Below are positions 1-64,000 of a DNA stretch of 64,000 bases, piece after piece. Position 1 is the stretch's first letter; every line of letters begins with the position of its first letter. Position numbers and translations under genes: made by a program. This DNA comes from Planoprotostelium fungivorum (taxonomy: Eukaryota > Evosea > Variosea > Cavosteliida > Cavosteliaceae), in contig MDYQ01000441.1 of assembly GCA_003024175.1 (NCBI GenBank), positions 62,001 to 126,000 on the forward strand, written 5' to 3'. Below the pieces are notes generated by a model, which saw nothing but the letters and a program-made list of their open reading frames with translations, ran no database searches and was not told the DNA's origin.

Positions 1-1716
1 AAGGTGAAGGGTATCGTTATTCTTAGAACATTGACTATGATGTGTACAGACGATCACATGATCACATGATCACATGATCACATGATCACATGATCACATG
101 ATCACATGATCACATGATTCTATTTTCTCACCTTCTTCGTGTGGTGTGTCCGTCACTTTCGACCAGAACCCGATCCTCACGTCAGCTGAAGACGTAACCA
201 CCGCATCTCTCTCCGAGCTGTTTCTCGTTCAGCGAAATTTCACTCGAATGCAGACCTGTACACCAGCAATTGTACGGCACCCTTGTGTGCTTGTATCTTC
301 TTCACGATTTCGAGATGACTCTCTTCTTCCTTGTCTGTGCTGTTGATCTGGGGGGAGGTCAGGGGTGAAATTTCGCGGAAATTTCGTCACTTTGGAGATG
401 CAGAAGGAGCCGTCGTTCTGAGCTATGAATAGAATGTCTCGGAGTGGGTCGTAGTGAATGCACTGAGAGGATATCGTGTGGATACTGCTCTGGTTCCCTG
501 TTGACCCTTAGATTCCGTGGATGAAGTGGTTGATGCGGTTGATGTATTGATGATTTGATTCAGCTTGATGTGATTCTCGTGTGAGAGCATTTCGATTTCA
601 TATTTTTTTGTGATCTGTTTCGATTTTTTTATCTTCTATCATTGATGATTTATCTGATGAGGTTCATCATCTATTGATTCGATTGATTTGATTGATTTGG
701 TTGATTTGGTTGATTTGATTGATTTGATTGATTTTGATCGTTCGGCTCACCGTTGTCCACGTTCCATATTCGAACCGTATTGTCCAAACTACAACTAACC
801 AATACGTCTGACACCTGACAATACGCAAGAGAAGAGACTCCCTCCGTGTGCCCGGAGAAATCGCGCAGCTATTTCTCCGTCACGAACGTTTTTGGCGGGA
901 CGTTTGAAATTCGAAATTTTCACCTTCAGGCTGCCGTCCAGTATGATGCTCTGAATCCTTCCATCTGAATCACCCAGGAAGACGACCCTTCTGACGACAT
1001 CAAAGTCTATACATGTGACTGGTGCTCCCGCCGATAACGATGATACCTACACGTCTCAATCATTCGTGCCACCGGCCTCCCCACCTCCTGTCCACTCTTC
1101 ACGTCGTACTGCCTGACGAAGCCGTCTGTGCTTCCCGCCAAAATGTTCTCGCAATTTTCAGATCGTACGGTGCAGAGACATGTGATGGGCTTTCGCGATG
1201 TAGGACTCAACTCTGGAAAGAGATTGCGACCTCCCACGGCTGGACCGCAGACGTCTCGATCATCTTCCATGGGTGCCTCTTCATGAAAGTTTCGAACGAA
1301 TGTACCCGTCGATGCCTGTGGATGTGTGTGAATGAGAGGGTGAGAATCGATCCTGCGGGAAAAAAATGGTGGCGAGTGAAAATGAGATCACATGTGTGAT
1401 GGGTGAAAAAATGTGCCGATGATATGGGATGGAGATTAGAAGGTGTGATAGATCTCACTTGAAAAACTCGAACGTTTCCATCGTCTCCACCCGTTATAAT
1501 GGTCTGTCCTTCCTCCGTCGATTCCAGCACGAGTCCACAACACTGATTGACATTCTTGAACGGCGACTGATACTGTCCAATCCTGACTCCTCCCTCGTAG
1601 ACATCAAATCCTTTCTTTCCGATGGATATGATACGATTTCCATCGGCTGAACAGTGGATGACAGATACGGGAGGAGTGGATGATTTAAAGAGAGAGCTGG
1701 AGCTTGAATTGCCCAT
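1..1716 (-). CDS. WD40-repeat protein, 3' end beyond the window
   Basis: A multi-exon gene read right to left, starting at ATG 1716 and running off the left edge. Exons can be followed through about seven introns, for example about 1270-1450 and the long intron about 490-745. The protein carries several WD40 blades: segments ending GGDDGNVRVFQ, AGSTDGFVRQYD, LGDSDGRIQS, CSLDNTVRIWNVDN and TSSADVRIGFWS. The N-terminus MGNSSSSSLF fits the N-myristoylation rule (Gly2, Ser6), so membrane attachment is inferred. Exact WD40 subfamily is not recognised. The C-terminus is missing from the window. Three of its introns hold notable repeats: a GATCACAT tandem array, a TTGATT tract and a TCCCGCC motif. 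Confidence 0.75.
53..117. repeat. 8-bp tandem repeat GATCACAT, about eight units
   Basis: Near-perfect head-to-tail copies of GATCACAT lie in an intron of the WD40 gene. Each unit contains the palindrome TGATCA, so the whole array can pair with itself. No function is visible. Confidence 0.95.
660..735. repeat. Degenerate TTGATT/TTGGTT simple repeat in an intron
   Basis: Repeats of GATTGATTTGATTGATTTGG occupy the long intron of the WD40 gene. It is plain low-complexity DNA. Confidence 0.85.
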
Positions 1717-1956
1717 GCAAGATCATGTTCTTCTCTTCGTGAGATGAGAGGAGCTGACACTCTTTTTTCTCGTTGTAACGAGACGATGTCACACAACTGC
1801 CACATCTCATGGTGAGAAGACTCACCTGCACGTCTTCAGAAACACAGGAACCGTCGCAGCACAGAAGCAGTCTTTCCTCGACTAATCGCAGCCACCGCGT
1901 CTTCTCCTCACATGATGACAGAAGACATCAGACGATCATGTTCCCTCTATATCTAT

Positions 1957-2926
1957 TCACAATGATTCTTTAATCGTTGATCCTTGCACGTATCCAGTGT
2001 CTTTCTTTGCATCCACTCTTCCTGCCAGACCCTTGCCTGTACCGTCCGAGTTGAATCTCTCCTTGTGGGATCCAGTGTAGAGGGCAGGGTTGGTCAACTT
2101 GTCAAAGATGGAGTCTTTCTTTGTTTCAGATGATGTCGATGAGGTCTTGGGGGCAGCCGTGGATGTCTTCTTCGGTGCGGCTGTGGTCGTTTTCTTCACG
2201 GGGGATGCAGATGTAGGACGTGACGACTACATGCAATCAGTCGAATGTAAGATGGACATGTCGTTGGAGTCTATGAGATGTGGAGATGGTGGAGGAGATG
2301 GAGATGGTGTACCTCTTCATTCTTGATGCCAGCTCCTTGGACGTAACCTGTGCTCTCCGTTTTATCTGTGCGACCCTCTAAACCTCTCCCCTTTCCATCA
2401 GCGTCGAATCTCTCCTTGTGGGATCCAGTGTAGAGGGCGGGGTTCGTGAGCTTGTCAAAGATGGAATCTTTAGGTACGACCGGCTTCGTGGTTTTCAAGG
2501 CCGCTGTCGATGACTTTGGTGTGGTCGATGATGCCTTGGTTGGAGTAGATGATGTCTTTGTTGTAGTCGTCTTGGATGCTGGAGTGGTGGATGTCTTTGT
2601 TGCGGGCGACGCAGTCTTCTTTACGGCAGATTCTGTCTTCTGTGAAAGAAGATGAGAAAGACGTATCATATGAGTGTATTCGTGTGTTCGTAATGAGGCA
2701 ATTACCTTTGGCGTAGCCGTCGATCTCTTGTAACCTTCCACGAAGCCGTCTTGGTCGGGTCTATCAGCTCTACCTTCTATTCCCTATCATGGCTCAGCAT
2801 CTAGCTCTATGATTCCAATCTGTGCACCTTTCCCTTCCCATCTTCGTTGAATCTCTGCTTGTGAGTTCCAGTGTATTGCGATGCGTCCGTGAGCTTATCA
2901 AAGATAGACTGTTTGCCGCTGGACAT
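1957..2926 (-). CDS. Protein with three p25-alpha (TPPP C-terminal) motifs
   Basis: Four exons from ATG 2926 to TAA 1957. The coding frame contains three copies of a motif of the form DKLT..xxYTGxHKxRF...GKGxGxxGRxD....GYVxG, separated by linkers rich in Thr, Ser, Ala, Lys and Pro. This is the C-terminal signature of the tubulin polymerization-promoting protein (p25-alpha) family. The EF-hand-like N-terminal part of full-length TPPP is absent. Family knowledge points to microtubule binding or bundling; that role is inferred here. The basic Lys/Thr linkers resemble microtubule-binding linkers. The first intron is 44 nt, and its acceptor was chosen because it restores GIEGR at the conserved position. 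Confidence 0.75.
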
Positions 2927-3090
2927 GATGATGGTGTCTGTGTGTATCTGCCGTTATGTGAAGCCGTTGGAAGTTTGTCATTTTTTCGTAATTTTATTTT
3001 GCTCCGTTTGGCGCCAACCAACTCACGCTTACTACCGCAACGCCCCACGCTAACTACCGCGAATATCCTTCCTCTCGTTTATTCTAGAGC

Positions 3091-4719
3091 TCACAGCTTT
3101 CCAACGTTGCCGAGGTTGTTGCATGCCTCCTTGACACGAGTCATCATGGTCTTCTCGGCCTCTCTGATGAATACTCTGGGGTCGTAGTACTTCTTGTTGG
3201 GCTTTGTGGGGCCCTCTGGGTTTCCAACTTGGCTCTGGAGGTATCCTGATTTGTGTCAGACGTGAGATGTTGACACGATCGAGATGGTGTCGCGTCGGAT
3301 AATGTGCATGTGATTTTTGTAATATTGTTTTCGTATGTTGGATATAGATTCTATCGTCTTATAGTGTTAAGTCGATTCGATGGACGTGTGGGGTGATGGA
3401 TGTGCATGATGTGCAATGTCTGAATGATGTGACGATGCATGAGTCGACGAGGTTGAAATCGAGATGTTTACCCTTCTTGCTCTCGTAGTAGTCCTTCAGA
3501 CCGATCCAGTAAGCCCACTGTGTGTCAGTGTCCACGTTCATCTTGACGACGCCGTGAGATACAGCAGTCTGAATCTCAGACTCGGCAGATCCAGATCCTA
3601 TAGAGATGAGTCATCGGGACGAGACGAGATGTGATGATTACCTCCGTGGAAGACAAAGTAGACGGGCTTGGAATCTTGAGGCTTTCCCAACTTCTCTGCG
3701 ACAAAAGTCTGGTGCTTGCCGAGGAGCTCGGGGTGCAGCTGTTTTTCCATCAGATCACAATCATCACATGGGGTGTGATTTGATATCACGATCATCATGG
3801 TCATTTACCTTGACGTTACCGGGTGAGTAGACACCGTGGACGTTTCCAAAGGCGGCGGCGATGGTGAAGAGGTCAGTGATCTTGGAGAAGGCAGAGTAGA
3901 TGTCCCAGATGTCCTCAGGTTGTGTGTACAGAGAAGAGTTCTCGACGTTCTCGTTGTTGACTCCGTCTTCCTCTCCACCGGTGATACCGATCTCCATCTC
4001 GAGAAGACAACCTTAAGAGGATGAGACGTGGCATGCGATACGATAATGCATTACCCATGGGTGCCATCCTCTTGAGGTACTTGAGGCAGGTCTCGATGTT
4101 CTCCTCCTTGGACTCCTCGGACAGATCCAACATGTGAGAAGAGAAGAGGGGGACTCCGTGCTCCTTGAAGTGAGCCTCATCGGCCTCGATCATACCGTCG
4201 AACCATGGGAGAAGGTTCTGCATTCTTTGTCAGTTCCATCATCACACAAAACAATCATCCAAGTGGATAGATTGATCTTCTGACCTTGGCACAATGGTCA
4301 GAGTGGACGATGACGGGGATGCCATAAGCCTTGGCAACAGCACGAACGTAGTGAGCGCCAGCGACGGAGCCCAAAATGGAGGCCTCTTGGTTCTTGTTGG
4401 CCAAACCCTTTCCAGCAAAGTATGCGGCACCTCCGTTGGAGAATTGGATGATGATGGGTGACCTGAAGAGGATGTGAGAATGGTGGACGTTGCTTCTTCG
4501 TGGATCTCACTTGATGTCTCTCGCTGCCTCTAAGGTGGCGTTGATGGTGCTGGTAGAAGTGCAGTTGATGGCGGGGATGGCAAAACCCTTCTCCTACACG
4601 ATAAAATGAGATGACGTCCTCTATCATTCTGAACTCACCCTGGCGTAGTTGAATACTTTCCTGACATCGTCTCCATAGATGACTCCGGTAGGTACTTTCA
4701 GTTCGTCTAAGATGCCCAT
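3091..4719 (-). CDS. fba: Fructose-bisphosphate aldolase, class II
   Basis: Eight exons from ATG 4719 to TGA 3091. It splits fructose 1,6-bisphosphate into dihydroxyacetone phosphate and glyceraldehyde 3-phosphate (EC 4.1.2.13), in glycolysis and gluconeogenesis. The sequence follows the E. coli FbaA type closely: GDDVRKVFNYA near the start, QFSNGGAAYFAGKG, VHSDHC with the metal-binding His, LFSSHMLDLSEES, GITGGEEDG, FGNVHGVY and FHGGSGS with the other metal-binding His residues, then MNVDTDTQWA and NKKYYDPRV near the end. Length is about 355 residues, normal for class II. Codon use is biased toward C in third position, as in coronin, which suggests strong expression. Class II enzymes are typical of bacteria, fungi and several protists including Dictyostelium. 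Confidence 0.95.
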
Positions 4720-5155
4720 GTTGTCGATCGTTTCGGTTTTCTTTATAATGCTCCGGGGAAAATCGAAACCATTTCCTCGGATTGTTCGGAGGATTTTGGT
4801 CACGTGATCGAACAAAACTACAACGAAGAGGCGGTTTTCTTCAGCCTCATGACACGGCAGCGCTGTCGCGATGATGGGAAGGCTGAAGAGTAGTGTTCTC
4901 AACACGCAATATGATAAACCAAAAGCAAATTGGATACTCGTCTCCAGCAAGTTAACTTACATGATACTGGTAGACAAATGGCGCAACCAGAAAAACCAAA
5001 TCATTTGCTTGGGCCGCACACTAACTGTAGCCTCCTTTAGATATCGTTCTAGCCGAGGTGACGATGACCTCATTGTTGGCAGAATCGTCTCAATGAAGTA
5101 TACCTCCATCTCTCATCTCCGCATCATGTAAAAACATCACATAGACAGACATTCT
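4720..5155. other. Intergenic gap with a decayed MITE-like fragment
   Basis: This is the upstream region of the aldolase and the 3' side of the next gene. No credible gene is seen. About 4925-5015 contains ACCAGAAAAACCAAATCA and a partner GCAAATTGGATAC, which resemble the ends of the miniature elements at 8982 and 29168, so a degenerate copy is inferred. Confidence 0.4.
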
Positions 5156-6130
5156 TTATGCAGTGAGAAAGTCTAAAGTTGTCGCTCCATTCACGAGTGG
5201 CACCACTGATCCACTGAGGTTTGTCTTTGGAGTCAATTCAGACACAGGTGTTCCTATCATGCTGGGCGTTATGAAACCTTCTACGGGCAGCTGTGCCGTC
5301 TCTTCTACCAATTGGGCCAGTTGTTCTCTGTCTTCGCCTTCTAAAGCGACGGCGAGTTGTTCGACCTTGTCGATGACCTCTTGCTTGGCATCGTCCACGT
5401 GTAATGATGCCATGCTGTCGCTGATGATCTCACTCAGCACATCTGCAGGGCTACTGATGGAGACTGGTTTCAAGTCATTCAGAACCTAAACAATGTCAAT
5501 CAAACATCAACTCCACACGATGAGTCACCTCGTCCACCTTCGCATCGGTTGAAACATCAGCGACGAGCGTCTCCTTCATCGTGGTGGTGAGAGATGCTTC
5601 TCCTTGTTCGTAAGTCGTTTCCTTCGTCACACTCTCTAGCAGAGTCGATCCAGAAGAGTGAGGAATGAGAGCACTCTTGGTTGTAGTCGTTGTGGTGCTC
5701 TGAATGTCTTGGGTGACATCGAAATGATCGGAGAGGAGGTTGGCCGGGAATGCATTGTGACTGATGGCTTCGTTTTGGTTGGCGATAGCCTCGCGGGCCA
5801 TAGAGGCCATGGCTGTTTTCGTCACTGGACGATTCAGAATTGGATCGAAGATACGTGATTGGTTGTGTGGATGAAAACTCACGGCTGTCATTATCTACGA
5901 CAAAGTCTACAGCCGTTTGGAAGTTGTTGATCCTGTCAACCTCATTTTCACCGACCATATGTGAGACGATACTCTCCCCCACTGATTTAAGGGGGTTTGC
6001 TGAATGTGTCGTCTGTAGAACGTCAGTGTTGAATCGTTCGAGCTGAATGGCTCACGTGTGAAAGGATACCGGCGTGAGATACAGCTTGTCTCTCAACTAA
6101 ACTGGCGGCCTTCAAAACGACAGTCTGCAT
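5156..6130 (-). CDS. Hypothetical acidic protein, four exons
   Basis: Read from ATG 6130 (MQTVVLKAASLVERQAVSH) through exons ending near 6055, 5884 and 5530, to TAA 5156. The protein has about 245 residues and no membrane segment or signal peptide. The middle is rich in Thr, Ser and Glu. The C-terminal third is helical and acidic (SEIISDSMASLHVDDAKQEV) followed by VEETAQLPVEGFITPSMIG. The joins keep one frame and use normal GTGAG donors, so the gene model is good, but I do not recognise the family. The late-embryogenesis or seed-maturation style of composition (VTKTAMASMAREAIANQNEA) is suggestive only. Confidence 0.6.
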
Positions 6131-6436
6131 GTTGTATAATCAAGTGTTTTCGTGAGTGGAGGCGTGCGTGTGATGTTGGATGCGAAATGTGAAGATCGTG
6201 ATGCGGGAAGCTGTGTCGTCTTCGTTGAAATTTCGGAGAAGAGCACGCGATTGGGACGCCAAGCTTCAAGCTGTCTCAAATCGTCAACACCTTCAACCTC
6301 TTTCACTCTCACATACTACTGCCATGTACGAAGAATATAACAAGGCCTGATTAGGGTGAAGAAGAGATGCAGACGAAAACAACAAACGAATTTATTGTGA
6401 CGAAAGATCTGAGTGGCTCAGAATCCATCGAGACGC

Positions 6437-8334
6437 TTACAGGGTCTTTCTTCTCCAAACAGATGGGTCAGGAGAGGTAGACAAGAACTGGTTCTCACGG
6501 TCGTCACTGTCCAAGTCAGTCCATCAGCCATCATCGCATCGAGGTGTAACGATCGACGAGATGACGTGACTCACAAGAAGTAGTTCTCCCATCTGTGCTG
6601 CTGAGTGGCGTCAGTCAACACGAGCTGTCCGCTGTTGGTGATGTCCAATCGATAAGGCGCCTTGCCGAGACCTTGTGTCATGACAGTGGACCATTGAACG
6701 TTTCCTTTTCCATCGACGTTGTTCACTTGTCCGTCGGACATCAACTGTTTCGCAGTCAGCCAGAGATTCTTCCCGGAAATTGGCGGGAAATTTTTGGCGG
6801 GAACCGACCTTGAGGGTGTACGGACGAACGTCTCTCTGCTGAGCTCCAGCGTACCACAGAACGCTACCGTCCGTCTGATTGGCAATGATGAGACTTCCAG
6901 TGCTGTATTCGAGATAGGCCTCGTACTGGCAGTTGGGGGAGATGATCGAAGCTCTACAACGAGTCAGATGTGAGATGCTAAAGACATCTCACCCTCCATC
7001 GACCAAGAAGGAGGAAGACTTGTCGCTGCTGATGCGTGAACCGAAGCTCTGAGGGTTCAATTGAGCGTTGGTGCACTTCTTCTCGGCGGGAGCGGCTCTG
7101 GCCTGCCATAGAATCAGCTTCGACCATCATCTACAACGATGTAGATGACCCACGGTGTAGTTGTTGGGGTTCGTGCTGACGAAGATGTCGTTCTGTGCTC
7201 CCTCTCTCCATCCATAGAGGATACTGTAAGTGGGTGCCCTGTTTCCTTCTTCTGGCATGTTGGCTGTCCTCTCGTCAGTCACAATCTCTCTGTGTGTATC
7301 TCACGGTTCTCGTTCTTCCAGTACATTGGGTTGCGAGGGCCCATCGTGCAAGTTGTGGGATCGTAACACTTGCGAGGTGCTTGAGCGTGGGTGACGTCCA
7401 CAGCTGTGGCATCACTTCTGACGTTGGTGACAGTGCAGACGAAGGGTGTCATGTACTGTGAGGGTGAGTGGGGGGAAGAAATGGCGGGAACGGCCTACCA
7501 TCTGGTCGGAACCTCCGGCAGATTTGTGGATCCAGAACCAAGAGCACATGCACTGGTGGAGAGTTAGTTCTCCACCGCTCGATGATATGATGGAGGTCAC
7601 ACCTTTCCGTTGGGGCAGGCGGGCAGATTGGGGACGCTGAATGTCTGGTTCTGACGAGCGATACAGTCGTGGACGACAGAGAAGATAACGAAATCGGAGG
7701 GCTTGACCTGAGACGATCATCAGGAGACGTGTCATTTCGAATGAGGTGGTGGTCACCTGATTGGCATCCGATTTGTAGGCGATACCGAAAGCGCACCCGG
7801 CGACATCTTCGCGGTTGACGGCGTGGATGTCTAAGAGGATGAGTCGATCGTGTGGAAGATGAACTCACTGGACCAAGCGTTACCAGTCCAGGGAACGGGA
7901 GTGTTGGGCTGTTTCGAGTCAGTCGGATTAAGATGAGATGGGATTACTTGATTCATTCCTCTGTAACCTCCAGCGGCAGGGGAGGTGAAGGCCTTGTTGG
8001 ATGAGATCTCTGCGACGGCCTGTCCGTTAGCGGGGAGTTTGAAAGCTTGTCCATCAGCGGGAGGGCAGTTCTACAGATCACCACCATCAGACAGAATCTC
8101 TTAGCGTGTGAAACGTGCTCACCAAGTTTCCGTGCCACCACCATTGAGAGAAAGACAGCTCCTGAAGGGGCTGAGAGTTCGCATCTGAATTACCGTTGGC
8201 TCTGTCACAATCGAATGTGGAAGGATGCCTAATCCATCCTATCAGATCTCGCATCCATTCGTCTTCACTTACCACATGGAACAGTGAGAGAGGGCCGAAG
8301 CCACGAGCACTAAGAGGACAAGAGCGCGTTGCAT
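6437..8334 (-). CDS. Secreted AA14-like LPMO with bulb-type lectin domain, paralogue A
   Basis: Start ATG 8334 gives a signal peptide (MQRALVLLVLVASALS) with predicted cleavage just before HCSMWHPSTFDCDR, so the mature protein would begin with His, the hallmark of copper LPMOs (histidine brace). Further on come FSQWWWHGN (candidate second His), GCAFGIAYKSD, FVIFSVVHDC, LPACPNGKCMCSWFWIH, CTMGPRNPMYW and LYGWREGAQNDIF, an order I associate with the AA14 LPMO family. The last third reads like a bulb-type mannose-binding lectin: ISPNCQYEAYL, VLWYAG, DGQVNNVDGKGNVQWST. A short last exon encodes DDRENQFLSTSPDPSVW, ending at TAA 6437. Function, inferred: oxidative cleavage of polysaccharide outside the cell or in a phagosome, with the lectin part as targeting module. 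Many short introns, positions shared with paralogues B-D. Confidence 0.7.
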
Positions 8335-9192
8335 GTCGGTCGGCCGTGGAAGAATGGTCCCTCACAACACAAACCACTTCGTCACGTTGCGTCAATACAG
8401 CGGGACTACCTCAATGAGAAGAGAATCACTGCAGGGCAGATTCCTCATAGGTCGTCCTTCAACGCCACCTCTCGCGAAATTCTGACGGATGAGCTGAGTT
8501 GACTGCCAACAAGCGGCTGCGGAAGGAAGGTGACTCAGATTAAGAGGTTGAAGCAGGTGATTGAAGATTGGTGCGGCTGAAGAGCGAATGGCTGCCTTCT
8601 TTTAACGTGGTAAACGACCAAGAAGTTCCTTCACATGCTGTTGAATGAAGTTCACGATTCGAATACGCTTTTCAGAGACAACACCACTGTTTGCCCGTGT
8701 CGTGATCACAAAAGTTCTCAGAAGAAAAGATGAAGAAGATTCAACAGATCGATCCCAAATCGATGACAATATCGTTCTGACATATAATCAGTCGTTGTAG
8801 ATGGATACGTGGAAACTCAAGGAATACCCGGTGGGACGGCTCTTGGCGGCTTTGAGGAGATTGACTAGGGCGCGTTGTAGATCGGACAGAACCACGAGAA
8901 GTAACCGTTACAAGTGCCTCCAGTGTGACGGACAACCTTTCAGCTAGGGCTCTCATCTGGTTCAGGTCCTCCGCAATTGGACAATTGATTCGGTTTTTCC
9001 GGTTGGTAGTCAAATGGTGCATTGAGAATGGATCACTTCTCTCCCGACTACTGGAATATGCACGACGAAAAAATTAGTGATCCAAATGCATGTCCACCAA
9101 CCAGAAAAACCAAATCAATTGTTCAAGACCGACCGATCGACTGTGTGTTACAATAAAATGGTTTATTGTTGTGGCAGAACAAAGATCTCCCT
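8335..9192. other. Gap between LPMO paralogues A and B
   Basis: Upstream sequence of paralogue A and 3' flank of paralogue B. It holds the 140-bp miniature inverted-repeat element at 8982-9121 and two copies of the CGTTGTAGAT motif (near 8797 and 8870). No coding frame in it looks real. An AATAAA polyadenylation signal for paralogue B is seen on the minus strand near 9165. Confidence 0.5.
8982..9121. mobile_element. 140-bp MITE with terminal inverted repeats
   Basis: The element begins CAATTGATTCGGTTTTTCCG and ends in the near-perfect reverse complement, CAATTGATTTGGTTTTTCTG read from the other strand, an inverted repeat of about 26 bp with roughly three mismatches. The same internal sequence recurs at 29168-29308 and 31626-31750. 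It has no coding capacity. No target duplication is obvious. Confidence 0.8.
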
Positions 9193-11208
9193 TCAGGGTC
9201 TTCTTCTCCAGACTGCTGGGTCAGCAGAAGTAGACAAGAACTGGTTCTCACGGTCGTCACTGTCCAATGTCAGCCTCGTCCTCATCTTCTTCATTATCTC
9301 ATCATCATCATCGAGATGATCAGATCACAAGAGAGGAGAAGAAGAAAGCTCACAAGAAGAAGTTCTCCCATCTGTGCTGCTGAGTGGCGTCAGTCAGAAC
9401 GAGCTGACCACCATTGATGATATCCAAATGATAGGGACCCTTGCCGAGACCCTGAGTCATAGGTGTGGACCACTGGACTGTTCCATTCGAATCGTACGTG
9501 TTCACTTGTCCGTCTGCTAGCAACTGCAAGAAAATGAGCGGGAAATTCTTCCGAGAAATTTCTGGCGGGAACCCCACCTTGAGGGTGAGAGGGCGAGGTC
9601 CCCTCTGCTTGACGCCTCCATACCACAAGACTTGCTGGTCAGTTAGGTTCTTTACGATGAGGTTGCCCGTGTCACGCTGAAGATAAGCCACGTAGCGGCA
9701 GTTGGGAGATATGATCGCGTCTCTACCACGTGTCAATATGAAACCGTGAATAAAATGAAATCAATTGACGAATGAATGTTGTACCCTCCATCCACTAGGA
9801 AGGTGGCAGGCTTGTCACTGCTGATGCGAGATCCATATGCCTTGGGGTTGACGGTAGAGTTGGTACATTTTTTCTCGGTGGGGGCTGCTCTCGCCTACGA
9901 TCAAGTTGATATCGAGAGCCATCTACAACGATATAGATGACTCACCGTGTAGTTGTTGGGGTTCGTGTTCACAAAGATGTCCTTCTGTGCTCCTTCCTTC
10001 CATCCATAGAGGATGCTGTATGTAGGTGCTCTGTGTCCATCCTCAGGCATGTTGGCTGTCCTCTCGTCAGTCACAGTCTCCCTGTGTATCTCACGTCTCT
10101 CGTTCTTCCAGTACATTGGGTTGCGAGGGCCCATAGTGCAAGTTGTGGGATCGTAACACTTGCGAGGCGCTTGAGCGTGGGCGACGTCCACAGCCTTGGC
10201 ATTGCTTCTGACGTTGGTGACGTTACAGACGAAGGGTGTCATGTACTGGAAGGTGTGAGAGAGGTGAGGAGGAGATGGACATCTCACCATCTGATCGGAA
10301 CCACCGATGGACTTGTGAATCCAGAACCAAGAGCACATGCACTGGACGTGACGGTTAAGATGTGGGTCGAGGATGTGATGTGACGATGATGGAGACCATG
10401 TGATGATGGAAGACGGACGGAAGACGGACGGAAGATGTATGATGATGGGATAGTCTGTACCTTTCCGTTGGGGCATGCGGGAAGGTTAGGGATGTTAAAC
10501 GTTTGGTTCTGACGAGCAACACAATCGTGGACGACAGAGAAGATGACAAAGTCTTCGGGCTTGACCTGTGGGAAGAGGTTGAGAAGACAGATCATTTCAT
10601 TTCGAATCGTGATGGAAGGTGATCACCTGTCTGGGGTCCGACTTGTATGAGATGGCGAAAGCGCATCCTGCAACGTCTCCTCGAGCGGGGGCGTGAATAT
10701 CTTTTAAGAGGATGAGTCGATGAGCTGTCTCTCTGATACTCACTGGTCCAATCGTTTGTCCAGGGAACCGGAGTGTTGGGCTGACGTTCATCAGATGGAA
10801 ACATGCGATGCGATGAATCACCTGAATCATTCCCTTATGGCCACCATTGGCTTTGGAGGTGAAAGCCTTGTTCGTGGATAATTCGACGACGGCTTGTCCG
10901 TTGGCGGGGAGGTTGAATACTTGGCCTGCTGCGGGAGGGCAGTCCTGCGGACTACACTTCAGATCGCTGACTTCACATGCGAACATGTCACCAGATTATT
11001 GTGCCACCACCACTGAGAGAAGGGTAAGTCTTGAAGGGGCTGAGAATTACCGGCCGAATTGATCGAAGCTCTGTCACAATCGAACGTAGAAGGGTGCCTG
11101 CATGTCGCATCATTATCTATTCGACGTCGTCGTCTTCACTCACCACATGGAACAGTGGGAGAGTGCGGATGCCACGGCGACCAGAAGCAAGAGAGCACGT
11201 TGCATCAT
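9193..11208 (-). CDS. Secreted AA14-like LPMO with bulb-type lectin domain, paralogue B
   Basis: Start ATG 11208 (a second in-frame ATG follows at once). Signal peptide MMQRALLLLVAVASALS, then mature HCSMWHPSTFDCDRAS. Keeps FSQWWWHNN, CPPAAGQVFNLPANGQAVVE, GCAFAISYKSD, PACPNGKCMCSWFWIH, CTMGPRNPMYW and GWKEGAQKDIF. The lectin part shows ISPNCRYVAYLQRDTGNLI, VLWYGG and DGQVNTYDSNGTVQWST, the clearest bulb-lectin match of the four. The last exon encodes DDRENQFLSTSADPAVW, ending at TGA 9193. Its 3' exon, preceding intron and flank are almost identical to those of paralogue C, pointing to a recent duplication or gene conversion. It differs from A by N for G after WWWH and by an altered region around the first Trp/Asn loop (PWTNDWT). 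Confidence 0.7.
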
Positions 11209-11695
11209 GGTCAGTTGTTGAAAATGTGCGTTGTCAACCGAGCGGTTCGGTGTCGCAGGGTGTCATACTGCTGTTCGACATGCAGAAGAAGACAAAGAAT
11301 ACTCTTAAGTCGTTCCCGAGCGTCAGATCTCGTGGGCATTCGAACTTGAAGATGACCCGTGCTGCCCAAACGGTTGAGTCTCTCTTCTCTCATTGAGGCA
11401 CGGATTTCACAGGCTGGTGGGCTAGTACTGCAGATCAGACATTCAACGAAAACTTCTGATGGCTCCTTTGGAGAGCTTTCCATGTGTTCTTCTTCCTCTT
11501 GTCATACTGCGGACTGATCGACACTGGCAAGTCCAATCCCTGATTTTTCGTTACACGTGGGGTATTACTGTTCGTGATCATTCCTAAACGAAGGGGAACT
11601 TGATGTGCTCGAATCATCACAAGAGGCAGGATGCATCGATCGACTGTGTGGTACAATAAAATGGTTTATTGTTGTGGCAGAACAAAGATCTCCTT
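11209..11695. other. Gap between LPMO paralogues B and C
   Basis: Presumed promoter of paralogue B and 3' flank of paralogue C. I see no gene, RNA or element. The 3' flank with AATAAA on the minus strand near 11665 matches the flank of paralogue B. Confidence 0.4.
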
Positions 11696-13628
11696 TCAGG
11701 GTCTTCTTCTCCAGACTGCTGGGTCAGCAGAAGTAGACAAGAACTGGTTCTCACGGTCGTCACTGTCCAATGTCAGTCTCGTCATCATCATGATCATCAT
11801 CGAGAAGATCAGATCACAAGAGAGGAGAAGAAGAAAGCTCACAAGAAGAAGTTCTCCCATCTGTGCTGCTGAGTGGCGTCAGTCAGGACGAGCTGACCAC
11901 CGTTGGTGAGGTCCAAACGGTAGGGGCCCTTGCCGAGACCCTGAGTCATAGAAGTGGACCACTGGACCTTTCCGGCGGAATCATAGTTGTTCACTTGTCC
12001 GTCGGATAAAACCTAAAGCCATCTCAGCACACTTTTTGGCGGGAAAATCACCTTGAGGGTGTAAGGGCGGAGACCTCTCTGCTGAGCTCCTCCGAACCAC
12101 AGACAGTTGTTGTCCGTCTTGTTGATGACCATGAGACTTCCAGTGTTGTACTCTAAGAAGGCCTCGTACTTGCAGTTGGGTGAGACGAGCTTGGCACTAG
12201 GGTACGTGAGTCACGTGACTCTCGAAATCCAGATGAAATCTCACCCTCCGTCGACTAAGAAGGTGGCGGGCTTGTCGCTGCTGATGCGAGAACCGAAGCT
12301 CTGGGGGTTCAATTGAGAGTCAGTGCACTTCTTCTCGGCGGGAGCGGCTCTGGCCTATCACAGTATGAGTGAATGGTCCATCTACAACGATGTAGATGAC
12401 TCACCGTGTAGTTGTTGGGGTTCGTGTTCACAAAGATGTCCTTCTGTGCTCCTTCCTTCCATCCGTAGAGGATGCTGTACGTGGGTGCTCTGTGTCCATC
12501 CTCAGGCATGTTGGCTGTGTTCCCTCGTCAGTCACAGTCTCTCTGTGTGTCTCTCACGTCTCTCGTTCTTCCAGTACATAGGGTTGCGAGGACCCATCGT
12601 GCAAGTTGTGGGATCGTAGCACTTGCGAGGTGCCTGAGCGTGGGCGACGTCCACAGCCTTGGCGTCGCTTCTGACGTTGGTGACGGAGCAGACGAAGGGT
12701 GTCATGTACTGTGGGGGTGAGTGGGGGAGAAAATGGCGGGAACGGCCTACCATCTGGTCGGTACCTCCGATGGACTTGTGGATCCAGAACCAAGAGCACA
12801 TGCACTGGTGGAGAGTTAAGACGTGGGAGATCATGTGATGATGGGAGATCATGTGATTATGGACAAGGGATGCAAGATGATGAGAGTCTATACCTTTCCG
12901 TTGGGGCAGGCGGGAAGGTTGGGAATGCTGAATGTCTGGTTCTGACGAGCGATACAGTCGTGGACGACAGAGAAGATGACAAAGTCTTCGGGCTTGACCT
13001 GTGAGGAGATGTGAGGAGACAATTCATGCGTGTATGGAGCACACCTGCTTGGGGTCGGACTTGTATGCGATACCGAAGGCACATCCGGCGACGTCCTCAC
13101 GCTTGACGGCGTGGATGTCTAAAGAATGTAAGCCGATGCGATGTCATACGAACGAGATGAGAGTTGAAACTCACTGGACCAAGCGTTACCAGTCCAGGGA
13201 ACGGGAGTGTTGGGCTGTCCAGAATGAGATGGAGGAAACATGTCGACTCACCTGGTTCATTCCTCTGTAACCTCCATTCTCCTTGGAGGTGAAGGCCTTG
13301 TTGGAAGAGATCTCGACGACGGCCTTTCCGTTAGCGGGGAGTTTGAAGACGGCTCCCTCAGCGGGGGGGCAGTCCTTTGAAATTCTATCAGACATCCGAT
13401 TTGTCCCATCTTTCAATCACCATGTTTCCGTGCCACCACCATTGAGAGAAAGGATAGTCCTGAAGGGGCTGAGAGTTTCTATCGGAGTTACCGTTGGCTC
13501 TATCACAATCGAATGTGGAAGGATGCCTAGCCACATCAGATCTCCCACTCATCCTCTATATCTCACCAGAAGGAACAGTGGGCGAGGGCCGCGGCCACGA
13601 GAACCAAAAGCACGAGAGCGCGTTGCAT
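11696..13628 (-). CDS. Secreted AA14-like LPMO with bulb-type lectin domain, paralogue C
   Basis: Start ATG 13628, signal peptide MQRALVLLVLVAAALA, mature start HCSFWHPSTFDCDR. Conserved blocks are the same as in the sister genes: FSQWWWHGN, CPPAEGAVFKLPANG, AFTSKENGGYRGMNQ, PVPWTGNAWS, GCAFGIAYKSD, PACPNGKCMCSWFWIH, CTMGPRNPMYW and GWKEGAQKDIF, then a bulb-lectin-like region and the terminal exon DDRENQFLSTSADPAVW with TGA at 11696. Intron positions match those of A, B and D, while intron sequences differ. The copper-site residues inferred from AA14 (first His of the mature chain, His of WWWH) are both kept, so the protein looks active. Secretion and polysaccharide binding are inferred from the signal peptide and lectin part. 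Confidence 0.7.
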
Positions 13629-13896
13629 CTCTATCGGGCTTTGAAGAATGTTTTTCGGCCCAGACAGAGAAGACTTGTCAGTGTCAATAATTTCGCAGTA
13701 TGACAACAACAAGAAGAAGACATCGAAAGCTCTCCGCCCTCAAAGAACAATCACAGAGTTGCCAGCACCGCGAGCTGAAGTTTCGGGCCGTGTCCAGAAG
13801 TGCCACTCTCCGGTGCAAATTTGTAAGGAGCGACTGCAACCAATAGTTTAGACACAGTTATTCTGCTACAGGTTGGATCTATTGTGACCGGATTTT

Positions 13897-15811
13897 TCAG
13901 CGTCTTTTGTTCCATACGGCTGGATCAGGCGACGTGGATATGAATTTGTTCTCACGGTCGTCACTGTCTAAGTCAGTCTCCATCTTCGATCATCATCCTC
14001 TAAGACGATGGACATGATGAGCACTCACAAGAAGTAATTCTCCCATCGGTTCTGTTGAAGTGCGTCGGTCAATACGAGTTGACCTCCGTTGGTGATGTCC
14101 AAACGGTAAGGTCCTTGTCCCTTGCCTTTTGTCATCAACGTCGACCACTGGACCTTCCCGGCTGCATCATACGTGTTCACTTGTCCATCACCAAGCACCT
14201 GACAGAAGGTGAGTCATAAAAGATTTCCGAGACAATTCTGGCGGGAAACCTACCTTGAGGGTGTAAGGCCTTATGTTTCTCTCTTGTGTTGCTCCGAACC
14301 ACAGCGCATTGTTGTCTGTTCGATTGACTACCATCAAACTGCCAGAGGCATATTCCAAGAAAGCCACGTATTTACAGTTGGGAGAGAAGATGGACGCTCT
14401 ACAACGCGTCAGCTGTAGGATTCACATAGACATTTCACCCTCCGTCGATGAGAAGGTTGTTCGTGGAATCACTGCTGAGTCTGGATCCATAGCCGTTGGG
14501 GTTGGCTTGTCGGTCAGTGCATTTGTTCTCGGTGGGAGGTGTTCTGGGCTGCAACGGAGTCAATATGGAGAAAATCGATCTACAACGATGTAGATGACCC
14601 ACCGTGTAGTTGTTAGGGTTCGTGTTCACAAAGATGTCCTTCTGTGCTCCTTCCTTCCATCCGTAGAGGGTACTGTAAGTGGGTGCTCTTCCTCCCTGCT
14701 CGGGCATGTTGTCTGTATACGTCAGGCTAACAATTTCGGTCTGTTGTTTCTGCATACCTCGGTCGTTCTTCCAGTACATAGGGTTGCGAGGGCCCATCGT
14801 GCAAGTTGTGGGATCGTAGCACTTGCGAGGTGCTTGAGCGCGGGCAACGTCGACAGCTGTGGCGTCACTTCTGACGTTGGTGACAGTGCAGACGAAGGGT
14901 GTCATGTACTGTGAGGGTGAGTGGGGGAAGAAATGGCGGGAACGGCCTACCATCTGGTCGGTACCTCCGATGGACTTGTGGATCCAGAACCACGCACACA
15001 TGCACTGATCAACATTCAGACATCCAAATACACCAATCGTTGTAGATGGATCGGATTGTTGGAAGACGATGAGAGTCTATACCTTTCCGTTGGGGCAGGC
15101 GGGAAGGTTAGGGATGCTGAACGTCTGGTTCTGACGAGCGATACAGTCGTGGACGACAGAGAAGATGACAAAGTCCTCTGGAACGACCTGCGATGATCAT
15201 CAGAAAATGGCTCGTCTCAGAGATGATCTTCACATTTCTGGCTACCGACTTGTATGCGATTCCGAAAGCGCAACCGGCAACGTCTTCACGGTTGACGGCA
15301 TGAATGTCTATAAAGATGAGTCGATGTGGATGATGCGATACGGGGACTCACTTGACCAATCATTTCCAGTCCATGGAACAGGAGTGTTGGGCTATTGGAG
15401 TCAGACCGTTCAGATGATACGACGCGACTCACCTGATTCATTCCTCTATAACCTCCGTTCTCTGTAGACGTGAAAGCCTTATTGGACGAGATTTCGACTA
15501 CAGCTCGTCCATTCGCAGGCAGCTTGAAAGTTTGTCCTTCTGCGGGAGGGCATGCCTAATCGATGCATCAGATGTCTGATTTCCAAAAGATGGCATACCA
15601 AGTTTCCGTGCCACCACCACTGAGAGAACGTGTAGTCTTGAAGAGGCTGAGAGTTTGCATCAGAGTTACCGTTGGCTCTGTCACAGTCAAAGGTGGAAGG
15701 GTGCCTGTCACTTGCATGAGCTCGACATCACGCTCTTCATCTACGTCACCAGAGGGAACAGTGAGCGAAGCTCGTGGCCACGAGAGCGATGAGAAGGAGA
15801 GCACGTTGCAT
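13897..15811 (-). CDS. Secreted AA14-like LPMO with bulb-type lectin domain, paralogue D
   Basis: Start ATG 15811, signal peptide MQRALLLIALVATSFA, mature start HCSLWHPSTFDCDR. Keeps FSQWWWHGN, CPPAEGQTFKLPANGRAVVE, PVPWTGNDWS, PACPNGKCMC (then AWFWIH where the others have SWFWIH), CTMGPRNPMYW and GWKEGAQKDIF. It is the most diverged copy. The linker after GAQKDIF differs (PRTPPTENKCTDRQANPN), the lectin part has altered residues, and the last exon reads DDRENKFISTSPDPAVWNK, ending at TGA 13897. It is the promoter-distal, possibly oldest member of the array. Same strand and same intron layout as A-C. Confidence 0.7.
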
Positions 15812-16177
15812 CTCGATCGAGCTGAATAGAATGCTCTCTCACCGAAAGAGATCCTGTTGTGTCGACCTCCATCGAGACTCCCCCTACAGCACGCTCAGAA
15901 CGGGAGAACTGTCTCAGTCACGCTCTCGGTAAGGACAGTGGACGTCGATTCTAGCGGATTTCTGATAGTTAGCTTGATGGATCGAGACAGTATTGTCAAT
16001 CTTTCTGTAGGGGAAATGAGGCCCGCCGGTGACAAAGATCGTGAATATGTACGATGAAGGACAAATGGAGCGTCTGAGAACGAGCTGTCCACGGTAGCGC
16101 ATCAGAAGATATCTTCAGGTGTGGTGAAGGACTTCTCACCGCGATCACATCGAGTTCAGAATCACTCGCATTTACCC

Positions 16178-16342
16178 TCCCTACACGGTGACATGCAATC
16201 GAATCATTCAGGAAAAATACGAGAATCGTATCACAAGGCGAATCATTGTCTTCATCACCATGCACGTGTTGTACTGTACAGTGTCTCTCGAAAGCACCTC
16301 TGAATGAGGATCTATCTTCACTGTCCCTCTGCTATCTAAATA
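16178..16342. repeat. Dispersed repeat, left copy
   Basis: About 165 bp starting CCTACACGGTGACATGCAAT and ending CTATCTAAATA is repeated in the same orientation at 20962-21123 with few mismatches and a one-base length change. The two copies bracket the surface-protein gene at 17.5-20.1 kb. Neither has an open frame kept in both copies, so it is probably non-coding. Confidence 0.85.
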
Positions 16343-16823
16343 ATTGAAGACTATGCGTCAAGAGGCTGTAGCTGCAAAGCGGTTCCCCCCATGCGGGACG
16401 ATTCTGTCCCGCGGCACGTTGTAATGTTGGTCTCGCATCACATGATCAGATCTGTTATAGTACGAACCATCCCTTGTCAGATGAATAGACGATGAAATAG
16501 ACCTCTGAGCTACACAAATTCTTTTTTATTAGAATTTTTCGATTTCATCGGTCATGTCGTAGAAATGGTTTCCACCAACGCAGAAATGAACTAGCGTGAA
16601 GCTTACGCTCGTTTTATTAAATGGATCTTCAACGCAAATAGCGGAGGTATTCCTCACTGTGAGAACAACTGTTAAACAGCGCTGGCGTACAAAACCTGCC
16701 TCATTGTGAGCTGACGATCTCTGGCTAGCCTGTGCATGTATCAGCACGTCTTCTCAGAAGACATGCTCATAATATGATAACAACGAATGAATATGGTGAT
16801 GAAGATGATGTAGATTTTGATTC

Positions 16824-17133
16824 TTAGAGAAGATGACGGGATAATGTGTGATTGATGGGTGGACGATGTTCATCATCAAAGTCTTTCTGTGCAAACTTGA
16901 TCGTGGGTTGTATTCCATGTAGACAACTTCGTTCTGTCAGTCGCGAAAATGTATTTTTTGTCTGGGACTCTGCCACCTCTGTTCGATCGGGTGTCTGCTT
17001 TCGTATCAGTATCGATGTGGTGACGATAATCAATCATCACCTCAACTTCGCCCAGTGGTACCTCTTGATAGGTTGATACCGTCCGCCGTCTCTTAGCTGT
17101 CCTCTCCTCTTGCTCAGTGATGGGGTTGGACAT
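16824..17133 (-). CDS. Possible small gene, uncertain
   Basis: An ATG at 17133 opens MSNPITEQEERTAKRRRTVS, a basic, soluble-looking N-terminus. A second frame ending IKFAQKDFDDEHRPPIN reaches a stop at 16824, and GT/AG pairs exist between the two. Composition suggests a short nuclear protein, but no homologue is recognised and the join is unproven. Confidence 0.25.
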
Positions 17134-17527
17134 GGAACTGCGTTAAAATTGTCCCAGATGTTCAAGGATGTGTGTAAATGCACCGGTCCCAGTAGGGTGG
17201 AATAACTCAAACTCTAAAGAAAGTTGAAGATGTGAAATGTAATGTGCCCTGAGCTCCAAGGAGGTGTGTCTTCTCAATGTCTATGGTCGATTCCCCTTGA
17301 CCCCCCTTGTTAAAGAAGTGATTGCTCTCTAATCTGATCGAACGGAGGAGATGAATGTGACGGACGAGATAAGCAGAGAAACAACAACGCAAATCTACAA
17401 CGGCTGGGAGGAGAGTTGCACGTGTTAGTGGCCCGCTTCCTGGACCCAAACTCTCTATCCAATAAATAGATAGATAGATAGAAGGAAGACTCGTCCTACA
17501 CAGAATCTGATTCTTTATCGACTCTTC

Positions 17528-20116
17528 TCAGCAGAAACAAACGAGGACCATGACGACCACAGAGAGGACTGACGCCTTAACCACACAGCTATCACTCGAG
17601 ATGTTGTTTGTGTGTATCACAGAAGTGTCTGTGAAAGACACAGAGGCAGACGTCGTAGCAGTGGCGTCTGGACTGGATGAGTTCGTGACATCGTCACCCT
17701 CCTTGGAAGACACGAGAGAGGATGTCGTGGAAGAGTGGACAGGTGAAGAGTTGGAGCTGGTAGATTGTACGGTAATCGTGGAGGTGCTAGAGCTGACAGT
17801 GGAGGTAGAGGGTGAATCGGTCGATGACTCGCTAGTGGACTCTTCAGAACTAGTGTCAGAGCCGCTTGATTCAGTGAAAGATGTAGAGCTGGTAGAGGTG
17901 TCGTAGCTGACGCTCGGCCTATCACCTGACGTTTCGTCACGCCGAAATCTTCACACGATGACTCACTGGTGCCCAAGTTGGTCGTCACCTGTCCTTCTCC
18001 CCTCACCATCACGATGAACTGAGATAGCGGGGAAGTGTTGGCCAGCAGGTAATTGCTCGTGGATGCAAAGGGGATGGTGTACACTGTTCTCTTCCACATT
18101 AATATTTCCCAAGCCACGGCGAGTGTGAGACTGGCAGCCGATCCAGTGACATTGACGGAGACGATGCCAGCGGGGGCTGTGAAGGGAGGATACTGAAGGA
18201 TGAGGAGACCGTTCACGTCGTAGGTCTGTCCGTACACTCCTTGTCCGCTGATGGAAACTGTCATTGTATCAGTGAATCGAGTGTGATGAAATCACTTACC
18301 GAGAGTGAAATGGATCGTCATCGGCTGCATTCCGTTTAATTTCACGCTCATGATGTCTGCGGAGCAAGTGAGAGTGAACAGATTCGTGTTCTCGTCTTCG
18401 TAGAAGAAAGTCGCGGAATTGGTCGAATTCAGTTGGACATTGTTGGACGCGTCGCTGGGAATGCCATCGCTTCTGATGCAGTATCCCGGTGGTGGCTGGA
18501 TGATGAAGGCACTGTTGATGGCAGGAACGTCAAAAGTAGAGTTATCACTGACCGTGTAGCACACTGACGTCACGTCAGCTGAAATGCAGAAGGTGTTGTG
18601 GCTCACGATCGAAGGCGCCACGACTGATGGAGCCGAAATAGTTGAAAGAGGTTTCCGTGGAGCTATGAGACCATCAGAGAGATGGTAGACTTGGATCTTC
18701 TCACCAGCTCTGCCCTCCGTACAGTTTCAGTGGATCGTCGCTGGACTGATCCGAGATGATGCCAGCGGGAACGTCGATTTGATAAAATCCCGTTGGAAAA
18801 TCGACTGATTGTACTTGTGCATTAAGGCTGATGGGTGTGTCTATATGATGTGAGATGATGCAATCAGAGATGATGCACGGTGTAATGATGCATCGTGCGA
18901 CGATGGATATCTCACAGGGTCCGTTGACTTGGATGGACAGATCGATGCTGCTTTCGGTTCCACAGTTGAATATGGCATCGAACGGTGCGAGTTGAGATTT
19001 GATCGTTTTACCGTTGATGATACCTCCCGTCGATGTGACTTCATCGTTGACCAGCTTGACGAGAGCGTAGCTCGAAGAAGAGTTGCCGTACGTCTGACAA
19101 GCGGCAGTGTAATTACCCGACGTAGAGGCGTTCAGTGTGGCAGGGGTTGCAGCGGAGATAACTGTTGCAATGTATGCACCTTGTACGATTTCAAAGAAGG
19201 AATGGCAGGAACGAGCGGGTAAAAGCTGAAACGTGGTCAATACGCGACTATTCGATGTGTCCTCACTTTGTAATCAATTGCTTCAAATTGATCCACGAGC
19301 ACGATGGCATCTTGTGAAGAGCAGATGAAGACGGAGCCGTAGTATGTGTCCCCTTCGTACACGAAGGAGGAGGACAAGACGAAATAAGACACTTGCACAG
19401 AATACGTGTGAGGGAATGTTGTGGCGTACAGCGGATACACTGACGTGAAAGTAAGTTTAACTTAATTTCCATACTCGAATGTTCACCGGAACCCGTGGTG
19501 GTTAACGTGACGTTGGCTTCGACGAATATGCTGCCACTGAAGCCCACCGGATTGGATAAATAGTTGAGGGAGTCCGAAGTAGAGAGAGAATAGATGTAGG
19601 GAACATCCGATGAAAAGTTGTAGCTGGTGTCGTTCTCGGAGGTGTAGGTCTGTCCAAGAGTGATCTGAACGATATCTGCTTTCGTTAATTTGTCAAAGGT
19701 GGATGATGACGTGAGAAGAAATAAAATCAAATGTGTTCACCGAATTGGATCACAGTGAGATTGATTGAGGTAGGAGCGAAGTCCTCATTATCGAGAGTGC
19801 CCATGATCACTTGATAGGAGGAACAGGTGTCGACCGAGTCGAATCCCAGTTCTCCATTTACAAATTGTCCATCGCATAAGGCTGTGTAGAAGTTTGGGCC
19901 ATATGATTCCTCAATCAAGGTTAGAAAGACGGCGGGTGGGTTTGCCTCATAGATGCGGGAGAAATAACCGGTGGTCGGGATGGTCGTCACAGACGTCTCA
20001 TAGACCTGAGAAAAATGAGGCAAAGATGACGGAGAAGATGAGGTGATGGAGGTAGGCTCACAGTGGCTTGAGAGAGAGCGATACAGAGAAGCAAGAGAGA
20101 AAGAGTGCCTCTCATC
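17528..20116 (-). CDS. Ser/Thr-rich cell-surface protein, likely GPI-anchored
   Basis: Start ATG 20116 gives a signal peptide (MRGTLSLLLLCIALSQA). About eight exons follow, encoding a beta-rich, cysteine-poor ectodomain with many Asn-X-Ser/Thr sites (NLTV, NDTS, NVTL, NYTA, NVTG) and two similar segments built on DVPAGIISD and TAPAGIVSV, which may be related modules. Next comes a Ser/Thr stalk of about 90 residues (SSSTSTITVQSTSSNSS) and a hydrophobic C-terminal tail (VVKASVLSVVVMVLVCFC) ending at TGA 17528 with no cytoplasmic part, the layout of a GPI-anchored adhesin or coat protein. One exon join near 18660 could not be phased cleanly by eye. The family is not recognised; CUB-like folds are possible. 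Confidence 0.65.
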
Positions 20117-21525
20117 TTGTTGATACCGATAGAAAATGAACGGAAGAGAATCCAATCGGAGCGTCAGTGCAATGGGACGAAAAGTGCGACGACAAATGGG
20201 AACAGAATCAGAAGGTGAAGGGATGCTGCAGACAAATGCTCCCTGCCGCACAGCGATTTTCCAGAGTCCTCCCGTGCGGAGTATCAGAGGAACAGTGTGT
20301 AGGCCATTTCCTTTGGCTAAAGTGGTGATTTCACCTTCATCATCACGATCCGATCACCATCGACAGCTGTGAACACTGTCTGTGGAAGATTATTCAACAA
20401 CTGTTGGTCGAGCGGCACCACCGCTTCATCAACCAGATCTTTCTGAAAGGAGGTCGAACGATCGATTCCAATGACGATGTTTCTGTGAGACGATATCTCT
20501 CGATCAGCCTGTCCCCAACATCACGGGAAGAATTTTCACTGCGACTCACGGTGGTGATGTTGATCACAAAGAACACCGTCGTATCCATCGCATCCGTTCA
20601 ACATTCGTCCACTCTGTTGGAAGAGAAGATTTTATCTTCAGCCCTCCGAAGGGATGCAAAGGAGTGGCCATTTACCTAGTCGGAGACTCGTCGATCTCGT
20701 CTCAAGCGATGTACATATGATGAACCACTCGGCCACGGTGAGTCACATACACGAAGAGAGTAGATCTGTACCGAATGTCTATTGACGACTGTGCAGGATC
20801 GTAGGAGGGTTGTACGTGGATGGTAACGTCGACACGCTGTCGATCACCAGTGGAAATGTCACACAATTTCGTCGTCCGATCGTCTGGATGAGGAGACGAA
20901 GACTTCCTAATTGGGTGACAACGATGCCTAAAGAGGCTCCTAGGGTATGCCAGATAGAACCCCCTACACGGTGACATGCAATCGAATCATTCAAAAAAAT
21001 ACGAGAATCGTCTCACAAGGCCAATCTTTGTCTTCATCACCGCGCACGTGTTGTACTGTACAGTGTCTCTCGAAAGCACCTCTGAAAGATATTCTATCTT
21101 CATTGCACCCCTGATATCTAAATAAAATGATTTTCGTGAGATTCATCTTCTGTAACCATTGTAGATGAATGATTACGTAATCGCGAAATGGACAGCAACA
21201 GATGCAAGACACATCAGATGGCATTCTACCTTTGTTTTCATCCGCTCTTGTTGTATTATCTCTATATGACCCAAGCATGCTCATCTTATTAGAAGAGGCG
21301 ATTTGATGTCACCTCCTCATCAATCTGACACCAATAGGTATGCACCACGTTAAGAGATAAGGCGAAGGGTCTATATTTCGAGTCAGCTATGTATTATTAT
21401 CCTCCAATGAGAAGACTGAGGAACATTGTTGGGTAATCTTTTACAATGGATCCTCTGAATGATCTCTTAGAATCGATTGGAGGTCTTTCATCACTCAGAA
21501 GCTCAAATTTAATTCTCATCGAGTG
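20117..21525. other. 1.4-kb gap with the second copy of a dispersed repeat
   Basis: Presumed promoter of the surface-protein gene, then a repeat copy at 20962-21123. A minus-strand frame at 20779-20994 (LGIVVTQLGSLRLLIQTIG) is hydrophobic but has no clear start or end, so no gene is called. Confidence 0.4.
20962..21123. repeat. Dispersed repeat, right copy
   Basis: Direct repeat of 16178-16342 (see that entry). Both copies contain the short palindrome TGTACTGTACA and the block TGTCTCTCGAAAGCACCTCT. Confidence 0.85.
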
Positions 21526-22150
21526 ATGTCTGTCAGACGTGACATTCAAGAAAGAATGGACAGAGATTATGAAGCACCGAACCTGTTGGCCGCCGCGTAC
21601 GAAGAAGAGAAGCTCATTACGGCAAGACAAAAGATGCTTCAAACATCGACCGCAGACGGGAAAGGGGATGATAGTCTATACCAGTTCTTCGTTGCTGGCG
21701 CCGTCTTTCAAAAGGTGAACGATCAACGGGCGTTCGATCACTCAATCACTTCAGATGAACTGCCACATGTGCCAAGACGAAAACCGCTGGTGGGACGATC
21801 ACCTCTTTCGATGTTCAGGAACCATGGTATCTCCATTCATCCATCTCCGATGTCACTCACGCTTCCAGTTCGGTCCAAGAGGAGAGTTATACACCGTGCG
21901 ATATAGTTCGACGACAGATGCCATCGTCATATCACTCGATGGACATCATTACCATTTTCTTCACCCACGACACCGACAGACAACGGAGGATCCAACGAAT
22001 ATCGACTGGTCACCGGACGTCTTGTCCATGATCTTTCACATCTGGGGAGCGTGTGATAAGACGATGATGCAATTCACGACCGAACTACGCTGTCTCGCCG
22101 GTGATTCTGCACTCTCATCTTTGTCATCTGACGCGGAAAGGAAGGTTTAA
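21526..22150 (+). CDS. Hypothetical protein, three exons
   Basis: ATG 21526 (MSVRRDIQERMDRDYEAPN) opens a helical, charged first exon. A 42-45 nt intron leads to a short exon with NCHMCQDENRWWDDHLFRC, and another 42 nt intron leads to FGPRGELYTVRYSSTTDAIV and a stop at 22150. The joins are phase 0 and the frame is continuous. The CxxC with a later Cys may bind metal. Family not recognised. The gene ends eight bases before the next start on the same strand, so the two could be parts of one longer gene if GTTTAA at the stop is instead an intron donor. Confidence 0.5.
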
Positions 22151-22158
22151 AGCCTCTC

Positions 22159-22725
22159 ATGTATGATGATATAGTCAAGAGAGATAGAGACCACATTGAT
22201 TCTTCTGCGGGAGAATTTTGGAGGACGATCGAGGTGAACGAGCGATCGCTCGATCAGGTAATCATGGAAATTCTGTCGTTCGATCATCTAATCGACGTGT
22301 AGGAGAAGACAGCCAAGAGGGAAGACAGGAACAATTCACGAGTCATACCTCACGCTACGTCTCATTCTCACCATCGAAGGTGGAATGAGACGGACAGACA
22401 CACATCGATCACGTCCAATGAGCATCAAAAACATACAACAAGTGCTTGTCGTTTCATCTCTGCATCGAAACCCCTAATTCCACAGACAAAGAAGAGAGAG
22501 GTATTCAACATCTCATCATCCGATGTCTCATACACATATCAGAAAGACATCTCATCGTGGAGAGAGACACAAGGCTCTGTCTTCCAGCGTCTGTCTGATC
22601 CAAACTTCTACACCGGCACACAAAAGTTCAAGTATGAGATGAGACGTAAGAAGGAAGATGAAGATGAGAAGACGAGGCGGGAAGAGAGAGACAGAAGGAT
22701 GAGAGTAGAATGTGGAAGACAGTGA
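22159..22725 (+). CDS. Small protein with diverged p25-alpha motif
   Basis: Two exons, ATG 22159 (MYDDIVKRDRDHIDSSAGEF) and a second exon from about 22301 after a GTAATC...GTGTAG intron. The C-terminal part contains GSVFQRLSDPNFYTGTQKFK, which matches the DKLTD..xYTGTHK core of p25-alpha proteins, then a run of Lys, Arg, Glu and Asp. It lacks the GKGxGxxGRxD part of the motif. A microtubule link is therefore a guess. It is the second p25-alpha-type locus in the window (the other is at 1957-2926). It may be continuous with the gene just upstream. Confidence 0.5.
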
Positions 22726-22750
22726 GCCAATGAGCACCTGCAGAGAGGAA

Positions 22751-22936
22751 TCATGTGTAGATGAAAGACAGAAAACCTTTCACTGTCTCCTTCAAAGACG
22801 ATCGAGTAGAGGAGGATGCATGAGACGTCTCATCATCTGATGTGGTCGCATCACCTGCAGCCTCTAACTCTGTTTGGAGGATGGACATGTCATCATCGCC
22901 GCCATCGATGTGATTCGAAGAGATAAATAAAACCAT
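22751..22936 (-). CDS. Possible small acidic protein, uncertain
   Basis: A frame of about 61 residues, rich in Asp, Ser, Thr and Glu (DATTSDDETSHASSSTRS), ending at TAG 22751 just 3' of GRWD1 on the same strand. It may be a real short gene or a chance frame in the GRWD1 3' flank. No homology recognised. Confidence 0.25.
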   Translation of the reverse strand: MVLFISSNHIDGGDDDMSILQTELEAAGDATTSDDETSHASSSTRSSLKETVKGFLSFIYT

Positions 22937-23010
22937 CATCTCGATCGCACGCTTGATGTCAATCTACATCACATCATCATCAACTGTCTCCCATCCTCTT
23001 CTTTCTCTCT

Positions 23011-24973
23011 TTATTCGTCTTCCTGTTGAATGTCCTCCGAAATATTGGGTCTGATGATGTTGAGACTGTCCTCCGCCGTACTCATGATCACATCGGGGAT
23101 CTGTTTGTGCCAGTGCAGCTCTTTGATGTCCTTCTGTCCTTGATGGACAAAGAGGAGCTGCGGTGGATATTCTGCCTCTCCGTCTTTGATGGTCTCCGTC
23201 TCTGTGTCTCTCTCCACAGAAAGATCCCAGATGGTGAGCTGGTCATCTGCACCGGCGACGGCGATGACGGAGTCATCGTTGGGGTCCCACTCGATAGAGG
23301 TGATTTGGTCCTTGTGCCACTTGTAGTGACCGATGGACTCGCAGGATTGTCCGCTAAAGAAGATGAGTCATCTCATGAGAATAAAATAGAATAAAATGAT
23401 TTTTGTGTGAGATGTTTGATGAGACGACATGAGATGAAGCTCACCTCTTAAGAGATCGAAGATCCCAAACCTTAAAGATTCCTGCGTCATCACCGGAAGC
23501 CAACAGGTATGGCACCGATCTGCATCGGATGAGAACACCTCTCTCGATCATCTTCACCTGTTCCACGATATAACGTTGACATCTCTGTCTGCGGCAAAGA
23601 AAGACCTGGCTGGCTGCTTGTTCTGTCTCGTATCCCAGATCTTGATGGTCTTATCAGATGAGCACGATGAGAAGACGGTGGCTTCTGTGGGGGACCAGTG
23701 GAGGTCTTCGACTGATTTTGTGTGGCCAGAGAAAGGTGTTGCGCTCTCGACAAACTGGCCTCCCTCTCTCATCTCGGTGAGGTAGATGAACTTTTTCAAG
23801 TCACCAGAGAGGAGTCTTCCGGCCGTGTGGGGAGACCAAGAGAGAGCGAAACCTTCTTCGCTGTGGCTCTTGATGACCTAAAGAAGAGATGAGAAGATGT
23901 GATGTGATGTGATATGATGATATGATGTGATGTGATATGATGATGTGATGTGATGTGATGTGATGTAATGTAATGTGGTGCATCATCGAGAGGAGAAGAA
24001 AAGGGGGAGAGAAAGAGAAAGATGGGAGTGAATTTACCTTGACGAGATGATCGGCCGTCTTTGTCTTGCCGAAAGACTTGTTATCGAGCGAATCGATGAA
24101 GTGAGACAGATCCCAGATTCTGACGGAACCGTCTTCAGACCACGTAGAGACATAGTGAGGTGCTTGCGGCATCACCTTTCTCACGTCAATCCATGAACAC
24201 AATGCATCATATCGCGATCGTGATGTCGATCGACCTCCTCACCTTCAGACGGTTAACGGAGCCGGGGTGGCTGAGAGTGCGGTGGTCCATCTCTGCCTCA
24301 TCGTCCATGTCTTCATCGTCTTCGTTCTCGTATTCTGGATCATCATCGTATTTCGTGCGATGCAGTTGTGTGGCTTTCGCGATGAGGAGCTTGTTGGTGG
24401 TGAAGTGATCGGCTTGTGTTCCTCCCACAAAGTAGACGGTGTGTGGGTACTGTTCGAGTTGAGATGGAGACGAGAAGATGATGAACTCACTGTGCCACGG
24501 TTCTCTCCGAGAGTATCTGGAAAGATGTCGAAGGACAGGCACGGCCATTCCATCGTAAGTTGATGGAACATATCGTAAGCGGAAGAGTCGTAATCTAATA
24601 CTTCTCCTTCTTCCATGGCTTCTCCCTTGTAGACCTCTTTGAATTGGACCTTCTATGGGGGTTGAGTGATGATGATCGATTGCGATGGAATCACCTTCTC
24701 GGATGACTCTTCTTCTTCTTCATCCTCTACCATTGCCTCTTCTTCTTTGCCAGAATCATCCTCATCGACTTCATCTCCCCCCTCCATGTTGAGCTGCTCA
24801 GCTCTCTTCAGAAGCTCCAAATCTTCTTCATCATATTCGTCCTCGTACAAATCATCAGGAATGGCCTCATTTTCGCTGTTGTCATCATTCTCTATCGGTT
24901 CGGTAGTTTCTTCCTTCTTGCTCTTCTTGTCTAACGCAGCGTTGCTGTCCGATCTATCTCTCTTTCCCTTCAT
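23011..24973 (-). CDS. GRWD1: Glutamate-rich WD-repeat protein 1 (GRWD1/Rrb1) orthologue
   Basis: About seven exons from ATG 24973 to TAA 23011. The N-terminus is highly acidic (DLYEDEYDEEDLELLKRAEQ and runs of Glu). Next is the family's CAF1C-like block, DYDSSAYDMFHQLTMEWPCL and SFDIFPDTLGENR, then WD40 blades: STWSEDGSVRIWDLS, FALSWSPHTAGRLLSGD, VEDLHWSPTEATVFSSCSSD, LLASGDDAGIFKVWDLR and SIEWDPNDDSVIAVAGADDQ. In yeast and human this protein is the chaperone of ribosomal protein L3 and works in 60S ribosome assembly in the nucleolus. It shares a 121-bp divergent promoter with NAA20. One intron contains an ATGATGTGATGTG simple repeat (about 23895-23980). Confidence 0.9.
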
Positions 24974-25094
24974 GATGTGTGTTCAGATCGATGTGAAGGC
25001 GATCGCAAAATTCTCGTTTATCCCAACTTTTTCTTTTTACGTATGACCATCTACAATGCAGACATCAGGCACAGACGATCAGACATCGCACACC

Positions 25095-25948
25095 ATGACC
25101 ACCCTCCGACGCTTTACTTGCGACGATCTCTTTCGCATATCGAACATCAACCTCGATAAGTTGACAGAAACGGTGAGAAGTCCATATCGACCGATGATAT
25201 CGAGATCATCTGGCTGATGTGACGCAGTATAACTTGGGATTCTATCTCCAGTATATGTCGAAATGGCCCGACTATTATACCGTGGCGGAAGATCCGAATG
25301 GAACACTGATGGGATACAGTGAGAGAGACCATCCTCCATCTCCTCCATCTGAAGAGGTCTTCAGTCATGGGGAAGGCAGAGGGTCTCAATGAGAACTGGC
25401 ACGGACATGTTACGGCTCTCACCGTTGCACCCGAATACCGAAAGATCGGCTTGGCAGGGAAGTTCATGGGCATCCTGGAACAAGTGTCTGAGAAGATGTG
25501 AGTCGTTGGATCCATCTTCCATATCACCCTCCATCGATGTCATCACGGACAGAGACTCGTTTAGAGAAGAAGAAAAGCCGTTCTGAATATAGACGATATC
25601 CCTCTCTTCATCTCTCCTCGTCATGATGGAGATAGACTTGGGCTGTCTCCTGTCTCTCTTAAACTGAAACGAAGTTGACAGCTACGACGGATATTTTGTG
25701 GACCTCTATGTGAGAAAGTCCAACAATGTCGCCATCAGCATGTACAAGAAGTTTGGCTACACCATCTATAGACAAGTCATCGGCTACTATTCAGAGGGAG
25801 AGGATGCATACGGTGAGGAGTCCTCTCCATCTCGTCCCATGCACCGTCTGATCTCGACACAGACATGCGAAAAGCTCTGCCCAGAGACGTCCATAAGAAG
25901 TCCATCATACCACTGCCTCATCCAGTCTATCCATCTGAGCTCGACTGA
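25095..25948 (+). CDS. NAA20: N-alpha-acetyltransferase NatB catalytic subunit (NAA20)
   Basis: Five exons from ATG 25095 to TGA 25948. The protein starts MTTLRRFTCDDLFRISNINL, almost the same as human NAA20, followed by YLQYMSKWPDYYTVAEDP, MGYIMGKAEG, HGHVTALTVAPEYRKIGLAG (acetyl-CoA binding R/QxxGxA), VDLYVRKSNNVAISMYKKFG, and DMRKALPRDVHKKSIIPLPH at the C-terminus. With NAA25 it acetylates nascent proteins starting Met-Asp, Met-Glu, Met-Asn or Met-Gln at the ribosome. Length of about 175 residues is normal. A polyadenylation signal AATAAA lies at 25954. Confidence 0.95.
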
Positions 25949-26089
25949 TGATGAATAAAACTTTGCAAGGTTTGTTGTTTTTGAATGCGGGTCATTTTGT
26001 GTGGTGACAGACAGACAGACAGCACACAGGGACTCGATGTCCTCTACAAGTAAGACCACAAGCGACCCAGTTCGCTTCTCAACGGAGCT

Positions 26090-29085
26090 ATGGGTGAGTT
26101 TAGAGATGGAAAATGCAGATTGAATCGGCACGGCCATCTTTTACATTTTCGTACATGATTCGTCGTGCAGAGGTTGACGGGGTTCAGGATGGGTTTGATG
26201 CTCTATGTAGACAGACAGCCGAAGACATCAACTTCTTAAGGGAGGTATTCAAGTTTGTCAAGAAGAGACAGCTCATCGAAGAGGAATATGCGGATAAGAT
26301 GTCTAAACTGAACAGTAAGAATCCAGATGTTCAACCATTGGGGTAAGAGGACAAAATGTTTTTCCGATGTCGATGATGTCGATGGACGTACGATGTAATG
26401 TCTATCAGGACTCTTTCCAAGACGTGGACTGGAATCACCAATCACCTCGGGTCGATGACTGACATCCATAACTCTGCCGCCATCCAAATGACAGAGAAGG
26501 TAGCCGATGCCTTAGCGGCTCTCATCAAAGACACCGAGATGCGCAGGAAACAGGTGAGAGACTCCAACTCTTACATTCTGAAATCACATCAGGTAGTCGA
26601 TAGAGGAACCGAGTTGAACGGAGAATACAAGACGAACGTCGAATACCTAAAGAAGGTGGCCCGCTCGATATCATCCGATACTAAAAGTCATACAGTGCAA
26701 GGCCGCATACGATAAGGCCATGCGTGAAGCAGCCGCCGTCGCTCAACAGATAGAAACCATGAAACAAGAAGCCATGCCCAATCGAACGGCCATTGCAAAG
26801 GTGAAGACATTTCGATCATCCATCGGTCCATCCACATCACGTCATGTCGATCGATCTCACGATGCATCATCACGCTCACAGACCTTCAGAACGAGAAAGA
26901 ACTGCAGAGTAAGAACGAGTTCGCCTCACAACTAGAGGACGTCTACCGCAGAAGAATCACCTTCACAAACTACTGGATGGACATCTACTACAACGAAAAG
27001 ATGCCAGCCATCATGAAGGTGATGGTCGTCTCATCATCACCCCCACACTGACCTCTTTAAGGATTTCGAACGTCTCGAGACGGTCATGATGCAGATGTTC
27101 AAAGCTTATCTGAAGAGATACGCGAACGTCGTTCAAGACATGCAGTCACCCACCGATATCGCCATTAAGACATTGGCCGAGTCGATCGATCAGATCGATG
27201 CATCGATCAACATCGATATCATCTGCAGGCAGAACAAAACGAAGGCAGAGAGGCCTCCTCTGTGCGAATTTGAACCTTACGTGGTGAGTATATATTCTCT
27301 TCGTATCTATTTTATTGTCTTTTATTCTTGTCTATCTCTCTATTTCTCTTTATTTCATGTGAAGTGATTTCTGTTTTATTTGAACTGAAACATTTCTAAC
27401 TCTTCCTTCTATCGTCTTCAAACATTTCCATGCTTCTATTCGTCTCATTTTATTCTATTTTAATCTTTTTTCCCAGGTACAGAGTGCCGCACCACAGAGA
27501 TCTAAGCTGAACCCCAAGGGACTGTTCGATGCATTCACCATGAGAGGAGGACGCGAGCAGGAGGTGGTTTTATTTCTTTTATTTGGGACGACGTTTTTCC
27601 CGCCAAAAGATTGACCTCACCGCAGCACCCGGCCAGCCGACCGGCACCTTACGCCACCGAAGTGAAACCTCCGGGTCCCAATTCCGTTTTTGGAGTTCCA
27701 CTGGAGAAGCTGATGGACAGACAGAAGGATAGATATCCAGAGCTACAGATTCCAAAGGTCAAGAGCTCATCCATCTCATCATGATGATCATCTCATCCGT
27801 GTCGAGCATCACATCATCACATATTCAATCATCACGATCCACATCATCGTGATCATCGATCGTTGATGATGATCATCGCGTGATGATTACATTACCATCG
27901 TCTCATCATCGTGTCTTCACGACATCACGTCGCTATCATTGAGACGTCTCTGACGATATCTCAGGTCTTACTCGACCTGTCAGAGTCCGTACTCAAATCG
28001 GGAGGCTGCTGGACGGAAGGAATTTTCCGGTAAATTTCTCTTCCCCTCCTTCTCTCTCTGACTCTATCTAGTGTTCCAGCTGCAGCGAGAGAAGTGCAGA
28101 ACTACAAGAACGAATTAGATGATACCTACGATGCAGCTGTGCAACCGACTAACGTCCACGTCATCGCTGCTGCTCTCAAACTTTGGCTGAGAGAAGTACC
28201 AGAGATCATTCCAGACCGTCTATAATATCCTTTTATTTTATTTCTAGAAGGGAAATGATTTTAATCTGTTTTATTTCTCCTTGACGATGCCACTGAGATC
28301 TGCACGGAGACACCACAGCAAGGATACGAAGTCGTGAAGACCCTTCCATCGGTCAATTATAAGGTTTTATTTCATTTTATTTCGAATCTTTGGGACGGAA
28401 ATTGAGACCCCCGCAGGTGGTGGAGCGAGTCATCCACATGCTTCAAGAGATGAGCAAGCAGGAATATGTGGAGACTACTATGATGGATCAGAGTAATCTG
28501 GCCATGGTCTTTGCACCTGCCTTCTTAAAATGCCCACACACAGACTACTCCAAGGTTCACCATCATCCATCACATCTCATGTTCCATCACATCACATCAT
28601 CACATGTTCCATCACACCACATCATCACACGTTCCATCACGTCACATCATCTAACGTCTGACACCCTCTTCAGGCCATGACCGCCGCAGACAAAGAAAAG
28701 GCATTCATCGTCTATCTCATGGACAACATACCCAGCCGCGTCTTTGAATTCAGCGGTTTCTCTGGCATCCGAAACAGCCGCAGGGCCGTCCCAGCCATAC
28801 CCTCTAAAGAGGGCGCTCCATCGCCGTCCATCGCCTTGAGCCCTTCAGAGAAGGCACTGGCGAGTAGTAGACCTCTACCAACACTTCCTCTCTCTTCATC
28901 AATCGATGAGGTGATATAGAAGGTGCAGATGTCTAGATCGGTTTCTGATGGAATCACAGATGCCGACGTCAAATGCAACTCCCACGACATCTCCTCCCGT
29001 CCCGGCCGCGAGTGCAGCGAGACCTGGACCTCCTCAGGCACCGAGGAGGATCGAGATCGGCACGTTAAGAAGGGAGGTCCAGTGA
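26090..29085 (+). CDS. F-BAR and RhoGAP domain protein
   Basis: About a dozen exons. The start is inferred at ATG 26090, where a four-base first exon (ATGG) joins to EVDGVQDGFDALCRQ; an ATG at 26155 is the alternative. The N-terminal half is an F-BAR domain (FVKKRQLIEEEYADKMSKL, TLSKTWTGITNHLG, YRRRITFTNYWMDIYYNEKM) that should bind and curve membranes. A basic and proline-rich linker leads to a RhoGAP domain from about 27.65 kb: FGVPLEKLMDRQ, GGCWTEGIFRVPA with the Arg finger, PTNVHVIAAALKLWLREVPE, TMMDQSNLAMVFAPAFLKCP. The tail is proline-rich (PTTSPPVPAASAARPGPPQA) and ends at TGA 29085. It would switch off Rho/Rac GTPases at curved membranes, as in amoeboid movement or uptake. Several introns hold the shared intronic blocks described in the findings. 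Confidence 0.85.
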
Positions 29086-29167
29086 TGGAATCATGATGCT
29101 GCTGTATTCATAGCTTGTTCTTCTTCGCCTGAGAATAAAGATCAGAAAAGATGAAAAGAATTCTTTT

Positions 29168-29308
29168 TCGATTTGGTTTTTCTGGTTGGTGTCCACCCAT
29201 TTGTTTGGATCACTAATTTTTTTGTCGTGCATTTTCCAGTAGTCGGGAGAGAAGTGATCCATTCTCAATGCACCATTTGACTACCAACCGGAAAAACCGA
29301 ATCAATTG
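29168..29308. repeat. Terminal repeat of the element, left (MITE-like unit)
   Basis: Reads as the reverse complement of the MITE at 8982-9121, with its own small inverted repeats at both ends. Confidence 0.8.
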
Positions 29309-29819
29309 TCACGACGCGCTCTTTTTGCCCACACAGTGGCGACAAACTACGACAGACTGTGAGGTGCTTGAAGAGAAGATCGTCTCGCATGGAGACCTGA
29401 GCCTATTCAGGAGACGAGCCCCAGGCGCACCAAACGACGACATCTGGCAGTAGCACAGACAGGAGCAGAAAGAGAACGGAGCAGTAACGATCAACGATGA
29501 CATCTATCTGCGATACAAATTCAGGACGTCACAGATGTCTTCTCTCTTGTCTGCACAGTACAAGGTCCACGTGTGGTCCAAATTCGAGTGTGCATCCTTC
29601 AAGGTCTCCATGTCATCCCAGGTAGAAGCTCTCCATGGAACCCTCCCGAAGGCGATTGCAACGAGAGAATAGAATAGGGAAGTCGTCCTCAGGTGTAATC
29701 GTAGTGGGTGTCCCTGTTCTTAACGCGCGGTGTACTCTTGCGGAGCAGTAGGGTAGGGTAGTTGTGAGGCGCTCGGGTGCGATCTCGGTCTTTCCATCGG
29801 ATCACGTCTCCCAATCAAT

Positions 29820-31268
29820 CAACACGGCGTGGTTTCGAGCAGTTCTGATGTTACTAGGTGAGATGTCGCCGTGGACGACGCCGAGACTGTTTGCACTCTG
29901 GATCTGCCGGTGGAGTTCCGCCGCCCACCCGCCCAACCATTCTGCCGGTGAATTTGTTTGCCATCTTGAGCGGATCAAAATTCCGAGCGGCAGCGATCGG
30001 AAGTTCTCCCAGGGGCCGCTTGCGAGAAGTTACACCCCGCCGGCAAGCTGTAGTTTCCGTAGGGCTTCGATCTCTCTCTGGTAGTTGCCGAGGCGTTCGT
30101 TCGAGAAGAGTTTGACGACAAAGTCTTCACCGTCGTTGTTGTTACCCGCCGAGATGATGTGCGACTGGCTGCCGACTCCCTCTCTGAGGATCTGAATGGT
30201 GCACTCTATCTGGGACTTTTTGCCATCGTGAATCGCGTCCCCGTTGCTGCTCGTTGTAGATCTTGATTCCCGGTACTTTGGAACAGAGGTGGCGGTCGTC
30301 CGAGCTTGTCAGAACCCGAACGAAAGAGGTTGATGAGTGCCTTCCCTCCCTCCGCCCAGCCGCCCGCTGCATCGAGCATGGTCATCGGCTTTGTTCTCCA
30401 AAAAATGACGTTGTCATCTGTCTTCTCTGCACGGCAGATGATGACGTGCCTTGTGTCAGCCAGGAATCCGAACGTCTTCCGTCTCCGCGGTTGGTTATTG
30501 AATATGGCTTGAAGTCGAGTGACGAGCTGACACAGTCCCTTGGTGGTCTTCTTGCCGTCCAGTTCGTTCTTGAATTCGCCGGTCACTTCATGGTCGCACC
30601 ACCTGGTTGATCGCCCCTCAGATTCGGTGACGGTAACATCTGGGAGCTGGACGGGTTCTGAAGGATAGCCATTTTGATGGGTGTCGTGGGCTTGGAGCGA
30701 TTCGGGTAGGATTCCGGCAGTCAGGGCGAAGAGAGATGCTTGTATTTTGGGGAACTCCGGCGTATCGGGTGATAGCTGCTTGAACTTGTCGGGACGAGGA
30801 ACTGAATTGGAGCAGGTTGGAATGTCGCCGAGAACCTTGTCCGAATCCACCGCTCCCTCGGGGAATGCATTCGAAACGACGTAAGCTGCAGAAATTCCGG
30901 TCAAATTGCTGGACTGCAGCTGAATTTGAAGTATCCGAAGCTGACGTGCGAGGGATTCCACTTGAGTTTTGAGCGCAGCATGTGCTTCTATCAGTGAAAC
31001 CAAAGATAGGTCGGCGGTCACGATTGGAATCGCTTTGCAAACACTGCGTGAGAACTCGAGAAATCTACTCATCGGCTGGGGCGCCTTGGTTGGGATGTTG
31101 TACAGGCCCCTTTGCCTTCACGGCATCGATAAACTCCTCATCAGATAATGTGAGCCAGAAGTCTAACTCTCCTTCTTGAGTAGCCGTATTATATATCCAT
31201 GTACCAGTGGCTGTCTTCGCCGGTCCGCTGACTTGTGTTATTAGACGTCGAACATCAGCGGCGTCCAC
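29820..31268 (-). CDS. FunK1-like protein kinase carried by the element, integrity unclear
   Basis: Read on the minus strand. The 5' part encodes FWLTLSDEEFIDAVKAKGP. The middle contains LPDVTVTES, HEVTGEFKN, AIFNNQPRRRKTFGFLADTR and VIFWRTKPM, the pattern of the fungal-type FunK1 kinase family, also seen on Crinkler-type effector proteins. The 3' part keeps kinase landmarks: GSQSHIISAG, FVVKLFSNE with the ATP-binding Lys, and VVHGDISPSNI followed by VLIDW in place of the usual HRD/DFG motifs. The parts do not lie in one frame; short introns may account for some of this, and I cannot say whether the gene is whole. It has no transposase features. It is probably cargo of the inverted-repeat element. 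Confidence 0.5.
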
Positions 31269-31625
31269 TCAAATAAGAGTCGTCTCGAGGGCGAGGAATG
31301 GCCATTTCAAATATAGAGGGTAAAGATGGGTCCTACAATCAAAAAGAAAGAGGGAGTTACATCCCAGTTTCACAATAACGAAAAGAACTGACCAGTGTCT
31401 TTAGAGCGTGATCGAGTCTAGTTCGATGATCGGACAGCTGATCACCTGTATGTCCCACGTGATCTAAACCCAGATCATGTTGTCTTCGCGTTTCGCTCAG
31501 CGAAGAAAACTCGCTCCTGCGAATGCGAATATGAACAATCACACCGCGTCCTCCCAATGGCTGCGTCTGAACAATTTAATTAAACAGTTGTAGCACCTGA
31601 TCGTGGCAAAAAGAGCGCGTCGTGG

Positions 31626-31750
31626 CAATTGATTCGGTTTTTTCGGTTGGTAGTCAAATGGTGCATTGAGAATGGATCACTTCTCTCCCGACTACTGGAA
31701 TTCCATTCATTTATGCACGACAAAAAAATTAGTGCAGAAAAACCAAATCA
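31626..31750. repeat. Terminal repeat of the element, right (MITE-like unit)
   Basis: Same orientation as the MITE at 8982-9121, with a small internal insertion and a shortened outer end. Confidence 0.8.
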
Positions 31751-31827
31751 CCTCCCGAAAAATCGAAACAGAATGATATCCAATCATTTCTGGAACGTTC
31801 GCGTCCGCACAACACAAGAACATCGAG

Positions 31828-33595
31828 ATGGGAGATCGGCTCAGATGGTGTCTGCTGGCGCTGGCTGTGACGATTCAGTGTGTCAGCGGTCTGTGTGGAG
31901 GTTATGCCACATGTGATCAAGAGAAGCAAAATGGTGACGGCCGATGGAATGGACAGATAGACTGATCGAAACGCAGTGGCAATTGGTACTGTCGCTTCTG
32001 ACTATTTTACCATCGATAGACCTCAATTGGCAAGTGCCCTTGAGTTTCATATCGAGGTGATTTTTGTCGATGTAAGATGCAATGGCTGACAGACATCAGG
32101 TCATTGGAAACTACACGCTGGTACAGCCACCTGTTGAAGGTCATGTCTATAACAGTGAAAACCTTTTGGAAGAACAGCTCGGTTCAGACGTCCCCAGGAC
32201 AGTCGTGAGCCTCGAATGGAAAGGTAAATCACCTTATATCACCTCCCAGTTCCATCTTCACATTGTCCGCACGTCTCATTTTCCTTCAGGTAACGTGGGT
32301 ACTGCCACAGTCCACTTTTCTTCTTTCGCTGCTCCACAGTTCGCTCGGGCCATCTTTCGATCCAAGCCAGGCGCAGCCGTCATCGCATTGAAAACCAGGA
32401 TCTCTTACGTACCAGACAACCCAAGTGAGGCCGCCATAGACATCTTCTCGCCCATCACTCACCATCATCCTCTAAGGTTTCTGGCGTGCCACCGGTATCA
32501 TCATCGGAGTCATCATGTTGGCCAGTCTTCCCTTTCTCGTCATATTGGCTTCCTTCTATTTAGACAGCAGTCGCTTCACATGGGTGATGATTGCATTTCC
32601 ATCATCTGATCTCATCTGATTGTGATGTGTAGGAGAGAATTGGACCGAATCAATATCCATACTTTCCCCCCAGACCCGTCGAGTTCCTCTTAAAATACAA
32701 AAAGGGTTACCGATTAGAGAGCATGTGGATGCAGGTGACACGTCCATCACCCTCCATCTCTCACTAAACTCTCTTCAGCCCATCCATGGATTCCGAATCT
32801 ATCACCTCAACCATCATGACATCCTCTGGATCTGGTTCCCAGATGATGATGAACCTCTTAATCGCAGGCGTCGCACCCTCGTGACTCTATTCACCGTCTG
32901 GTTCGTCTTCCTCTTTCAATTCTACTGGAACGACTTCCTCTCTGCATGGGCCGACGACATCATCGACGAGACCGCCGTTGTCTCTCCCAAGAGTGGTGCC
33001 GCCGGAGGTGCCTTTCTGGCCTTCCTCTTACGCTTCTTCATGGCCGATATCGTCGCAGTCTTAGCCAGGTGAAACATGGACATGATGCATCATGTGATCT
33101 GTAGACCCGTCCATCTGACACGCGAATAGATTCTTTGGAAGGAAGTTGTTCTCTAATCTGCACACGAACCCAACGAAGATGTTGTGCGCGGGCTCAGACA
33201 ATCCAAACAAGACAAAAGCGGGTGCGACATGTTCACATCGTCTCATCTCAACCTCCATCCAATGATGACACGATGAAACAGGAGTCGTCATCAATTGGGC
33301 CGCCATCGCCCTCCTTCTCGTCTCCTTCTTCTTACTCCTCGGTGATCTCATCTTCGTCGAGCGAAAGTTTACCTTCGGCTATGTCCTCGTATGGAGCTTC
33401 GTACCTTTCTTAGCCTCTCTCATATGGAGGACGGCGGCAGTGTCGTTGTTGTGGTCTTTTGTTCTCTATCGGCTCAAATGCACATTTGGTGCTGAAAATC
33501 CCACCGTGAACGTCAAGTCAGAACACGAAAAGTTATTCGACGGATCGAGAGGGTATGGATCTGTCGGTGACTTCAACGAGGGAGAGGAGGTATAG
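31828..33595 (+). CDS. Multipass membrane protein with signal peptide
   Basis: ATG 31828 opens a signal peptide (GDRLRWCLLALAVTIQCVSG), then a small extracellular domain of about 140 residues with NYTL and a VEFxxx-like beta pattern. Transmembrane segments follow at ATGIIIGVIMLASLPFLVIL, at TLFTVWFVFLFQFYW, at FLAFLLRFFMADIVAVLA, at NWAAIALLLVSFFLLLGD and at YVLVWSFVPFLASLIW, with possibly one more before YRLKCTF. Loops are Lys/Arg-rich (NRRRRT). It ends at TAG 33595 with a hydrophilic tail. About eight exons; the 40-60 nt introns join cleanly. The last membrane pairs loosely recall polycystin or TMEM-type proteins, but I do not recognise the family. Its promoter must lie within or next to the inverted-repeat element. 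Confidence 0.65.
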
Positions 33596-33979
33596 AATTG
33601 CTTTCTATTGCAATAAAGAGGATGAGAATATTGATTGTGAATAGGAATGGTGATCGCGTCATGTGATGTGGTTGGAATGTTTATGTCATGTCATGCATTT
33701 GTCGTAATCACAGCCTTTCAACAGCAGCTCTACCGCTCCTGCTCCTTGCCTTTCTGATGGTCTCATTGTCCTTTACTGATGGATCCACTCTGAGATCAGC
33801 CAAGAGGAACTCCACCACACTTGTAAAGCTGCGAATAGTTTCTCGACGAAAAAGGAAGGCTCGATGATCAAACCGGCAACCGGGAAGTTTTTCAACATCT
33901 CTGGATGGACATTCTGTCTCCTGTAGATGTTTTCTGCTACGGTCGAATAATCATATCTGTGTCGTGCATTCGAGGCTTT
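33596..33979 (-). pseudogene. Ankyrin-repeat remnant downstream of the ankyrin gene
   Basis: Minus-strand translation near 33716-33840 gives VVEFLLADLRVDPSVKDNET, one diverged ankyrin unit of the same family as the intact gene just to its right. The rest of the gap shows nothing. Confidence 0.6.
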
Positions 33980-35401
33980 TTATTCCACGTACTTGTCTCC
34001 ACACGCGAGTCTTTCAAACAGCAGATTGTGGTCTCCTGCTGATAGATCCACACGAGAATCAGCCAAGAGCAGCTTCACTATGTCTCCATACCCCTCCTGA
34101 CATGCAATTCTGATGGCCTCGTTGTTCTCTGCTGATGGATCCACACGAGAGTCAGCTAAGAGCAGCTTCACTATGTCGGTATATCCATGCAGGCATGCGT
34201 CTCTGATGGCCTCATTGTCCTGTGCCGATGGATCCATACGAGAGTCAGCTAAGAGGAGTTCCACTACGTCGAGTCTCCCTCTTTCACATGCAATTCGGAT
34301 GGCTTCGTTGTCTTCTGCTGATGGATCCACACGAGAATCAGCCAAGAGCAGCTTCACTATGTCTCCACACCCCTCCTGACATGCAATTCTGATTGCCTCA
34401 TTGTTCTGTGCCGACGGATCCACACGAGGATTGGCCAAGAGCAGCTTCACTATGTCTCCATACCCCTCCTGACATGCAATTCTGATGGCCCGATTGTACT
34501 CTGCCGATGGATCCACACGAGAGTCAGCTAAGAGCAGCTTCACTATGTCGGTATATCCATGCAGGCATGCGTCTCTGATGGCCTTGTTGTTCTGTGCCGA
34601 TGGATCCACACGAGAGTCAGCTAAGAGGAGTTCCACTATGTCGGTACATCCATGCAGGCATGCGTCTCTGATGGCCTCGTTGTTCTGTGCCGATGGATCC
34701 ACACGAGAGTCAGCTAAGAGGAGTTCCACTATGTTGGGTCTCTCTCTTTCACATGCAATTCGGATGGCTTCGTTGTCTTCTGCTGATGGATCCACACAAG
34801 GATCGGCCAAGAGCATTTGTAAGATGAGTGTGGCTTGCTCTGATATCTCACGTCTTGGAGACAGATCGATACAAGCGTTTCGGATGACTTTGTTGTTGTT
34901 TGCCGACACATCCATCTTTGGATGATCGAGTAGCATCTTCACGATCTCGAGTTTTGACTGCTTGATGGCCGTTAAGATGGACCAGTTGTCGTCAGCCGAA
35001 GGGTCCAGATGTGGATGAGACAAGAGAGCTTGGAATGTGTCTCTCGTGAGTGAATCATGGTGAATGTGTTTGTAGTTCTGCAGTAGTTTGAGGGGGTTTC
35101 CTTTTAACTGGACGGGTAGGTTGACGAGATATCGAACTGACTCGACATGTCCATGGTCCACGGCCAACACTAAGTCTCGGTAGGAGAGTACATCAGTGAA
35201 GGAGTCCACTAAAAGCTTCAGAAGATGAAGAAAGAGGTGTCGCTTACCGATCTCCTTCCACAGCTGACATGTGCTACGAAGAACGACAAACTGACTCCTT
35301 CTCACTCTTCTTGCTTTCGGTCTGCAGTGCTCCTGTCTCGGGAGGATCATTCTCAAGATCCGCCGCGTGACATCGTGACTGGAGAGTATTCCATTGCTCA
35401 T
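33980..35401 (-). CDS. Intronless ankyrin-repeat protein, possible F-box N-terminus
   Basis: One uninterrupted frame from ATG 35401 to TAG 33980, about 473 residues. The first 60 residues (SSHDVTRRILRMILPRQ, then RRSQFVVLRSTCQLWKEIGK) have an F-box-like look. The rest is ankyrin repeats; the last nine or so units are nearly identical 33-residue copies of the form VDPSAxxNEAIRxACxxGxxDIVELLLADSR. At the DNA level these are 99-bp tandem repeats from about 34020 to 34830. Such proteins usually bind partner proteins, and with an F-box would present them for ubiquitination; that is inferred. Lack of introns in an intron-rich region and near-identical repeats suggest recent expansion or arrival by retrocopy or transfer. 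Relatives occur as debris at 33.7 kb and 60.6-61.2 kb. Confidence 0.85.
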   Translation of the reverse strand: MSNGILSSHDVTRRILRMILPRQEHCRPKARRVRRSQFVVLRSTCQLWKEIGKRHLFLHLLKLLVDSFTDVLSYRDLVLAVDHGHVESVRYLVNLPVQLKGNPLKLLQNYKHIHHDSLTRDTFQALLSHPHLDPSADDNWSILTAIKQSKLEIVKMLLDHPKMDVSANNNKVIRNACIDLSPRREISEQATLILQMLLADPCVDPSAEDNEAIRIACERERPNIVELLLADSRVDPSAQNNEAIRDACLHGCTDIVELLLADSRVDPSAQNNKAIRDACLHGYTDIVKLLLADSRVDPSAEYNRAIRIACQEGYGDIVKLLLANPRVDPSAQNNEAIRIACQEGCGDIVKLLLADSRVDPSAEDNEAIRIACERGRLDVVELLLADSRMDPSAQDNEAIRDACLHGYTDIVKLLLADSRVDPSAENNEAIRIACQEGYGDIVKLLLADSRVDLSAGDHNLLFERLACGDKYVE

Positions 35402-35552
35402 CGTGTTGAGATCTTCTATCCTTCCTATGAATACAATTCTCGTTTGAAACCGATGCGGTTGTGTCAAATTCTCATTTTATTTCTTTCAGCGAAAACGACC
35501 GTCTCATCACCTTTTGATCACACACTTTCAAGAACGCAACACGAACATCATC

Positions 35553-37789
35553 ATGGAGGAGAAGAGTACTCTAGGATGGTTCAACAAGCAGTTTTCGAAT
35601 CTGAAGGCTCTGAACTGTTCCCCGCAGCAGCTGCAGAATTTTGGCTATCTTATCAGCAACAAGAACATCAAGACAAAATGGAGGGCGGTTCCATCTTCGA
35701 TCGCTGAAGGATATCACCTACTGGGTATGCAGGTGAGTTACATCACATCACACCCAATCACTTACGCTCGACGTCGTCAGGTTGTTGGAAGGAGAGGTTT
35801 ACGTATAGACGATCAGGTGAACCTCCATCACCTCCATTATCATCACATCATTCTCACGTCACATCAGATCTATCGAAAGAGTCCGAGATTGCAACAGATC
35901 GTGCCTCGCGGCCTCTGTTTTGTCTTCAAGAGAGAAACTGACACGCTCCATCTCATTTCAATCGTTTATCCTACCAGCAAGTTCTTTGGTGATGATGATC
36001 AAGATGAAGAGGTGACATCGTCTTCGTATGTGTATCACGTAACTCAACGGTCCAGGTGGTCGTGGTCGATGACGATGAAGTCCAGAAAGAGGTGCCTCAA
36101 GGTACGTCGGTGTCGTAACATGATGCATCTGTGACTGATCGGTGTGAAGGAACTCGATTGATATCGACGGAAAAAGCCAATGGAGAGATGTTTACAGTCA
36201 CGGTTGTCGGACAGACAGCTGATGGATCATGGCTCATCGTATTGGGTGATCATCATCTACCATCACCGTATCCACAACGACATCGTATCATATCATTCGA
36301 CTCTGTACATTATTGTAACACGCGAGAACATATACAGATCCACACATGATGCATGATGCATCTCATCGACCATCGCCATCGTTCATCACCTGATGACATG
36401 AGACAGGAAGCAAGAACAACAAGTTCCTCTTTCATTTGAATCCAAAGAAGACGACAGACAGACAAGTCAAATCCATGATCAAGGTGATCACATGTGACTC
36501 GTTGTAGTCTGACCTCCCTAGGAATATTCCGGCAACGCCGACGGCTACCCAGACATAGACATGGAAGCGAAACCAGGTTGGACATACATGAACGTGTGGA
36601 TCGAAATGTCTGAATTCTTCCTCCTCTTCCTTCTCAGTCGACCAGGTGAAGTCTATCCCTCCACCTTTGAATGACATCAACAGATGCCGCCGACAGCTTC
36701 TGCAGGAGACTCCACGAGGAAAAATGGACGGCGTGTGGAGAATTCGAGAGCTTTATCCACCCACATCTGGTCCCTCTACAACGAGGCCACAAGACGGTCA
36801 AGTTCTTCGCGTTGACTTCTTACAATGAAGAAGGCTCGCCCAGGGAGACATCGGGAGCTCAGAGGTTGAAAGACTTGGACTGGCTGCAAGAGACAGGTGA
36901 AGCATCCATCCTGCAATGTCTATCTCTCTTCTTTACGAAAGACGATCTCTTTTCATCGAGAAAGAATAAAATGAAATAAAATAGAATATAAAGTAGGATC
37001 ATAAAAAATGACGCCGGGAGCAGGATTCGAAACGGTGACGCGGCTGGAACTTTCACCCACGACAGACATCATGCAGCTGAGAAGAGAAGTGTGGCACAGG
37101 GATGGAGAAGAAGGGCTCGTCCTCTTAGTTCTAAATCCAGACAATGGAGAGATTCTCAGGATGTTCAAGATGAAGACAGTGTGGTACGTCGTGTATCGAG
37201 GTCTGAGGGAGAAGATCAGAAACATGATGAAGAGGGGTGGTTTGGTGAGGAGACGTTGATCATCATCGTGATCGTTGACATGATACGATCGTAACATCAC
37301 ATGACATCCATCATGAACAATATCACCAACATCGACGTCATCCACATCATATCAACATCAACATCACATCAACATCAACATCACATCAACATCAACATCA
37401 CATCAACATCAACATCATCATCAACATCGACATCATCATCAACATCATCATCATCATCATCATCAACATCATCAACATCAACATCATCATCATCAATATC
37501 ATCATCATCAATATCATCATCATCATCATCATCATCTACATCATGGCTGACGGTGACGCAGAACAAACCAGACCAAATGAAGTCTGAGTTCAGAAAGACC
37601 ATTCAGAAGAAATTGGACATCTTCAAACTTCACGATGAGGACAACAAGAGGTGGCTGGCCGTGGCAGACAGCATGAGCGATGCAGTCACTAAGGCTTATG
37701 AAGAGGGAGAAGACAAGTTCGGGGACATCTTCCGCTATCGATACCCTGACCTCATCGAAAAGAGCGAGAGCTCCAGAATGAAAGTCTGA
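35553..37789 (+). CDS. RNA-ligase-like nucleotidyltransferase
   Basis: About nine exons from ATG 35553 (MEEKSTLGWFNKQF) to TGA 37789. The order of motifs matches covalent nucleotidyltransferases of the RNA ligase (T4 Rnl1/tRNA ligase) type: IVPRGLCFVFKRE upstream, then motif I STEKANGEMF with the KxxG lysine, a strand block SWLIVLGSKNNKFLFHL, motif III KWTACGEFESF, motif IV EGLVLLVLNPDNGE, and motif V MFKMKTVWYVVYRGL. A helical C-terminal domain (SEFRKTIQKKLDIFKLHDED) follows. The reaction would be ATP-dependent adenylylation of the lysine and RNA end joining. Substrate is unknown; RNA repair or tRNA splicing are options. The intron at about 37240-37558 is swollen by a CATCAA/ATC microsatellite, and the intron at about 36898-37022 holds an AATAAAATGAAATAAAATAG block. 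Confidence 0.65.
37321..37545. repeat. CATCAA/ATC microsatellite inside an intron
   Basis: Long runs of CATCAACATCAACATC and (ATC)n fill an intron of the RNA-ligase-like gene. They create a false Ser/Thr open frame on the plus strand. Confidence 0.95.
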
Positions 37790-38022
37790 TGATGGATGAT
37801 GTGATGGATGATGTCCTCTTTCTTGTGATGATGAGGAGGATGAGAGGACATTGAGAGTGTTCAGATGAGACAGTTCACGAGCCAGCCTCTATATGAAATG
37901 TACGAATAAAGTTTAGACATTTAATAATTGCGACTCTGTCTCTTTCATATTCAAACACCAGAGGCTTTTCGACTCCGAATCGTTTTGGTGACAAAGACAT
38001 CACATGATGTGGCAGTTGTTCT

Positions 38023-38642
38023 TTATACTCTCTTCGAGGTTGGTATCTTCTCGACCAGCTTAACGTTCGGTGCTTGATAGAAAGAGAGGACCTTTTCGAT
38101 GAGTTGGAGGTTCATGTTGTATTCTTTGGACAACTGTTTGGCATTATGAACGACCGGGTCTTCCAGATGCAGTTGTAACATCTCTTCGATCTGATGGGCT
38201 GTATTTGGAATCAGAATCATCCTATCATCATCACACAAACACCTTTCATCCTCAGATATTCTGTGCTATCTAACATCTCCGTCTTTTTAGCCACGTTGAG
38301 TTCCCTCTCCCTGACTGCTTTGACTTCTGGTGTTACCTCTGTCTTTCGAGTCACGACACTTCCTGATAATTGCCTCAACATAGCATCAAACTGTTGGATG
38401 TTCAGAGGAGTCGATCGACGTGTGAGTGGAAGGTGATGAATGACTCACCCCCGAGCCTTTTTGGTCGTCTAATCCATTAGCATTGATTGGTGAGATGTCT
38501 CCGGTGTGTTGTTCTTCTTTATCCGTGGAGAATGTTCTGTGTATCACGACTTGGTTTCGCCCCTGTATCAAGTCAGCCGCGTCTGATGTAAAACTTCCAT
38601 ACACTTGGTGCGTTCAATTTTCGTGAGACCCTGGGTCTGCAT
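38023..38642 (-). CDS. NDUFAF4-like complex I assembly factor
   Basis: Exons from ATG 38642 (weak first donor, so the start is uncertain) to TAA 38023. The C-terminal block AHQIEEMLQLHLEDPVVHNA, KQLSKEYNMNLQLIEKVLSF and YQAPNV lines up with the C-terminal domain of NDUFAF4 (a repeated-helix block ending in a Tyr/Phe-rich segment). The middle LRQLSGSVVTRKTEVTPEVK fits its N-terminal half. NDUFAF4 helps assemble mitochondrial complex I. It is divergent from a COA3-like gene 114 bp away, which supports a mitochondrial role. No strong targeting peptide is seen. Confidence 0.5.
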
Positions 38643-38755
38643 TGAATGTGCGTCAGAGCTCTCCGTGTGATCATCATCGAATCGTCCGTGAAATGACTCG
38701 TGATTTACGTCACGAAATGATTTCTGAAATCAGATCACATCACAAACACATCCAC

Positions 38756-39226
38756 ATGAACAAGCTCCCCAACATCGTATATCGACCCATTCAGTCTCGC
38801 TTCTCCCTCGTTCCACGCAGATGGACATCGAGCACTGGAGGTGGTGAGAGAGAGGTTTACCCAAATCAGATGACTAAGGAGGAGGTGAGGATCACAGGTG
38901 ATGGATAGACGTTAACGTGTGTCAGGCGAAGGGAAGACGTGTGGGTAATGCAGTGTTGGGCATCATCTTGGCTGCCATCGCGGGTGGCTTCTACTATCAC
39001 ACACTGTCCACTGTCCATCTCGATGACTTCCGTGACATCAAAGACGAACGTTTAGAGAAGCAGGTTCCCAGAGTGAGCATCACAATACACATGATGATAT
39101 CGAATCCAATGGATGTTGATACATGAAAAGGTCTCCCCATTCGGCTCACAGATCAACCTGCCTTCTACTAAAGACGTAACGAAGGCTCTGAATGAGAGAG
39201 AGGCACAAGACAAGAGAAACAAATAA
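38756..39226 (+). CDS. COA3-like cytochrome c oxidase assembly protein
   Basis: Three exons from ATG 38756 to TAA 39226, about 117 residues. The N-terminus (MNKLPNIVYRPIQSRFSLVP) is Arg-rich and without acidic residues, as in a mitochondrial presequence. Next come YPNQMTKEEAKGRRVGNAVL, one transmembrane helix (GIILAAIAGGFYYHTLS) and LDDFRDIKDERLE. This is the size and layout of COA3/CCDC56, a mitochondrial inner membrane protein that stabilises COX1 during complex IV assembly. The match is by pattern, so other single-span mitochondrial proteins remain possible. Confidence 0.55.
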
Positions 39227-39509
39227 AGACAGGACACGACAGGTCAGGTGTCATCAATCGATGTATGGTTGAGAGAATCACGTGATGTACAAGTTCCGTC
39301 GTGCTCGCAGCGAAGTTACGATGATGATCGATGCAAATGAGCACCCCTGAAGAGGTATCTTCACTCTGACGTCGGAGCATTTATCCTCCAAATGTTCAAG
39401 TCAACACCCACCCATCTTCCACCGTCTTCGTTCCATCTTCTCCCTCCATCGAGAGGCTCTTCCTCCGAACTCGAATGTGACACCTCACCATCCATATCAT
39501 CACGCCAGA

Positions 39510-39723
39510 ATGCGCCACGTCCCCATCTTCTACATCCTATGTCTCTGTGTCCTCTTCTCTTCGTGCTACAGTCTACGAACCCTCTTCTTCAGTTCCGCAG
39601 AGAGCAACCTCTCAATGGATGCGTCAGGTGGCTTACTTCTGCGATTGCGCTCAGGCTGCAGGTGTCGACATTCACGAGGAATATCTTCCGTCTCGTCTCC
39701 AGACTTGCCTCGACGACGGATAA
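39510..39723 (+). CDS. Possible small secreted protein, uncertain
   Basis: ATG 39510 opens a good signal peptide (MRHVPIFYILCLCVLFSSCY). The frame after it is unclear: a short intron near 39625-39660 would join it to GVDIHEEYLPSRLQTCLDDG ending at TAA 39723. Protein about 60 residues with Cys. Family unknown. Confidence 0.3.
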
Positions 39724-39900
39724 AAGCATTCATTTGTTCTATGATAACGAAACAATGTAGACATTCTGTGACACCGCAGCAGGTGAGCAGATTCCGAAGA
39801 GGCCAGCATCGCTCAGTCTTCACTCATGTGAGTACTACACCCTCTGCGTTTCAAGATCTCCCAACCTAACTTCACATCAGTTCCATCGTTTCACATCGCA

Positions 39901-41321
39901 ATGGCAGGAAGAGTCGTACGTTCATCGAAGTTCCGTCACGTCTTCGGACAACCATTCAAGAAGGAGAACTGCTATGACGAGCTGAAGGTCACTCGCACAG
40001 CATGGGATTCCAACTACGTCGCAGCCAACCCTCTGTTCTTCGCCGTCCTGTGGGAGGCAGGAGGTGGTGGTTCTTTCGCCGTGTACCCTTGGTCCGCTCC
40101 CGCTGGAAAGATCGACCCCAAGCTTCCTCTCGTCGCTGGCCACAAGTCCGCCGTTTTGGACATTGATTTCCATCCCTTCAACGACAACCTCATTGCCTCC
40201 GTCTCTGAGGATTGCACCGCCAAGATCTGGCACATTCCCTCCACCGGATTGACCTCCACCCTCACCGAGCCCGTCCAGACTCTGAACGGCCACAAGAGAA
40301 AGGTCGGAACCGTAAAGTTCAACCCCATCGCCGACAACCTTGTCGCCACATCTTCTGGAGACTTCTCCGTCAAGATCTGGGATATCGAAAAGGGACAGGC
40401 TAAGCTCTCTGTCGATGGACAGCACTCTGACCTCATCCTCTCCGTTGACTGGAACTTCAACGGATCTCTCTTGGCTACCTCTTCCAAGGACAAGAAGGTC
40501 AGACTCGTCGACCCCAGATCCAACTTGGTCGCTCAGGTGCGTACATCTTCATCTCCTCCATGCATCAATTACAAATCGTCATGGGGATTCACATTGTATA
40601 GGAAGCCGAGGCCCATTTGGGTATCAAGCCCTCTCGTCTCGTCTGGTTGGGCCAGAAGGAGAAGCTCTTCACCTGCGGATCCACCAAGACATCCGAGAGA
40701 GAGTACTGCCTGTGGGACCCCCGTGACTTCTCCAAGCCACTCAGCAGAACCTCCGTCGACTCTGCCTCTGGAGTCCTCATGCCATTCTACGATAATGATA
40801 CCTCCGTCCTCTTTTTGGGAGGAAAGGGAGACGGTAACATCCGTTACTTTGAAGTCACCGACGAGGCCCCTTACATCTTCCCTCTGTCCGAGTTCAAGTC
40901 CAACAACCCACAGAGAGGTCTGGCCCTCATGCCAAAGAGAACCGTCAACGTCTCAGAGTGCGAGATCGTCCGTATCCTCAAGCTCGGAGTCAAGACTCTC
41001 GAGCCCATCTCCTTCTTGGTGCCCCGTAAGAGCGACATCTTCCAAGATGACCTCTACCCCGATGCCCCATCTGGCGAGCCCTCTCTCACCGGTGACGAGT
41101 GGCTGTCTGGAAAGAACGCCAACCCCAAGACGGCCTCCATGCAAGGAGGTTTCGTCCAGAAGGAGAGAGCTGCCCCCGTCTTTGACAAGCAGGAGGAGAC
41201 CAAGCCAAAGAGCGAGAAGGAGCTGCAGGCCGAGATCGAGCAGTTGACCAAGAGAGTCGCCTACCTCGAGAGCGAGCTCGTCAAGAAGGACTCGAAGATC
41301 AAGGAGCTGGGAGGCAACTAA
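39901..41321 (+). CDS. corA: Coronin
   Basis: Two exons, 39901-40536 and 40602-41321, split by one 65 nt intron. The protein starts MAGRVVRSSKFRHVFGQPFK, then WDSNYVAANPLFFAVLWEAG, GGGSFAV, HKSAVLDIDFHPFNDNLIAS, the WD40 beta-propeller (SVSEDCTAKIW, TSSGDFSVKIWD), DSASGVLMPFYDNDTSVLF, GKGDGNIRYFEVTDEAPYI, VPRKSDIFQDDLYPD, and a C-terminal coiled coil (EIEQLTKRVAYLESELVKKD). It binds F-actin and regulates actin turnover in motility, cytokinesis and phagocytosis. The match to Dictyostelium coronin runs the full length. Codon third positions are strongly C-rich, fitting high expression. The symbol corA follows Dictyostelium usage. Confidence 0.97.
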
Positions 41322-42069
41322 ATTGTTACATTAAAAGTCATCGTGCACTGTAAGTCTACTTGGTTCTTTATCTATCGTGTGTGTCGATTGGGTCGTCGAT
41401 GCATGTGAGTCCATCTTGGAGATGCATCCTTCCATCGATGTCATCTCACAACGTCTTCGCTGGCATCCATAAGTCCTTGACTCTCGTCTTCATTCCTTTC
41501 CTCCATCATCGTCGTGCAGTTGATTCCTTTGAAAGAGAATAAATGGAAATAAAATACTACAGGCCGTTCCTACCTCAGCCCAACATCTACGGTCGTCACA
41601 GAGACACTAAGCTTTACATGATTGCTTTCTAACTCCCGCGGGTGAGACCTCACAACACCCAACCTCTATATCTGTTGACCGTGTGAACTCGACACCATTG
41701 GATCGGTGTTCCTCATCTGTGCTTCTCTCTGCATTTTTCATCGATCTTCCCCTTTCTGTGAGAATGTTCCTGCGCGGCCGCAAATTTGTGAAGGAAGGGC
41801 CGCCCTCGAATGCTCCAACAGATGGTCGCGCATCGCTGCGTCTTGCAGCTTCCTGGATGTGTCACATCATCACACAGCTATCACTATCACATCAAGTGGT
41901 GCCCGATCTAAGCTAGCCTTTAAGAGGGGGAGGAGAGGACACGTACTATAGCCCTATCTCTTTGCGGATATTTTTTCGGTTTCTCGGTCAGAATTCCGAA
42001 AAGCAATCACAGATTCGCGCCAGCAACGCAAATCAACATCAGAGACACACCACAGCCGCAACGTCTACC
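41322..42069. other. Intergenic gap, no gene seen
   Basis: 3' flank of coronin and the promoter side of the CBS-domain gene. A NotI-like GCGGCCGC stands at about 41773. Open frames here have no supporting splice or composition signal. Confidence 0.4.
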
Positions 42070-43277
42070 ATGAGTTCGAATCAGGCCGGAAGCTCTCTGA
42101 TAGGTGAAGTGAAAGAGGGTGACCTTGCATGCTGACGAGTGTTTGCAGCGGGAGAGAGCAAGAGCTTCAATCACAGCGAGAGATGGGGTAATTCTACGAG
42201 CTACTGCAAGTCACCCGCACTCAAACGCTCGAGTCTGGGCTTCTCAGGCACCATCATAAAGAGATCACCTCGTCGCTTCTCTAGCAATGCACTCAGACGC
42301 TCTGGATCCCTCAAGAGGGTCAAGTCAGGTACCAGTCTTCACGACATAGACCTCACCGATTTCCTCAACCATTTTCCAAAACAAATCGTTCGAAGCATAT
42401 CGGAGAGCGAGTCCCTGTCTGATGTGGTAGAGAAGCTGGCTCAATGGAATCAATTCACGAGCACCATTCAAGATGAAAATGGAAGAGTCTCTGGCATCAT
42501 CGACGTGGTGAGAGATCGATCGTCTGAAGATCATTTCAACTCATATCGGACAAGATGGACTTGATGTCCGTGTGCTACAACTTCCTTCGAACGTCTTCAG
42601 ACATGAGCGCCGCCTCCTTTGAATGTACCGAAACTTTCTCCAGTCAGCAGGCCAAAGAGTTCCTCACCACGCATGGTTCTCTTCTCATCTGCTTACCCAC
42701 TACTGCACCTCTGTCCGATCTGATATCACACTTATCACAACCCGAGATCAAGAGGGTAGCTGTCTTGAGAGAAGGATGTTCAGTGGCTACATCTCACGAG
42801 GACATCGTTGCCATCATCACACAAGCGGAGGTCTTACGCTATCTGATGGACAATCCCCATCTTCTCTCGAGCGACGTCAAGGCCAGAAACTGCCTCTATT
42901 CCCCACCCCCTCTATCTCAGATGTCCTGCGAGACCCTCCGATCATTATCCACCGAGGCGGTCAACAAGTACATGACATCATGTGCCTTCCGTGCCGTCTG
43001 GAACAAACAGATCACCGGCGGCGTCAACATGCAGGGGACTCGACTGATGGACAAGTTCATCAACTGGCTGACGCACATCATTGCGGCCGACATCGATACC
43101 GATGGAGTCGAAGTCAACCCAGAAGAGGGACTGTTAGAGGTCGTCAAGATCTTGTTAGAACAGAGCACCGACACAGTCATCGTCACAGAGGGAACTTTTG
43201 TGATGGGACACATTAGGGTCAGTGACATCATGCGACAGCTGATTGAAGGCATGGACGAGCTGAAGAGAGAGATATGA
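42070..43277 (+). CDS. CBS-domain protein, AMPK-gamma-like
   Basis: Three exons from ATG 42070 (MSSNQAGSSLI) to TGA 43277. A basic, Ser-rich N-terminus (IIKRSPRRFSSNALRRSG) precedes CBS repeats: FPKQIVRSISESESLSDVVE with GRVSGIIDV; LLICLPTTAPLSDLISHLSQ with KRVAVLREG and IITQAEVLRYLMDNPH; and a C-terminal STDTVIVTEGTFVMGHIRVS. CBS pairs bind adenine nucleotides and regulate enzymes. The four-repeat spacing recalls AMPK gamma subunits or SDS23-type proteins. A helical stretch (GTRLMDKFINWLTHIIAADI) between the last repeats is unusual. The partner kinase is not in this window. Confidence 0.7.
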
Positions 43278-43434
43278 GGATGTAGATACAAGAGACATGT
43301 TACATACATAGAGAACACGACACGACGAATCAAATAAATTCAAACGATGAAGATGTCTTTCGAGCCTTGATCATCAACTGCAAATGAAAGTGATGGAACA
43401 TCGTGTTCGTGTCGTGAAGTTTTCTTTATTCACA

Positions 43435-44466
43435 TCACATTTCCATCCAGCTTGTGTCTCCTTTCTCTAACACGTCCACTTTGACGGTGGCTTTCTGTTG
43501 ATTGGTGGACCATTGCACCTCTAATGACAAGATGTCCAGCTGAACTTGACCCAACTTCCTCGATTTGCCCGTGAAGATACCACTGAGGCCATCTCATCAG
43601 GAACATTTAGACATTGCATCGTATCACCCCACACTCCATGAACTTCCTTTCAGTTGATCTGGTTTCCATGCATCGGCAAATAGAGTGGGGAGATCACCGG
43701 GCTTGTAATCTCTGATCCACACGGTTGAATTGGGTTTGTTGGTCGGTGTCGGCTGTATGAGCTCTCCGCATGTGCTGAAGACTGATTCAAAGTCTTCGAA
43801 TGAGAAGTGCTCTTCGAATCGAACGGTTCGTATGGTGTGCTGATACTTAGGCTCTTTGAGAGACTTCTTCATGGTATCGAAGAGGTTCTTCCTCCTTGTC
43901 TTTAATAACTTGGCGGCTGCCTTGGCATCTTGTGCAGGTGTCGTGATTGGAGCTGCTACTGCGACGGGAGCAGGTGCAGGCGCTGTCGCAGCTGTCTTCT
44001 GTTTCTTGTTAGTAGTCTCAGTTTTGGATGGAGCATCGGTTTTGCTGTTCTCTAATTGCTTCTTGGTGCTAGCTAATTCAAATTCCAACTGAGATCATTA
44101 CGTTATGAGGAGCTCTCAGATGGTACTGACGTACCTCCAATATACGAAGTCTCATGACCTCTACCAGCTCGGCCGTTAGAGGTTGTGAGATGGGTTTCGA
44201 GTAATCGACATGATCTGATTCGATTCAGAGAGGATCGTTGATGACTTACATACCAGGCTCTTGAGAGCGTTGCCGCTTGCTCATGGATGCTGTGACGATT
44301 CGAGTTGTGTATCCTTTCAAATGAGAACACTAAACGGGGAAAAAAGAAATGACAGATCACCACCGCCATCGTTAGAACAACAACTAACGTTTAATCTGGC
44401 CAGGTGACCTGGGAATGAGTTAGAGGGCATAGATACAGATGATGGATGGACACGTACCAATACCAT
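43435..44466 (-). CDS. Hypothetical coiled-coil protein
   Basis: About six exons from ATG 44466 (MVLVRVHPSSVSMPSNSFPG) to TGA 43435. Recognisable parts are a coiled coil (LTAELVEVMRLRILELEFEL, ASTKKQLENS), a Lys/Thr/Ala/Pro linker, then a conserved-looking domain: RTVRFEEHFSFEDFESVFST, STVWIRDYKPGDLPTLFADA, and GIFTGKSRKLGQVQLDILSL to the end. I do not recognise it. The first exon is uncertain. Confidence 0.5.
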
Positions 44467-44647
44467 CTGATCTACCTAGAGAATGATCAACAAACAAGAC
44501 GAGGGAAACGATAAGGACACCATTTCCCATACAGAACTTCTATTTTCTCAAGGCTGTCTCACAACTGTTTCACACCTCCATTCGGCGAATCTCGGTTGGA
44601 AAGATGGGAACAGAGATGCAAACTCTCGAAGACATTCCAACCGCAGA

Positions 44648-45718
44648 TGGCCACGGACGACATCACACCACTCTTTTCCGAAGCACTCGTCGTCATCTCC
44701 GTCTATGATCCAAGTGTCCTCTTTCTCCTTGAAGAGGTGGCACCATCTTTTTCACCGTTTTCAATATCTAAACATTCATGATAGGTGTGTCACACATTGA
44801 GACGAAAGGCGAAGACTCTTTACATCCATGCGACCTTGTCTCATTTCCCTGCTCTACGTAGGATATCAACCTTCGAGTGAGAGACAACAACTACTTATCA
44901 TCTGAGGGAGACAGTGTCGATTGGAAGAGGTTCTTGTTTCAAAAGATGAGATACAGATCTTACAAGATGGATCGACAGAGAGAAGAGATCAGAAGAGAGG
45001 CCGAGAGAGCATACCACCGGCCCTCTGTTCTCTCTAAGAGGACGGAAAGAGAAGCTCTCATCCAGGCCAGGCAAGAGATGGTGGGTGGTCTACCACATAG
45101 AGATAGATCATGCGGGTTGACATGAAACAGTTGGAAGAGATACCATCTTGGGTCACCGAGAAGTGGAGAGACGTTTACTTGTTTTATACTCAGGGAACTG
45201 TTTTCGAAGAGGTGTGTACGTAATCACACGCAGATCACTCATCATCCAAACAGCTGCACACATATTACCGCTACCTGTTCAACTGCTGGCCCTACTACAT
45301 CCTAAGTTTCGACTGTTCAGGGATCATGGTGAGTCGATCATCCCTTTCATGTTCCTGTTTTATTCATATTTATTTCCTATAGCTGTCCATGGATGGACAG
45401 ATCAACAGTATAGTCCACAATCAAAAGAGTTTGGGCGGATGGATACAGATCGACCAAGACATGGACATCACATCAGAGGACAAGAACATGAGAGGCATGA
45501 TACTCCGACACATCTGGTCACCACCTGTATCACCCAACAAACCGGATCTACACAGTTTCATTCATCGTCTCAGAGAGCGTGCAGGTGATGGAGTTCATCT
45601 CGATGTCGTGATGTTGATGATGGAAGGTCTGGAAGGTCTTAGTGTGTCAGAAGAAATGGAGAAGGAGTGCAACCACATAGCTGGGGCGGCGGGGGACTTC
45701 TTCTCGTGGGTAGAGTGA
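44648..45718 (+). CDS. Hypothetical protein, five exons
   Basis: ATG 44648 (MATDDITPLFSEALVVISVY, then DPSVLFLLEE) joins after a 124 nt intron to DINLRVRDNNYLSSEGDSVD, WKRFLFQKMRYRSYKMDRQR, further charged helices, LEEIPSWVTEKWRDVYLFYT, a Tyr/Trp-rich exon (LHTYYRYLFNCWPYYILSFD), LSMDGQINSIVHNQKSLGGW, and an acidic tail to TGA 45718. An ATG at 44599 (MGTEMQTLEDIP) in another frame is an alternative start. All introns are phase 0. The family is not recognised. Confidence 0.5.
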
Positions 45719-45940
45719 CACTGAACCAGTGTGAAAATAAAATGTGGACCTCCATCATCTCGACGAGAGATCATGAACAATCTCCCGTTTCATCGTCTCT
45801 GCATCATCTTGACCGATAACCTATACAGATGAGACTTCACCTCAAGGTGACGTATCTCTCTCACGTTCGGTCACGCGTCAATGGAAGTGAATATTTCATC
45901 TCCTCTCAAATTGAAGAGACACAATAGTGCGAGTTTAGAT

Positions 45941-48900
45941 TTATTGTTGCTTGAAGAAGACACTGGCACCACTGAGACTGTAATGGAGGAGCTCGAACTC
46001 GGTCTGGAACCCTCTCAGCTTCTTTGCTGTGAGGGAGGATGCCTGCTGTTCATCCTTCTTCTGTTTGGTCATGGCAAGTTGTAGTTTCTTGACTTCCTCG
46101 TTGTAGTATTGACTGACCGAATCGAACCAGTGGAGAGATTCACACTGCTTGTACTGGTTCAACAGCTTCAAGATGTAGGCCACACCTGTATGATGTCATC
46201 ACACGTCATCACACTCAAACAATAAAATAGAATAAAATGATCTCTCACCGATGGCAAATCCATCGTCCGTGAAAAATCCTCCGTTCTTCTTCTTGGCTAA
46301 CCTGTCTTTTCCCGCCAAAATGTGGTCGACAAAGTTGATAGCCAGGGGTGGTATGATGATGTGGAAGTTTTTCAAGTGTGCATTGTCTTCACTCCTGAAC
46401 TCGTCGGCAAAGACATTGACCAACAGGTCGAAATATTCCGCTCCCTCTGCAAAATTCTTCGTCAGAGTGTCGATCGCTCCGTCCAAATTGCTGATACGGT
46501 CAGTACGTCGGACTACAACGAGACATCACCCGGCGGCCTTCTTTGCGTCCGAGGACAGTCTGTCCTTGTCAACCATTTCGGAGAAGGGGACGATGTCTTG
46601 TAGATCGGGGACGAACTTGATGGCGTTGCTGATGTAAGCGAAACCACCGGATCGGATCATGCGGATGTAACCCATGGCATTACCTTTGTAGATTTAGGAT
46701 GATGATCATGTGATGATGATGATGATCATGTGATGATGATGATGATCATGTGATGATGTGATGATGGTGATGATGATATGATGATGATGTGATGTGGCTG
46801 TGATGATGATGTGATGATGTGATGATGTGATGATGTGATGATGTGATGATGTGATGATGTGATGATGTGATGATGATGATATGTCGTTCAAATTGTGTAT
46901 GATATTATTCTAATGTCGCATGTGAAAGATAGTAGTAGAAGATGATGTGAAGATGATAAGAGAAAGATGAAGAAGAGAAGATTGAGATGGACTCACCAAT
47001 TTCTGTGACGAGATTTCTAAACTGATCGAGATAACTGGCCTTCTGGTCGTTCAGTCCCAATTTCTTGATCTCCTTGTTGAATTGTTGCGCTCGGTCGAAC
47101 GGGTACCTGTCCCAAATTTCAGAAATAAAATCGAATAAAATCCCTCACTTGTTGTCCACCTTGTCTCGATTCTCTTTAAACCATCTGACGTCCCTGTACA
47201 ATCTCGCCTTGATGTGATCATCAAATAAAAACTGAGAAAAGACGACGAATTTCTGCTTCAAGTACTGGTAGATGAAATTGACCTGAACTCTTCAGAGAAA
47301 TTTCTGGCGGGAAACCTCACCGTCGTGTTCATGATTCCCACACCGTGTGTTCGAATCGAATTCGAGATGTGTCCTAAATTGATCACGTTGACCATTTTGT
47401 TCTCTGATGTTCTCTCCACGAACATCTGATTGTTGATGTTGTAATTGTACTTGGCAACAAAGACGTGAATGTTCCTCGTGATCTCGATGACATCGATGCC
47501 TTGCTCTAACGTTTGGCTGGGGAGATGGACTTCTGACATGTGCAGGCCGTACTTCTCTTCGGCGCGGCTTCTCATCTCACCGTAGGTCTTCCAGTCGTTG
47601 AGTGTGACGGTTGTCAGGTTGTAGAAGGTGGTATCGAGATAGTGCTCCACGTAGGCTGTGGTTGGGTGAGGGGAGAAAGAGGAGAAGAAGAAAAGTTTGG
47701 AGAAAGAAGAAAAGTGGAGAGAAAGAAAAAAGTGAAGAAAAGTGTGGAGGAGATGAAAAAAAGATGGAAAAAGAGGAGATGAAAAAAGGTGAAAAAAGAG
47801 GAGATGAAAAAAAGATGAAAAAAGAGGAGATGAAAAAAGGTGAAAAAAGAGAAGAAAAGAAGGAAGATGTGAGAGTGGGGAGGGTAATGTGACTCACATT
47901 TGATGTTGAGAGTCTTGTCCAAGAATTTGATGGGCTTGATCTTGAAAAATGGAGAGAAGTCTATGATACCAGTCTTGAAGGGGTTTCGATCTACAACCTG
48001 CCGTAAAATTCAGGGGAGGAGAGTGATTAAATGTCACCTGCAAGTGAGAATGTACGTGGAGACGTAAGTCGGTCTCGATGTCTCTGCAGAGGGGGTCCAA
48101 TATTGTTCTCTTTAGAATCTGATCGTCGATCAGTTGCATCGACAGGGTGTCTCATCTGATGATCACGATGATGAGCTGATGATCGATGCGAAGATCTGAC
48201 GATCACATCGATGATGATCACGATGATGAAAAGTAGATGATGACGATCACCAACTCGCGATGATCACCTTGTCTAATTCATCCTGAAACGCTTGACACAA
48301 TAACTTGTAATCGATGTTGACGGTCTGCTTGAACATGGGTGTGACGTCTCTGATGGCTGTGAACATGTACTGCAACCTGTGGCTGTGTTCTGGTCTGTTG
48401 TAGAGGTCACCCAGATACAGAGGCAGCATCGCACGACTCCAATAGAAGTAGTGACAGTCACAAGCCTGTACGATTCAGGATCTCGCGGAGAAGTCGCAGA
48501 AAACTCGGTGAAATCTCACCTCTCTCACTCGGTCCTCGAATTCGCAGAGGGTGTCTAATTCGTTCATGGTGTGACGGATCAATTCAACTTCTTCTTGCTT
48601 GACGGCCGACTGTGATGATGAGCGTGATGATCATCATGATGTGATGACTTACCGATTGGAAGGCAACGTACATGGCGATTCTTAGAATAGTACGTCTCTC
48701 TATGGATGCACAACCGTTCAACATCTGGATAACCAAGGTAACTGCGGCGAGAACGTCGAGCCTGTATTTTGTCTCAGGAGTTGCACCATGTGATGATGAT
48801 CGCGATGATGATGATGATGATGATGGAGAGAAGAGATGATGTGTGGATCGATGATGATGTGATGAGATTATGATTGTGATGATGATCATGATGATGATCG

Positions 48901-51229
48901 CGGATCTCACTTTGCATCGTCAAACTTTTTGGACTCGGTCAGACGACCCTGGATCTGCACCAGCAGCGTCTGCAACTGATAGCAACTCTGCTGCACCATG
49001 AAACTCAAACTCTCAGCCACTTCACTGCTCTTCCTCAACAGTGTAAATTGAATGGCCTGCCCTCGTCAGTCTTTTCACTCATGACGATGAGCTCCGCTCA
49101 TCGCCGTCATGACTCACCTTGATCAGTTCGATGATCTGACAAGCAGAAGACACCAAGTTTGCTTTCAGAGGTAAATTCTTCGTCGCGTGCAAGCTGACCG
49201 TCTCCTTGAACAATAATCCCGCCTCCAACGAGAGTTTGAGACCTGATGACGTCAGAAGTCACGTGACCTCATCATCACCCACCCGACATGAGACGATGAG
49301 CGCGATTGCGTATGATGGTCTGTGTGTCTCCAAAGTGGTTCATGTTACTCTCCGATCTGACCAGCCACGCGCTGATCTGCAGCTGCAACAGATTCGATCT
49401 CCTGTTAGATTGAGTTCGAAAAGAATAAAATAGAATAAATCCTCACCCCAAGAATTCGTTCGACAGTTTCGTCGCGAAATTTCGGTGGAAATCCGTCACG
49501 TCAGTCTTTCCCACGATTTTTGCTAGGCCTGGGATGCATTTGTTCATGAAATCAGTGGAAAACCAGACGGAATCTCCGTAGAGGTGGACGATGGGTACTC
49601 GCTTGTAGGTGTCCCAAACTGATTTGATTGTCTTCTTATCGCTCACGTCTGAGGAATTCAGTCGTTCGATTTTATTTCGATTTATTGTTGAGAGACTATT
49701 TTTGGAGTGGGAGAGGATCGTGACGAAGAGAAATGAAATGACAATAAAATAGAATAAAATAGAGTCGAAATACATGCGTGTGAGATGAGATGGTGATGCT
49801 CACCTTTGAACAGTTGAACGTAGAACACATAGATAGACATGATACCGATAAATCGACTCTTGTGACTGGCATCATCTTCAGAGAATCTAGAAGTCCACCT
49901 GCTACCTTCAGCGATGACGTATCGTGACGTCATCACCTATCGAATATGGCCTTGAAGTTCGCCTGATATTCTCTCTTGAATTCCTTGTTCGTTTTGATGG
50001 GCAGAACGTCTTCCACCTCGTAGCTGGTCTCGGCACAATTCTTCTCTCGTCAGTTTGAATTTCAAATGTGGCGGGAAAATATACCTGGAATATCCTTCCG
50101 TCCAACAATTGGTCTTTGAGGGCGAACAAGTTCTTCTCCAACTGCCACGCTGCGTCTTCGGTCGTGTTGTAGGCAGTTGGGTTATTCTTTATGGCTTTGA
50201 TCATCCTACACAAACTTTAATTCACGATATACAAATCTATTCTCACCTCTGGTATAACTTTAGAGACTCGAGCCACGCACCGTTCCGTTCGATGAGATCA
50301 TCGCACGTGATGAACATGACAAAGAGGTCTCCCAGATGTTCCAAGACAGACTCTAAATGGACGTTCTTGAAACTGGTGACGTAGAGAGGTTGGTTGGAGT
50401 TGTAGAGGGAGGCCATCTGATGGACGATGTTCTTGACGAGAGAGTAACCTCTTCTGATGAGGTTGGAGAGTTCGGCCAGAAGAGGTAGAGACTTTCCAAA
50501 TTCAACCTGGGCCGCTCCATCATCTCCGGTCGCTGCACCACCTGATGGTCACATGTGAGACGGTGGTGGATGACGATGAGATGGAGACGCACCCAGAGTG
50601 CTGCCATACATCTTTAGAGGGGCGTAGAAACGAGTTTTGGCTTTCTCGACTAACAACTTGATCTCGAGACAATTGTTTGTAAAGACCAACATGACTTTGT
50701 TGAGGATCTGTGACACGTCAATGGATGTGAAGGGGAAGCATGAAGATTACCTGATTGTCGGTCTTGATTAGATCCACGAGAGTGGTTTGTTCCGTAGCTT
50801 TGGCTTGGAGAGATATAGGATCCCTGTTGGCGTCCCATACTTCGGCAAGGGTCTCCTCTAGTTCGCACTGAAATGTAAATCAGACAAGGAAGTCACGGCC
50901 TCGGATGTACCTCTATATCATTCAACTGCGTGCCGTGCTTTGTCACAAACTCGGTGAGCTTGGCGATTACCTACGTGTTGAGTTAACAACCACTTTCTCT
51001 CGTTAGAATAGAATCAAGATAAGAGGGCGATATGAATACACGTAGGTGACGATCTCATCTCCGCGGCGACGGGGAGTTATGAAGGACATTGATCATAAAC
51101 ATATGGACACACCAGCTCTCCAGCAATCCCTATTGTTGGAGTCAGCTATCCGCCTCACGTGAAAGCCAATGAAGGTGACGACTCACTCTCCGTTCCCTCA
51201 TTGAACTCGTCGAACGTATAATCATCCAT
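45941..51229 (-). CDS. WASHC4: WASH complex subunit 4 (SWIP)
   Basis: A long multi-exon gene from ATG 51229 ([14 protein letters not shown]) to TAA 45941. Strong family blocks include [57 protein letters not shown]-type segment [126 protein letters not shown] and [24 protein letters not shown] is a scaffold of the WASH complex, which activates Arp2/3 on endosomes and drives sorting and recycling. The order and length match the human protein. Introns are 40-60 nt except several filled with simple repeats (46694-46885, 47655-47875). Confidence 0.95.
46694..46885. repeat. GATGAT/GTGATGAT microsatellite in a SWIP intron
   Basis: Runs of TGATGATGATGATCATG and GTGATGATGTGATGATGTGA fill one intron. 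Confidence 0.95.
47655..47875. repeat. Polypurine minisatellite in a SWIP intron
   Basis: Over 200 bases almost wholly of A and G on the plus strand, with units such as GAGGAGATGAAAAAAGGTG and GAGGAGATGAAAAAAAGATG repeated in tandem. A long mirror-like purine tract of this kind can form triplex DNA. On the coding strand it is a pyrimidine tract. Confidence 0.95.
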
Positions 51230-51374
51230 GTTCAACGACCCCCGTGATATAAAGAACTAGGTAGAGAGGTAGAGGGATAAAGATGAGAAGATGTAGTGCC
51301 CTCCTCGTTGAAATGCGAAAACAGATCGGGTCATTCGTGACAGGTCAACTTGAAACATCACATTGCGAAGCATC

Positions 51375-51888
51375 ATGGGGAGGATCGTTGGCATGGGAGT
51401 GGACATCGTCCAAAACGCTCGCATAGAATCCATATTGAAGAACAGAGGAGAGAGATTTCTGAGGAGAGCCTTCCATCCAGAAGAGATACGTGTCTTTCGA
51501 TCGAAGACGGGTGACAAAGCCACACAATTCTTAGCTTCAAGGTGATTGGAGTGTTCTTTCATATCATGATGCTGATGGAATTGGAGGTGGGCAGTGAAGG
51601 AATCGTTCTTCAAAGCATTGCACAGAAACTCTCCAACGAAATTAGACGTACACTTTCCATCCATCTGTATTCTCAATGACAATACTGGTGAGAATACCTC
51701 AATGACAAATCATTAGAAGATGATCGCAATGTATCGCAGGTGCCCCCGTTTTATCCTCCACACAAGAATCGAACAGTATCACGAAGCTATTACAAAGTCT
51801 GAAGATTGACGACGTTCACATCGCAATCTCTCACGAGAGAGACTACACCATCGCCAATGTCTTGATGCAGAGTCATGAGAAGGAATGA
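51375..51888 (+). CDS. acpS: Holo-[acyl-carrier-protein] synthase (AcpS-type phosphopantetheinyl transferase)
   Basis: Three exons from ATG 51375 to TGA 51888, about 140 residues. The start MGRIVGMGVDIVQNARIESI matches AcpS (metal-binding Asp in GVDIV), followed by RFLRRAFHPEEIRVF, FLASRWAVKESFFKAL (catalytic Glu in WAxKE), and VHIAISHERDYTIANVL near the end. It transfers 4'-phosphopantetheine from CoA to the Ser of acyl carrier proteins, here most likely mitochondrial ACP or a fatty-acid/polyketide synthase. It is divergent from SWIP with 145 bp between starts. Confidence 0.9.
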
Positions 51889-51910
51889 ACACGAAAATTT
51901 ATCTACATTC

Positions 51911-53198
51911 TCATCCTCTCAGCGTCGTGTGATGAACGAACAGATTTGGCATGCCCCAACATGATTGTCCAATAGCCCTCGCGATGTAACATATTCCTTC
52001 CGTCTCTATACCGTCCCATCCCTCTTTCAAGTCCCAGAGAGTTCCAACGATGTAAAGAGGAGGGAAGATGACACCTGTTATAGATGAACAACATCTTCCA
52101 TCTTCATCATGTTCTTTACCGGCTCGAACGAGAGACGTTCTGATGTAGAGGATCGTTCCTCCAACTGAATCGAGAGGAACAATGTCGTCTCCTCCCCTCA
52201 GATGTTTGAAATGCAACACTTGCCCCTTGATGTCTCTTGGCTCATAGAAGCCTCCATCTCTGATGAGAGCCAATTGTTCGCTGGTGGGAGTAGTTCTATT
52301 GCCTCTCCATGCATTACTGAGATCGTGTCAACATGTGATCGAAGATGGTGGTGGAATCACTCACAGGTCATAGTCCTTGTTCTTTCCTTGTCTACATGAT
52401 GCAGTGATGATCTGTTTCTCTCGTCCATGTTTCACCATCTCTTGGACAAGACCAGTGTCAATGTGGAATATGTCTGCGTCTAACCAAAGGAGGGCCGACT
52501 CATCTTCCATCGTGGTCGACATCAGGATGTTTCGCAGTTTGGCCAAGACAGATCTTCTCTGTCTCTGATACTTTGGCTTGTGTCTGTCTTGTGTGGACAC
52601 GCTGACGTCATATGAGGCCAGTGGATGGATGACGTTGATCCTTCTGAATCCTAACTCGTTCGCTCGTCTCGTACACATCTGATAGATGATGATCAGACAA
52701 CAATATGATGATGATTGAGGAGATATCTCACCTGCTTGATGGACTCATACTCGGTCTGGTTTGACACGAGAACGGCAAGAGATGAAGAAGATGCAGGATA
52801 TTTTGTGTCTTTGATCATGTCTAAAAGGTGGTTGAAGGTTCTCCTCGTTGTCTTGTTGAATCTGGCCCACGACTTCTCATCATTGACAATGACGGAAAAT
52901 AACAGAGTAGGACTCTCTGGCTCACTCATATTCTGGTTCTGAAGAGAAAATCGCTTCAGATCGTCTCCTAATTGGTATTCTTTCATCTCATATCCTGACA
53001 CGGGTGAAGATGTTGTTCGTATCGGTTGGACTCGATTGGGAGACACCACGTGGATATTACCGTTTGAACAGTCTTCGAGTCCCGTCATAGACAGTTGCAG
53101 CGTGAAGATGAAGCAGACAAAGAAGATAATCTGGCTAGGGTTAAAACCGCGTAAATGGTATCAGTAGTGCAACTCACCGCTAATGTCCGCCAGATCAT
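51911..53198 (-). CDS. GT62 glycosyltransferase, Anp1/Mnn9/Van1-like
   Basis: About four exons from ATG 53198 to a stop at 51911. MIWRTLA joins IIFFVCFIFTLQLSMTG to form an N-terminal signal anchor, the layout of a type II Golgi enzyme. Luminal part: LRNILMSTTM, ALLWLDADIFHIDTGLVQEM with the DxD-type metal site, KQIITASCRQG, YDxNAWRGNR, DDIVPLDSVGGTILYIRTSL, FPPLYIVGTLWDLKEGWDGI, ETEGICYIARAIG and CWGMPN. These are landmarks of the GT62 alpha-mannosyltransferases that build fungal mannan; in an amoeba it would act on N- or O-glycans. Its start lies 108 bp from that of MOT1 on the other strand. Confidence 0.85.
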
Positions 53199-53305
53199 GT
53201 TGATGATCGTGAGCGTGTCAGGTGTTGCTGTGATGACACCCGTCCATCTACAGCGTCTCACAAAAATGATCGCAGTCCACATCTCATCTTCCATTGCACA
53301 GTGAC

Positions 53306-56300
53306 ATGAGCCGACAAGCTGACCGAGTGATTCAATTGATTCATTGTGAGCTTTGGATCGAATCAGCTTCAAAAGAGATTGATTGATGTCCAGCCGGCAC
53401 AACTGCTGCAGTTCGTCAGGCAGCGGCTAAGCAATTGGCAGACATCGTGAGAAAACACCCCAACCAATTGAATGATGTTCTTTCGAAGGTAAATCAGGAG
53501 CATCGATGTGACGATTTGATCAATTGTCCTCTGGAAACGAGTTGAATCAAAGACAGATATTTCCCAGTCTTATGAGTGATAAATGGGAGGTCAGAGTATC
53601 AGCTGGTCAAGCCATGGAATCCATCTGTCAATCATATCCTCAATGGAATGCCCCAGATCCATCACAAGGCAAGCCTCTCTTTCATCATCTCTTTCACCTT
53701 TCTAATCGTCATCAGTTCCGTCAACACTGCCTTCAAACGATGGAAGAGAAGAGGGATTTATCAGCTTCCAAGAGTTCGACGTAGATAAAGTCTTACAACA
53801 CGGAGTGCCTCTATTAGCTACAAAGGGATCCGTAAGCCTCCATCAACATCTCCATCTCATCTGATACAGGATTACGATGAAGGATTAGATCATCTGTCGG
53901 TAGAGGAGAGGATTCGAATACAGAGAGAGAACATAAAGAAGAGAATGGGTCTAGATTGGAAATACATGAGGAAGGAGATCGTGACCGATGCCGATTTGGA
54001 GAAAGGCATCATGACGACAGAGCAGAAGAAGATGAGAAAGTGAGAACATCTCTTCATCTCTTTTGGTTCTTGTATTTCACTTCAGACATCATATGATCAT
54101 GATGTGACGAACCATGCAACATGATGACAAAAGGAAAATAGACAAGAAGATGAAGAGAAGAAGGTCAAATCGGACAAGGTGGGAGACATGTTCTTCCGTT
54201 GATGTTGAATGGAAAAGGTTCTGGATGCATTCATAAATCGAGACAAATTATCTGTGAGGGAGAAGAACATCCTCAAGCGCAAGTTGGAGAGAGACAACGC
54301 GAAGAAAATGGAAGAAGAATCTTTTAACATCCAACGTGAGACATGTCATGATGATCATGAATGATCATCATGACGATCGCTCTACCTCATCACTGACACT
54401 CTATCAGCAAAGAGATTAAAAACGGAGAATAAACAAGAAGGAGATGAAGAGGAAAAGGATACTCCAATTGTAGATCCGAACACTTGGCCGTTCGAGAACT
54501 TCTGTCAGGAGCTCTTCCTCCGATTGTTCGAGTGAGTCCCAATCATTTGGTCCTCCTCCCTCTACCGTCTCCATTTTTCGGTCCGTCTCAATCGATTGAT
54601 CCCATAAAGTCCACGCTGGGAGACACGCCACGGCAGTGCCATCGCATTGAGAGAGATCATTCGTCACCACGGAGACACTGCAGGTACTTGTCCTCTATAT
54701 GGTATCATCTACAACGAGACATCGAATCAGAGATGGATGGAAGATGCTGTCACTCGACTCTTGTGTGTCTTTATATTGGACCGATTCAGTGATTTCGTGC
54801 TGGACAAGGTGAGATGTCTTCTGTGAGATGTCTTTTATGAGATGTCTTATGTAAGATGTCTTACAACGACCCAGGCTGTCGCGCCGGTGCGAGAGAACTG
54901 CGCTCAGGTGTTGGGTGCAGTTCTGAGACATCTCTCCCACGATATCTCGGTGAAAGTCGTGAGGGTATTGTTCATTCTACAACACAGAACGGAGTGGGAG
55001 GTGAAGTTAGAAATTTCCGTGAAATGTCAACACCAGCAGGTGAGGCAGTCGGGCTATTTGGGCTTGAAATATTTCGTCGCCGTTCGGCCAGACGTAGTTC
55101 AATCCCACGCAAGCGAAGTCATGCAGGCCGTCACCCTCGGGTGATCTATCTACAACGTTGTAGATGGATCTTTATTCATTTTAACAGGTTGAGCGATGAG
55201 GATGATGACGTCAGGGCCGTCACGTGTGAAGTCATCACACCCATCGTGAAGAAATTACCCGTGGATGTCAAGTTACGTATATCAACTCTGCTGTGGGACA
55301 GTCTGAAGGAACCAGATGATCTATCGGTGTCCGTGTCATTCGTCATGAACATCATCGATGTCTTATTGGATGATGAAGAATTGAAGGAGGAAATCGTGAA
55401 AGGTGAGACGATCATGATCACGATCAACATCACGATCGTCATCATGAGATGGTGGTGATCGTGAGGTGACTGGTTGTAGATGGATCCTCCTTGGTCTCCA
55501 TTCTTCCGTTCTTCCGTCACAAGATATCTTCCGTTCGGTCGTCCTCCCTCGACGTGATCCATCGCCTCCTCCGTCGATCTACAACGATCAATATAACCGA
55601 CGACCAATTATCCGATCTAATTCGAATGCTCTACCAGAACATCTTGTTCGAAGAGAGAGAGGTGAGACGTCAGATTGACACGCCACTGATGTGTTCATCT
55701 ACAACGCTCTTCCAACTACAACGAGTCACTGACGTGTGACAGGATGTCACGGAGAAGACAGTGGAGACGTGGGAGGTAGTGATGAGATGTTCGGAGACCG
55801 AACAATTGGGACGTATCTTGTCAAATCTCATTCCAACGTTCTACAACCTGACAGTAAGCCATCGAATCGATGGGAGCTTACTCTTGTCCAAATATAAATC
55901 CATGAACCAGGTGATTTATTTCATTTTATTTCGTCTGTCAGATACGTGTGAGAGATTGACTCGTTGTAGACGAGTGATCAACCGAGAGAGGAAGGGAAGA
56001 AAAAGAAGGGGAAGAAGGTGAGATGTCACGATGTGATGTCACTGATGTTCCGTCAAGACAGAGAAAGAGACGAAAATCACTTCATCTACAACGGGATATC
56101 GCCACAAGATGATGGGGGCACAATTGATTGGGACATCACTCTCACACCTGTCAAATCCTCAGGTAACATACGTACGTTACGTCCCTCACGGTGATCAGAC
56201 CACACTCCAATGGTTATCCAAACACATACTGAGCCATCGAGCCGAGGCAATATTATTGGCCGCCTTCTCTCTGTATCATTTCTTAGAGAAGACGAAAGAG

Positions 56301-59300
56301 AAGAGGGAGGGAGTGGATCAAGTCATCGCATCACTGATGAAATGGATGGATGACGATTATTCTGGCTCGATCGAATTCGCAGAGGTAATCTTTTCTACGT
56401 AGATGTATAGTTCGAGAATGAGATTGTAAGAAGATTCCAATTTGAAGAAAAGAAAAAAACGAAGAGAGATCACCTGATGGAGATACATCGACACGGAACG
56501 ATTGAATAGATGACAGGTAGTGGACATCTCAGAGACATTAGTGAGAGAGTGTTCGTCACTATCGGACAATTGCAGGAGGGCAGGTGTCAAGATGACACCA
56601 GAAGAAGCTTCTCCCGCGTTCCAATCTCTTGACCACATCGCCTCGTGGGTAAGTTTCATTCCAATGAAATCACACTCAACCTCTCAGGCCGCAGAGATAT
56701 CTCAGAGAGTGAAGAAGACGTCTCAGAAGAATGAAGTAGAAGAGAGTAAGAGCAGGCTGCTGGGTACCTGCGGTAGATTGTCCTCCGTCAGTTCTATTTA
56801 TAGAACCAGGGTGCGTTGTAGATGGATGAATCGAGAGTGACTCCGTAGGTCATGGCGGCAGTGAGTGGAGCCCTCGTGGCGGGAGGAATTTTCTCGGAAA
56901 AGATCACACCCATGGTACAGAGCCTCATGGCATCCATTAGGGAGGAAAAAGACGAGAATGTTCTGACCCATTCGGCCCGATGCATGTCCAGAATGGTCCT
57001 CTCCTGTGCGAAGAAGGGAAGGAACGTAGAGAAGATGGTGCGATGTCATGGAGTTTTCTGTTCTTGACCCGTTGTAGATCGTCAGTCTCATGAACATGTG
57101 TCAGAAAGAAGTGAGATCGTCTGGGATGATGTAGATAGAGATTCACGATCGTGATAGGGAGAAGAAGAGAAGGAGAAGAACAGAGGAAAGAGATGCATGA
57201 GTATACTGGCTATCCAGGGCGAGGACCAATTATTTGAGCTCCTACCCTCTCTCAGACTACAACTCGCCGATGCATTATCTGATACCAAGGGTGAATTTTA
57301 CACATTTTCTCGTTTTTCTCACTCGTTGTAGAATCATCACCAGAGACGTCACGTGCTTTACACACATTGGAGGGACTGATCCCCTCCTTGTCCGAAATTT
57401 CACTGAATTTCCCCCTCTCCTCGTTGGACCGAATATTTGAGACGCTGCAGTACCCCCAGCTCACGGCGGTTGCCTGTCGATGTCTCTCTCTTCTGTTTCA
57501 GAAGAAAAGGTTGATTGTCATCGGCAAGATATTTGATGTTCTGATGCCTCAGATGAGTGATCCATCGGTGGATAAGAGGAGGGGAGCTACGGCAGCCATC
57601 AGCAGTGAGTACATCATGAAAATCACGATCACCGTCACACGATCGAGATGATCGATGATGATCACCGTCACATGATCGAGATGATCGATGATGACCACCG
57701 TCACATGATCGAGATGATGTTTGAGCTGATGAGACACAGAGATGATCGAAGATGTCGACGTCGACACGATACCTTTCGCCCTCCTCTACATTGGAGCTCT
57801 CATGCCTCGAATGGTGGACCACGATGAGACAGTCAGGAGAGAAGCCACAAAGTCTTTCGGACAACTCGTCAAGCTCATGCCATTGGAGGTATATTCCCAT
57901 CTACACCTCTGTAGATCGAATTAAATCGATTATTCATATCTTGATTCATCGATGTGCAGGCCAACACTCCCGATCCAGAAGGTATGCCCGGAAATTTATC
58001 GGAAGAGAGGAAGATTCAGAGAAAATTCATGGAACAGCTGATAGGGGGTAATCAGATCGAAGAATTTGTTCTCCCGGTCAAAGTGGAAGCCACACTCAGG
58101 CCTTACCAGAAGGAAGGTGTCAGTTGGCTCAATTTTTTGCGACGGTATCACCTCCACGGTGCCCTGTGTGACGGTACGTAAGATGAAATTTCGAGGAAAA
58201 CTCAGTGAAAACAGACATGGGCCTAGGGAAGACACTGCAGAGTGTTTGCATACTCGCTTCACATATCTATGAAGAGAAGAAGAAGGGAAGAGAAAAATTA
58301 TCGATCGTGGTGTGTCCTTCTTCTCTGGTGACTCACTGGTGCCACGAGGTGATACGAAGAGAAGGGAGGAGATTGACTCGTTGTAGATCGAGAGATTCTG
58401 CGTGGAATTCCCGTTACGTACGATGGCTTACGTGGGAAATCCCAACAAGAGAAAGGAGTACGTAACACGAGATTTCATCGACACTTCAATGTAATTGTGT
58501 ACAGTATGATATCTTCACTCGATCAGTACGACATCTTAATCACGTCATACGAGACCGTGAGGAGTGACATCGCAGTAAGCACCCATGAGCGTTGTAGATG
58601 GATGCTGAAGAAGAGACAGATATTGGAAGGAATTAATTTCGATTATTGCATCTTAGATGAAGGACACATCATACGTAACTCACAGACGAAGACAACAAAA
58701 AGCATCAAAAAGTTGAACAGTCAACACAGGATCTTACTCTCTGGTACTCCCATACAAGTGAACATCTTCCACTCTTCTCATCTATTTTATTCTTCTGCCA
58801 TCTCTCACATCTTCATCTGATTCTACATCTGATTCTGATTCATGGATGTCTATGACTGATGTACTTGATAGAATCAAGTGTTGGAGCTGTGGTCCATCTT
58901 TGACTTTCTCATGCCTGGAATGTTGAACTCGGAGAGAGAATTCGAGAAGACGTACGGAAAGCCCATCAAGAGATCACGTGACCCAAAGTCTTCACCTCAA
59001 CAGCAGCAGGAGGGGCTGTTGGCTTTAGAGGCTCTCCACAGACAAGTTCTGCCGTTCATCATGAGACGGATGAAGGATGATGTTCTCTCCGATCTTCCCC
59101 CGAAGATCATTCAAGACTACTACTGTGACATCACTCCACTCCAGGTGATTTATTTCATTTCATTCGATTTGATTTGGGACTCGAAATTGGGACGTCGTTT
59201 GAACTTGGGCAGAGGAGATTGTACGAAGAATTTTCCGAGAAGAATTCGAAGGTGAGCGTTGTAGATGGAATATTTCATTGAAACTGAATCTCATCATCAG

Positions 59301-60287
59301 GAGAGCGACCGACGTCATGTCTTTCAGTCTCTGCAGTATCTCCGTAAGCTCTGCGTTCATCCCTCTCTCGTCTTATCCTCTAAACATCCAATGGTGAGCT
59401 CTCCTCTCTATCTCGATTGACTCTCTACAGTGGGGAGAAGTAAAGAGGGACACGGATGACTTGGGTGACATCAGACATTCGGCCAAATTAGAAGCTCTCC
59501 GTCAACTTTTGATCGAGTGTTGTGGAGATGAAGTAGAGAGAGAAGAAGAAGACAGTGATGATGAAGAGAGGGAGAAGGAGCAGATGACCGACGATCTGAA
59601 ACACAAAGTCCTCATCTTTGCCCAGACGAAGAGCGCTTTAGACCTCATTGAGAATTGTGTCTTGAGAGAGTGTCTCCCCCACCTTCGATATCTTCGCATG
59701 GACGGTGACGTCGATGCATCGATGGTGAGATCCCATCATGTCATCTGATTCCATCTTCTAATGGATGCATCTCAGAGACAAGACATGGTGGACGTGTTCA
59801 ATCGTGACTCGTCCATCGATCTCTTCCTCTTGACGACTCATGTTGGGGGTCTCGGTTTGAATTTGACGGGGGCCGATGTCGTCATCTTTGTGGAACACGA
59901 TTGGAACCCGATGAAAGACATGCAAGCCATGGACAGAGCTCACCGAATCGGGGCAAAAAGGGTGAAGATTGCATTCATCCCATCTCTCATTTGACTTTCA
60001 ATCAGACGGTCAATGTATATCGGATCATCACGAGGGACACGATGGAAGAGAAGATCATGAGCCTTCAGAGGTTCAAGACTGCCGTCGCCGAAGCAGTCGT
60101 CAACGCAGAGAATGCATCGACAGACACCATGAAGACATCAGACGTGTTAGACCTTCTGGCTCTGACAAAAGAAGGAGAGAGGAAGAGGACAGACTCGAAG
60201 GCGAACGAGTGGACGATGGGAGATCTCGAGGAAGCAGAATACGCTGAAGAGTACGACGTGGACAAATTCATCGAGAAGATGAAATAG
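53306..60287 (+). CDS. BTAF1: TATA-binding protein-associated factor MOT1/BTAF1
   Basis: A gene of about 30 exons from ATG 53306 ([13 protein letters not shown], joined to [20 protein letters not shown]) to TAG 60287. The N-terminal half is HEAT repeats: [91 protein letters not shown]. The C-terminal Snf2 ATPase begins near 58.0 kb: [33 protein letters not shown] (Walker A), LDEGHIIRN (DEGH box typical of MOT1), [71 protein letters not shown]. It strips TBP from promoters using ATP. Many introns end TGACTCGTTGTAG. Confidence 0.95.
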
Positions 60288-60396
60288 ATGTCTGTCTGCA
60301 TGGACTCAGTCATCATCAGAACGTGTCTCTCCAAACAATCCTGATGTGGCAAGTGTAAACATTTCTGCTACCAGTGATGGCGTGATCTGACACCTT

Positions 60397-60470
60397 GGTT
60401 TCGTGGTGTAGTTGGTTATCACATATGCCTAACACGCATAGGGTCCCCGGTTCGATCCCGGGCGAAACCA
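60397..60470 (+). tRNA. tRNA-Val (anticodon AAC)
   Basis: Seventy-four bases folding into a full cloverleaf. Acceptor stem GGTTTCG pairs with CGAAACC, the anticodon loop is CTAACAC, and the T arm is CCCGGTTCGATCCCGGG. The B box GGTTCGATCC is present and a T run (Pol III terminator) follows at once. No intron. Confidence 0.97.
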
Positions 60471-60574
60471 TCTCTTTTTTTTTCTTTCATCACACTTGAG
60501 GGTCTGCAGACCAAGATTTTATAGGGTGGGTTTAGGAGCAAGTTGTATCTATTCTGCAAATGCAAACGATTCTC

Positions 60575-61240
60575 GTGTGGATCCATCTGTGAGGAACAAC
60601 GAGGCCATCAGAACTGCATGAGATAGAGGAATCACTCGCTTCCTCAGTGAGAGACAGAGATGGTCAGAGCAGCCGAGTGTCACAGCTTCTCTCAGGTCAT
60701 CCTTAATTCTCTGAGCCAGTCATCAATGGTAAAAGTGGCATCATGAGGGAAGAATGAGGGTCCTCCTCTATCGCAATTTCTATTGTGAATGAGATAAAAA
60801 CTTCTGTGCCGTTGGATATTTATGCCACGCGGCCCTGTTCCTGGCATTTGGATCCACGCGACAGTCGTTCAACAGTAACTCTACAACTTGAGCATTACTT
60901 GCCTCTCTGATAGTCTCATTGTCCTCTGCTGATGGATCCTGTTCCCTCTCCATGCACTTCTGATGGCCTCGTTGTTCTCTGCCGATGGATCCACACGAGG
61001 GTCTGCCAGTGGGAGCCTCAAGATGTCGATGTTGCCTCTCTTACACGCGTCCTTGATGGCCAAGATTTCCACAACTTTGTACGAAGAATGCCAAATTGGA
61101 CCTTTCTGACCGTTCGACATCTTGAATTCGAGAGCTTCTGTCTCATCAGCACCGTCCTCAAGATCTTTCTCGTAATGTCGAGGCTAGAACTCCGTTCGTC
61201 TTCATGTGTTATCCTAATGCAGCGTTCGAGATAATTGACA
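60575..61240 (-). pseudogene. Degenerate ankyrin-repeat gene copy
   Basis: Minus-strand pieces at about 60830-61240 read SSSLDITRKILRTVLMRQKL, VRKVQFGILRTK, DACKRGNIDILRLPLADPRV and VVELLLNDCRVDPN. They match the N-terminus and repeats of the intact gene at 33980-35401, but the frame is broken more than once and most repeats are gone. A further piece on the plus strand near 60575 (RVDPSVRNNEAIRTA) is in the opposite direction, so the locus has also been rearranged. It lies between two tRNA genes. Confidence 0.7.
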
Positions 61241-61266
61241 GCTAGCACAATACGGGCCATCAACAA

Positions 61267-61337
61267 GCGTCGATGGTCCAGTGGTAGAATTTCCGCCTGC
61301 CACGCGGGAGACCCGGGTTCGATTCCCGGTCGACGCA
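61267..61337 (+). tRNA. tRNA-Gly (anticodon GCC)
   Basis: Seventy-one bases with acceptor stem GCGTCGA pairing with TCGACGC, anticodon loop CTGCCAC, T arm CCGGGTTCGATTCCCGG and D-arm/A-box TGGTCCAGTGGTAGA. Short T run follows. No intron. Confidence 0.97.
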
Positions 61338-61494
61338 CGGTTTTGCCACTTTTGATGAAGATTTCATTGCCCCTCCTCCGTACTTATTCACCGAAGATGA
61401 AGAGAAGGAGCACTACTGCCACATCTCTATCCACGTAGAAGACAACACAAATGGATGATCTCTTTTGTCAACTCAAAGGACAACAGAAAAACAT

Positions 61495-64000
61495 TTATAC
61501 CAATTTCCTCGAAGAGGATGAATTCTTCAACTCGGGCGCGGGCTGTGGAGGAGCTGTCGTCCATCCACTATCATCTTGTTCGTAATCTGCGATGATGCAT
61601 TCCAACGCCGACACGATCTGTCCACACGTGGGTCTCTGTTCGGGATCTATCCTATTCGTCAGACTCTACTCTATCCACGTCTCCTCTCGTGGTGATGGAG
61701 ACGATGATGATGATGGTGCTGATGGGATGAGGTCTTCACCTGCATTCCAACAGGCCTGAAGTAACTTCAAGAGTGGAGCGGGCATGTTCGGATCGATATC
61801 AGGTCTCTTGTTCATCTTTGAAACTTGTGTGACGATGGCAAAAGGGAAGAGGTTGGGAAAGGGCAGCCTCCACTTTCCATAGTAACATCTCCACATCATC
61901 TCCCACAGTACGATGGCTGCGTGTGTCAGTTGAATGGACAAGGGATGACACTCACAGTAGCTGTACACGTCTGATTTCGGTGTGAAGCCGAGGCCAGATC
62001 GTGAAGTGGATGAAGTCCACACCTGGATGACATTAGATCTTGATGAATGAGAATAGATTGAGAAGGTGATGTCCATCGACGTAGATGATGGTAGATGGTT
62101 GTACCTCAGGTGCCATGTAAGCGAGAGATCCTCTTGCTCTGAAGAGAGTGTCTTGATTATCAAAGGTTGTGAATCTGGATAACCCAAGATCGGCAATCTT
62201 GAGAACGGAATTGGCATCCACCAACATGTTGTGGCTCTTGATATCTACCTCCATATCAGTCATCGTCATCACCGTCATCTTCATCTTCATCATGTGATCA
62301 TCCCCATCATCATGTTCGTCAGATGATGATCAAGATCAGATCGTGATCGTCATGATGTTCACCTCTGTGTACGATCGTTGGTTTCCAATTGTGAAGTGAA
62401 TTCAGCGATGTCGCAGCCTGCGTGGCAAATCGCAGCACTCTCTTCCAAGTGAACTTGTACTTTGGATCGTCCATCACGTCATACAACGAGCCCTTCGCCA
62501 TGAATTCTACACTTTTTCACGGAAGATTTGGGCGGGAAAACACTCACCGGACACGATGCAGTAGCAGGGAGCAACGCAAGCTCCGTAGAAGTAACATACG
62601 TCGGGGCTACGTACGAACGACAAGATGTCGATCTCCTTCTTGAAATCTGCGAAGTCTGGATCGTTTTGTAATATCTTGACTGCCACTCTCTGTCCCCTGT
62701 ACATCGCTTTGTACACCACGGCCGAATTACCACATCCGACCTGTTTTATTTCATTTTAATGTTCTCATTCACATCCACTCACCTCATCCTTGTCCTTGTC
62801 AAAGTGAATTTCGTTGAAATCTAAGGCCCAGACGATGTTGAGGCCGTCGGGGGTCTTCAGCCCGACCTTGTACCGTGAGTCGTCCATCTACAACGAGCCA
62901 CTCCCACCTCGGGTGCCGGGGGGGCCTCGGGTAGTACCGGATCTTGATGTACGATCGGCTTCTCCACCACCGATGCATCCACCGCGGCGGAAATTTCGTC
63001 GACTTTCTCTCCATCTGTGACGAGTAGAGTGGCTTCGAGTGGATCTCTCTCTGACTTTGTGTCTTCGGTCTCGGGTTCGGATAACTCGTTGGATGCGTCA
63101 CCAGTGGGTGTGGCGTAGCCGCTGCTCTGCTTCACAGTCAATCGATTTTCTTCATTTCAATTTTCTTTTGTTTCTCTTTTTGAGAATGTCATTTTCGTAT
63201 TTTTCAAAGATGGATATTTTGATGGATGTAATGATGAGGGAGTCGAGATGATGGTGTGTGAGAATTCGATGAAAATCACCGTCATGGAGCGAGCCGAATC
63301 GGACCGTGAGCGAACGCTGGAGGGTCTGTCCCAAATTCAATCTTTAAATCGAAATAAAACCACACCTCTCTCCCGTCGAGTGTCTCCCGGGTCGTCTCAT
63401 CGAACTACAACCAGTCAATCCAAAAAATTCATCTTCACTCGAATTGAATCGATACGATATCGAATGAACTCTTCACGAGATGAATCGAACGAGTGATAGA
63501 AATGATAAATGAATTATAAATTCTCACTTCAAATCATCTACACCACTCTTGAGTGCTGCATCCACTTGTTCTCTTGATATCACAGTCGAAACCGCTCGCC
63601 GGGCAACGGCCCCAGGCTATCCGTCCGTCAACTCCTCTCATCATCTCTCTCCCACCTCTCCCTCCCTGTGAAGCGAAGTCAACGAATTGTTCCTCTTCAA
63701 GGTCATCGGCAGAGATCCCTTTACAAAGTTCTGATCGTTGTTGGATTCTTTCTGGATGTCTGCGCTATTTCCTCGGCGCACGGGAACTTTATCGGTGTTG
63801 GAGTTGAGATCCCTGCTGCTGCCGCCGCTGCTAGAGGCTCTGTCTCTCTCTTCACCCGGTGCTCTCATCAATTTGAATAGAACGGCCGTGGCAGATCGAA
63901 TCTGTTACGTGGAGTTACGCCGTACGTACCGTACGTAACGATGACGTCACGAGAGGAAGAGATATGTCACCTCTTTCGCCTTGGCTTCTAATAGGGAGAT
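61495..64000 (-). CDS. TKL-family protein kinase, 5' end beyond the window
   Basis: Read right to left from the right edge (ISLLEAKAKE, then IRSATAVLFKLMRAPGEE) to TAA 61495. The N-terminal part is Ser-, Glu- and Asn-rich with helical pieces (VSTVISREQVDAALKSGVDD). The kinase domain starts near 62.8 kb: LDFNEIHFDKDKDEVGCGNS, VVYKAMYRGQRVAVKIL (ATP Lys), EFMAKGSLYDVMDD, IVHRDIKSHNMLVD (catalytic loop), IADLGLSR (DLG for the usual DFG), GSLAYMAPEV, and RIDPEQRPTCGQIVSALECI near the end. It is an active-looking Ser/Thr kinase of the tyrosine-kinase-like group, abundant in amoebae. The last intron, near 61660-61735, could not be phased cleanly by eye: the simple join meets a stop, so a non-standard splice or sequence error is possible. 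Confidence 0.8.

Follow-up and report, generated by a model that had tools for sequence, protein, structure and literature searches.

According to excerpts of PMC10885436, PMC8615602 and PMC7419196, members of the AA14 family of LPMOs have been described from fungi; they have no CBM1 module, and the tail that many of them carry is largely disordered and without assignment. The activity reported there for fungal AA14 is on xylan, cellulose and xyloglucan (PMC10885436, PMC7419196). In the excerpted part of PMC10885436, the C-terminal region is disordered in both PcAA14A and PcAA14B, while TrAA14A from Talaromyces rugulosus, an AA14 enzyme with the conserved His/His/Tyr brace that is cellulolytic as well as hemicellulolytic, has no disordered extension; that part mentions no lectin tail for it. 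Outside AA14, the mycoparasitic oomycete Pythium oligandrum offers a parallel, being a fungus-attacking microbe with tandem-expanded LPMO genes. Its LPMOs, however, are AA9 enzymes, and its PAN domains lie on CBEL proteins rather than on LPMOs (PMC7720654, excerpt).

The DNA analysed here is a stretch of 64,000 nucleotides from Planoprotostelium fungivorum, hereafter the window. It carries four genes predicted to join an AA14 domain to a lectin-like tail, a combination that we regard as genuine and as a new modular form within an enzyme family already known.

A tandem array of four genes

All four genes are on the minus strand, arranged head to tail:

13897..15811, minus strand, gene 1 (g1): 13 exons, 438 aa, with signal peptide, AA14 domain and lectin-like tail; spliced model, intact CDS
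11696..13628, minus strand, gene 2 (g2): 13 exons, 438 aa; spliced model
9193..11205, minus strand, gene 3 (g3): 13 exons, 437 aa; spliced model
6437..8334, minus strand, gene 4 (g4): 13 exons, 439 aa; spliced model

Splicing was modelled with a script that predicts introns from the sequence and accepts GT-AG introns only. In the resulting models all four coding sequences are intact, with a single terminal stop, and the 12 introns of each gene have identical phases (2,0,0,1,0,0,0,1,0,2,0,2). An initial annotation of the window had placed four tandem genes with conserved intron positions at 6437-15811. The models terminate exactly on these coordinates, and the shared 13-exon structure agrees with that description; the array does not stand alone, the genome having about 23 AA14 loci in all (see below).

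Whole-gene comparison of the six pairs of copies gave omega values of 0.14-0.21. The corresponding dS values, 0.46-0.99, rule out a recent identical duplication. Identity between copies is patchy: intron 7 of g1 and g4 is 98% identical, and the remaining introns of this pair are 45-78% identical.

Signal peptides, catalytic domain and copper brace

The solved LPMO 5no7, titled merely LPMO by the search itself, served as the reference for alignment; we take it to be PcAA14B of Pycnoporus coccineus. The segments are:

15764..15811, minus strand, g1 signal peptide, 16 aa, next codon His1; codons checked, His1 aligns to 5no7 residue 1
13581-13628, minus strand, g2 signal peptide; codons checked, His1 at 5no7 residue 1 by alignment
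11158-11205, minus strand, g3 signal peptide; codons checked, His1 at 5no7 residue 1 by alignment
8287-8334, minus strand, g4 signal peptide; codons checked, His1 at 5no7 residue 1 by alignment
14603..15763, minus strand, g1 AA14 catalytic part, from His1 through exon 9; Pfam, 5no7 match and alignment
12405-13580, minus strand, g2 AA14 catalytic part; Pfam and 5no7 alignment
9946-11157, minus strand, g3 AA14 catalytic part; Pfam and 5no7 alignment
7154-8286, minus strand, g4 AA14 catalytic part; Pfam and 5no7 alignment

Positions -3 and -1 hold small residues in all four signal peptides, whose hydrophobic cores average 2.5-3.1 on the KD scale. Putative cleavage falls directly before His in each, giving the mature N-termini HCSLW, HCSFW, HCSMW and HCSMW (g1 to g4). 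The proposal of the initial annotation that the signal peptide stops right before His thus agrees, in all four genes, with both the 5no7 alignment and the small residues.

The Pfam profile LPMO_AA14 matches g1 at E 3.3e-69, g2 at 2.9e-72, g3 at 1.8e-70 and g4 at 6.6e-70. Because the scores reach 234-244 bits against a curated cut-off of 27, and because omega is low, a chance match can be discounted. Judged from their sequences, g1-g4 are members of the AA14 LPMO family, as had first been suggested from motifs. The WWWH, CMCSWFWIH-type and GAQxDIF blocks named at that time recur in all four spliced proteins, the latter two as CMC[S/A]WFWIH and GAQ[K/N]DIF. The match of g1 to 5no7 (E 1.4e-47) sets His1 on residue 1. 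The catalytic domains of g1-g4 are 38-40% identical to PcAA14B over 252-253 positions and share with it His1, the second His, the axial Tyr and the WW[WF]H and GAQxDIF blocks; they differ in that the matched 292-residue chain has no lectin tail and its host is a fungus.

The predicted copper-brace residues, His1, His97 and Tyr173 in the mature numbering of g2, are present in all four genes. The codons of the second and third are:

15300..15302, minus strand, g1 second brace His (NIHA); aligned to 5no7 His99, codon checked
13111-13113, minus strand, g2 second brace His; aligned to 5no7 His99, codon checked
10693-10695, minus strand, g3 second brace His; aligned to 5no7 His99, codon checked
7823-7825, minus strand, g4 second brace His; aligned to 5no7 His99, codon checked
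14906..14908, minus strand, g1 axial Tyr (DQMY); aligned to 5no7 Tyr176, codon checked
12706-12708, minus strand, g2 axial Tyr; aligned to 5no7 Tyr176, codon checked
10243-10245, minus strand, g3 axial Tyr; aligned to 5no7 Tyr176, codon checked
7453-7455, minus strand, g4 axial Tyr; aligned to 5no7 Tyr176, codon checked

The WWWH histidine, which the initial annotation had considered as a brace ligand, is rejected as such on the alignment: WWWH falls on His40 of 5no7, and it is NIHA that falls on the brace residue His99.

The lectin-like tail

The C-terminal parts, linked to lectins by a profile of 11 tails searched against the PDB and by hhalign, are:

13897..14548, minus strand, g1 lectin-like tail, exons 10-13
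11696-12354, minus strand, g2 lectin-like tail
9193-9894, minus strand, g3 lectin-like tail
6437-7102, minus strand, g4 lectin-like tail

All four spliced proteins contain DGQVNxxDxxGxVQWST. No single window protein reaches the Pfam cut-off for B_lectin (PF01453), the E values being 0.055 for g1, 0.0073 for g2, 2.1e-4 for g3 and 0.0011 for g4; the best window gene scores 22.2 bits and the best AA14 tail for which bits are given 27.6, against a gathering cut-off of 32.4. Nine of 11 AA14 tails match at E <= 0.1, the best at 3.5e-6. Since the single-protein matches are weak (E 2e-4 to 0.055), significance required a family profile, which was built from 11 AA14 tails, the window four included. In the PDB this profile resembles pyocins L1 and L2 and garlic and other monocot bulb lectins (E 8e-12 for pyocin L1, near 1e-6 for garlic lectins). 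It found 28 sequences at E <= 0.1, and 27 of these are named in lectin-type categories: lectins, lectin-like bacteriocins, curculin/neoculin, storage or antifungal proteins of the bulb-lectin fold, S-receptor kinases and 4oit (titled lectin). The 28th is a secreted esterase, which a second lectin-module profile search also found.

Searching the genome with the Pfam B_lectin profile gave no match, and the control was likewise silent; lectin modules elsewhere in the genome were sought instead with the g2 tail as query. The AA14 tails align to these modules with an hhalign probability of 99.2% (E 1.7e-19), and the modules in turn hit lectin-like bacteriocins of solved structure (E 1e-25) and a plant lectin (E 1e-21). 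Some of the modules are found next to a CAP protein or to what looks like a peptidase.

The strict mannose-binding motif of bulb lectins is QxDxNxVxY. It is absent from all four window tails, which differ from bulb lectins in this and in their fusion to an LPMO. It occurs in two of the 13 AA14 tails scanned (a set without C61a, C262a and C394), in register in C134a and, by eye, out of register in C445a, and in all five of the other genome lectin modules scanned. On these profile comparisons the tail is a relative of bulb-type lectins (beta-prism II), at the superfamily level only. The B-lectin domain of the initial annotation is therefore retained as superfamily homology; the Pfam cut-off is not reached and the mannose motif is not found.

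AA14 loci across the genome

Beyond the window there are 19 further AA14 loci, which brings the total to about 23, on 14 contigs including the window's. Among the 23 the tail is lectin-like in 15 cases, PAN-type in six and Ser/Thr-rich in one, and at one locus none was found. No lectin tail was seen downstream of C216a. The Ser/Thr-rich tail, that of C362a, has a hydrophobic end like surface-anchored proteins and no PAN motif, and the locus was rejected as a PAN locus on that ground. By alignment to 5no7, the His99 equivalent is present in 23/23 loci and the axial position is Tyr in 19 and Phe in four. His1 is present in 22/22, C262a having been dropped for an N-terminus that is not believable; with its forced N-terminal models, this locus was also excluded from the AA14 tree. 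The models of C216b and C203a start without Met. Viral and prokaryotic collections yielded 33 and 35 candidate stretches, none of which was confirmed as a relative.

Proposed function and alternatives

The explanation that we favour, and hold to be likely as a whole, is that g1-g4 encode secreted AA14-type LPMOs with a C-terminal bulb-lectin-like carbohydrate-binding module, tandem-duplicated, which would digest the walls of food organisms, and that purifying selection maintains the four copies within an AA14 repertoire that has grown and acquired several tail types. Signal peptidase would cleave before His1, and one copper would be held by the amine and side chain of His1 and by His97, with Tyr173 axial. 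The copper would then cut glycosidic bonds of a solid polysaccharide oxidatively, and the lectin-like tail, by analogy with the CBMs of other LPMOs, may anchor the enzyme on a glycan surface. Tandem duplication would have produced the four copies, between which sequence would have been exchanged in patches. A role in digesting the walls of food organisms would suit a genome rich in matches to GH18, the chitinase family (33 stretches). Two papers on feeding in Planoprotostelium/Protostelium, a fungivorous variosean amoeba (PMC7251208, PMC11237637), nowhere mention polysaccharide monooxygenase, AA14, chitinase or glucanase.

That the enzymes instead remodel an extracellular wall which the host makes for itself, be it of cyst, stalk or spore coat, as the initial annotation also proposed, seems to us rather unlikely. 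For AA15 LPMOs, an excerpt of PMC5823890 proposes that early arthropods recruited them to remodel their own chitin, and the anchored look of the C362a tail points the same way. An exon-by-exon search of the genome, which can miss genes, however found no match to plant-type cellulose synthase (PF03552) or to Chitin_synth_2, and the lectin modules beside the peptidase and the CAP protein would fit a general secretome better. We likewise doubt that these LPMOs serve to attack plant biomass, with cellulose coated by xylan as their target and the tail as no more than a spacer. The identity to PcAA14B and the substrates of the fungal enzymes speak for it, yet about 40% identity is little informative on substrate, GH18 matches are abundant, and the exon-by-exon search, which covered GH10, LPMO_10 and AA9 (the last without a positive control), matched none of these three.

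Another beta-rich fold for the C-terminal part, such as a set of PQQ/propeller blades, appears very improbable. PQQ_2 scores weakly on two of 11 tails (E 4.5e-5 on that of C445a). Two fold models of the related, non-window tail of C62a have nine and ten strands at a low pLDDT, 57 from a sparse alignment and 65 from a deeper one; with the latter, Foldseek gave no match at E <= 0.001, and its list mixes propellers and lectins, a beta-propeller ranking first (E 2e-3) and an S-receptor kinase next. Against this, the 11-tail profile retrieves nearly only bulb-type lectins, most tails match B_lectin, and hhalign ties them to the modules that match bacteriocins and a plant lectin. Fungal contamination of the assembly is the explanation to which we give least credence. 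It would account for a family described from fungi, for a window ORF (30209-31117) that matches Pkinase_fungal barely above cut-off (25.0 vs 24.1 bits) and for Zn_clus stretches; these, however, number only seven in the genome and, together with the lack of a Chitin_synth_2 match, argue against a fungal host. The AA14 loci are moreover spread over 14 contigs, the window's among them, and identity to a basidiomycete AA14 is about 40% at most. The coronin and ankyrin genes on the window's contig also count against contamination, though alone they are compatible with a fungus.

Within the favoured explanation, digestion of food walls by tandem-duplicated AA14 enzymes, a bolder version is possible, though we advance it tentatively: a fungus-eating protist may have made AA14 a modular oxidative arsenal, whose substrate would be not xylan but the chitin, glucan or mannan of fungal prey, and with lectin-like, PAN or anchored tails choosing the target surface. 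An apparently non-fungal genome whose AA14 loci, about 23, are mostly joined to lectin-like or PAN modules would widen the host and modular range of the family and probably its substrate range, and would be relevant to the means by which predatory protists might get through the walls of fungi. The tails form a natural series in which the influence of a binding module on an LPMO can be tested, and the Phe at the axial position of four loci is a naturally occurring active-site variant.

Structure of the four tandem genes

The window lies at positions 62001-126000 of contig C415, in an assembly of 36.9 Mb and 471 contigs. Manual reading of the minus strand, together with a spliced-alignment script, gave four gene models, and the end coordinates of the array proposed in the initial annotation are those of the g1 start codon (ATG) and the g4 stop codon:

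15811-13897, minus strand: g1, complete spliced model
13628-11696, minus strand: g2, complete spliced model
11205-9193, minus strand: g3, complete spliced model
8334-6437, minus strand: g4, complete spliced model

Each gene has 13 exons and GT-AG introns of 37-119 bases, with all twelve intron phases common to the four copies. Exons 2-12 are of equal length in g1, g2 and g4, and exon 4 of g3 is one codon shorter. In g1, an open frame runs across intron 9 and joins the end of the AA14 domain to the start of the C-terminal tail.

The catalytic domain and the predicted copper brace

The assignment to AA14 was borne out by the LPMO_AA14 profile, which matches all four proteins (E 3e-69 to 3e-72) and places them in the family. 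In the PDB, g1 has a single strong match, 5no7 (E 1.4e-47), which we take to be PcAA14B and whose chain starts exactly at the predicted mature His1 of g1; the second-best is a mannose-recognizing lectin (E 0.017).

When the 23 genomic AA14 loci are aligned with 5no7, whose positions 1, 99 and 176 are His, His and Tyr, the equivalent of His1 is found in 22 of 22 loci (C262a left out), that of His99 in 23/23 and that of Tyr176 in 19/23. Phe replaces the axial Tyr of the predicted copper site in a subgroup formed by the other four, C30a (listed stretch L014), C61a (L016), C62a (L017) and C262a (L012). According to PMC10885436, the AA14 brace consists of His1, another His and a Tyr. By alignment, the predicted ligands are His1, His97 and Tyr173 in g2 mature numbering. 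The His of the WWWH motif, initially taken as a brace ligand, is invariant in a seven-row alignment, but it pairs with His40 of 5no7, whereas the brace histidine is His99; that assignment was thus wrong. The predicted brace residues are nevertheless all present in g1-g4.

The lectin-like tail

The tail had been described as a bulb-type lectin domain. Pfam membership does not hold for g1-g4, since the single proteins match B_lectin with E 2.1e-4 to 0.055, under the 32.4-bit cut-off; homology to bulb lectins at the profile level does. A profile built from 11 AA14 tails matches pyocin L1 in the PDB with E 7.9e-12, as well as garlic lectins at about 1e-6. At E <= 0.1 it finds 28 PDB sequences, of which 27 are lectins by name or proteins regarded as their relatives; the remaining one is a secreted esterase, also found by the five-module profile described below. 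B_lectin matches 9 of the 11 tails at E <= 0.1. Counting against the lectin reading, PQQ_2 matches 2/11, and it scores E 4.5e-5 on one tail. Two AlphaFold models of a related single-exon tail, that of C62a, were of low confidence (pLDDT 57.1 and 65.4). With the second, Foldseek returned nothing at E <= 0.001, and the best 50 rows held S-receptor kinase, neoculin, and mycobacterial and garlic lectins among beta-propellers.

The same module occurs beside other domains. With the g2 tail as query, 34 stretches of the genome matched at E <= 0.01, six of them without an AA14 profile match:

C226:26829-27173 (L023): after a subtilase-family match
C77:23565-23948 (L024): after RicinB_lectin_2
C109:180097-180441 (L025): after CAP and PAN_4
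C394:55253-55537 (L026): after a Ser/Thr-rich frame
C198:9617-9964 (L027): after a rhamnosidase match below cut-off
C166:4017-4283 (L028): surroundings like those of C77 (RicinB_lectin_2), by resemblance only

None of these modules singly passes the B_lectin cut-off (best 27.4 bits). A profile built from five of them matches lectin-like bacteriocins in the PDB with E 1e-25, along with plant lectins whose matches start at E 1e-21, and hhalign joins it to the 11-tail profile with a probability of 99.2% (E 1.7e-19).

The strict mannose site QxDxNx[VIL]xY is present in 5/5 scanned lectin modules outside AA14 genes, all from the six listed above. It is in register in one of 13 AA14 tails scanned (C134a); the C445a tail also has it, but out of register by eye. 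None of the four window tails carries it, so mannose binding should not be assumed. Judged by these profiles, the tail is lectin-like by descent, related to bulb lectins; by cut-off and motif, it belongs neither to Pfam B_lectin nor to the canonical mannose binders.

The AA14 family in the genome

The AA14 profile matched 52 stretches, which after grouping and modelling gave 19 loci on 13 contigs plus the four on C415. With 96% DNA identity over 2.1 kb, C30a and C61a are possibly two alleles, and C262a could be a pseudogene, so that the number of loci is about 21-23. Lectin-like tails are found in 15/23 (g1-g4, C445a, C90a, C452a-c, C216b, C134a, C30a, C61a, C62a and C262a) and PAN-type tails in 6/23 (C207a, with two PAN, C203a and C427a-d). 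Pfam covered two of the latter six: C207a is above the PAN_1 and PAN_4 cut-offs, C427a above that of PAN_1 only. In C207a (L018, C207:3037-3687, minus strand), a single open frame spans the end of AA14 and the beginning of the first PAN, and the second PAN follows, so that this fusion is independent of any splice guess. The tail of C362a (L020, C362:148824-149069, minus strand) is rich in Ser and Thr and closes with a hydrophobic stretch, resembling a surface anchor, and no tail was found for C216a.

A tree of 22 AA14 domains and 5no7, in which 12 of the 20 inner branches lack a star, groups the loci by tail type. It needs six label changes, the minimum possible, compared with 14.1 on average for shuffled labels; this count entered C362a as PAN instead of Ser/Thr-rich, and near-copies make such clustering easy.

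History of the array and genome context

The g1-g4 proteins are 75-84% identical, with dS of 0.46-0.99. Omega is 0.14-0.21 for the whole gene and 0.13-0.27 for the tail alone, which by simple count indicates purifying selection on both parts. Among g1, g2 and g4, intron 7 shows 91-98% identity; exon 13 is 100% identical between g2 and g3, as is exon 4 between g2 and g4. For the remaining introns, identity lies between 31 and 90%, in most cases at 45-80%. This patchy identity would fit an old tandem duplication with gene conversion.

GH18 occupies 33 stretches of the genome. Exon-by-exon searches, which can miss split genes, gave no match to LPMO_10, GH10, PF03552 cellulose synthase or Chitin_synth_2, nor to AA9, for which no positive control rang; Zn_clus gave 7 stretches. 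The lack of Chitin_synth_2 matches and the few Zn_clus argue against a fungal origin, and no AA14 relative was confirmed on viral and prokaryotic contigs.

In published work, the C-terminal region is unassigned in 72% of AA14 sequences and disordered in 57% (PMC8615602), CBM1 is on none of the AA14s in fungal genomes (PMC10885436), AA14 is mentioned once, regarding GPI anchors (PMC10154629), and work that mentions LPMOs along with PAN domains deals with AA9 and separate CBEL proteins (PMC7720654). Among the matches listed from open papers, none describes a fusion of AA14 to a bulb-type lectin or PAN domain, and no lectin term occurs in those listed for AA14, LPMO and bulb-type lectins; judged by title and abstract, nothing relevant concerned AA14 in amoebae. 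The combination of AA14 with a lectin-like tail and the family expansion are new relative to the open literature searched.

Other genes and open frames in the window

Upstream of g1, four long open frames (17620-20353, minus strand) gave no Pfam match at E <= 0.01; they may be parts of a secreted or surface protein. A coronin gene lies at 39832-41318 (plus strand; first ORF against coronin-1C, E 2e-69); it occupies at least two overlapping frames and is therefore probably split by an intron. At 33983-35476 (minus strand), a 498-aa open frame encodes ankyrin repeats, many of them near-identical, with DSRVDPSA.
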